Positions 1-33,387 of a stretch of DNA of 33,387 nt are shown in pieces. The stretch is from an uncultured Actinomycetes bacterium (lineage in GTDB: Bacteria; Actinomycetota; Acidimicrobiia; Acidimicrobiales; MedAcidi-G1). Below the pieces are notes generated by a model. It was not told the origin of the DNA. It was given only the letters and a program-made list of their open reading frames with translations, and did no database searches. Location of the stretch: positions 1-33,387 of the forward strand of contig CAJXEU010000001.1 in assembly GCA_913052525.1 (NCBI GenBank), given 5' to 3'. Position numbers and translations under genes: made by a program. Numbering within the stretch: the first letter of the stretch is position 1; each line of letters begins with the position of its first letter.

Positions 1-944
1 ACAGAGTATTTGACGCAATCGTCGAAGCATCTAAACAAGTGGGAATTCGCTTGTTCCTATCTCGTGGTTCGATGGATCTAGGGGAAAGTAAAGGCGGTCT
101 ACCACCAGATCGGGTGGTAGAAGATAGAGATTCAATACTCTCTTCAACAAAAGCTATTGCAGAACGCCACCATGACGGAGACATGATTCATGTAGTAGTA
201 GCTCCATGTAGCCCTTTTTCAGTTACAACAGAATTGATGGTTGAATCAGCAGAACTAGCTCGTGAACTAGGGCTACGCTTACACACTCACCTCTGTGAAA
301 CACCTGAAGAACAGCAGCACTGCTTAGAACGATTTGGTCGTCGACCAGTTGAGATGCTTGACGAATGGGGCTGGGTCGGTAGCGATGTTTGGTTGGCTCA
401 CGGGATACATATAGATGATGCAGAGATGAAAGTTCTTGGTTCAGCTGGAACAGGCGTAGCTCACTGCCCCTCTTCAAATGCCCGCATTGCTGCAGGCATG
501 TGCAGAGTAACTGATCTGATAAAAGCTGGAATTCCGGTTGGGTTAGGCGTAGATGGAGTCGCTTCAAATGAAGTCGGAGGTTTATTCCCTGAACTGCGCC
601 AAGCGCTTTACACTGCTCGCCTGCGAGAAATGCGTCCAGATGCACTCATGCCGGAAGAAGTGTTAAAAATCGCGACACAAGGAGGATCTCAATGCTTAGG
701 AATGTACAACTCTGGATCTTTGGAGATAGGACAAAACGCTGACATTGCGGTATGGCCAGGCAGCGATCTAGAAGATATTCGAAATCCCATAGACGGTCTC
801 ATTCTTGGACCTGACCGTCGCGCAAAACATGTTTTGGTAAAAGGAAATTTGATTGTCAAAGATGGTCAAGTTCTTGGAACAGACTTAGCTAAAGCTCATC
901 AAGACTTGGCTAAACATGCACGTAGAATCTGGAAGCACGACTAA
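1..944 (+). CDS. Amidohydrolase, guanine/8-oxoguanine deaminase-like (5' end outside window)
   Basis: The reading frame is open from the first bases, so the gene starts upstream; roughly the first third of a family member of about 450 residues is missing, including the N-terminal HxH metal site. Visible metal-dependent hydrolase motifs are L-H-T-H-L-C-E (about nt 279-299), W-L-A-H-G (about 393-407), A-H-C-P-S-S-N-A-R (about 459-485) and G-L-G-V-D-G (about 543-560), which supply the later His ligands and the catalytic Asp. The surrounding sequence resembles 8-oxoguanine deaminase, SsnA and hydroxyatrazine hydrolase, all of which remove an amino group from a purine- or triazine-like ring. The downstream BMP importer supports a heterocycle-use role. 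Class is confident; the exact substrate is inference. Confidence 0.8.
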   Translation, partial: RVFDAIVEASKQVGIRLFLSRGSMDLGESKGGLPPDRVVEDRDSILSSTKAIAERHHDGDMIHVVVAPCSPFSVTTELMVESAELARELGLRLHTHLCETPEEQQHCLERFGRRPVEMLDEWGWVGSDVWLAHGIHIDDAEMKVLGSAGTGVAHCPSSNARIAAGMCRVTDLIKAGIPVGLGVDGVASNEVGGLFPELRQALYTARLREMRPDALMPEEVLKIATQGGSQCLGMYNSGSLEIGQNADIAVWPGSDLEDIRNPIDGLILGPDRRAKHVLVKGNLIVKDGQVLGTDLAKAHQDLAKHARRIWKHD

Positions 945-981
945 TCACCTGTTCTCCAAAAAAATAAGCCATTATATAGAA

Positions 982-1212
982 GTGATCACTGCCGAATTTA
1001 CCGTAGAACCTTTCGTAGAAGGATCACCGGGACCTCATGTTCAAGCCGCTATTCAGATCGCAGAAGAAGCAGGGCTAAAAGTGGAAATTGGACCATTTGG
1101 TAATTCAATTACAGGAGACCCAAACATTATTTTGCCTTTAATTAGTTCAATGTTGAGCGCTGCAGTGGACAACGGAGCAACACGAATTTCATTGCAGGTA
1201 ACTCAGGTTTAA
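982..1212 (+). CDS. Thiamine-binding-like small protein (UPF0045/MTH1187/YkoF type)
   Basis: This 76-residue protein begins M-I-T-A-E-F-T-V-E-P and contains G-P-H-V near residue 18 and G-x-S-I-T-G-D near residue 43, the pattern of the small ferredoxin-fold MTH1187/YkoF family, whose members bind thiamine or related ligands. I chose the GTG at 982 because family members start at this point. An ATG at 916 in the same frame would add 22 unrelated residues and overlap the preceding gene by 29 nt. No good ribosome site precedes either start, so translation may be coupled to the upstream gene. It sits between the amidohydrolase and the importer and could bind their shared ligand (inference). Confidence 0.7.
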   Translation: MITAEFTVEPFVEGSPGPHVQAAIQIAEEAGLKVEIGPFGNSITGDPNIILPLISSMLSAAVDNGATRISLQVTQV

Positions 1213-1268
1213 AGTCTTTTTGCCTGAAAGATGCATGAACGCTGAGAATATGTCAAGATAGCCGTGCA

Positions 1269-1299
1269 TTGATGCGGGTTGTCGGAGGGTTAGTAGGGT
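1269..1299 (+). promoter_or_regulatory. Putative promoter of the BMP importer operon
   Basis: A TTGATG box at 1269-1274 and a TAGGGT box at 1294-1299 are 19 nt apart. The second fits the actinobacterial TANNNT -10 pattern. Transcription would start near 1306-1308, at or just before the ATG of a seven-codon leader ORF. Confidence 0.45.
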
Positions 1300-1307
1300 C
1301 TCCGCCC

Positions 1308-1331
1308 ATGTTGAGCAGAGGGAGAAAATAA
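1308..1331 (+). CDS. Possible leader peptide MLSRGRK before the BMP lipoprotein
   Basis: The ORF reads ATG TTG AGC AGA GGG AGA AAA TAA. Its ATG lies 8 nt after a TANNNT hexamer, as for a leaderless start, and its TAA shares one base with the lipoprotein ATG (TAATG). The Shine-Dalgarno-like GAGGGAG of the lipoprotein lies inside this ORF, so ribosomes reading it would pass over that site. There is no evidence of expression, and seven codons can occur by chance. Confidence 0.35.
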   Translation: MLSRGRK

Positions 1332-2416
1332 TGAGACGTCGTCTACTGGCGCTGTTAGCCGTTGTCCTTACCTTTGGAGCTGTGGCTTCAGCTTGTGGTT
1401 CGGATGATGATGGTAGCAGTGACGTAAAGGCAGCATTTGTTTACATCGGTACACCTGGTGATGCTGGGTGGACCTATGCACATGATCAAGGCCGTATAGC
1501 GGCTGAAGAAGCAACAGGAGCAACTACAGCAGTTGTTGAGAATGTTCCTGAAGGAACAGAAGATTTCGCTAACTATGCTCGCGAATTCATCGATGATGGG
1601 TATTCAATAATCATTGGTACGTCATTTGGATATATGGAGTCAATGGCAGCATTGGCAGACGAGTACCCAGACGTTGCATTTGACCATATTTCTGGTTACA
1701 TGAGCAATGACACCAACTTTGGTAATACTTTTGGGCGGATGTATGAGCCGCGTTATCTATCAGGAATGGTTGCCGGTGCTATGACCGAAAGTAATCACCT
1801 CGGTTACGTTGCAGCGTTCCCAATTCCTGAAGTTATTCGTGGAATCAATGCTTTCACTCTTGGTGTACGGTCAATGAACCCAGATGCCGAGGTTGAAGTG
1901 ATTTGGACCAGCACTTGGTTTGACCCAGCAGTTGAAGGCGACTCTGCGCAAGCCCTAATTGAAAAGGGTGCAGACGTTATAGCCATGCATCAAGACAGTA
2001 CCGCAGCAGGCGAAAGAGCTGAGGCGGCAGGCGTTCGATGGGTTGCCTACAACTCTGACATGAGTGCTTTTGCACCAAATGCTCACCTGACTGCTCCGGT
2101 TTGGGATTGGTCCAACCGTTATGCTCAGCTTATTGAGCAAGCCGCAGATGGAACTTATTCCGGCGGATCATGGTGGGGATCAATGGCTGACGGAGTTGTA
2201 GCTTTAGCTCCGATCGCTGATGATGTTCCTGGTGATGTACAAGCAGCAGTAGCAGACTCGCAACAAGCCATCATTGATGGAGAACTCCATGTATTTGCTG
2301 GACCTATTAATGCTCAAGACGGCAGTGTTCTAGTTGCTGCTGGAGAGACAATGAGTGACGGCGACATGCTCGGCATGATGAGCTTCGTTGAAGGCGTAAT
2401 TGGATCAACAGGCTGA
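1331..2416 (+). CDS. BMP-family ABC transporter substrate-binding lipoprotein
   Basis: A 361-residue exported lipoprotein. A basic start (MRRR), a hydrophobic stretch (about 5-20) and A-S-A-C22 form a signal peptide with a lipobox, followed by an acidic Gly/Ser-rich tether. The mature part has the Bmp/PnrA layout: F-V-Y-I-G-T-P-G-D-A-G-W-T near 36, G-T-S-F-G-Y near 94 and F-G-R-M-Y-E-P-R-Y-L-S-G near 133. Characterised relatives bind purine nucleosides; a few bind other ligands. It is the first gene of a four-gene importer operon and has a good GGGAG ribosome site 7 nt before the ATG. The ligand is not proven; a purine-type compound is likely given the upstream deaminase-like gene. Confidence 0.9.
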   Translation: MRRRLLALLAVVLTFGAVASACGSDDDGSSDVKAAFVYIGTPGDAGWTYAHDQGRIAAEEATGATTAVVENVPEGTEDFANYAREFIDDGYSIIIGTSFGYMESMAALADEYPDVAFDHISGYMSNDTNFGNTFGRMYEPRYLSGMVAGAMTESNHLGYVAAFPIPEVIRGINAFTLGVRSMNPDAEVEVIWTSTWFDPAVEGDSAQALIEKGADVIAMHQDSTAAGERAEAAGVRWVAYNSDMSAFAPNAHLTAPVWDWSNRYAQLIEQAADGTYSGGSWWGSMADGVVALAPIADDVPGDVQAAVADSQQAIIDGELHVFAGPINAQDGSVLVAAGETMSDGDMLGMMSFVEGVIGSTG

Positions 2417-2469
2417 CGCCAGTATTTGATTTGATTGACGGCGTCAGTGGGTTAGCCCGCTGACGCCGT
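2413..2469 (+). promoter_or_regulatory. Strong hairpin with a third copy of one arm, between lipoprotein and ATPase genes
   Basis: ACGGCGTCAG (2438-2447) is the exact reverse complement of CTGACGCCGT (2460-2469). Inside, GGG pairs with CCC around a TTAG loop, giving a stem of about 14 bp including one G-T pair. CTGACGCC also occurs at 2413-2420, over the lipoprotein stop codon, and could pair with 2440-2447 instead. No T-run follows, so it is more likely a partial terminator, RNA-processing or 3'-stabilising element than a full terminator. Confidence 0.6.
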
Positions 2470-2500
2470 TAGCGCGTCTACACGGTAAATTAATTTGATT

Positions 2501-4015
2501 ATGACTTCTGATTCCCCACTAGCTATCGAGTTAGTTGACATTTGGAAACGTTTCCCCGGTGTGGTTGCTAATGCGGGGGCCACTTTGAGTGTCAAAAAAG
2601 GAACGATACACGCTGTACTTGGTGAAAATGGAGCTGGAAAATCAACCTTAATGAATATTCTTTCTGGGGTTTACAGACCAGACGAAGGTCAAGTACGCAT
2701 CAATGGAGAGCAACACTGGTTTCATTCTCCTTCAGATGCCTTAGCTTCTGGTATTGGCATGGTTCATCAAGAATTCCGACTGGTTCCTTCATTCACAGTC
2801 GCCGAAAATATCGTTCTTGGCGCCTCAGAGAAAATTATTAGACGGAGTTTCATTGAGAAAGAAGTAGAGCAAATAGCCCAACAATTTGGACTTGCTATAG
2901 ATCCAACACGACCTGTATGGCAGCTCTCAATGGGAGAACGACAGCGCGTAGAGATTCTCAAAACATTATGGCGGAAAGCGCAGATACTAATTCTGGATGA
3001 ACCAACAGCAGTATTAACTCCTGCAGAGGCAGACGAACTTGGAAATGTCTTGCGAAAAATAGCTGAAGATGGTCGAACAGTTGTATTTATAAGCCATAAA
3101 TTACATGAAGTTACCGCTTTCTGCGATGAAGCAACAGTGCTCCGCGGAGGTAAAACAGTTGCTTCCTCTTTGAAAGTAGAAGAAGTAAATGAAAGTGATT
3201 TAGCCGGCCTCATGGTCGGTTCATCGCCCATGATTAGCGAGAGGCCTCCTTATCAAGAACCAGGTGAGGCGATGCTGACTATAGAAGGACTTGGAACGCT
3301 AGACGATAGATTCCTTCCCGCCGTAAAAAATCTGAATTTGACGATAAAAAGTGGCGAAATAGTAGGTATCGCCGGAGTTTCTGGCAATGGTCAACGAGAA
3401 ATGGCCCAAGCTATAGCTGGCTTAAGGCCAATTACATCAGGAAAAGTGACTATCTCCGGTAAAGATCTTACAAATGCTCCGCCCTCAGAACGCTTCACTG
3501 CAGGGCTTGGTTATGTTCCTGAAGACCGGCTAGGAGTAGGACTGGCTCCTCGCTTAACCGTCACTGAAAATGCAATTTTACGAAGCTACAAAAATTTAAG
3601 GAAAAGCATTTTTCTTGTTTCTGAACAGGCAGTGAACTATTGCAAAGAAATAATTGAACGATTTGGAGTAAGAACCGGACCGATAGATGAACCAATAGCT
3701 GGTCTATCAGGCGGAAACCTTCAAAGACTTTTAGTTGGTAGAGAGTTAAGCGGGAACCCAAAAGTAGTCCTAGCGGCACAACCTACTCGGGGATTAGACA
3801 TACAAGGTGTGAAAGCAATTCAAGACTTGCTTATAGATGAACGCACCGAAGGAGCAGCAGTACTTTTGATTTCTGAAGATCTCGATGAATTGCTTACACT
3901 TTCTGACCGATTACTAGTCATGCACGAGGGAGAAATAGTAAAAGAATTTGATCCTACGACCGCCCATCGGCACGATATCGGAGCAGCGATGGCAGGCAAA
4001 AGAGACGAATCATGA
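2501..4015 (+). CDS. BMP-type ABC transporter ATP-binding protein (two ATPase domains)
   Basis: About 504 residues with two ABC domains in tandem, as in NupO/YufO and sugar-type importers. Domain 1 has Walker A G-E-N-G-A-G-K-S-T (41-49), signature L-S-M-G-E-R and Walker B with L-D-E-P-T. Domain 2 has the degenerate G-V-S-G-N-G-Q-R-E in place of a P-loop lysine, signature L-S-G-G-N and A-A-Q-P-T-R-G-L-D, where Gln replaces the catalytic Glu; relatives share this asymmetry. It should energise uptake of the lipoprotein's ligand from the cytoplasmic face. An ATG at 2501 is preferred; an in-frame TTG at 2495 is possible, and neither has a clear ribosome site. The stop overlaps the next start by 4 nt. 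Confidence 0.9.
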   Translation: MTSDSPLAIELVDIWKRFPGVVANAGATLSVKKGTIHAVLGENGAGKSTLMNILSGVYRPDEGQVRINGEQHWFHSPSDALASGIGMVHQEFRLVPSFTVAENIVLGASEKIIRRSFIEKEVEQIAQQFGLAIDPTRPVWQLSMGERQRVEILKTLWRKAQILILDEPTAVLTPAEADELGNVLRKIAEDGRTVVFISHKLHEVTAFCDEATVLRGGKTVASSLKVEEVNESDLAGLMVGSSPMISERPPYQEPGEAMLTIEGLGTLDDRFLPAVKNLNLTIKSGEIVGIAGVSGNGQREMAQAIAGLRPITSGKVTISGKDLTNAPPSERFTAGLGYVPEDRLGVGLAPRLTVTENAILRSYKNLRKSIFLVSEQAVNYCKEIIERFGVRTGPIDEPIAGLSGGNLQRLLVGRELSGNPKVVLAAQPTRGLDIQGVKAIQDLLIDERTEGAAVLLISEDLDELLTLSDRLLVMHEGEIVKEFDPTTAHRHDIGAAMAGKRDES

Positions 4016-5088
4016 AACGTCTAGTACTGGTTCGCCGGGAACAACCACTCCGAGGAGGGCAACCTCTTTCATTCTTAATCGGCCTAGTAGTTGCCTTACT
4101 GGCAGGGATACTGCTACTGGTTGCTTCCGGCCATAATCCAATTGAAATCTATGAACGACTATTCAACTCTTCCGTAGGCAGTTCCAATGCATGGGCTAAA
4201 ACACTCAATCGTGCAGTTCCTCTTGGACTGGCAGGGCTCGCCGTTGCAGTCGCTGGAAGCATGGGGCTATGGAATATTGGCGCTGAAGGTCAAATTCTTG
4301 CTGGAGCAATGATGGCAGCTTGGATAGCGCAAATAGGTGAAGGATGGGCTAGCCCGTTACTGATTCCATTGATGCTCATCGCTTCCATTCTTGGGGGGGC
4401 GTTACTTGCATCTGGACCTGGTATTGCCCGAGCTCAGATCGGTGTAAATGAAATCATTACAACACTTATGCTCAATGAAGTCGCATTAAGGCTTTTACAG
4501 TGGCTCATACACGGACCTTGGAAAGATCCTGAATCTCGAGGGTTTCCATTAGCACCATTACTTGCAGATGAAGCACGGCTACCTAAACTCTTCGGAAGAG
4601 CTCATTGGGGCGTAATTATTGCTTTTTTAGTCATAGCATTTTTTGGATTTATAGTTAGTCGCACAACCTGGGGATACGAGCTAAAAGTTGCAGGCTCCTC
4701 AGGAGCAACCGCCCGCTATGCCGGTATTTCTTTAAATAAAAAAATCATCACAGTTATGGTGCTAAGCGGAGGCATAGCAGGCTTAGCAGGCGGAATTGAA
4801 TTATCAGGAACTTCAGACAGGATTGTTGAAGGAGTATCAGGAGGCTACGGATTTGCTGGGATCATTGTTGCAGCACTTGCGTTAATGCGGCCCTCAGGAG
4901 TCGCTGCAGTTGCCCTTATCTTTGGTGCAGTGCAAGTCGGAGGTTTAAGCATCCAAACTCTAGGAGTCTCATCTTCTGTATCCACTATCCTTCAGGCTCT
5001 TATTCTCTTTGGAGCAATCGGAGCTGGAGTTTTCAATCGGTATAGCTTGAAAAGCGTAAAACGTGAGAAGAAAGGCGGCTCGACATGA
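4012..5088 (+). CDS. BMP-type ABC transporter permease, first subunit
   Basis: A 358-residue polytopic membrane protein of the BPD_transp_2 group (NupP/YufP-like). Hydrophobic segments begin near residue 22 and continue throughout. G-L-W-N-I-G-A-E-G-Q near 86-95 and G-V-N-E-I-I-T-T-L-M-L-N near 144-155 are typical of this permease type. It should form the membrane channel with the next gene product. The ATG overlaps the ATPase stop (ATGA), indicating translational coupling. The C-terminal tail is short and basic. Confidence 0.88.
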   Translation: MKRLVLVRREQPLRGGQPLSFLIGLVVALLAGILLLVASGHNPIEIYERLFNSSVGSSNAWAKTLNRAVPLGLAGLAVAVAGSMGLWNIGAEGQILAGAMMAAWIAQIGEGWASPLLIPLMLIASILGGALLASGPGIARAQIGVNEIITTLMLNEVALRLLQWLIHGPWKDPESRGFPLAPLLADEARLPKLFGRAHWGVIIAFLVIAFFGFIVSRTTWGYELKVAGSSGATARYAGISLNKKIITVMVLSGGIAGLAGGIELSGTSDRIVEGVSGGYGFAGIIVAALALMRPSGVAAVALIFGAVQVGGLSIQTLGVSSSVSTILQALILFGAIGAGVFNRYSLKSVKREKKGGST

Positions 5089-6017
5089 ATGAAGCATCAA
5101 TGATTGGAATGCTTAGCACCACGGTCTCATTCGGCGCCCTTTTATACCTTGCATGCATAGGAGAACTTATCTCTGAAAAAGCCGGAGTCTTAAATCTAGG
5201 AGTAGAAGGAATGATGGCGCTAGGCGCGGTAACAGGATTTCTGGTTGCTCTCAATACCGAAAACCCTTGGTTGGCCTTACTCGTCGCAATGATCGTCACT
5301 GCTGCATTCGCTTCAATCCACGGAATATTTACCGTCGTGCTAGGGGCGGAACAGGTTGTCTCAGGCTTATCACTTACTTTCTTAGGTTTAGGACTCTCCG
5401 CATTTTTTGGCAAGAGTGCTGTTGGTAACCCACCAGGAGCAATACTTTCAAATGTCGATTGGGGGCCACTCTCGGACATACCTTGGGTTGGACCGATTCT
5501 TTTCCAGCAGTCACCAATGGTTTATTTCGCAATTCTTGTTGGGCTTCTAACTTCATTCTTGCTAACTCGCACCAGCATCGGCCTAGCTCTTCGTGGGGCA
5601 GGAGAATCTGCTTCGACTGTAGATACAGCAGGCTACTCAGTAGTTAAAATACGACTCGCAGCAGTTGCCACTGGCGGAGCTTTAGCAGGCGCAGCAGGCG
5701 CGTATTTGACTTTAAGTATTACTACCTCATGGCAAGACGGTGCTACTGCGGGACGAGGCTGGATTGCTGTAGCACTGGTCATCTTTGGAGCTTGGAAACC
5801 AGGGCGGGCGGCAATAGGGGCTCTCTTATTTGGCGGATTACTAGCGCTTAAGACACGCTTGCAAACATTCGGAGTTAATTTCTCACCAATCCTGCTCTCA
5901 ATGATTCCCTATCTGCTGACCATTGGAGTGCTCCTAATCATCTCCATTAGAGCACGACACCGCCCATCAGCTTCACCCTCTGAAATCGGAAAGGTTTATC
6001 GGCGGGAAGAAAGGTAA
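5085..6017 (+). CDS. BMP-type ABC transporter permease, second subunit
   Basis: A 310-residue polytopic membrane protein of the NupQ/YufQ type. The diagnostic sequence is G-E-L-I-S-E-K-A-G-V-L-N-L-G-V-E-G-M-M near residues 26-44, followed by A-E-Q-V-V-S-G-L near 87. It overlaps the preceding permease by 4 nt (ATGA) and completes the importer. The stop is only 6 nt from the stop of the convergent PLP-enzyme gene, with no terminator hairpin visible between them. Confidence 0.88.
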   Translation: MNEASMIGMLSTTVSFGALLYLACIGELISEKAGVLNLGVEGMMALGAVTGFLVALNTENPWLALLVAMIVTAAFASIHGIFTVVLGAEQVVSGLSLTFLGLGLSAFFGKSAVGNPPGAILSNVDWGPLSDIPWVGPILFQQSPMVYFAILVGLLTSFLLTRTSIGLALRGAGESASTVDTAGYSVVKIRLAAVATGGALAGAAGAYLTLSITTSWQDGATAGRGWIAVALVIFGAWKPGRAAIGALLFGGLLALKTRLQTFGVNFSPILLSMIPYLLTIGVLLIISIRARHRPSASPSEIGKVYRREER

Positions 6018-6023
6018 AGGGCT

Positions 6024-7232
6024 TTATCGCTCAACTCCAGTTACAAGAGCAGCAACAGCAGAATCGGGACTCAAAGTACCTTCTTCATGGGAAGCAAGTA
6101 TGCCGGCGAATCCTGAAGTACCAGTAATACACGGAGAAATACTGGTATGACCATGAACGAGTTCATGTGCTTTAAGTAAAGTTTCTTCGTTCACACTCAT
6201 AGGCCTACTCCCCATCTCCAATAGTGCCCATACGATCGGTTTCCAGTCATATACAACATCATCAAGAATTCCGGTAGCGACTGAATTCGGATTTTCCCAA
6301 GCCCACATTGGTTCATCACCATCCAAGCTTTCAAATGGGTTCACAGAAGAAGACACAATGTCAAAAGCTCTACTTAAAGGAGAACACCCCTCAGATTGGA
6401 CGCTATGCAGTACAGGTAGCTGTTCCAGAACACCCAGGTTCAAAGAGGTGTACAAGGCTTGGATCACACTGGAAGCAAGAGCTCCACCACCGACTTGAAT
6501 AAAAAGATGCTCAGGAGTTTTTTGAGTACCTATCCAAGCATCAACTAGCTCAAAACCTAAAGTACGTCCACCATCAATTGTGAAAATATTTTCTGTTCCT
6601 TGACACCCAAAAGAAATAGCGCCTTCCGCTACTGCTTCTTGTGACCTAAGAACGCAAGGGTCGCCTTCTTCATTTTCTTTCCGCTCACAAATACGTATAT
6701 CTGCATCCAAGTTGGAAAGATGATCAAGAATTGAAGTGTCCGCCCAGACCGGAACATGAACAATTAAAGGCCGGTTAACCGCTCGAGCCACTACAGCTGC
6801 TCCAAGGGCAGCATTGCCACATGACGCTATTGATAGAGGGGTGGTTAATGGAACTTCATCTACCTCAAGGTGAAGAGCCAACCCAAACAAGTGCCGTGCT
6901 TTATGACTTCCTGAAACATTCTCAGTTTCATTCTTAATCCAAAGATCGCCTGTTCTGCCAATAGCGGAACTTAAGTCAGAACAATTTTCAAAAGGCGTTT
7001 GACTAAACCCTGTTCCATCAACTTCACCAATTGAATTATCTAACCGGTTAACCAACTGGATGAAATCTCTGTCGGTGAAACCTTTTTCAACAGCATTCTT
7101 GTACGACCATAAAAAACTTCGAAATCTTATGAAAGGGTTCTGTTGCTCAGATGATGCTTCTAGTTCCGCAGCAGGCCATAGAGCACCGGCAGGAGAACCC
7201 AGCCACCCATGGTTTTGAGATAACGAAGTCAT
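6024..7232 (-). CDS. PLP-dependent enzyme, fold type II (threonine dehydratase/synthase-like)
   Basis: A 402-residue protein of the tryptophan-synthase-beta superfamily. S-G-S-H-K111-A-R-H supplies the PLP lysine, S-C-G-N-A (137-141) the substrate/cofactor loop, T-L-G-F-E the later conserved Glu region and V-G-G-G-A-L (247-252) the phosphate loop. This supports an amino-acid lyase, deaminase or beta-replacement reaction, but I cannot name the substrate. The N-terminal 80 residues have no motif I know. It overlaps the upstream PLP gene by 4 nt, so the two should be translated together. Threonine synthase proper is less likely because the usual N-terminal motifs are absent. Confidence 0.78.
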   Translation of the reverse strand: MTSLSQNHGWLGSPAGALWPAAELEASSEQQNPFIRFRSFLWSYKNAVEKGFTDRDFIQLVNRLDNSIGEVDGTGFSQTPFENCSDLSSAIGRTGDLWIKNETENVSGSHKARHLFGLALHLEVDEVPLTTPLSIASCGNAALGAAVVARAVNRPLIVHVPVWADTSILDHLSNLDADIRICERKENEEGDPCVLRSQEAVAEGAISFGCQGTENIFTIDGGRTLGFELVDAWIGTQKTPEHLFIQVGGGALASSVIQALYTSLNLGVLEQLPVLHSVQSEGCSPLSRAFDIVSSSVNPFESLDGDEPMWAWENPNSVATGILDDVVYDWKPIVWALLEMGSRPMSVNEETLLKAHELVHGHTSISPCITGTSGFAGILASHEEGTLSPDSAVAALVTGVER

Positions 7233-8794
7233 CTACCAGCTAGCACTCCCGTTTGGTCATTGAATTCTTGAATCAATTCATCCCACGCAGGAGCCAAAGT
7301 CTGCAAATGTTGCCAAACATGTTGATCCCGACGTATTTCAAAATCAGAAAATTCAATTCCTTGTTGCTCTACCCATGTGTAATAACCAAGATTAAATATA
7401 CGATTCTTACCGGTTTCGTCAAGAACCTCAACGTCGTTAGTGTCTGCTCCTTGTAGATGCTCTTCAATAGCAGCTGAAGCATCCTCTGAACTAAAACCAT
7501 TCACATAACGACTTACAGCCATTACCTCACGTTCACTGGCATACAATTCCGCACCATCAGTAGCAACCGTTACGATTGCATCGTCAGAACCGAGGCCAAG
7601 CGATTTCGCAGTTTTAATAGCCGCTAAAACATTGCAAATACTAGATAAACCAAAATGACCGAGTTGACTAACAACTGAAGGATCAATCCCTAAGTCAGTG
7701 AGATGGGAGAGCCCTTCCGGTGAGTTGAACACAACCCCAAGTTCATCACAAGCCCGATCGCTTACTCCGACAATCACATCAGTATTTGTCACATTATGAA
7801 TCAATGGAATGTGCTTGTCTCCAATACCTTGAATGTTGTGCTCTCCGAAACCGTTGTACAACATGGTCGGGCATTCCAGAGCTTCAACAGCTACTATTCG
7901 GGCACCATATTCCGCTTTAAGACGCTCACCGGCCGCTAATGTTCCCGCAGATCCGGAAGCAGCAACAAATGCTGAGAGTTTCAAACCAGGATGACTTTCT
8001 GCCAGATTCAAATACAAGTGTTCAAGAGCACGACCAGTGACTTCATGATGACCAATATGATTGGAAAATTCAGAGAACTGATTGAGAATGAAATTGCCAG
8101 AATCTTTTTCAAGCTCGTTACAGGCATCATAAATTTCTTTCACGTTGCTTTCAGAGCCAGTGGTTTTTATCACATCTTCTGGGTCAGCTATCCACTCATC
8201 AAGCCATTCAAATCGTTCCCTGCTCATATTCTCTGGAAGAACAGCGACCCCTCGACAACCCATCAACCGAGAAATAGCTACACCTCCACGAGCGTAATTT
8301 CCAGTTGAAGGCCATATCGCTCTATGGGCGGTTGGATCATATTGCCCAGTTACCACTCGTGGAACTAAACAGGAATAAGCAGCCAAGACTTTATGGGCAC
8401 CAATCATTGGGAAACGATTACCAAATGCAACAATAATAGGGGAGTCCACACCCGTCATTTCACTAGTCAGAACCACATGGTCTGGAATGTCAACAAATCC
8501 ACCATGAAAATCGTTATACCAATGGACTCGGTAGAGATTCAAAGGATCAGCAGCATCGCGATCTATCTCACTGAGGTCTGAGCGTATTGAATCAGAAATT
8601 TTATTTGGGTCAGCTAGTTGAGAGAAAGTAGGTAAAGCGATTCCGCGTTCTCTGAATCTTTCAACACTGCGTTGGTATCGCTGGTCGTCAACGATTTCGG
8701 TAAAGAGGCCAAAATGGGCTAAATCAAAGGATTGTGGATCAAAGGTAGGAACTTCAAAAGAACCCACGCCAACATTTGTGCTACCACTATTCAT
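7229..8794 (-). CDS. PLP-dependent enzyme, cysteine synthase/CBS-like, with long N-terminal extension
   Basis: A 521-residue fold-type II PLP enzyme, much longer than the roughly 310 residues of cysteine synthase. I-G-A-H-K135-V supplies the probable PLP lysine, P-S-T-G-N-Y (162-167) the Asn loop, S-G-S-A-G-T (280-285) the phosphate loop, I-Q-G-I-G (321-325) the stretch seen in O-acetylserine sulfhydrylases, and V-T-V-A-T-D-G-A-E-L-Y the C-terminal cofactor edge. The first 115 residues and the last 80 or so lie outside the core. The substrate is unknown. It leads the two-gene PLP operon and has a TAACCT hexamer 7 nt before the ATG with no ribosome site, suggesting a leaderless mRNA. Confidence 0.78.
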   Translation of the reverse strand: MNSGSTNVGVGSFEVPTFDPQSFDLAHFGLFTEIVDDQRYQRSVERFRERGIALPTFSQLADPNKISDSIRSDLSEIDRDAADPLNLYRVHWYNDFHGGFVDIPDHVVLTSEMTGVDSPIIVAFGNRFPMIGAHKVLAAYSCLVPRVVTGQYDPTAHRAIWPSTGNYARGGVAISRLMGCRGVAVLPENMSRERFEWLDEWIADPEDVIKTTGSESNVKEIYDACNELEKDSGNFILNQFSEFSNHIGHHEVTGRALEHLYLNLAESHPGLKLSAFVAASGSAGTLAAGERLKAEYGARIVAVEALECPTMLYNGFGEHNIQGIGDKHIPLIHNVTNTDVIVGVSDRACDELGVVFNSPEGLSHLTDLGIDPSVVSQLGHFGLSSICNVLAAIKTAKSLGLGSDDAIVTVATDGAELYASEREVMAVSRYVNGFSSEDASAAIEEHLQGADTNDVEVLDETGKNRIFNLGYYTWVEQQGIEFSDFEIRRDQHVWQHLQTLAPAWDELIQEFNDQTGVLAGR

Positions 8795-8801
8795 AACTCG
8801 C

Positions 8802-8807
8802 AGGTTA
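8802..8807 (-). promoter_or_regulatory. -10 box (TAACCT), leaderless start of the 521-residue PLP enzyme
   Basis: TAACCT on the minus strand ends 7 nt before the ATG at 8794. It lies inside a 15-nt element (8800-8814) that recurs before the ettA start. Confidence 0.5.
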
Positions 8808-8818
8808 CCGGCTGCTTT

Positions 8819-8848
8819 TTGACAAAATGTTGAAATTTATAATTGAAT
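8819..8848 (+). promoter_or_regulatory. Weak promoter candidate for the Thr-rich secreted protein
   Basis: A perfect TTGACA lies at 8819-8824. A perfect TATAAT at 8838-8843 is only 13 nt away, which is too close; TTGAAT at 8843-8848 gives an 18-nt spacer but matches less well. The rest of the 134-bp divergent gap shows nothing else I can name. Confidence 0.25.
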
Positions 8849-8928
8849 GACTGGAATTTCTTGGAAATACTTATCAAAACTAGAAGGGGTGACACAAAAA
8901 AGAGCCTAAGTAATGAGAGACTAGAAAA

Positions 8929-9573
8929 ATGGTCAGATGGATTACACAAGTGGTAACAAGCCTTCTCTTGGCTGCAGTTATTGGCTTGCTTATTTCTGGA
9001 ACAGCTGGAGATTCAGATAATCCAACAATTACGCAGTTAGTCATACCGTCTACTACAACTGTGGCTCCAGTTGAATCAACTTCTACTACAACTGAAACCC
9101 CTAATACCACTACAACGAGCACAACCACTACAACGAGTACAACTACTACAGCAGTTCCTGCTTCTACAACTACAACAGCGCCACCGATTGATGAAGAAGC
9201 GGTTTTATTGGCGTCATACCCTTGGGGTCCCAGCGACGAAGCAGTTGTCCTCCAGACAGTCCTCGGAGTAGAAGCTGATGGTTGGTATGGAGGAGGAACT
9301 CGTAACGCCCACTTAGCAGAACTTGAGGTACGGGGCCTAAGTGCATCGAATGTGCCTCCTGTACCAACTACGACAACCACAACGTCAACAACACCACCGC
9401 CAACAACGACTGTTGATTCAGGGCTTCCTGATCTTTCGTATCTACCTAGTTCAACTTTGCAAGCAGCAGCTACAGCATTTGGAGCTCCTTGTTTATCTGA
9501 CGGGATTTTGACAGATTGTCCGGCAAGTGTTCTAGCAAATATCGATGCTATTCTGGCGCTACTAGGAGTATGA
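8929..9573 (+). CDS. Secreted or membrane-anchored Thr-rich protein with peptidoglycan-binding-like segment
   Basis: A 214-residue protein. Residues 7-25 form a signal peptide or membrane anchor; no clean cleavage site is obvious. A Thr-rich stalk (41-83) leads to a segment containing V-L-Q-T-V-L-G-V-E-A-D-G-W-Y-G-G-G-T-R (107-125), which matches the core of PG_binding_1 repeats that grip peptidoglycan. A second Thr-rich stretch (147-161) leads to a tail with two cysteines (188, 197) that could form a disulfide. A wall-attached, probably O-glycosylated surface protein is my inference. No good ribosome site precedes the ATG. Confidence 0.65.
   Translation: MVRWITQVVTSLLLAAVIGLLISGTAGDSDNPTITQLVIPSTTTVAPVESTSTTTETPNTTTTSTTTTTSTTTTAVPASTTTTAPPIDEEAVLLASYPWGPSDEAVVLQTVLGVEADGWYGGGTRNAHLAELEVRGLSASNVPPVPTTTTTTSTTPPPTTTVDSGLPDLSYLPSSTLQAAATAFGAPCLSDGILTDCPASVLANIDAILALLGV
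9049..9177 (+). repeat. ACN-triplet-rich tract encoding Thr stalk
   Basis: Repeated ACA/ACT/ACG/ACC codons, including tandem ACAACCACTACAACGAGT-like units, encode residues 41-83 of the secreted protein. A shorter similar tract lies at 9367-9411. The repeats are imperfect at the DNA level. Confidence 0.7.
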
Positions 9574-9589
9574 GTAAGCCAGATAAATT

Positions 9590-10006
9590 ATGAGTCAAGA
9601 ATCTCTACCTGAAAAAAAAGAGTTGGATGTTCCGTACCCCATCGGAGATTTTTTCTCTTTGGAAAATATTTTTGAAGATGGTCAGAATGGTTGTCGAATA
9701 GTAATTAACGACAATCATCGCAACCCTCACGGAGTTGTACATGGTGGCGTAATGTTCACCTTGATTGATCAAGCAATGGGTATAGCCACAATGCGAGCAA
9801 TTCAATCCAATCAAATTTGTGCAACTATAGAAATTCAGGTTCGTTATTTAAAACCTGTTTTCGATGGAGAAATAGAAGCTCATGCTTCGATACTTCAATC
9901 CGGTAAAAGATTTGTCCATCTTGAAGCAAAAGCTACCTCTGGTTCTGAATTAGTTGCTTCTGCTACAGGTTCATTCGTGATCTTAGAGAGACCTGAACAC
10001 TTATAA
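9590..10006 (+). CDS. PaaI-family hotdog thioesterase
   Basis: A 138-residue single-hotdog protein. N-P-H-G-V-V-H-G-G-V-M-F-T-L-I-D (about 45-60) is the PaaI/4HBT signature, with the Asp at its end as the likely catalytic acid, followed by T-I-E-I-Q-V-R-Y-L-K-P at the hotdog strand. Members hydrolyse acyl- or aryl-CoA thioesters as multimers in the cytoplasm; the substrate here is unknown. The ATG is 16 nt after the previous stop. It overlaps the stop of a tiny intervening ORF (9570-9593) that also overlaps the upstream stop. Confidence 0.85.
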   Translation: MSQESLPEKKELDVPYPIGDFFSLENIFEDGQNGCRIVINDNHRNPHGVVHGGVMFTLIDQAMGIATMRAIQSNQICATIEIQVRYLKPVFDGEIEAHASILQSGKRFVHLEAKATSGSELVASATGSFVILERPEHL

Positions 10007-10039
10007 AGGCGAGTGAAAGTTTGCTGTCTTGGAGTTTGA

Positions 10040-10071
10040 TTGATTTAGCAAGAATGCGCCAATTATACGTT
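10040..10071 (+). promoter_or_regulatory. Putative promoter of the MgtE-type transporter
   Basis: TTGATT at 10040-10045 is followed by TATACGTT at 10064-10071 (18-20 nt spacer depending on the register chosen). Inverted arms GCCAA (10058-10062) and TTGGC (10070-10074) flank the -10 region and could be a small operator. The match is moderate and by eye. Confidence 0.35.
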
Positions 10072-10092
10072 GGCATCTACCAGACTGGGTAA

Positions 10093-11328
10093 ATGTCAGC
10101 AGGGATCAACTTGAGGGAAGGCTTGAGCCTGAAAAAAATCCTTGTGCCCTCAATCGATGCTCAACAACGGTTCTTCGCCCTTGTTCTTGGAGTATTAGCT
10201 GCATCATTAGGAGGGCTTTTTTTAGCAAGAGCCGAAGTGAAACTTGATGAACTTCCTGGGCTTTTAATGCTGATTCCGGGAGCTATTGCTTTACGAGGAA
10301 ACATATTCGGGGCGATGGGTAGCCGTCTTGGAACAGCGGTACATACTGGAACGTTCCGACTTAACCTTCGAAGAGATGGAGTCGTAGGTCAAAACTTACT
10401 AGCCACTGCCATTCTGACCTTGTTTCTTAGTGTAGTGCTTGCGGTCATGGGCCGAGGAGCGGCAAGCCTTTTTGGGATTTCTTCTACTATGAGTCTCGCG
10501 GACTTCATAGTCATTTCAACGCTAGGTGGAGTTTTAGCATCTGCAGCGGTGCTTCTAATAACTCTCATTCTAGTTGCTGGTTCAGTTCGTTATAAATGGG
10601 ATTTAGATAACGTAACGTCTCCTTTGGTAACAGCGTTCGGAGATTTAGTTACGGTGCCTGCTCTACTTTTGGCAGCGAACCTTATAAATAATTCGTCTTC
10701 AGTGGGCTTTTTAGCTGTTCTTATAGTGGCGACAGTTTTGATTGGCACTTTTCTAATGTGGAGATTAGGGGAGAATGATCTTCATCGAATCGTGAGGCAA
10801 TCAACTCCAGTCCTATTTATAGCGATATTGATAGACATCGCAGCAGGAGTAATTGTTGAGAAAAGAATCGGTGATTTACTAACATCAAAATCTGTTCTTA
10901 TCATGTTGCCTGCATTTTTAGCGACCGCAGGAGCTTTAGGTGGGATTCTCTCAAGCCGTCTTTCGACACAATTTCATCTAGGGCTAGATGATGCAACACC
11001 TATACCTAGTAGAACTAGCGTAAGAGACATCCGTTCTCTTGTAGCGGTAGCAATGCCTGTGTTCATTTCTGCTGCCGGCGCCGCTCATGTCCTCGGTGTA
11101 ATAACCAGCCAAAACTCTCCTGGATTCTGGCAATTAGTTTTAGTTGCTTTATTAGGTGGCGTTTTGGCAGTAACCATGGTCACAGTGATTGCGTACTATT
11201 CCACAATGGCTGCTTTCCGATTCGGGTTAGACCCTGACACTTATGGAATACCGATGGTCACGTCTTCTCTGGATTTAGTAGGAGCTTTCACCCTTGTGAT
11301 AGCCATGGTGGTAGTAGGGGTTATATGA
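10093..11328 (+). CDS. MgtE-like divalent cation transporter with two membrane domains (SLC41 type)
   Basis: A 411-residue polytopic membrane protein. The MgtE pore signature L-P-G-L-L-M-L-I-P-G-A-I-A-L-R-G-N-I (54-71), continued by G-S-R-L-G-T-A-V-H-T-G, appears in the first half. A divergent copy with M-L-P-A-F-L-A-T-A-G-A-L-G-G-I-L-S-S-R-L-S-T (about 271-292) lies in the second, so two MgtE domains are fused as in eukaryotic SLC41 proteins. The cytoplasmic MgtE N-domain and CBS domains are absent. Mg2+ or a related divalent cation is the likely substrate. The following PhoU/TrkA-C gene may supply the missing regulatory part (inference). Confidence 0.82.
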   Translation: MSAGINLREGLSLKKILVPSIDAQQRFFALVLGVLAASLGGLFLARAEVKLDELPGLLMLIPGAIALRGNIFGAMGSRLGTAVHTGTFRLNLRRDGVVGQNLLATAILTLFLSVVLAVMGRGAASLFGISSTMSLADFIVISTLGGVLASAAVLLITLILVAGSVRYKWDLDNVTSPLVTAFGDLVTVPALLLAANLINNSSSVGFLAVLIVATVLIGTFLMWRLGENDLHRIVRQSTPVLFIAILIDIAAGVIVEKRIGDLLTSKSVLIMLPAFLATAGALGGILSSRLSTQFHLGLDDATPIPSRTSVRDIRSLVAVAMPVFISAAGAAHVLGVITSQNSPGFWQLVLVALLGGVLAVTMVTVIAYYSTMAAFRFGLDPDTYGIPMVTSSLDLVGAFTLVIAMVVVGVI

Positions 11329-11363
11329 AAAATCTGAATCACGTGCACCAAATAAAAGTTTTT

Positions 11364-11394
11364 TTGACACTCAGCCCCTTGCTGGGTTTAGCAT
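11364..11394 (+). promoter_or_regulatory. Putative promoter of the PhoU/TrkA-C gene
   Basis: A perfect TTGACA at 11364-11369 and TAGCAT at 11389-11394 are separated by 19 nt. The start would be near 11402, leaving a leader of about 19 nt that contains the GAGGA ribosome site before the ATG at 11421. Confidence 0.45.
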
Positions 11395-11420
11395 TAATCG
11401 ACAACCTCAAGTGAGGAACT

Positions 11421-12638
11421 ATGGAAGATAAACCACGAACTTTAAGAGCTATGTTGACAGAAGCAAAGGACACGTCAGAACTGATGGTGGACTTGGCCTA
11501 TGCCGCGTTGTACTTCGATGACCCAGATATGGCAGAAGAAGTAGATGAGCTTGAAGGTCAGATGAATGAACTAGTGCATGATATGCGTGCTGTATGCGTC
11601 TTGGCAGCTCGAAGTTCTCGTGAAGCTGAAGGTATGTCTTCAGTGTTGCAGGTAGTTTCTTCGATAGAAAGAATGGCTAATGATGCCGTCGATATCGCGC
11701 GAATTGTTTCAAAGCGTCTGGGAATTCCACACCAACTGGTAGCTGATCTTTCAGATGCAGAGGAAGTTTCTCATAGGGTTCTTGTAAGTGAAGGTTCGCA
11801 TATGGCGCATCGACCATTGTCGGCCCTTGAGTTAACTGTTCAAGCTGGGATGAGTGTGATGGCAGTACGTCGAGGTCGACAGTGGATAACTGACGTTAAT
11901 GGTGAAACAGTTCTAGTCCCGGATGACGTGCTGTTCCTTCGGGGATCACCGGATGGAATAACTCGGTTGCGTGAGTTAGCCGCTGCTCCGGTCTGGGAGC
12001 CACCCCGAGCAGAAGATCAACAAGCAGTCACAGATCTCGATAGAGCAGTTGATGTGTTAGTAGAGATGAAAAATCTTTCTGAAGCTGCAGTTGGGCTTGC
12101 CTACAGCGCACTCGTATTAGCAGATCGCGGGTTAGCTGCAGAAGTATGCCATTTAGAAGACCGTTTAGATGAGATGAAAGAGAACCTTGAACTCTGGGTA
12201 CTTCGATCAGCAGGAGACGATATAGACCCCGGAGCGTTAAGAGGTCTTCTCCACTTAGCTGAAGCAGCTGAAGATTTAGGAGATCAAGCTCAGGCCATGG
12301 TATGGCTTATCGAAAAGGAAGAAGAACTTCATCCCATTCTTGGGATAGCTCTTGGCGAAACCGATGAAGTTGTTGTTAAATACCCAATCGCACCAGGTTC
12401 AACAGCAGACGAAGCATCCCTTTCAGAGTTACGCTGGAATATAGAGCCAGGTTTCACTGTTCTAGCGATTAGACGTGGTGGCAGGTACGTGTATCACCCA
12501 AGAGGTAGAAATACTCTCGTGGCTGGAGACGAAGTTATTGCTAGTGGACCAGATGAAGGCTGTGAAATGTTGGCACGTATGTGCGGTTGGGTATTAAGAA
12601 ATGACGAAGAAGGAGAAGACCAACTAGAGCCAATTTGA
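11421..12638 (+). CDS. PhoU/TrkA-C repeat protein, probable regulatory partner of the cation transporter
   Basis: A 405-residue soluble protein built as a duplicated module. A PhoU-like helical region (about 5-95) is followed by a TrkA-C-like domain (about 108-190, with V-L-V-P-D-D-V-L-F-L-R-G), then a second PhoU-like region (about 205-300) and a second TrkA-C-like domain (about 315-395, with T-L-V-A-G-D-E-V-I-A-S-G). TrkA-C domains usually bind small ligands such as nucleotides and gate ion transport. A GAGGA ribosome site precedes the ATG. Its position after the MgtE-type gene, 92 nt away with a possible promoter of its own, suggests it senses a ligand and regulates that transporter (inference). 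Confidence 0.75.
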   Translation: MEDKPRTLRAMLTEAKDTSELMVDLAYAALYFDDPDMAEEVDELEGQMNELVHDMRAVCVLAARSSREAEGMSSVLQVVSSIERMANDAVDIARIVSKRLGIPHQLVADLSDAEEVSHRVLVSEGSHMAHRPLSALELTVQAGMSVMAVRRGRQWITDVNGETVLVPDDVLFLRGSPDGITRLRELAAAPVWEPPRAEDQQAVTDLDRAVDVLVEMKNLSEAAVGLAYSALVLADRGLAAEVCHLEDRLDEMKENLELWVLRSAGDDIDPGALRGLLHLAEAAEDLGDQAQAMVWLIEKEEELHPILGIALGETDEVVVKYPIAPGSTADEASLSELRWNIEPGFTVLAIRRGGRYVYHPRGRNTLVAGDEVIASGPDEGCEMLARMCGWVLRNDEEGEDQLEPI

Positions 12639-12649
12639 TTTTGACTTGG

Positions 12650-13606
12650 TTATTTCTTTGTTTTTGGATCTTCCCCAGTGAATAACTCAGCGATCGCTCC
12701 AAGCGATCCCATTGTTGAACTCATTTCTGCGGGAAGAAAAATCTTTGTAGCCTGACCATCAGCCACAGTTCCTAACGCTTCAAGATATTTGATAGCAATC
12801 AGGTCGGGTGTTGGATTGCCATCATGTATGGCTTGGTAAACGCTTCGTATAGCTTCGGCTTCACCCTGAGCAACTGTGTCTTGACGATAACGTTCAGCAT
12901 CAGCGACAGCTTGAATAGCTTCAGCTTCACCCTGGGCTTTAAGAATGGATTCTTGCTTGAACCCCTCAGCCTCAAGAATAGCGGACTGTTTTTCCCCTTC
13001 GGCCTTAGTAATCTCCGCCTGTTTGATACCATCGGCTTCGGTGACCACGGCTCGACGAGTTCTTTCAGCCTTCATTTGCTCGTGCATAGCATCCATGACA
13101 TCTGCTGGTGGGTCAATGCGTTGAATTTCAACACGTACAACTCGCACACCCCATTTATCTGTGGCGTCATCAAGTACTTCCCGTAAAGAAACATTCACAG
13201 TATCACGTGAGGTTAATGCGGCATCAAGAGACATGTCACCGATGACATTACGTAAATTTGTTTGCGCTAACTTTGTTATAGCCATAACAAAGTTAGCGAC
13301 ATTGTAAATCAGCCTCTGAGGATCAGTTGGTTCATAGTAAATGACTGCATCTACAGTGACGGTCACATTGTCTTTGGTTATTACTTCTTGTGGAGGAACA
13401 TCAACAACCCGTTCCCGCATATCTACTTTGGTGACACTCTGAATAATTGGAATAACGAATTTTAGTCCCGGGTCGTAAGTTGACTTATACCGACCAAGCT
13501 GTTCAACAACACCTTTCTGGTAAGGGCGAATAATTTTGATTCCAACGGCCATCCAGATGAACAAGAAGGCGGCAAGAACGGCTAGTACGATTATTCCTGA
13601 ATCCAT
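12650..13606 (-). CDS. Stomatin-like SPFH/Band 7 membrane protein
   Basis: A 318-residue protein with an N-terminal membrane segment (about 4-22), then the SPFH domain from [16 protein letters not shown]. It includes [18 protein letters not shown] and the long Ala/Glu-rich C-terminal coiled coil with repeated A-E-G-E-K/F-K-Q units. It matches bacterial stomatin/QmcA, which oligomerises into membrane microdomain scaffolds. An AAGGAG site lies 9 nt before the ATG. It follows nfeD by 27 nt, the standard pairing. The stop is 11 nt from that of the convergent PhoU/TrkA-C gene. Confidence 0.9.
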
Positions 13607-13633
13607 TATGTATTTCTCCTTAGATAAGTGTTT

Positions 13634-14086
13634 CTAATTTTCAATTGGCGAGACAACTGCTCGAGTTCCTTGTATTTCTATAACTTTGATTGTGGTGCCT
13701 GTTTGTAGCGTTTGTCCGTCTAAGGTTTCTGCAGTCCAACTTTCACGACCAATTCGTACAGTTCCAAGAATTTCTGCACCTGGCTTAATTAGGCTAGTTA
13801 CCGTTCCTGTTTCTCCAACCAGACGTGAAGCTCCAACGCCGATGGGGTTTTTTCCTTGATTTAGTTTCTTAACTACAGGTCTTAGGACAATGTATATAGC
13901 TGCAGAAACACCAATGAAGGCGATCCATTGAGGGGTGTCACCTAAGCCCGTAAAAGCCAGTATGGATGCAACGACGGCTCCACCGGCAAAAGGAAGCATG
14001 AAGACGCCTCCCGCGATAATTACTTCACCCAATAAGAATACTGCGGCCGCTCCTAGCCATATCCAGCGCCAAATTTCAGGTTCCAT
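13634..14086 (-). CDS. NfeD-like membrane protein with C-terminal OB domain
   Basis: A 150-residue short NfeD. Hydrophobic segments lie at about 7-25, 27-45 and 52-72, followed by the soluble OB-fold domain with the G-x-S-R-L-V-G-E-T-G-T-V-T (about 83-95) and G-R-E-S-W-T-A-E-T signatures. The ClpP-like protease domain of long NfeD proteins is absent. Short NfeD partners the neighbouring stomatin in membrane quality control or raft organisation. A TAAGAT hexamer 6 nt before the ATG suggests a leaderless mRNA for the two-gene operon. Confidence 0.85.
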   Translation of the reverse strand: MEPEIWRWIWLGAAAVFLLGEVIIAGGVFMLPFAGGAVVASILAFTGLGDTPQWIAFIGVSAAIYIVLRPVVKKLNQGKNPIGVGASRLVGETGTVTSLIKPGAEILGTVRIGRESWTAETLDGQTLQTGTTIKVIEIQGTRAVVSPIEN

Positions 14087-14092
14087 ACTTCT

Positions 14093-14098
14093 ATCTTA
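14093..14098 (-). promoter_or_regulatory. -10 box (TAAGAT), leaderless start of nfeD
   Basis: TAAGAT on the minus strand ends 6 nt before the ATG at 14086. It is divergent to the mca -10 box in the same 81-bp gap. Confidence 0.5.
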
Positions 14099-14153
14099 CT
14101 ACTGCTTTTAAGATTCTTTCCATCAGGTCATCTGTTTTGGTGATCTGGCCCGC

Positions 14154-14159
14154 TACTGT
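14154..14159 (+). promoter_or_regulatory. -10 box (TACTGT), leaderless start of mca
   Basis: TACTGT ends 8 nt before the ATG at 14168, and no ribosome site is present. Confidence 0.4.
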
Positions 14160-14167
14160 TTCAAGCC

Positions 14168-15037
14168 ATGTCTGAAAAACCTTTACGTCTCCTAACTGTT
14201 CATGCCCATCCGGATGATGAAGCCTCTAAAGGAGCTTCCACGATTGCTCGTTATCGCACAGAGAATGTTCATTCAGTTTTGGTTTGCTGCACGGGGGGTG
14301 AGGCTGGCGACATCCTGAACCCTGGATTACAAAAGCCAGAAATAGAAGAGAATCTACCGCAAGTCAGGGCAGAAGAACTAGCAGCTTCGGCAAAAATCAT
14401 TGGCTATGACCGAGTGGTTATGTTGGGATATCGGGATTCAGGAATGCAAGAAAGTGAACACAACGACAACCCAGAAGCATTTATGAATGCCCCATTTGAT
14501 GAGGCAGTGGGAAAACTTGTAGCAGTTATCCGCCAAGAAAAACCTCAAGTTATTGTCACCTATCCGGATGAACGAAAAGGATATAACCATCCTGATCACC
14601 TAATGGTTCATGACATTTCACTTCCAGCTTTTGAAGCTGCCGGAAATCCAGAGAAGTATCCGGATTCTGGAGAGCCATGGCAGCCATTAAAACTTTACGA
14701 AACAGTATGGTCACGCGCCAGAATTGAAGGTTTACACAAGAAGTTTCTAGAATTAGGCCTTGAATCACCCTACGATGAATTTTGGTTCAAAAGAAGATCT
14801 CAAGATCACCGCATTACGACTCGAATAGATATTTCTGATTGGTGGGAAATTCGAGGACAGGCTTTACGCTCCCATGCCACTCAAGTAGACCCAGATTCAC
14901 CCTTCTGGTTCGGATTACCAGATGAGCATGCTCGCACAGTGCATCCCTTTGACGACTATGTTTTAGTGCGGTCCTTGAAAAGAGAAATCCAAGAAGGCGT
15001 TTTTGAAGATGACCTTTTCCAAGGCATCAGAGAGTGA
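14168..15037 (+). CDS. mca: Mycothiol S-conjugate amidase
   Basis: A 289-residue PIG-L/LmbE-type zinc amidase. A-H-P-D-D-E (13-18) gives the metal-binding His-Asp pair and the catalytic Asp, and N-H-P-D-H (about 139-143) the third metal-ligand region. C-C-T-G-G-E-A-G-D-I and P-Q-V-R-A-E-E-L are typical of Mca rather than MshB, as is the length. Mca cleaves mycothiol adducts of toxic electrophiles so that mercapturates can be exported, so this organism probably makes mycothiol. It is followed after 17 nt by an SCP2-like gene with a strong ribosome site, apparently co-transcribed. Confidence 0.88.
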   Translation: MSEKPLRLLTVHAHPDDEASKGASTIARYRTENVHSVLVCCTGGEAGDILNPGLQKPEIEENLPQVRAEELAASAKIIGYDRVVMLGYRDSGMQESEHNDNPEAFMNAPFDEAVGKLVAVIRQEKPQVIVTYPDERKGYNHPDHLMVHDISLPAFEAAGNPEKYPDSGEPWQPLKLYETVWSRARIEGLHKKFLELGLESPYDEFWFKRRSQDHRITTRIDISDWWEIRGQALRSHATQVDPDSPFWFGLPDEHARTVHPFDDYVLVRSLKREIQEGVFEDDLFQGIRE

Positions 15038-15054
15038 TTTAAGGAGATCAAATA

Positions 15055-15447
15055 ATGTCGGTATTTCTTTCAGAAGAGTGGTTGCAAGAATTTAAAGAAA
15101 TGACTTCTGATCTGACAAAACAAAAAGAAGTTAATGGGAGAGTAAAATTTGTTATTACCTCTACTCCACTTGGAAAAATTCAGTTCTGTTTGGTAATCGT
15201 CGTCGGAAAAGTCCAAGAATTAGTTTCTGGCCCCACCAAAGACGATGCCGTCACAGCCACTTTTCGCTACCCCGATGCAGTTGAGTGGTTCAAAGGAGAA
15301 CTAGATACAGATCTCGCGTATATGAATGGTCAGTGCAAATTTGAAGGTGACTATGCTCAATTTATGTATCAACTCAGACCAGTATTTTCAAGCAAAGCAT
15401 GGATCGCCAAACTTGAAAATTTGGCATCAAAAACTCAATTTGAGTAA
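15055..15447 (+). CDS. SCP2-like sterol/lipid-binding domain protein
   Basis: A 130-residue protein resembling the SCP2 lipid-carrier fold. F-V-I-T-S-T-P-L-G-K-I-Q-F-C-L-V-I precedes A-T-F-R-Y-P-D-A-V-E-W-F-K-G-E-L (about 63-78), and M-N-G-Q-C-K-F-E-G-D (about 89-98) matches the conserved G-K-l-x-x-x-G-D stretch of the family. Its ligand is probably a lipid or acyl compound in the cytoplasm (family knowledge). AAGGAG lies 7 nt before the ATG, and the gene follows mca by 17 nt. There is no obvious link between lipid carriage and mycothiol amidase. Confidence 0.7.
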   Translation: MSVFLSEEWLQEFKEMTSDLTKQKEVNGRVKFVITSTPLGKIQFCLVIVVGKVQELVSGPTKDDAVTATFRYPDAVEWFKGELDTDLAYMNGQCKFEGDYAQFMYQLRPVFSSKAWIAKLENLASKTQFE

Positions 15448-15476
15448 AGCAGAACCTTAATTTGAGATAAAAAATT

Positions 15477-16694
15477 TTATTTCAAGGCTTGATATACACT
15501 CGTGGTTAATTCACGCCGAATCGGGTAGTAACTCGAAGGCATAAACTGAGTCATGAAGATACAACTGATCTTCTCAACAGGGTCAACCCAAAATCTAGTA
15601 CTCGCAGCACCACCCCAAGCAAACTCTCCAATAGTTCCAAGACCAGCATTTGCTGCAGGATCCATCAACACAGAAAAACCTAAACCAAACCCCATTCCGG
15701 CTAATGCAGTTTCTGAGAAAGTTGATCGCCCTACTTCATTGAGTAACTTTCCTTGAGGGAGGTGGTTCATAGTCATGAGTTCTAACGTCCGACGACCAAT
15801 TATCTGATCTTCTTCAAAAGATCCCATATTTAAAAGCATGTTCACGAATTTTTGATAGTCGTCTGTAGTTGAAATAAGACCACCTCCGCCTGATAAGAAA
15901 AGGCGCTCTTTTTGATAGGGGCTATCTTCTGCAGGATCGATTATTTGAAGAGATCTATCTTCTCCCAAAATGTATGTAGAAGTAAAACGATCAATCTTGT
16001 CTTCGGGTATGAAAAAGCCAGTGTCTGACATGTCTAAGCGATCAAAAATATTTTCTTTTAGATATTCATCTAGGCCGCAACCCCCAATTACTTCGATGAG
16101 CCGACCACAGACATCTGTAGACATGGAATAATTCCACGCCGTTCCCGGATCAAAAAGAAGAGGTAGGCCACCAAGAAGATCTATGCCTTCTTCCAGGGAA
16201 ACATTTGCTCTTCCTTGTTTCCCAGTTAAAGGGCCTCCAAGCTTTTTATCGCGATACATCTGATCAAGATTATTTTGAAAATGAAACCCATAAGTTAACC
16301 CCGAAGTGTGAGTCAGGAGATCACGAACAGTCATGACTGTTCGCGCGGGTCTTGTTTCCGGCTTGAATAGCGACCCTCCTAAAAGAACCACAGGGTTTTT
16401 GAATGAAGGCAAAAATTTCTCAACAGGATCTTCAAGGAGAAATTCTCCCTGTTCGTATAGTTGCATAAGAGCGATTGAAGTAATTGGTTTAGTCATCGAA
16501 TAAATTCGGAAAATTGAATCATCTCCGAGGGGCTTATTAGATTCAATATCTGCCATTCCAGTGGTATGACGCAATACCACGTCCCCCTCTAGGGCGACTT
16601 GAACTTGAGCGCAAGGTAATTTGCCTTCGTCTACGTAGCGTTCGCAAAGATCAACCACTCTATTTAATCTCTCTAGGTCAAATCCAGAATTCAC
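15477..16694 (-). CDS. Serine beta-lactamase-like hydrolase (class C/EstB esterase family)
   Basis: A 405-residue protein of the beta-lactamase/penicillin-binding fold. S66-M-T-K69 is the nucleophile motif, Y189-S-M-S replaces the Y-x-N motif in the way common to EstB-type esterases, and W-G-G-A-A-S-T lies near the place of the K/H-T-G motif. No signal peptide is present, so a cytoplasmic esterase is more likely than an antibiotic-resistance enzyme. The GTG start has AAGGAG 5 nt upstream, one of the clearest ribosome sites here. It ends 29 nt from the convergent SCP2-like gene. Confidence 0.85.
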   Translation of the reverse strand: MNSGFDLERLNRVVDLCERYVDEGKLPCAQVQVALEGDVVLRHTTGMADIESNKPLGDDSIFRIYSMTKPITSIALMQLYEQGEFLLEDPVEKFLPSFKNPVVLLGGSLFKPETRPARTVMTVRDLLTHTSGLTYGFHFQNNLDQMYRDKKLGGPLTGKQGRANVSLEEGIDLLGGLPLLFDPGTAWNYSMSTDVCGRLIEVIGGCGLDEYLKENIFDRLDMSDTGFFIPEDKIDRFTSTYILGEDRSLQIIDPAEDSPYQKERLFLSGGGGLISTTDDYQKFVNMLLNMGSFEEDQIIGRRTLELMTMNHLPQGKLLNEVGRSTFSETALAGMGFGLGFSVLMDPAANAGLGTIGEFAWGGAASTRFWVDPVEKISCIFMTQFMPSSYYPIRRELTTSVYQALK

Positions 16695-16816
16695 AAAAAC
16701 TCCTTATGTTAAGACTCACTAGTTTAGATAACCCTATCTCTGTCTTAAGGGCGAAGTTAAATGGGGCCTATAGATCCTTAGGTGCTATTTCTTCCCGAAC
16801 AAGGCATCCTCAAGCA

Positions 16817-17614
16817 ATGACTAGAAAGCAATACCTGACTGAAAACCTTCGTAAAGGGAGTTCCGAATTTCATTGGGTACTTCCCATTACTCAAGATGAG
16901 TGCTCGAGCACTGGAAACTTATTTGGTGGAACTGGTCTTGCTGCAGCGATTCGTGTACTTGAATTTGAAACCCACCGACCTCTTGTCTGGATCACCGGAC
17001 AATTTGTTTCTCATGCCAAAGTAGGAGAAGAGCTTACGTTTCAAGTCGAGTTAACTGCGGTTGGTCATAAGTCAACTCAAGCTCGCGTAACTGGGAGAGT
17101 TGATGACCGTGAGATTATTTCTACATTCGCAACCCTTGGCAAAAGAGATGTCGAAAAATCAGGAGTTTGGGTTATTCCCATAGAAGCTCCACCACCATTA
17201 GATTGTCCAATATTTTCAAGTCGTGAAGGAGTGCGCTCGGTATCTAATAATCTCGAACGTCGTTTGGTCAAAGGACGTTCAAAATCTGAGGATCCACCTA
17301 TCGAAGATGGTCGAGTAGCCATGTGGGTGAGGGTGCCAAAGGATGTCCACGTAGATCCAGCTTTTCTCGCGGTCTTAGGGGATTATGTTCCATGGGGAGG
17401 AAGAGAAGCTGTGGGCGGAGGTGTAGGAGGCGGGCGAAGTCTAGATAATACTCTGCGTATCGTGAATCCAATTCCAACTAAATGGATTCTTGTTGATGTG
17501 CGTATTGGAAGCCTCACTCACGGATACGCTCATGGCACCGTTCATCTTTGGTCTGAAAATTATGAGCTACTGGCTACAGCAAGCCAGACCTGTCAGTATC
17601 GCTCGCTTGGTTAA
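16817..17614 (+). CDS. Acyl-CoA thioesterase-like double-hotdog protein
   Basis: A 265-residue protein with two hotdog halves. The first contains G-N-L-F-G-G-T-G-L-A-A-A-I (about 34-46), I-T-G-Q-F-V-S and a central strand ending F-A-T-L-G. The second contains V-P-W-G-G-R-E-A-V-G-G-G-V-G-G-G-R-S-L-D-N-T. This fits the TesB/4HBT_3 type of acyl-CoA thioesterase. An ATG at 16706 in the same frame would add 37 residues with no family resemblance and leave 11 nt to the divergent start, so I take the internal ATG at 16817, which leaves a 122-nt gap. No ribosome site precedes it, and the start remains uncertain. Confidence 0.65.
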   Translation: MTRKQYLTENLRKGSSEFHWVLPITQDECSSTGNLFGGTGLAAAIRVLEFETHRPLVWITGQFVSHAKVGEELTFQVELTAVGHKSTQARVTGRVDDREIISTFATLGKRDVEKSGVWVIPIEAPPPLDCPIFSSREGVRSVSNNLERRLVKGRSKSEDPPIEDGRVAMWVRVPKDVHVDPAFLAVLGDYVPWGGREAVGGGVGGGRSLDNTLRIVNPIPTKWILVDVRIGSLTHGYAHGTVHLWSENYELLATASQTCQYRSLG

Positions 17615-17678
17615 CCGGTCAAGCACCTTTCATGCAAAGATAGAAGAAACATAATTCAAATCAATAGGACGTAATTAA

Positions 17679-18641
17679 ATGTCGCCATACGGTTTAACCA
17701 TCCCAGCTCCGGGCTCTCTACACAGTCAACAAAGTTTCTATCGGGAATTAGTGGAACTCGGTTACACCGATGTCTGGTCAGCAGAGTCAAATGGAGCTGA
17801 AGGCCTTATCCCGCTGGCACTTGCTGCGGCGTGGGCCCCAGAATTGCGTTTAGGAACAGCGATCCTCCCTGCATATACACGAAGCCCTGCGTTGATGGCT
17901 CAAAGTGCAGCAACGATGGCTGATGCAGCTCCGGGAAGAGTAGCTTTTGGGATAGGTTCATCCTCTAATGTCATTGTTGAAAATTGGAATGGGATACCGT
18001 TTGAAGAGCCTTATAAGAGAGTGCGAGACACCGTAAGGTTCCTTAAAGATGCACTTTCTGGAGAGAAGATTACAGAAGATTACGATTCGTTTAGTATTAA
18101 AGGCTTCCGTCTTGGTCTTGTTCCAGAACAGCCCCCAAAACTTCTAGTAGCTGCATTACGCGAAGGTATGCTTCGATTAGCCGGACGAGAAGCTGATGGT
18201 GCCATAGTTAATTGGCTGTCACCTGATGACGTAACTACTGTCGCTGGGATAGTTAACGAACAAGGCCCAGATAGAGAAGTTGTTGCGCGCATCTTCGTTT
18301 GTCCAAGCGAAGACCGAGAAGCAGTGATTGCTGGTGGGCGGTATACATTGGCGGCATATCTTAATGTTCCGGTATATAAGGCCTTTCATCAGTGGCTCGG
18401 AAGAGACGAACTGTTAGGCGCGCATTGGGAGAGATGGGATGCAGGAGACCGCCAAGGCGCTCTTGGGGAGATACCGGAGTCTGTTGTGGACGATTTGATC
18501 GTTCATGGAAGCCCAGACCAATGCCGAGAACGGATATCACAGTACATGAAAAATGGGATCACAACTCCAGCTCTCGCAGTGATGCCATTTGGAGGAATAG
18601 ATCCTATTGAAGCAATCCGTTCCTTAGCTCCAGTCAAATAA
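17679..18641 (+). CDS. LLM-class (luciferase-like) oxidoreductase, probably F420-dependent
   Basis: A 320-residue TIM-barrel protein of the luciferase-like monooxygenase family. It shows E-L-G-Y-T-D-V-W-S-A-E-S (about 27-38), L-R-L-G-T-A-I-L-P-A-Y-T-R-S-P-A-L-M-A-Q (about 56-75), G-R-V-A-F-G-I-G-S-S-S and H-G-S-P-D-Q-C-R-E-R-I near the C-terminus. Actinobacterial members of this length mostly use coenzyme F420, but FMN use cannot be excluded. The substrate is unknown. An AGGA site lies about 9 nt before the ATG. It follows the thioesterase-like gene by 64 nt on the same strand. Confidence 0.83.
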   Translation: MSPYGLTIPAPGSLHSQQSFYRELVELGYTDVWSAESNGAEGLIPLALAAAWAPELRLGTAILPAYTRSPALMAQSAATMADAAPGRVAFGIGSSSNVIVENWNGIPFEEPYKRVRDTVRFLKDALSGEKITEDYDSFSIKGFRLGLVPEQPPKLLVAALREGMLRLAGREADGAIVNWLSPDDVTTVAGIVNEQGPDREVVARIFVCPSEDREAVIAGGRYTLAAYLNVPVYKAFHQWLGRDELLGAHWERWDAGDRQGALGEIPESVVDDLIVHGSPDQCRERISQYMKNGITTPALAVMPFGGIDPIEAIRSLAPVK

Positions 18642-18736
18642 ATTTAAAAAAATTCTAAAACCCGCAACACGTAATACAGTTACCTGGTCTATGGTGGGAG
18701 TATTGATAGATACAAACCCAAGAGTAAGGAGTGGAC

Positions 18737-18916
18737 GTGACTGAAACATTGGACTCGATAAAGGTAGACGAGTTAAAGGCTGTCATTGACCGAGGGTTGG
18801 GATCTACAAAAGAGCGTGAACTTATGGCCGCTTCTGAAGTAGCGGATTTGTTACTAGATATACGACTCTTGCTTGCAGCGGATGAGGTAGAACTTGAAAC
18901 CTCTCCGTTGAACTAA
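18737..18916 (+). CDS. Small acidic helical protein of unknown function
   Basis: A 59-residue protein rich in Leu, Glu and Asp, predicted helical throughout, with no transmembrane segment, cysteine or signal. I do not recognise the family. The start is decided by the ribosome site: AAGGAG at 18726-18731 is 5 nt before the GTG at 18737 but overlaps the alternative GTG at 18731. The strong site and clean ORF argue for a real gene. It ends 3 nt from the convergent PAP2 gene. A TATGGT hexamer at 18690-18695 could be its -10 box. Confidence 0.6.
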   Translation: MTETLDSIKVDELKAVIDRGLGSTKERELMAASEVADLLLDIRLLLAADEVELETSPLN

Positions 18917-18919
18917 CAC

Positions 18920-19522
18920 TTATCTAAACGAAACCAATTTTCGTATTACTTTTCCGAGTGTCAATCCGATACCAGCACCGACTATTACGTCACTAGCGTG
19001 ATGAATTTTGACGTGGATACGAGATAAAGAAACCACAAGTGCAGCGCCGAACCAAAGAGGCTTGACTTTAGAACGTTCGCTAAGAAGACTTGCAGCCATA
19101 AACGCCGCTGATGCATGTCCCGATGGGAAACTGCTCGTCAATGGTTGGCGCAGATTATGAGGTCGTTGTTCTTCCTGAGTCGGTCTTTCTCGACTGAACA
19201 TGGATTTGATAGCTCCATTTACTAGAGCTGATTCAACTCCAAGAGCTAAAGCAAGTCGAATGGCATCTCTTTGACCTTTACGCCTAGTCAGACCTTGGGT
19301 GAGTCCTAAAATATGCCATATCAGACTGAAGTCTCCTAGCTCACTGGCAGTATAAAACAGTCGATTTAATACGGGATTATCTCGTAAAGGTTCCCAAGCA
19401 TGCTCAACAGTTTCATCAATTTTTTCTCCAATCGGTCCAAGTGGGTGATTGCTAGAGAAATCATTACTGCCTTCAGGTCGTTCTTCGTCCGCTGCTGGAA
19501 AGATTTGGTGTATTTCCGCCAT
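18920..19522 (-). CDS. PAP2-superfamily phosphatase
   Basis: A 200-residue protein with the three acid-phosphatase motifs: K106-x6-R-P114, P-S-G-H (133-136) and S167-R-x5-H174-x3-D178, where the His residues act as acid and nucleophile. Hydrophobic helices around the motifs suggest membrane insertion. Relatives dephosphorylate lipid phosphates or polyprenyl diphosphates. The neighbouring geranylgeranyl-reductase-like gene makes an isoprenoid substrate attractive but unproven. A TAACCT hexamer 6 nt before the ATG, with no ribosome site, suggests its own leaderless mRNA. Confidence 0.87.
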   Translation of the reverse strand: MAEIHQIFPAADEERPEGSNDFSSNHPLGPIGEKIDETVEHAWEPLRDNPVLNRLFYTASELGDFSLIWHILGLTQGLTRRKGQRDAIRLALALGVESALVNGAIKSMFSRERPTQEEQRPHNLRQPLTSSFPSGHASAAFMAASLLSERSKVKPLWFGAALVVSLSRIHVKIHHASDVIVGAGIGLTLGKVIRKLVSFR

Positions 19523-19528
19523 GCTTTA

Positions 19529-19534
19529 AGGTTA
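19529..19534 (-). promoter_or_regulatory. -10 box (TAACCT), leaderless start of the PAP2 gene
   Basis: TAACCT on the minus strand ends 6 nt before the ATG at 19522, inside the 19-bp gap after the upstream flavoprotein gene. Confidence 0.45.
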
Positions 19535-19541
19535 CGCGCTA

Positions 19542-20753
19542 TTAGGGTTCAACCCGATCTTTATAGGCCCCGAGTCTCTTAAAAATCCCTGTTTTCCAGC
19601 GTTTTGGGGTAAATAAAAGAGCTCTCGGATAATCTTCAAACATCCACCGTACGAAGTTATTACGGGCCCATTTAGTGGAGGTGGCAATACCGAGAGCATA
19701 ACGGGTCACTTTTGGGCGGCTAAGAATCTTTTGAAGAACGAGAGACATCTTATGATCAGAAGATAATTCCTGAGAAACCGATTCTTCATATCTTTTGGCA
19801 ATCTCTGTTACATGCTTTTCTTCAAGTAGTGCTTCACCAGCAAGAATTCCTGTAAGAAGAGCCTGTCCAATACCTTCGCCAGTAAGTGTGTCCGCCGCCG
19901 CCGCCGCATCTCCGACAAATAAAACAGGTCCATGTGATAAGGGCATAGAGGTCACACGAGCCGGTATTGGCCATGCGGTATGACGTCCCTCAGGTTCAAA
20001 TCTGTCACCAAGCACATCTTTTATGTTTGGTCGTTCAAGCAGCTCTTTCCAGATTTTCCCCATTTCACTTATTGGGATCTGCCCACCTCGTAAAATTCCA
20101 AAACCTACATTTGCTCTTCTCTCACTAAGAGGGAAACTCCATACATATCCAGGAAGAAGATCGGGTTCAAACCAAATATGCAAGTTGTCAGTTTTTGGCC
20201 CAACGTTTTTAAAATATTGGCGAAACGCATGCCATTCTCCCCGGTAGTTATCTTTTGAAAGCCCCAAGAAACGTCGGGTAGGTGACCACATACCGTCAGC
20301 AGCCACTACATTATTTGCTTCTACTACCCCCAAACCCTCAATGAACATAGTGGCTTTTTCTGATTCGACAGTTATGGACTTGAGAGCATGCCCTTGATAC
20401 ACAGAAGCTCCATGAGTTTGTGCAATATCTAAAAGAGCTTGATCGTAGTAAAGGCGAGGAACCACAGCAGCGTAGAGTCCTGAACCACTTGGAAGAGCGC
20501 AACTCACAGAGCGGCCACCTTCCCAATGAAGAGTCGCTTCATCAACGTTCTTCCACTCTCTTATTTTTGAGGGAACTAAGCCAAGATTCTCACCTAATCT
20601 CAAAGCGAGAGTTGTGAGCCCATCTCCACAGCACTTGTCTCTTGGGAAGGTTGCCTTGTCAAAGACCGCAACAGATCGTCCAGATTTCGCAAGAGTTATA
20701 GCTGTAGCGGAGCCAGCAGGGCCCCCACCAATAATCGCAACATCAACTTGCAT
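19542..20753 (-). CDS. Geranylgeranyl reductase-family FAD-dependent oxidoreductase
   Basis: A 403-residue flavoprotein. I-I-G-G-G-P-A-G-S-A (7-16) binds the FAD ADP moiety, F-P-R-D-K-C-C-G-D-G-L (37-47) is the family signature, and F-V-G-D-A-A-A-A-A-D-T-L-T-G-E-G-I-G (about 279-296) is the second FAD motif. Relatives saturate double bonds in isoprenoid chains such as geranylgeranyl groups, archaeal lipids or menaquinone tails, and others act as halogenase-like or hydroxylase flavoproteins. No membrane segment is clear. The adjacent PAP2 gene hints at prenyl-lipid metabolism (inference). A TAGCCT hexamer lies 8 nt before the ATG. Confidence 0.85.
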   Translation of the reverse strand: MQVDVAIIGGGPAGSATAITLAKSGRSVAVFDKATFPRDKCCGDGLTTLALRLGENLGLVPSKIREWKNVDEATLHWEGGRSVSCALPSGSGLYAAVVPRLYYDQALLDIAQTHGASVYQGHALKSITVESEKATMFIEGLGVVEANNVVAADGMWSPTRRFLGLSKDNYRGEWHAFRQYFKNVGPKTDNLHIWFEPDLLPGYVWSFPLSERRANVGFGILRGGQIPISEMGKIWKELLERPNIKDVLGDRFEPEGRHTAWPIPARVTSMPLSHGPVLFVGDAAAAADTLTGEGIGQALLTGILAGEALLEEKHVTEIAKRYEESVSQELSSDHKMSLVLQKILSRPKVTRYALGIATSTKWARNNFVRWMFEDYPRALLFTPKRWKTGIFKRLGAYKDRVEP

Positions 20754-20761
20754 GAGAGCAA

Positions 20762-20767
20762 AGGCTA
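20762..20767 (-). promoter_or_regulatory. -10 box (TAGCCT), leaderless start of the flavoprotein gene
   Basis: TAGCCT on the minus strand ends 8 nt before the ATG at 20753. It lies in the 28-bp gap after the VanW gene. Confidence 0.4.
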
Positions 20768-20781
20768 ATACTCATTTTCTC

Positions 20782-22149
20782 TTAATTTGCTTCTGTCGTT
20801 GTTGTTGTTGTCGTTGTCGTTGTTGTTGTCGTTGATGCAGGGACATAGTTCGGGCATCTTGGATCTAATTCGACTAACTCTTCAGATTCTTCATCAATGA
20901 TGCAAGCCGTTGGATCAGAAAGAGTCCCATCACAATTAAGCCCCTCAGGCCGATACTGGGCTTGAAAATAATCAATAGTTATTTCTCCGGTATCTAGCCA
21001 CGTACGACTCCGTTCAGTAGTAACTGCAGTACATTCTTCTCCTACGCTTCGAGATGTTTGCCCCGTTTGTTCACCGATCACCCACGGCTGTGAGTAAAAC
21101 TGCACAGTAACTGAATCAGGAGTGACGGAAGTCCAGATCACTACTGGATATGGAGTAATGTTTGTGAACTCCAAGTCTGGCCACCCCCAAGAAATCGTCG
21201 CTTCACGACCATATGGATATCTTCGGAAATATATGGAATGACTTTTGTACTCTTCGAAATCTAAACCAGCAAAGAAGACAGCATTGAATAACGTTGTTGC
21301 AAATTGAGAGATACCTCCACCCACTGCCTGTACGAGCACTCCATGGACAATTGCTCCATCTGCAACGAAACCATTCTCTAACGTGCGCTCGCCCACATGC
21401 TCGTTGAGAGAGAATGTCTGCTCCGGTTCTATGACAACGCCTCGAGTGAGTTCAGCAATACGGTGAATATTAGTTACTCGTGGCCTTCCGGAAGGGTAGT
21501 AGGTCGTAAACTCTCCAACTAGATGAGTTGCACCAGTGGAATTTATCCATTCTGTATCACGGTCTCTGTCGACAGGAGACAACTCAAGAGTTACGTGACT
21601 CTTTCCTTGACTCAAGGCAGTAGTTATGAGATTTATGTCGTCTTGACTACAACAAATACGATCAGGCAGATCTTCTGATACTTCTAGTAGGCCATCTTCG
21701 CTTGCATTCAACCATACATCTGACCCTTCAATATATACCTCTCCATAAGCCCGATCTAACGATGACTTGATTGTTTGCTCGTCAAATCCTGGAGTTGTGC
21801 CGTCTAGTTGCAGCCATGTTCTTACTTCGTCAGGGAAAAAAACAATTGGCCCTGCAACACTTAATGTGAGGAAACCTTTTGAAGCAAGGTTGTTTAGATC
21901 AATTACTACTTGTAGCCGATCTGTTTGAGAGACAGTAGTTGTTGTAGGAGCAGGCTCTTTAACCACACTAGAAGTTGTTAAGACAGGTAAAGCTAGTGGC
22001 AGTGAAGAGATATGTGGCTTTTCTCCAGATCCGGCAGAAATCAGAGTCAAACTAAAAACAACAGCTGCTAAGACCACAAAGGTGATAAAAATGGCACGCC
22101 ATCGGGCCTTAGAGGGTGAAGACCATCTTTGTCCCTGACGTTTAAACAC
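20782..22149 (-). CDS. VanW-family exported protein with poly-Thr tail
   Basis: A 455-residue protein. A basic start and a membrane helix (about 19-39) anchor it, a Thr/Pro linker follows, then a region resembling the peptidoglycan-binding domain that often precedes VanW. The VanW domain is marked by T-F-S-L-N-E-H-V-G-E-R-T, G-G-G-I-S-Q-F-A-T-T-L-F-N-A-V-F-F-A-G-L and R-R-Y-P-Y-G-R-E-A-T. VanW occurs in some vancomycin-resistance clusters, but its biochemical role is unknown and nothing here implies resistance; a cell-envelope role is likely. The C-terminus is 13 consecutive Thr followed by E-A-N. The GTG start has TACGGT 7 nt upstream and no ribosome site. Confidence 0.85.
   Translation of the reverse strand: MFKRQGQRWSSPSKARWRAIFITFVVLAAVVFSLTLISAGSGEKPHISSLPLALPVLTTSSVVKEPAPTTTTVSQTDRLQVVIDLNNLASKGFLTLSVAGPIVFFPDEVRTWLQLDGTTPGFDEQTIKSSLDRAYGEVYIEGSDVWLNASEDGLLEVSEDLPDRICCSQDDINLITTALSQGKSHVTLELSPVDRDRDTEWINSTGATHLVGEFTTYYPSGRPRVTNIHRIAELTRGVVIEPEQTFSLNEHVGERTLENGFVADGAIVHGVLVQAVGGGISQFATTLFNAVFFAGLDFEEYKSHSIYFRRYPYGREATISWGWPDLEFTNITPYPVVIWTSVTPDSVTVQFYSQPWVIGEQTGQTSRSVGEECTAVTTERSRTWLDTGEITIDYFQAQYRPEGLNCDGTLSDPTACIIDEESEELVELDPRCPNYVPASTTTTTTTTTTTTTEAN
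20794..20832 (-). repeat. Triplet microsatellite encoding 13 Thr at the VanW C-terminus
   Basis: The plus strand reads as alternating GTT and GTC triplets; on the coding strand these are 13 ACA/ACG Thr codons, 9 nt before the stop. Slippage by whole triplets would change tail length without frameshift. Confidence 0.75.
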
Positions 22150-22156
22150 AAGGCTT

Positions 22157-22162
22157 ACCGTA
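22157..22162 (-). promoter_or_regulatory. -10 box (TACGGT), leaderless start of the VanW gene
   Basis: TACGGT on the minus strand ends 7 nt before the GTG at 22149, in the 37-bp gap after nucS. Confidence 0.45.
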
Positions 22163-22186
22163 GCGCTTGAACTGGACTAGAAAGAG

Positions 22187-22846
22187 TCAGAATAACTTCA
22201 ATACGTCAGATTCGATTCCTCTTAATTCGTTGTAGTCAACCACGAGGCATTCAATTCCTCGGTCTTCAGCCAGCACTTTTGCCTGAGGTTTTATTTCTTG
22301 TGCTACATAGAGACCTCTAACTGGGCTTAGTTCAGAATCTCTATTAAGAAAGTCCAAATACCTAGTAAGTTGTTCGACTCCATCTATTTCTCCTCGTCTC
22401 TTTACCTCTACAGCCACAGTAGAGTTTTCAGAGTCTTTGCAAAGAAGATCTACCGGACCGATTTCTGTTGGAAATTCTCTACGGATTAAACGAAAACCTT
22501 CTCCCAAAACAGAAGGTTCTGCCGCAAGTAGTTCTTGAATGTGTGCCTCAACTCCATCCTTTTGAAGACCAGGATCACTTCCCATTTCATAGGAACTGTC
22601 ACTTATCACTTCTAAAAGAGAAATTGTGAGTGCCTCTCCTTTAGAATTCGAGACTCTCCATTCATTTTCTTCCTCTATAAGACGGTTAGGGGCATTCATC
22701 CAGTTAAGGGGCTTGTAGGCGCCTCCATCGGCATGAATAGCAACACAGCCATCTCCTTTCACCATAATTAGTCGAATGGCTTCAGGTAGATGTGCGGAAA
22801 GACGACCTTCATAATCAACAGTGCATCGAGCAATTACCAGACGCAT
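22187..22846 (-). CDS. nucS: Mismatch-specific endonuclease NucS (EndoMS)
   Basis: A 219-residue protein matching NucS across its length. The N-terminal dimer/DNA-binding part starts [16 protein letters not shown]; the C-terminal RecB-like nuclease has G-P-V-D133-L-L, V-E147-V-K149-R-R and E-Q159-L-T-R-Y. NucS cuts both strands at mismatches and gives the MutS/MutL-independent mismatch repair of actinobacteria and archaea. The protein ends D-V-L-K-L-F; family members end in a short hydrophobic tail thought to bind the sliding clamp. The ATG follows the cysQ TAA with no gap, so the two are co-transcribed. Confidence 0.92.
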
Positions 22847-23620
22847 TTAGAGTTCCTTAGCTTTGTGTAAGACATTCAAAACTGTTTCAGATAAATCTGG
22901 ATGACAAATCAAGAGGTCAGGTAGCCAAGGATCTGAGTTATTGTATGACAGCGAAGATCCATCAAGTCTTGAAACATGAAGTCCTGCAGACAAAGCAACT
23001 GCGGCTGGAGCACAATTATCCCATTCATACTGACCTCCTGAATGGAGATAGATATCTGCTTCTCCCTGAACAACAGCCATAGCTTTGGCACCAGCAGAAC
23101 CCATTTCAATCATTTCTCCGGCCAATGCTTGGCAAACAAGTTCCGATTCACTAGGTGGGCGAGAACGACTGATAGTAATTCGTGGAGTTGTTGGAACAGG
23201 ATCAAGGGCTCTATCTGTTAGCTGATTGACAGTGGATAGAGTGAGGTCTAAAGCAGGAAGAGCCACTGCTCCAACAACTGGTTTTCCATCTATTGCCAAA
23301 GCGACATGGACTGCCCAGTCTGTCCGTGACGGTTCGCTGTATTCTCTTGTCCCATCTACTGGATCAATAATCCATACACGTTGGACGTCTGACCGATTCG
23401 GATGCACAGAATGTGCAGTACCTTCTTCTGAAAGAACCGCATCTTCCGGACGGAATTCTGACAAAGATTCCATCAAAAATTCATGAGACCGTTGATCTCC
23501 TATGTCACCTAATTTGGGAAAATCATTATCTGGAGGTGCTTCGCGTAGATCAAGTAATAGGCGTCCAGCACGAGTAGCCAGATCTGCAGCAAATAAATGG
23601 TCGTCATGTTCTACCTTCAA
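22847..23620 (-). CDS. cysQ: 3'-phosphoadenosine 5'-phosphate phosphatase CysQ (inositol monophosphatase fold)
   Basis: A 257-residue Mg-dependent phosphatase of the FIG superfamily. L-S-E-E (63-66) and I-D-P-V-D-G-T (85-91) bind the metals, and W-D-N-C-A-P near residue 205 supplies the last Asp. The N-terminal part resembles mycobacterial CysQ (A-A-D-L-A-x-x-A-G-x-L-L-L). It removes PAP and so supports the divergent cysDNC genes. The frame runs upstream to 23713, but that start would overlap cysD, and an ATG at 23689 would face the cysD ATG. The TTG at 23620 fits the family N-terminus and has TAAGAT 8 nt upstream, so I choose it. An inositol phosphatase role is less likely. Confidence 0.82.
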   Translation of the reverse strand: MKVEHDDHLFAADLATRAGRLLLDLREAPPDNDFPKLGDIGDQRSHEFLMESLSEFRPEDAVLSEEGTAHSVHPNRSDVQRVWIIDPVDGTREYSEPSRTDWAVHVALAIDGKPVVGAVALPALDLTLSTVNQLTDRALDPVPTTPRITISRSRPPSESELVCQALAGEMIEMGSAGAKAMAVVQGEADIYLHSGGQYEWDNCAPAAVALSAGLHVSRLDGSSLSYNNSDPWLPDLLICHPDLSETVLNVLHKAKEL

Positions 23621-23628
23621 GAGTGACC

Positions 23629-23652
23629 ATCTTAGAAGGACAGGGTTAGCAT
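23629..23652. promoter_or_regulatory. Divergent cysQ/cysD promoter region
   Basis: On the minus strand TAAGAT (23629-23634) ends 8 nt before the cysQ TTG. On the plus strand TAGCAT (23647-23652) could be the cysD -10 box, leaving a leader of roughly 28 nt. The two boxes are only 12 nt apart, so polymerases would compete or one regulator could control both. Confidence 0.35.
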
Positions 23653-23687
23653 GATGTGTAGAAACATCAGACTTGTGGAAAGAAATC

Positions 23688-24602
23688 ATGAGTATCACAA
23701 CATATGAGCTCAATCACTTAGATCAATTAGAGGCTGAAGCAATCCACATCTTTCGAGAGGTTGCTGCAGAATTTGAACATCCATGTTTGATGTTCTCTGG
23801 TGGAAAAGATTCCATTGTGATGCTGCACCTTGCTGCAAAAGCTTTCTGGCCTGCTCGTTTACCATTTCCTGTTATGCACGTTGATACCGGTCATAATTTT
23901 CCTGAGGTGCTTGAGTTCCGCGATCGACGAGTTGGAGAATTAGAAGCACGATTGGTAGTTGCTTCCGTGCAGCAATCTATAAATGAAGGAAAAGTTGTAG
24001 AAGAAACAGGGCCCCGAGCAAGTCGTAATCGTTTACAAACAACGACTCTGTTAGATGCTATTGAGGAGCATCGTTTTGATGCATTATTTGGTGGAGCCCG
24101 TCGTGATGAAGAAAAAGCGAGAGCTAAGGAGCGGGTTTACTCTTTTCGCGACGATTTTGGTCAATGGGACCCTAAAAATCAGCGACCTGAATTATGGAAT
24201 CTATACAACGGTCGGATACGACAGGGTGAACACATTCGAGTGTTTCCAATATCAAACTGGACTGAACTAGATATTTGGCAGTACATAGCTAGGGAAAATG
24301 TTGAAATACCACAGGTCTATTTCGCTCATGAACGTCAGGTCTTTTCTCGCGATGACATGTGGCTAGCTGATTCAGAATTTGTGACTAGATCTGAAGACGA
24401 AGTAGTGGTTACTCGAAAGGTTCGCTATAGAACAGTTGGAGACATGAGTTGCACGGGAGCAGTGGAGTCTGAAGCAGAAACTCTTGAACAAATCATTGAA
24501 GAAGTATCAGCCACTCGAATTACAGAACGTGGAGCAACACGTGCAGATGACAGAGTTTCAGAAGCAGCGATGGAAGATCGAAAGAAAGAAGGGTACTTCT
24601 AA
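23688..24602 (+). CDS. cysD: Sulfate adenylyltransferase small subunit CysD
   Basis: A 304-residue ATP-pyrophosphatase-fold protein. F-S-G-G-K-D-S (36-42) is the PP-loop that binds ATP, and G-G-A-R-R-D-E-E-K-A-R-A-K-E-R and R-P-E-L-W-N-L-Y are standard CysD signatures. With CysN it makes adenosine phosphosulfate from sulfate and ATP. An ATG at 23688 with GGAAAG 5 nt upstream is preferred over a TTG at 23673. The TAA overlaps the cysN ATG by one base (TAATG). There is a clear ribosome site, unlike the leaderless genes nearby. Confidence 0.93.
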   Translation: MSITTYELNHLDQLEAEAIHIFREVAAEFEHPCLMFSGGKDSIVMLHLAAKAFWPARLPFPVMHVDTGHNFPEVLEFRDRRVGELEARLVVASVQQSINEGKVVEETGPRASRNRLQTTTLLDAIEEHRFDALFGGARRDEEKARAKERVYSFRDDFGQWDPKNQRPELWNLYNGRIRQGEHIRVFPISNWTELDIWQYIARENVEIPQVYFAHERQVFSRDDMWLADSEFVTRSEDEVVVTRKVRYRTVGDMSCTGAVESEAETLEQIIEEVSATRITERGATRADDRVSEAAMEDRKKEGYF

Positions 24603-25858
24603 TGGAATTTCTTCGTTTCGCTACTGCAGGAAGTGTTGATGACGGAAAATCAACGTTGATTGGAAGATTACTTTATGACACAAAGTCAATTTTTCAAGAT
24701 CAAATGGAATCCATTGAAGCTACTTCAATTCAAATGGGAAATGATTACACAAATCTAGCATTGCTTACTGATGGGCTTCGAGCAGAACGAGAGCAAGGAA
24801 TAACTATCGACGTTGCCTATCGTTACTTTGCCACCCCAAAACGTAAATTTATTATTGCAGATACCCCTGGGCACACCCAATACACCCGCAATATGGTGAC
24901 GGGAGCTTCAACAGCTGATGTAGCACTTGTTCTCGTAGATGCCAGACACGGTGTAGTAGAGCAGTCAAAGCGCCATGCTTTTCTAGCTTCGTTACTACGA
25001 ATTCCGCATTTAGTTGTGTGCGTCAACAAAATGGACCTCATCGACTACGACGAGAAAGCATTTAATACGGTAAAAGAAGAATTTCGCAATTTTGCAATGA
25101 AACTAGATATTTCGGATTTGACATTTATCCCAGTTTCAGCGTTACACGGAGACAATGTGGTGGAAAGATCTGCCAATATGCCTTGGTATGAAGGATCATC
25201 TTTGCTTCATCATTTGGAAGAAGTTCATATAGCTAGCGATCGGAATCATATAGATGCTCGTTTTCCAGTTCAGTATGTTATTCGGCCTCAAAGCGATGAC
25301 CATCATGACTACCGCGGCTACGCTGGCACTGTCGCCGGGGGAGTTTTTAAACCAGGTGATGAAGTGATGGTGTTACCTAGCGGATTCACTTCAACAGTCG
25401 CTTCAATAGATTCCTTTGATGGCCCAGTGTCTGAAGCCTTTGGCCCTATGGCTGTGACGATACGACTCACAGATGATATTGATGTATCGCGTGGAGACAT
25501 GATTTGTCGACCAAACAATCAGCCCACTTCAAGTCAAGACTTACAAGCCATGTTGTGTTGGATGTCAGAAACTTCGCCTCTTGCTCCTCGGATGAAACTT
25601 GCTTTAAAACATACAACAAGGCCAAGTCGAGTGATGGTAGCAGACCTTCAATACAGGATTGATGTGAACACACTCCATCGAGAAGAAAATCCGGAAACCC
25701 TAACACTCAATGAGATCGGTCGAGTTTCGTTGCGAAGCACTCAACCTCTTTTTTTCGATGAATACCGTCGAAACCGAAATACTGGATCGTTTATCCTCAT
25801 AGATGAAGCAACTAATGCAACTGTTGCGGCAGGCATAATTGTTGGTTCTGGAACTTGA
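24602..25858 (+). CDS. cysN: Sulfate adenylyltransferase GTPase subunit CysN
   Basis: A 418-residue EF-Tu-like GTPase. Motifs are G-S-V-D-D-G-K-S-T (10-18, P-loop), R-E-Q-G-I-T-I-D (63-70, switch I), D-T-P-G-H (87-91) and N-K-M-D (142-145), followed by two beta-barrel domains. GTP hydrolysis drives APS synthesis by CysD. The length matches stand-alone CysN: the APS kinase domain fused in many actinobacterial CysNC proteins is absent and is a separate gene starting 2 nt after the stop codon. Confidence 0.93.
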   Translation: MEFLRFATAGSVDDGKSTLIGRLLYDTKSIFQDQMESIEATSIQMGNDYTNLALLTDGLRAEREQGITIDVAYRYFATPKRKFIIADTPGHTQYTRNMVTGASTADVALVLVDARHGVVEQSKRHAFLASLLRIPHLVVCVNKMDLIDYDEKAFNTVKEEFRNFAMKLDISDLTFIPVSALHGDNVVERSANMPWYEGSSLLHHLEEVHIASDRNHIDARFPVQYVIRPQSDDHHDYRGYAGTVAGGVFKPGDEVMVLPSGFTSTVASIDSFDGPVSEAFGPMAVTIRLTDDIDVSRGDMICRPNNQPTSSQDLQAMLCWMSETSPLAPRMKLALKHTTRPSRVMVADLQYRIDVNTLHREENPETLTLNEIGRVSLRSTQPLFFDEYRRNRNTGSFILIDEATNATVAAGIIVGSGT

Positions 25859-25859
25859 C

Positions 25860-26453
25860 ATGGTTGAACACAATCCAGATATTGTCTGGCATCCAGAAGG
25901 AGTAAGCCAAGAAGAAAGAACAGCATCGACTGGGCTTCACGGTGCCACAATATGGTTCACCGGTCTCTCAGGTTCAGGGAAATCCACCGTTGCTGCTGCT
26001 TGTGAGCGCATATTGATAGCGTCAGGCCGACCCGCTTACTTGCTAGACGGAGATAATTTACGTTACGGCCTCAATAAAGATCTAGGTTTCTCAGCAGAAG
26101 ACCGACACGAAAATGTGCGACGCGTATCAGAAGTCGCTCGGTTGTTCTCAGACGCTGGACTTATTTCGTTGGTACCGCTTATAAGCCCTTATATCACGGG
26201 CAGGCAGATAGCTCGAGAAATGCACGAAGCAGCAGGAATGCCATTCTTTGAAGTGTTCCTTGACGCTCCGATTCAAGTGTGTGAAGAGAGGGATCCAAAA
26301 GGGCTTTATGCAAAAGCTAGAGCAGGTGAATTAAAAGGTTTTACAGGAATAGACGACCCCTATGAACCTCCAGAATCACCAGATCTAGTAATACGCCCAG
26401 AAGATGGAGCCCCTTTTGCTACAGCAACTAAGGTGCTGGAACTACTTACCTAG
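25860..26453 (+). CDS. cysC: Adenylylsulfate kinase CysC
   Basis: A 197-residue P-loop kinase: W-F-T-G-L-S-G-S-G-K-S-T (32-43), L-D-G-D-N-L-R (64-70 or so), D-R-H-E-N-V-R-R, and the lid region G-L-Y-A-K-A-R-A-G-E. It phosphorylates APS to PAPS. I choose the ATG at 25860, which follows the cysN stop by 1 nt; a TTG at 25839 inside cysN is unlikely. S-P-Y-I-T-G-R replaces the common S-P-Y-x-x-x-R spacing normally. No PAPS reductase follows, so PAPS could feed sulfation or a reductase elsewhere. Confidence 0.92.
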   Translation: MVEHNPDIVWHPEGVSQEERTASTGLHGATIWFTGLSGSGKSTVAAACERILIASGRPAYLLDGDNLRYGLNKDLGFSAEDRHENVRRVSEVARLFSDAGLISLVPLISPYITGRQIAREMHEAAGMPFFEVFLDAPIQVCEERDPKGLYAKARAGELKGFTGIDDPYEPPESPDLVIRPEDGAPFATATKVLELLT

Positions 26454-26470
26454 TTCGGTCGGTTACGAAA

Positions 26471-28171
26471 TCAAGACCTGGTAAGCGGTTTGTATTTAAG
26501 TCGCGTTGGTGCTGCATCTGCACCTAGTTCTTTCTTTCGCACATTCTCGTACTCATTAAAATTTCCTTCAAACCACCGAACTTGTGACTCTCCTTCAAAG
26601 GCCAACACGTGAGTAGCAATTCGATCCAAAAACCAGCGGTCGTGACTGATGATTACAGCACAACCCGGATAGGCCTCTAGCCCGCCTTCAAGAGCTCGGA
26701 GAGTATCAACATCTAAATCGTTCGTTGGTTCGTCTAGAAGCAGCAAGTTAGAGCCGCTTTTAAGCACTTTTGCTAAATGCACACGGTTTCTTTCACCTCC
26801 AGATAATTCCCCAACTTTTTTCTGTTGATCAGAACCTTTGAAATTAAAAGAAGCCACATAGGCTCTTCCGTTGACTTCCCGAGCTCCTACTTGAATAAAA
26901 TCTTGATTATCTGTTATCTCCTCATAAACCGACCGGTCTGGATTAAGCGAATCACGTGACTGGTCAACGTAACCTAGTTCCACAGTTGACCCAATACGTA
27001 TTGCACCAGAGTCAGGAGTATAAGGAGAGTCTGGATCTTGTTCAGCCGCAGCGACAAGCATTCTAAATAAAGTAGTTTTTCCTGCACCGTTGCCGCCAAT
27101 CACTCCCACAATTCCCGCAGGCGGCAAAATAAAAGATAAATCTTCGATTAATAAATTTTGGTCAAAACCTTTTGAAAGGTTTTCAACTTCAATCACCTGA
27201 TCACCAAGTCGTTGGTTAGCTGGAATGGTGATCTGTAATTCGGTATCTCTTTGCGTAGCTTCAGCAGCTTCAGCTACAAGTTTGTCGTAGGCCGCTAAAC
27301 GAGCTTTTCCTTTAGCTTGTCGAGCCTTAGGGGCCATTCGAACCCATTCAAGTTCACGATCAAGAGTTCGTTGTCTAGCTGAATCTGTTTTCTCTTCAGC
27401 CTCAAACCGGTTACGTTTCTGTTCGAGCCACCCAGAATAGTTTCCTTCATAGGGAATTCCTTTACCTCGATCTAATTCAAGAATCCAACCTGCAACGTTG
27501 TCAAGAAAGTAACGGTCATGTGTGATAGCTATCACCGTTCCCGAATAATCACGCAGAGTTCGTTCCAACCAAGCAACAGATTCGGCATCTAGATGATTAG
27601 TCGGTTCATCTAGAAGTAAAAGATCAGGACGTGAAAGAAGCAATCTACACAGAGCGACACGGCGTCGTTCCCCACCGGAAAGGTGAGAAACATCACTATC
27701 TCCTGGAGGGAGACGTAACGCATCCATTGCTATCTCAATTGTTCGTTGAAGGTCCCAAGCTCCAGCAGTTTCAATCTCTCGTTCTAAATTTGCTTGTTCT
27801 TCACCTAGCTTGTCGTAATCAGCGTCTGGGTTCGCCCAAGCAGATAAGACTTCGTCGTATCTGGAAAGGAGATTTGAAATTTCACCAAGGCCTTCCATTA
27901 CATTGCCTAGAACGTCTTTTTCGGTATTGAGTTGTGGCTCTTGTTCAAGCAAGCCAACCGAGAAACCTTCAGTGAGGCGAGCTTCGCCTGAAAACTCTTC
28001 GTCAAGTCCTGCCATGATTTTGAGCAAAGATGATTTGCCGGCTCCGTTTGAACCAAGCACTCCAATTTTTGCCCCTGGATAGAAAGCCAAAGTGATGTCC
28101 TTAAGGACATCTCGGTCAGGGGGATAAAAGCGACCAACTTTATGCATTGTGTAGATAAATTGTGCGTTCAC
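26471..28171 (-). CDS. ettA: Energy-dependent translational throttle protein EttA (ABC-F)
   Basis: A 566-residue soluble ABC-F protein that matches EttA from its first residues (A-Q-F-I-Y-T-M-H-K-V-G-R). Domain 1 has Walker A G-S-N-G-A-G-K-S-S (40-48), L-S-G-G-E-R-R-R and L-L-D-E-P-T-N-H-L-D; domain 2 has G-G-N-G-A-G-K-T-T, L-S-G-G-E-R-N-R and L-L-D-E-P-T-N-D-L-D. The charged linker between the domains is present, with the long E-L-E-W-V-R-M-A-P-K-A-R-Q-A-K-G-K-A-R segment. EttA binds the ribosomal E site and gates early elongation according to energy state. The GTG start has TAGCCT 7 nt upstream and no ribosome site. Confidence 0.93.
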   Translation of the reverse strand: MNAQFIYTMHKVGRFYPPDRDVLKDITLAFYPGAKIGVLGSNGAGKSSLLKIMAGLDEEFSGEARLTEGFSVGLLEQEPQLNTEKDVLGNVMEGLGEISNLLSRYDEVLSAWANPDADYDKLGEEQANLEREIETAGAWDLQRTIEIAMDALRLPPGDSDVSHLSGGERRRVALCRLLLSRPDLLLLDEPTNHLDAESVAWLERTLRDYSGTVIAITHDRYFLDNVAGWILELDRGKGIPYEGNYSGWLEQKRNRFEAEEKTDSARQRTLDRELEWVRMAPKARQAKGKARLAAYDKLVAEAAEATQRDTELQITIPANQRLGDQVIEVENLSKGFDQNLLIEDLSFILPPAGIVGVIGGNGAGKTTLFRMLVAAAEQDPDSPYTPDSGAIRIGSTVELGYVDQSRDSLNPDRSVYEEITDNQDFIQVGAREVNGRAYVASFNFKGSDQQKKVGELSGGERNRVHLAKVLKSGSNLLLLDEPTNDLDVDTLRALEGGLEAYPGCAVIISHDRWFLDRIATHVLAFEGESQVRWFEGNFNEYENVRKKELGADAAPTRLKYKPLTRS

Positions 28172-28178
28172 GAAAGGC

Positions 28179-28184
28179 AGGCTA
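28179..28184 (-). promoter_or_regulatory. -10 box (TAGCCT), leaderless start of ettA
   Basis: TAGCCT on the minus strand ends 7 nt before the GTG at 28171. It lies in a 15-nt element (28177-28191) shared with the PLP-enzyme promoter at 8800-8814. Confidence 0.5.
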
Positions 28185-28221
28185 CCGGCTGTTCACCTAG
28201 GCCCCGTTGTTGGGAATGACA

Positions 28222-28227
28222 TAAGAT
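28222..28227 (+). promoter_or_regulatory. -10 box (TAAGAT), leaderless start of the HAD hydrolase
   Basis: TAAGAT ends 8 nt before the ATG at 28236. No ribosome site is present. Confidence 0.45.
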
Positions 28228-28235
28228 GAATTCTT

Positions 28236-28859
28236 ATGATCAAAGCAGTTCTTTTTGATTTTGGGGGAGTGATCCTTACCAGTCCGTTTGAAACATTTGC
28301 GATTTATGAAGTTGAAGCTGGCCTACCTAGAGACACAATACGAAACCTAAATGCAACAAAACCCGACACTAATGCTTGGGCGAAATTTGAACGCCGAGAA
28401 ATTAACACAGAAGAGTTCATCGAACTGTTTCAGATTGAAGCTGCTGAACAAGGGTTCGTTGTTGACGCTAGAAAACTAATTGAAAATTTGCATGGAGCGT
28501 TAAGGCCAAACATGGTGGAGGCACTTCGCCGTTGTTCAAACGGCCTTAAGACTGCAATGTTGACTAACAACATCACTCCAATCGGGTCACAACCTCTTTC
28601 AAGCGACGTCCAAGAAGTAGTCCAAATGTTTGATGTGGTTATTGAGTCAAGTGTTGAGGGGTGTCGTAAGCCAGAACAAAAGTTTTATGACATTGCTTGT
28701 GAAAGATTGAATGAGAAACCAGAGGATTGCGTGTTTTTGGATGACCTCGGAGTAAATCTCAAGCCTGCAAGAACGATGGGAATGACCACCATCAAAGTTG
28801 TCAATCCAGAACAGGCAATTGCAGAATTATCTGGAGTTGTCGGCTTCTCTTTGGATTGA
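28236..28859 (+). CDS. HAD-superfamily hydrolase (soluble epoxide hydrolase N-domain/ACAD10-like)
   Basis: A 207-residue HAD subfamily IA protein. F-D8-F-G-G-V holds the nucleophile Asp (the second motif-I Asp is Gly, as in many relatives of this subgroup), L-T-N-N is motif II, C-R-K-P-E supplies the motif III Lys, and F-L-D-D-L-G is motif IV. The cap matches the class resembling the phosphatase domain of soluble epoxide hydrolase and ACAD10. The substrate is unknown. The loss of the second Asp makes phosphatase activity uncertain. It overlaps or closely precedes the exonuclease III gene. Confidence 0.85.
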   Translation: MIKAVLFDFGGVILTSPFETFAIYEVEAGLPRDTIRNLNATKPDTNAWAKFERREINTEEFIELFQIEAAEQGFVVDARKLIENLHGALRPNMVEALRRCSNGLKTAMLTNNITPIGSQPLSSDVQEVVQMFDVVIESSVEGCRKPEQKFYDIACERLNEKPEDCVFLDDLGVNLKPARTMGMTTIKVVNPEQAIAELSGVVGFSLD

Positions 28860-28876
28860 GCGCTAACGTCACTTTC

Positions 28877-29659
28877 ATGAGAATAGTCACTTGGAATGTG
28901 AATTCGTTGAAAGCACGACTTGGCCGTGTTGAGTCATGGATACAAACTGTTCAGCCTGATGTGTTATGTATCCAAGAAACAAAAATGACTGAAGAAGCTT
29001 TTCCGTACGAAGTATTTTCTTCCCTTGGATATGAATCAGCCCATCATGGAGAAGGCCGCTGGAACGGAGTGGCAATAATTTCAAAAGTAGGGCTTGAAGA
29101 CGTAAGACACGGGTTTGCTGATGGCCGAGAAACTCCGGATCCTGATGCCAGAATTATTTGGGCCACATGTGGAGGAGTACGAGTCGCGTCCTGCTATGTG
29201 CCCAATGGACGAGAAATAGGGCACGATCATTACCACTACAAATTGGACTGGCTTAACAGGTTACGTGAAGACCTAATTGCAAATATTGATTTTTCGAAAG
29301 ACAAAGTCGCAGTTGTTGGTGATTTCAACGTCGCTCCGGATGACCGAGACGTGTGGGACCCTAATGCTTTTGTTGGTATGACACATGTGACAGCAGAGGA
29401 ACGAAAAGCAATAAAAGACTTAGTAGATATAGGCCTAGTGGATGTATTTCGAGAAAAATTTAATCAAACCGGACTATTTTCATGGTGGGATTATCGCGGA
29501 GGATCCTTTTACAAGAAACAAGGAATGCGAATTGACTTGATTTTGACTTCCTCCGCTTTAAACGAAAGTTTAGAATTTACAGTTGTGGACAGAAATGAAC
29601 GCAAGGGAGAGAAGCCTTCCGATCATGCTCCAGTTATTGCAGATTTCAATCTGAACTGA
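28877..29659 (+). CDS. xthA: Exodeoxyribonuclease III (AP endonuclease)
   Basis: A 260-residue EEP-fold nuclease. T-W-N-V-N-S-L (5-11) and Q-E-T-K-M (33-37) hold the metal-binding Asn and Glu, G-D-F-N-V-A-P (about 148-154) the catalytic Asp/Asn pair, and S-D-H-A-P-V the C-terminal Asp-His. The W-W-D-Y-R-G-G segment is typical of ExoIII. It cleaves at abasic sites in base excision repair. The ATG at 28877 matches the family start; a TTG at 28856 in frame overlaps the HAD gene and is unlikely. No ribosome site is clear, so coupling to the HAD gene is probable. Confidence 0.9.
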   Translation: MRIVTWNVNSLKARLGRVESWIQTVQPDVLCIQETKMTEEAFPYEVFSSLGYESAHHGEGRWNGVAIISKVGLEDVRHGFADGRETPDPDARIIWATCGGVRVASCYVPNGREIGHDHYHYKLDWLNRLREDLIANIDFSKDKVAVVGDFNVAPDDRDVWDPNAFVGMTHVTAEERKAIKDLVDIGLVDVFREKFNQTGLFSWWDYRGGSFYKKQGMRIDLILTSSALNESLEFTVVDRNERKGEKPSDHAPVIADFNLN

Positions 29660-29663
29660 CGCA

Positions 29664-30059
29664 ATGGCTTCCCACTCTGGAAAAAAACTTAAGAGTGGCT
29701 CTTTCTTGCCAGAGATACGACGAATTTGTTTGAAGTTACCTGAGACAGAAGAGCGTTTGAATCATGGAATGCCTGCATTTGCTGTGAAAAACAGAACAGC
29801 ATTTATTTTTGTTCAGGAATCAAAAAAAGAAAACCGTGCCTCAATTTGGTTCAAAGCACTACCAGAAATCCAAGAAGAACTGGTCGAACAAGACCCTGAT
29901 CGTTTTTTTACACCTCCCTATTTAGGTCCAAGTGGCTGGGTGGGTTTACGTTTAGATATTGACTTAGACTGGGAAGAAGTCGCTCAAGCGACAGAAGAAG
30001 CCTGGAGACTTGTAGCTCCAAAGCGAGCGATAAAAGAGTTAGAAGATACTACTCTTTAA
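29664..30059 (+). CDS. MmcQ/YjbR-family protein
   Basis: A 131-residue protein with the YjbR fold pattern: R-R-I-C-L-K-L-P-E-T-E-E-R (about 18-30), H-G-M-P-A-F-A-V-K-N-R-T-A-F (about 34-47), F-F-T-P-P-Y-L-G-P-S-G-W-V-G-L-R-L (about 81-97). The family is often called DNA-binding by fold, but its function is not established. It starts 4 nt after the exonuclease III stop. Its stop overlaps the helicase stop region by 11 nt on the opposite strand. Confidence 0.83.
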   Translation: MASHSGKKLKSGSFLPEIRRICLKLPETEERLNHGMPAFAVKNRTAFIFVQESKKENRASIWFKALPEIQEELVEQDPDRFFTPPYLGPSGWVGLRLDIDLDWEEVAQATEEAWRLVAPKRAIKELEDTTL

Positions 30060-32307
30060 AAAACTCCAACAGATCTTGACCGAATTTTTTAATTTTTGCT
30101 GGACCTAATCCATGAATAGAAAGAAGTTCATCAGTATTTTTCGGACGTTTCTGAACAAGGTCTAACAATGTTTTGTCATTAAAGATCATAAAAGCAGGTT
30201 TGTCGACGGCCATTTCTGTTCTCCAACTTCTTAAGTCTTCAGTTAACTTTTGATCGCCATTTTCAATTATCTCTTTATCTTCTATTCTTTCTTGAGTTTG
30301 GACCTTTAACTGCTCATAGGGTTCGTCGAATTGACTTAAGATACTCAGTAACTCGTCGCCATAACGGTCGACTTTAAATGACCCGATACCACGTACTCTA
30401 AGGAGCTCGTCGGGGGTAGAAGGCCAGACTTGAATAAGAGAATCTAAAGTAGCATTTGTCAAAATTTCGTATGCCTGTAAACCGAAAAATTTGGCACGGT
30501 CATTTCTCCAAGATCGTAAAGATGCCATCACTGGAGAGTCAGAAGGTATTTCTGAAGTCATTTTTTGGCGTGCTTTAACGATTTGATCAATTTGCTTATC
30601 TTGATTTAAAGGGCGATCAAGACCTTGAATAGTTTCAGTAATAGGTTCAAGCCATTCAGAATGTTCTCTTTTTATAGGCTTGTGATTGCCGAAACTTCTT
30701 TCTCCCGCCCAAGAAAGAAAGAGACTCTCTTTAGCTCTGGTGAGTGCTACATACAGAAGACGCTTTTCTTCCGCGAGAGAGCGAGCGTCTCGAGCATGAG
30801 AGATTGGAACCAGACCTTGTTCAAGACCAACGATGTGCACAGTTGACCATTCAAGCCCTTTAGAAGAGTGGAAAGTAGCAACTTCTACAGCATCAATAGA
30901 GATATCACTTGATGTTCGCACATGGGTTCTTATCCAGGAAAAGAACCCTCCACCAGTACCGGAGGGATCTAGAGCCAAGTATTCCTTCGCTAGAAGTAGG
31001 ATTTCAGAGAATGCTACGGCTCTTTCTTCTAGCTGAGTGTTTGAGTCATCTTCTTGACTCTCATCAGAATCAGTACGTAAGTCCCCTAAAAGATCGCTCA
31101 AAGGCTGGCTGTTTTGTTTGAAGATTTCAAGAACTCTCTTTACGTCAGAGCGATCAAAGAGACTACTACCAGCGAGAGTGCGAACAGGTATTCCCACGTC
31201 TCGGAAGGCACGTGAAAGCATTTCAACTTGGGTATTAGTCCTAGCGAGAACTGCTTGGTCAGACCATCTTCTATTTAGGCCATGACAGTCGCGAACTTGC
31301 TGAGCTACTGCTGTTGCCTCCGCTTTGTCAGAAGAGTAGTAAGTAACGCTAGGAGCGGGCCCACTTGGTTTGTTTGCCTTAAAGTCTTTGTTGTCAAGAA
31401 CAGACGCGGCGGTACGTAAAATTTGAGGAGTGCTCCTGTAATTTTGTTGCAGCCCAACAATTTTTCCACCCGTAAAGTGGGTATCAAACCGTATTAAATG
31501 ATCAGCATCTGCGCCATTCCATCCATAGATTGCCTGGTTAGGGTCTCCTACAACACATAAATTTTCGTTTCCATTTAACCATGTATTAAGAAGATCAACT
31601 TGGAGAGAATTGACATCTTGGAATTCATCAACATAAAGATGTTGGAATCTCCAACGTTGAGCATTGCCAAAAGATCGGTCTGAGCGAATCGCCTTAGCAC
31701 AAGTCACGAGTAAATCATCAAAGTCAATTTTGTTTTGTTTACTTTTTAAATCTTCATATTCATGGTATATCTGGCCAACTAACCCAGACGCTATACCAAT
31801 GTCTCTTCCTTCATCCTCAGCCACACCGGCGTAAGCTTCTGGATGAATTCTCCGAGCTTTAGCCCATTCAATTTCTCCAACTACATCTAGAACCTTGGTG
31901 GAACGGTAATCACGAGGTAATAAGGCTGTAATAAAAGCCGATTTTCTGGTTAGAAGCTCAGGTTCTGGAAGAGACTTTTCTTTCCAAAAATTCCGTAGCT
32001 GTGCATAAGCCACGGCATGAAAGGTTCCAGTAGCGACTTGGTCTCGAAGTCCTAGGTTTCGTAGCCTGTAGTTCAATTCAGAAGCGGCTTTTCTGGTAAA
32101 TGTTAGAGCTAAAACTTTACGAGAATCGTCCAGCCCCATAGCAGATCGCCAAGCGATCCGATGGGTTAAAACCCGAGTTTTTCCAGACCCTGCTCCTGCA
32201 TGAATAGCAAGAGGTGTTGTCTCAACAGTTACCGCATGATGTTGCTCTTCATTCAAATTAAGTAAGAGACCATCTGCGCCGTATGGAAGAGAAATATTTT
32301 CAGACAC
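30049..32307 (-). CDS. UvrD-family DNA helicase with tandem C-terminal HRDC domains (UvrD2-like)
   Basis: A 752-residue SF1A helicase. Motifs in order: A-G-A-G-S-G-K-T (37-44), L-T-F-T-R-K-A-A-S-E-L (68-78), V-D-E-F-Q-D (226-231), V-V-G-D-P-N-Q-A-I-Y-G-W (252-263), Q-Q-N-Y-R-S-T (287-293), T-F-H-S-S-K-G-L-E-W (478-487), R-L-L-Y-V-A-L-T-R-A-K (516-526). Two HRDC-like domains follow (about 593-660 and 686-752). Mycobacterial UvrD2 has one HRDC plus a tetracysteine motif; here I see no such cysteines. It should unwind 3'-tailed DNA in repair. The GTG start has TAGGGT 6 nt upstream. Confidence 0.9.
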   Translation of the reverse strand: MSENISLPYGADGLLLNLNEEQHHAVTVETTPLAIHAGAGSGKTRVLTHRIAWRSAMGLDDSRKVLALTFTRKAASELNYRLRNLGLRDQVATGTFHAVAYAQLRNFWKEKSLPEPELLTRKSAFITALLPRDYRSTKVLDVVGEIEWAKARRIHPEAYAGVAEDEGRDIGIASGLVGQIYHEYEDLKSKQNKIDFDDLLVTCAKAIRSDRSFGNAQRWRFQHLYVDEFQDVNSLQVDLLNTWLNGNENLCVVGDPNQAIYGWNGADADHLIRFDTHFTGGKIVGLQQNYRSTPQILRTAASVLDNKDFKANKPSGPAPSVTYYSSDKAEATAVAQQVRDCHGLNRRWSDQAVLARTNTQVEMLSRAFRDVGIPVRTLAGSSLFDRSDVKRVLEIFKQNSQPLSDLLGDLRTDSDESQEDDSNTQLEERAVAFSEILLLAKEYLALDPSGTGGGFFSWIRTHVRTSSDISIDAVEVATFHSSKGLEWSTVHIVGLEQGLVPISHARDARSLAEEKRLLYVALTRAKESLFLSWAGERSFGNHKPIKREHSEWLEPITETIQGLDRPLNQDKQIDQIVKARQKMTSEIPSDSPVMASLRSWRNDRAKFFGLQAYEILTNATLDSLIQVWPSTPDELLRVRGIGSFKVDRYGDELLSILSQFDEPYEQLKVQTQERIEDKEIIENGDQKLTEDLRSWRTEMAVDKPAFMIFNDKTLLDLVQKRPKNTDELLSIHGLGPAKIKKFGQDLLEFFKE

Positions 32308-32313
32308 GAATGC

Positions 32314-32319
32314 ACCCTA
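32314..32319 (-). promoter_or_regulatory. -10 box (TAGGGT), leaderless start of the helicase
   Basis: TAGGGT on the minus strand ends 6 nt before the GTG at 32307, inside the 39-bp gap after the ElaA-like gene, so the helicase may have its own promoter. Confidence 0.4.
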
Positions 32320-32346
32320 CTCAAGAGAAGAGACAGGCTCTAATGC

Positions 32347-32778
32347 TCAGCGAACAAAAGTCATAGGAAGGTGAGGAATGCCATCACCATCATCGAATTC
32401 TTTTCCAGTTACCACATACCCTAAACTCGTATACCAGTCCGCAAGATGTGCTTGGGCATGCAGCATGAGTTTTCCTTTAGTTGAGTCAACCACGTAACGA
32501 AGAAGCTCAGTAGCTAACCCTTGACCACGAGCCTCTTTGCTCGTCGCTACTCGTCCAATACGAATTCCGCTAGATTCAGTTAAAACTCGAAGGTAAGAAA
32601 CCGGACCGCCTGAACCATTCATCCAAATATGACGAGTCAGAGGATCTGTATCACAACCGTCTAGATCAAGGTAGATAGAAGACTGTTCCACAACAAAAAT
32701 CTCCGACCTTAGACGCAGGAGATCGTAAAGAACCTCTGGTTCAATCTCCGAAAAAGAATGGTCAAAAATTATGGTCAT
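32347..32778 (-). CDS. elaA: ElaA-like GNAT acetyltransferase
   Basis: A 143-residue GNAT protein. L-Y-D-L-L-R-L-R-S-E-I-F-V-V-E-Q (17-32) and Y-L-D-L-D-G-C-D (36-43) are the ElaA signature, and R-I-G-R-V-A-T-S-K-E-A-R-G-Q-G-L-A (73-89) is the acetyl-CoA pyrophosphate loop. The acceptor substrate is unknown. TAACGT lies 7 nt before the ATG with no ribosome site, suggesting a leaderless mRNA that may read into the helicase gene. Confidence 0.88.
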   Translation of the reverse strand: MTIIFDHSFSEIEPEVLYDLLRLRSEIFVVEQSSIYLDLDGCDTDPLTRHIWMNGSGGPVSYLRVLTESSGIRIGRVATSKEARGQGLATELLRYVVDSTKGKLMLHAQAHLADWYTSLGYVVTGKEFDDGDGIPHLPMTFVR

Positions 32779-32785
32779 TAGAGCG

Positions 32786-32791
32786 ACGTTA
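32786..32791 (-). promoter_or_regulatory. -10 box (TAACGT), leaderless start of elaA
   Basis: TAACGT on the minus strand ends 7 nt before the ATG at 32778. Confidence 0.45.
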
Positions 32792-32807
32792 TCGCCCGAT
32801 TTGCAGC

Positions 32808-32833
32808 ACCCATCTTCAACTTGAAAGATGGGT
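32808..32833. promoter_or_regulatory. Inverted repeat next to the alpha/beta hydrolase start
   Basis: ACCCATCTT (32808-32816) is the reverse complement of AAGATGGGT (32825-32833), with an 8-nt spacer. The second arm ends 2 nt before the ATG at 32836. It could be an operator in the divergent promoter gap, or an RNA hairpin covering the start region if transcribed. Confidence 0.5.
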
Positions 32834-32835
32834 AT

Positions 32836-33387
32836 ATGCCGTTAGCTTCTTTGCCCTCCGGAATAGACATATTTTATGAACAATTCGGAAACCCATCTGA
32901 TCCTGCTCTCTTATTAATGCACGGATTAGGGAGTCAGATGCTCTTATGGGATGAAAAGTTTTGCACGGGATTAACAAAAGAAGGACTTCACGTTATACGT
33001 TTCGACTCAAGAGACTCTGGTCTTTCAAGTAGGCCACCCGACGGAACCAACTACACGTTGTCTGACATGGCCAAAGATGTTTTAGAACTTATGGACTTTT
33101 TAGAGATAAACCAGGCCCACATCGGGGGACTATCCATGGGAGGAATGATTGCCCAAACATTTGCTTCAAATCATTCCGACAGATGTCTTAGTCTTATCTC
33201 AATGGCTTCAAATACAGGAAATCCAAATTTTGGTCGCCCCGCCAATGAAACTTTTAAAGCAATGATGGCGCCTGCCCCAGATGACCCAGAGAAAAGGATC
33301 GAAAAAGAATTAACTGATCGACGTCTTTGGGCAAGCACTGAATGGCATGATGAAGAACATGCACGAGCGCTATTTCAGGAGTATGAC
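32836..33387 (+). CDS. Alpha/beta hydrolase (3' end outside window)
   Basis: The first 184 residues of an alpha/beta-hydrolase-fold protein; the frame is open to the window edge. L-M-H-G-L-G (28-33) is the oxyanion-hole loop, R-F-D-S-R-D-S-G-L-S (55-64) the following strand/turn and G-L-S100-M-G-G (98-103) the nucleophile elbow. The later acid and His are beyond the window. The sequence resembles the large esterase/aclacinomycin-methylesterase-like group, with no assignable substrate. The ATG at 32836 has no good ribosome site; an in-frame TTG at 32821 would place the start inside the inverted repeat. Confidence 0.82.
   Translation, partial: MPLASLPSGIDIFYEQFGNPSDPALLLMHGLGSQMLLWDEKFCTGLTKEGLHVIRFDSRDSGLSSRPPDGTNYTLSDMAKDVLELMDFLEINQAHIGGLSMGGMIAQTFASNHSDRCLSLISMASNTGNPNFGRPANETFKAMMAPAPDDPEKRIEKELTDRRLWASTEWHDEEHARALFQEYD

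Follow-up and report, generated by a model that had tools for sequence, protein, structure and literature searches.

The gene pair and its neighbors

The window that we analyzed, a stretch of 33,387 nucleotides from an uncultured member of the Acidimicrobiales, encodes two fold-type II PLP enzymes on its minus strand: PLP1 (7229-8794, 521 amino acids) and PLP2 (6024-7232, 402 amino acids). Both open reading frames are present as an earlier sequence-only reading had described them, and they have 4 nt in common (7229-7232, ATGA on the minus strand), where the stop codon of PLP1 overlaps the start codon of PLP2. This is not a chance find: of 119 related genomes, 64 contain a relative of PLP1 and 61 a relative of PLP2, and PLP2 adjoins PLP1 in 68 of the 80 loci of a separate locus collection. 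The overlap had been taken as a sign that the two proteins are made in equal amounts or form a complex. We found no support for this, as PLP1 and PLP2 are unlinked in several genomes (they lie on separate contigs in G063, G074, G120, G121, and G122). The exact 4-nt overlap is found in 15 of 100 same-strand pairs, with redundant loci counted and starts set by rule.

The left part of the window is on the plus strand. It begins with an amidohydrolase of the 8-oxoguanine deaminase type (39-944), which is truncated at the contig end so that its C-terminal two thirds remain; the full copy from a genome of the same genus (G004) scores 537.9 bits, above the cut-off of 532. Next comes an importer with a BMP/PnrA-type substrate-binding protein (1331-2416; PF02608, 188 bits), an ATPase (2495-4015; PF00005), and two permeases (4012-5088 and 5085-6017; PF02653). 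The importer and the pair are convergent, with the last permease ending at 6017 and PLP2 ending at 6024, so the importer is a neighbor of the pair and lies outside its operon. The proposed association with the importer is supported; the importer is beside the urate cluster in relatives too.

Two enzymes outside the named families

The only Pfam match of either protein is PF00291 (PALP), with 52.3 bits for PLP1 and 99.2 bits for PLP2, and every NCBIfam score is below its cut-off. So, as the sequence-only reading had it, neither matches a named family. For PLP1, the closest NCBIfam model is cysteine synthase (TIGR01139, 74.2 bits; cut-off 350.95), which agrees with its description as an elongated cysteine-synthase-like enzyme; it has long N- and C-terminal extensions, and the motif TWVEQQG sits in the latter. 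In a phylogenetic tree, PLP1 groups with CysK and CysM from E. coli (support 98/91), and the solved structures that best match its predicted structure (pLDDT 90.7) are O-acetylserine sulfhydrylase (OASS) and beta-cyanoalanine synthase (Z 33.4). K135 (codon 8390-8392, minus strand; the presumed PLP lysine, in GAHK), G165-N166, and Q239-F240 are invariant across 49 sequences, so the lysine, the S/T-G-N loop, and the QF motif of CysK are present. The IQGIGAGF loop of CysK is not matched: PLP1 has Asp326-Lys327-His328 (IQGIG-DKH; 7811-7819, minus strand) where E. coli CysK has AGF, and DKH is found in all 120 PLP1 sequences, counting redundant loci. Residues 1-9 were modeled with low confidence, and the true start of PLP1 may be slightly downstream.

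We considered several other identities for PLP1. It scores 29.8 bits against SbnA (cut-off 349.95), and D-serine dehydratase and D-cysteine desulfhydrase (E. coli DsdA and DcyD) fall outside the group of CysK and PLP1 in the tree, on long branches. OrtB and tryptophan synthase (TrpB) are absent among the PLP1 matches listed. Two PDB profile searches gave no nearer relative.

PLP2 had been called threonine-dehydratase-like. The fold type is right, but the closest NCBIfam model is threonine synthase (NF006050, 65.9 bits; cut-off 303) and Ser/Thr dehydratase is only the next, so threonine-synthase-like is the better label. Similarly, the predicted structure (pLDDT 94.1) is best matched by threonine synthase (Z 38.2), with threonine dehydratase at Z 35 and serine and aspartate racemases at Z 33-35. 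The model also superimposes on 2,3-diaminopropionate (DAP) ammonia-lyase (5ygr; Z 34.1, 2.5 Å over 317 residues) and so has the fold of the solved enzymes of this kind, but other fold-type II enzymes fit equally well or better. The presumed PLP lysine, Lys111 (codon 6900-6902, minus strand; GSHKARH), is invariant in 49 of 49 sequences. Cys138 (codon 6819-6821, minus strand), in an SCGN loop, is found in 113 of 113 PLP2 sequences, again counting redundant loci; the aligned residue of YgeX is the Asp of its TDGN loop, which we take to be catalytic.

A probable reductive urate cluster in related genomes

Contigs from the same genus extend the cut left edge of the window into genes for XdhD, SsnA, an F420-type reductase, two carbamoylase-like hydrolases, and the 8-oxoguanine deaminase. 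The order is XdhA, HyuC-like, nitrilase-like, XdhD, SsnA, F420-family reductase, 8-oxoguanine deaminase, importer, and then the convergent pair. (Neighboring genes were called by tblastn with named references; simple ORF calling in GC-rich loci produces antisense false genes, such as cluster 18, which is antisense to PLP1.) By its gene content, this continuation appears to be a reductive urate cluster. The candidate ring reductase is the F420-family LLM protein that follows SsnA (15538-16539 in L122), and an F420-type reductase is the variant named for Chloroflexota (PMC12507026). The stretches L122 and L124 from the same genus showed no HyuA; it is near PLP1 in G401, G429, G508, L076, and L079.

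The scores of these homologs are modest. Against TIGR03311 (cut-off 830.45), XdhD scores 746.9 bits in the window's own genome, as a partial match, and 804.5 bits in G004. XdhD exceeds this cut-off in 1 of 118 genomes of the order and in 13 of 23 other genomes with PLP1, while SsnA exceeds its curated cut-off in none of the 118; the SsnA of G004 is a short form with 264.1 bits to NF005540 (cut-off 444). Residue E606 of XdhD was discussed by Li et al., but as a urate marker it discriminates nothing here: it lies in an insertion that is missing from all seven other aligned sequences, including two XdhA and the XdhD of Austwickia. Given these scores and the position of E606, we can only infer that the substrate is urate.

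The low scores raise the question of whether the cluster degrades some other substrate, with the pair acting on another amino acid and the resemblance to the YgeX pattern a coincidence. Also, G123 and G124 have PLP1 without XdhD. We consider this improbable, as there is a cluster that is canonical at the level of curated cut-offs and that has PLP2 inside it. In Austwickia (G122), YgfK, SsnA, HyuA, XdhD, YgeY, and YgeW are all above their cut-offs, and PLP2 overlaps the carbamate kinase gene within the ygeW-ygeY-yqeA run, which is the place of YgeX. No YgeX was found in the Austwickia genome at E = 1e-30.

PLP2 alternates with YgeX

The distribution across families also argues against another substrate. 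Among 59 families of the order (the window's own excluded), all 22 families with XdhD carry PLP2 or YgeX, as compared to just 1 of the 37 families without it. The 22 families comprise 12 with PLP2 only, 8 with YgeX only, and 2 with both. We required at least 500 bits for XdhD and over 150 bits for YgeX (the next best hit had 60), and both thresholds were fixed after viewing the lists; G119 was excluded as a probable duplicate of G105. Similarly, in 23 further genomes with PLP1, YgeX is present in 4 of 4 that lack PLP2 and in 2 of 19 that have it. (These were picked by hand from the 80 loci. Of the 12 loci that have no adjacent PLP2, 9 are represented; L080, L093, and L100 were left out.) Operon position fits as well: G065 has HyuC-nitrilase-XdhD-SsnA-reductase-YgeX and G089 has HyuC-reductase-nitrilase-XdhD-SsnA-PLP1-PLP2, with the pair in the place of YgeX.

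There are exceptions. PLP2 and YgeX are found together in four genomes (G071, G102, G126, and G139). Neither is found in 3 of 71 genomes with XdhD (G011, G033, and G040), which are incomplete or have PLP1 cut at a contig end. XdhD is missing, at our thresholds, from the PLP1 genomes G021 (78% complete), G123, and G124 (the last two being among the 23). Still, co-occurrence, displacement, and operon position all support the link to YgeX and SsnA that the sequence-only reading offered as speculation. These results also support the view that the pair is conserved and is associated with purine/urate clusters of the SsnA type and with the importer.

PLP1 is present wherever PLP2 is, in 61 of 61 related genomes and in 19 of 19 from a phylum-wide draw of 396. 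It also occurs with YgeX or with a second threonine-synthase-like partner, PLP2B, and it is retained in some genomes with YgeX (G096 and G105). Because PLP1 is always there, whether its companion is PLP2A, PLP2B, or YgeX, and because there are racemases among the fold matches of PLP2, the roles might be swapped, with PLP1 as the DAP lyase and PLP2 as an accessory enzyme such as a racemase. This seems unlikely to us: the enzyme that alternates with YgeX and is found inside the canonical Austwickia cluster is PLP2 rather than PLP1, and PLP1 coexists with YgeX.

A proposed function for the pair

We think that the pair probably carries out the end of a variant pathway for reductive degradation of urate (purines), with PLP2 as a non-orthologous DAP ammonia-lyase and PLP1 as its partner. 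Behind this proposal are the sequences, the synteny, the co-occurrence, the displacement pattern, and the conserved lysines, from which we infer the substrate, the products, and the stereochemistry. The upstream enzymes, which are encoded in same-genus genomes and are cut off in the window, would convert urate to yanthine, and ring reduction and ring opening would follow. Both ureido groups would then be removed to give DAP. In place of YgeX, PLP2 would deaminate DAP in a PLP-dependent beta-elimination via aminoacrylate, which would yield pyruvate and ammonia. A point against PLP2 as the lyase is that it lacks the Asp of the TDGN loop of YgeX.

PLP1, which has the beta-replacement/elimination fold of CysK with an altered DKH loop, would assist PLP2. 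Because YgeX alone accepts both L- and D-DAP (PMC12507026), the most economical role for PLP1 would be to handle whichever stereoisomer of DAP is not a substrate of PLP2, either as a racemase or as a second lyase. This division of labor is tentative, and it does not explain well why PLP1 is kept in genomes with YgeX.

We considered two other roles for PLP1. CysK-like enzymes use beta-substituted alanines, which would suit a PLP1 that acts upstream of DAP, with PLP2 as the DAP lyase; PLP1 might, for instance, release urea from albizziin (3-ureidoalanine). The fold matches of PLP1 include O-ureido-L-serine synthase (Z 32). But G065 and G078 share the HyuC-like and nitrilase-like genes, have YgeX, and need no PLP1, and YgeY, which already handles albizziin, coexists with PLP1 in L079, L090, and Austwickia, so we doubt that PLP1 acts upstream. 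(For the same reason, we dropped the idea that PLP1 replaces YgeY.) Alternatively, PLP1 might be a biosynthetic side branch in which DAP or aminoacrylate undergoes beta-replacement, such as a reaction with sulfide that forms cysteine. Its grouping with CysK and CysM and its PSTGN and QF motifs, which are near theirs, are in keeping with this. However, a side branch is quite unlikely given that DKH replaces the AGF loop in every PLP1 sequence and that PLP2 is never found without PLP1, which would be unexpected if the branch were dispensable.

More broadly, it is possible, if somewhat doubtful, that a two-enzyme, stereo-complementary DAP module (a new CysK-fold DAP racemase or D-DAP lyase plus a threonine-synthase-fold DAP lyase) was assembled at least twice, as PLP1A-PLP2A and in the reversed order PLP2B-PLP1B, and ends an F420-run reductive urate pathway in oxic sea, lake, and soil bacteria, even though the route was described as confined to anaerobes. 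Our results suggest that this recently described "anaerobic" route is also present in open-water bacteria. The text that our literature search returned does not name such a PLP pair in the reductive urate pathway, and the portion of a paper on ocean purines that we drew on concerns urate oxidase and allantoin genes (PMC11698098). If our proposal is correct, then the same logic operates in free-living Acidimicrobiia and in several other phyla with the last step replaced, so that annotation with PF00291 blurs the end of the pathway and models of YgeX miss it. Two widespread enzyme families outside the named families would gain testable functions, and the neighboring BMP-type importer would gain a probable class of substrates, purines.

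Comparison with known systems

The pair resembles YgeX from E. coli and C. difficile in its fold type, its cluster partners, and the operon place of PLP2 or PLP1-PLP2, but there are two enzymes here instead of one. PLP2 is just 21% identical to YgeX over 214 amino acids and forms a separate clade in the tree. Against the YgeX model TIGR03528 (cut-off 532.25), PLP2 scores 19.7 bits, and PLP1 is not among the matches listed. PLP2 has SCGN and GSHKARH where YgeX has the TDGN Asp and a FGLxxFKxLG lysine motif. A literature search for a structure of YgeX found nothing.

The described reductive urate cluster (PMC12507026) has XdhD and SsnA, of which there are homologs in the clusters studied here, and it shares with these clusters an F420-type reductase and downstream hydrolases. 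The differences are that PLP1 and PLP2 appear to take the place of the YgeX lyase and that SsnA is short. In addition, removal of the ureido groups seems to fall to HyuC/allantoate-amidohydrolase-like and nitrilase-like proteins or to carbamoyltransferases in tandem. Also, the hosts here point to oxic water, judging from record titles.

PLP1 shares with CysK (O-acetylserine sulfhydrylase) its fold (Z about 33), the lysine, the S/T-G-N loop, the QF motif, and the phosphate loop, but it has 521 amino acids instead of the 323 of the E. coli enzyme, DKH for AGF, and a C-terminal extension. Finally, PLP2 is alike in fold to threonine synthase and threonine dehydratase (Z 38 and 35), but it has a long stem in the tree, and its occurrence is tied to XdhD.

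The PLP1-PLP2 pair belongs to no named family

The genes for PLP1 (window 7229-8794, reverse strand; 521 amino acids) and PLP2 (6024-7232, reverse strand; 402 amino acids) share 4 nucleotides, as the sequence-only reading had described. Its statement that neither enzyme matches a named family also stands: the general PALP domain is the sole Pfam match of each, and the best NCBIfam scores are about one-fifth of the cut-offs (74.2 bits for PLP1, cysteine synthase; 65.9 bits for PLP2, threonine synthase). Its suggestion that the overlap implies equal amounts or a complex is not supported. Sequence searches against PDB led to OASS/cysteine synthases for PLP1 and to threonine synthases for PLP2. 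The structure models are confident (pLDDT 90.7 for PLP1 and 94.1 for PLP2). VIA-align places the PLP1 model with OASS and beta-cyanoalanine synthase (Z 33.4 over 309 residues at 2.9 A, with many rows tied), and Foldseek agrees; the PLP2 model matches threonine synthase (Z 38.2), threonine deaminase (35.3), and 2,3-diaminopropionate (DAP) ammonia-lyase (34.1). The presumed PLP lysines (K135 in PLP1, K111 in PLP2) do not vary across alignments of 49 sequences, which suggests that both proteins are active enzymes.

Divergent from PLP1 is a gene for a 214-amino-acid protein (window 8929-9573) that is conserved beside PLP1 across the family and has no match in Pfam or NCBIfam. Many relatives keep only a stretch of about 50 amino acids, at 70-82% identity.

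PLP2 probably takes the place of YgeX

The pair is widespread and tied to the reductive urate pathway, where it appears to displace YgeX, the DAP ammonia-lyase of E. coli. Relatives at E 1e-20 or better occur in 64 (PLP1) and 61 (PLP2) of 119 related genomes. With thresholds of at least 500 bits for XdhD and above 150 bits for YgeX (next best 60), 118 genomes contain XdhD 71 times, PLP1 64, PLP2 61, and YgeX 11. Among the 59 families outside the window's own, all 22 with XdhD have PLP2 or YgeX (12 PLP2 only, 8 YgeX only, 2 both), versus 1 of 37 without XdhD (Fisher p 2.6e-15). PLP2 and YgeX avoid each other within the XdhD families (p 1.4e-4); neither p-value is corrected for relatedness between families. 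Three genomes have XdhD and neither enzyme: G011 (74% complete), G033 (68%), and G040, whose PLP1 is cut by a contig end. One PLP1 genome, G021 (78% complete), lacks XdhD. We predicted YgeX wherever PLP1 lacks PLP2 and found it in four of four genomes (G119, G123, G124, G125), as compared to 2 of 19 that hold both PLP1 and PLP2.

Operons tell a similar story. G065 has HyuC-nitrilase-XdhD-SsnA-reductase-YgeX, G078 has the same genes except that SsnA was not found there, and G089 has HyuC-reductase-nitrilase-XdhD-SsnA-PLP1-PLP2. The genes that G065 and G078 share with the window's genus are 61-74% identical. The clearest case of PLP2 at the operon place of YgeX is Austwickia sp. (L104; G122), which exceeds the cut-offs for XdhD (1187.9 bits), YgfK (845.9), YgeW (713.1), YgeY (582.1), SsnA (549.1), and HyuA (522.6). 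Here the PLP2 gene comes after that for carbamate kinase in the ygeW-ygeY-yqeA run, its start overlapping the preceding stop by 1 nt; PLP1 is on a different contig, and a search of the genome at E 1e-30 found no YgeX. From operon place and from Austwickia, PLP2 is probably the counterpart of YgeX, and it need not lie next to PLP1, though it commonly does. The speculative link to YgeX and SsnA in the sequence-only reading is thus borne out by co-occurrence, operon place, and Austwickia.

PLP1 is the constant member

A scan of genome_contigs for PLP1 gave at least 584 confirmed loci (at least 592 pattern-matching stretches). By record title, the best 80 come from Acidimicrobiia, other actinobacteria, Acidobacteria, Proteobacteria, and Gemmatimonadetes. 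PLP2 adjoins PLP1 in 68 of these 80, and several of the other 12 stop at a contig edge. PLP2 was always accompanied by PLP1 (in 61 of 61 relatives, and in all 19 PLP2 genomes among 396 drawn evenly from the phylum). PLP1 occurred in 27 of the 396, eight times without PLP2: three are close orthologs (G339, G401, G429), and the other five have scores of 407-581 bits. Among those five, four (G197, G436, G466, G508) have another threonine-synthase-like gene, PLP2B, before the PLP1 relative (PLP1B, which shares 44-46% identity with PLP1); these PLP2B-PLP1B pairs lie at L180:7944-10663, L181:6788-9516, L182:6729-9470, and L183:5483-8195. PLP2B copies are 57-65% identical to that of G197, where the two genes overlap by 4 nt in the reverse order to PLP1-PLP2. 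Three of the four pairs lie beside genes for SsnA, F420 reductase, carbamoyltransferase, or 8-oxoguanine deaminase, and the fourth is near nitrilase-like and importer genes. Automatic annotation would hide this pair, as PLP2B of G197 passes the NCBIfam thrC model (195.8 bits; cut-off 167.1).

In a 42-row tree, PLP1, PLP2A (the PLP2 of the window), PLP2B, and YgeX form one group each. PLP1 is beside CysK and CysM (98/91), PLP2A is on a long stem, and the E. coli outgroups are long-branched. Because PLP2 was never found without PLP1, PLP2B pairs with PLP1B, and PLP1 also occurs with YgeX, PLP1 is the constant member, and its partner is PLP2A, PLP2B, or YgeX. Six families rely on YgeX without PLP1.

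PLP1 also has a different context: at L108:8001-12254, in a genome that lacks both XdhD and PLP2, it lies ahead of two genes for CoA-transferases and one of the luciferase family.

Gene neighborhoods and importer

Outside the window's family, a frequent order is XdhD-like, SsnA-like, PLP1, PLP2; some of these loci lack YgeX but have neighbors resembling YgeW, YgeY, YgfK, and carbamate kinase. Of the best 80 loci, many of them with short flanks, 21 show an XdhD- or SsnA-like gene within the retrieved sequence; in most, the pair was not seen beside either. In a whole-genome test, 21 of 23 genomes from these loci contain XdhD.

In a genome of the same genus (G004), the sequence past the window's edge encodes, in order, XdhA preceded by two smaller subunit-like ORFs, allantoate-amidohydrolase-like and nitrilase-like proteins (both candidate carbamoylases), XdhD (804.5 bits), a short SsnA, an F420-family LLM protein, and 8-oxoguanine deaminase (537.9 bits; cut-off 532); the importer and then convergent PLP2-PLP1 follow. 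The window's own genome matches XdhD (746.9 bits) on a separate contig. The window opens at the end of a contig, where the deaminase gene is truncated (1-944), and so the genome, which is fragmented, carries the cluster core on other contigs.

In this taxonomic order, the SsnA relatives next to XdhD (L122:14486-15505 and equivalents) are short: their matches span roughly positions 57-340 of a 441-position model, with scores near half the cut-off, so surveys based on SsnA may overlook this variant. Between the deaminase and the importer, window 916-1212 encodes a 98-amino-acid PF01910 (thiamine-binding) protein that is retained in relatives (46-75% identical).

Outside the family, genes for the BMP-type importer (window 1331-6017, forward strand) are again found close to the urate cluster or to the pair (L091, G126, G197, G466); they recur in 5 of the best 80 genome_contigs loci at the thresholds used. 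A substrate of the purine class is plausible. Judging from record titles (e.g., MedDCM), hosts of the pair may live in oxic water.

Some PLP1-type clusters contain tandem carbamoyltransferase paralogs (28-34% identical to each other) and carbamate kinase (L052:5678-8621, L070:3394-6303, L181:3915-6779, L182:3-2910, L183:12028-14915). This suggests a further variant, in which phosphorolysis would release both ureido groups and conserve two carbamoyl phosphates (ATP) for each urate.

A possible division of labor

YgeX takes both amino groups off either isomer of DAP. We propose that PLP2 would eliminate ammonia from DAP, while PLP1 might act on the isomer that PLP2 cannot use, as a racemase or a second lyase. 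In 113 of 113 PLP2 sequences, Cys138 is at the position of the Asp in the TDGN loop of YgeX, and in 120 of 120 PLP1 sequences, DKH replaces the AGF of CysK. These substitutions and the pattern of partners fit such a division, short of proof. On the other hand, the presence of PLP1 in genomes with YgeX speaks against an isomer role, unless PLP1 is a relic there.

Comparison with the known pathway

We consider the finding real, and more interesting than the original claim. In E. coli, as described in PMC12507026, XdhD converts urate to yanthine, YgfK reduces it, SsnA and HyuA open the rings, two ureido groups are lost via YgeW or UacY and YgeY, and YgeX converts DAP to pyruvate with equal activity on both isomers. 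In Chloroflexota, an F420 luciferase-family protein substitutes for YgfK (PMC12507026). The neighborhood coloring of Li et al. 2025 uses PF00291 to mark YgeX (PMC12507026), and because PLP1 and PLP2 also carry PF00291, it cannot separate them from YgeX. We take the pair to mark a new variant of this pathway.
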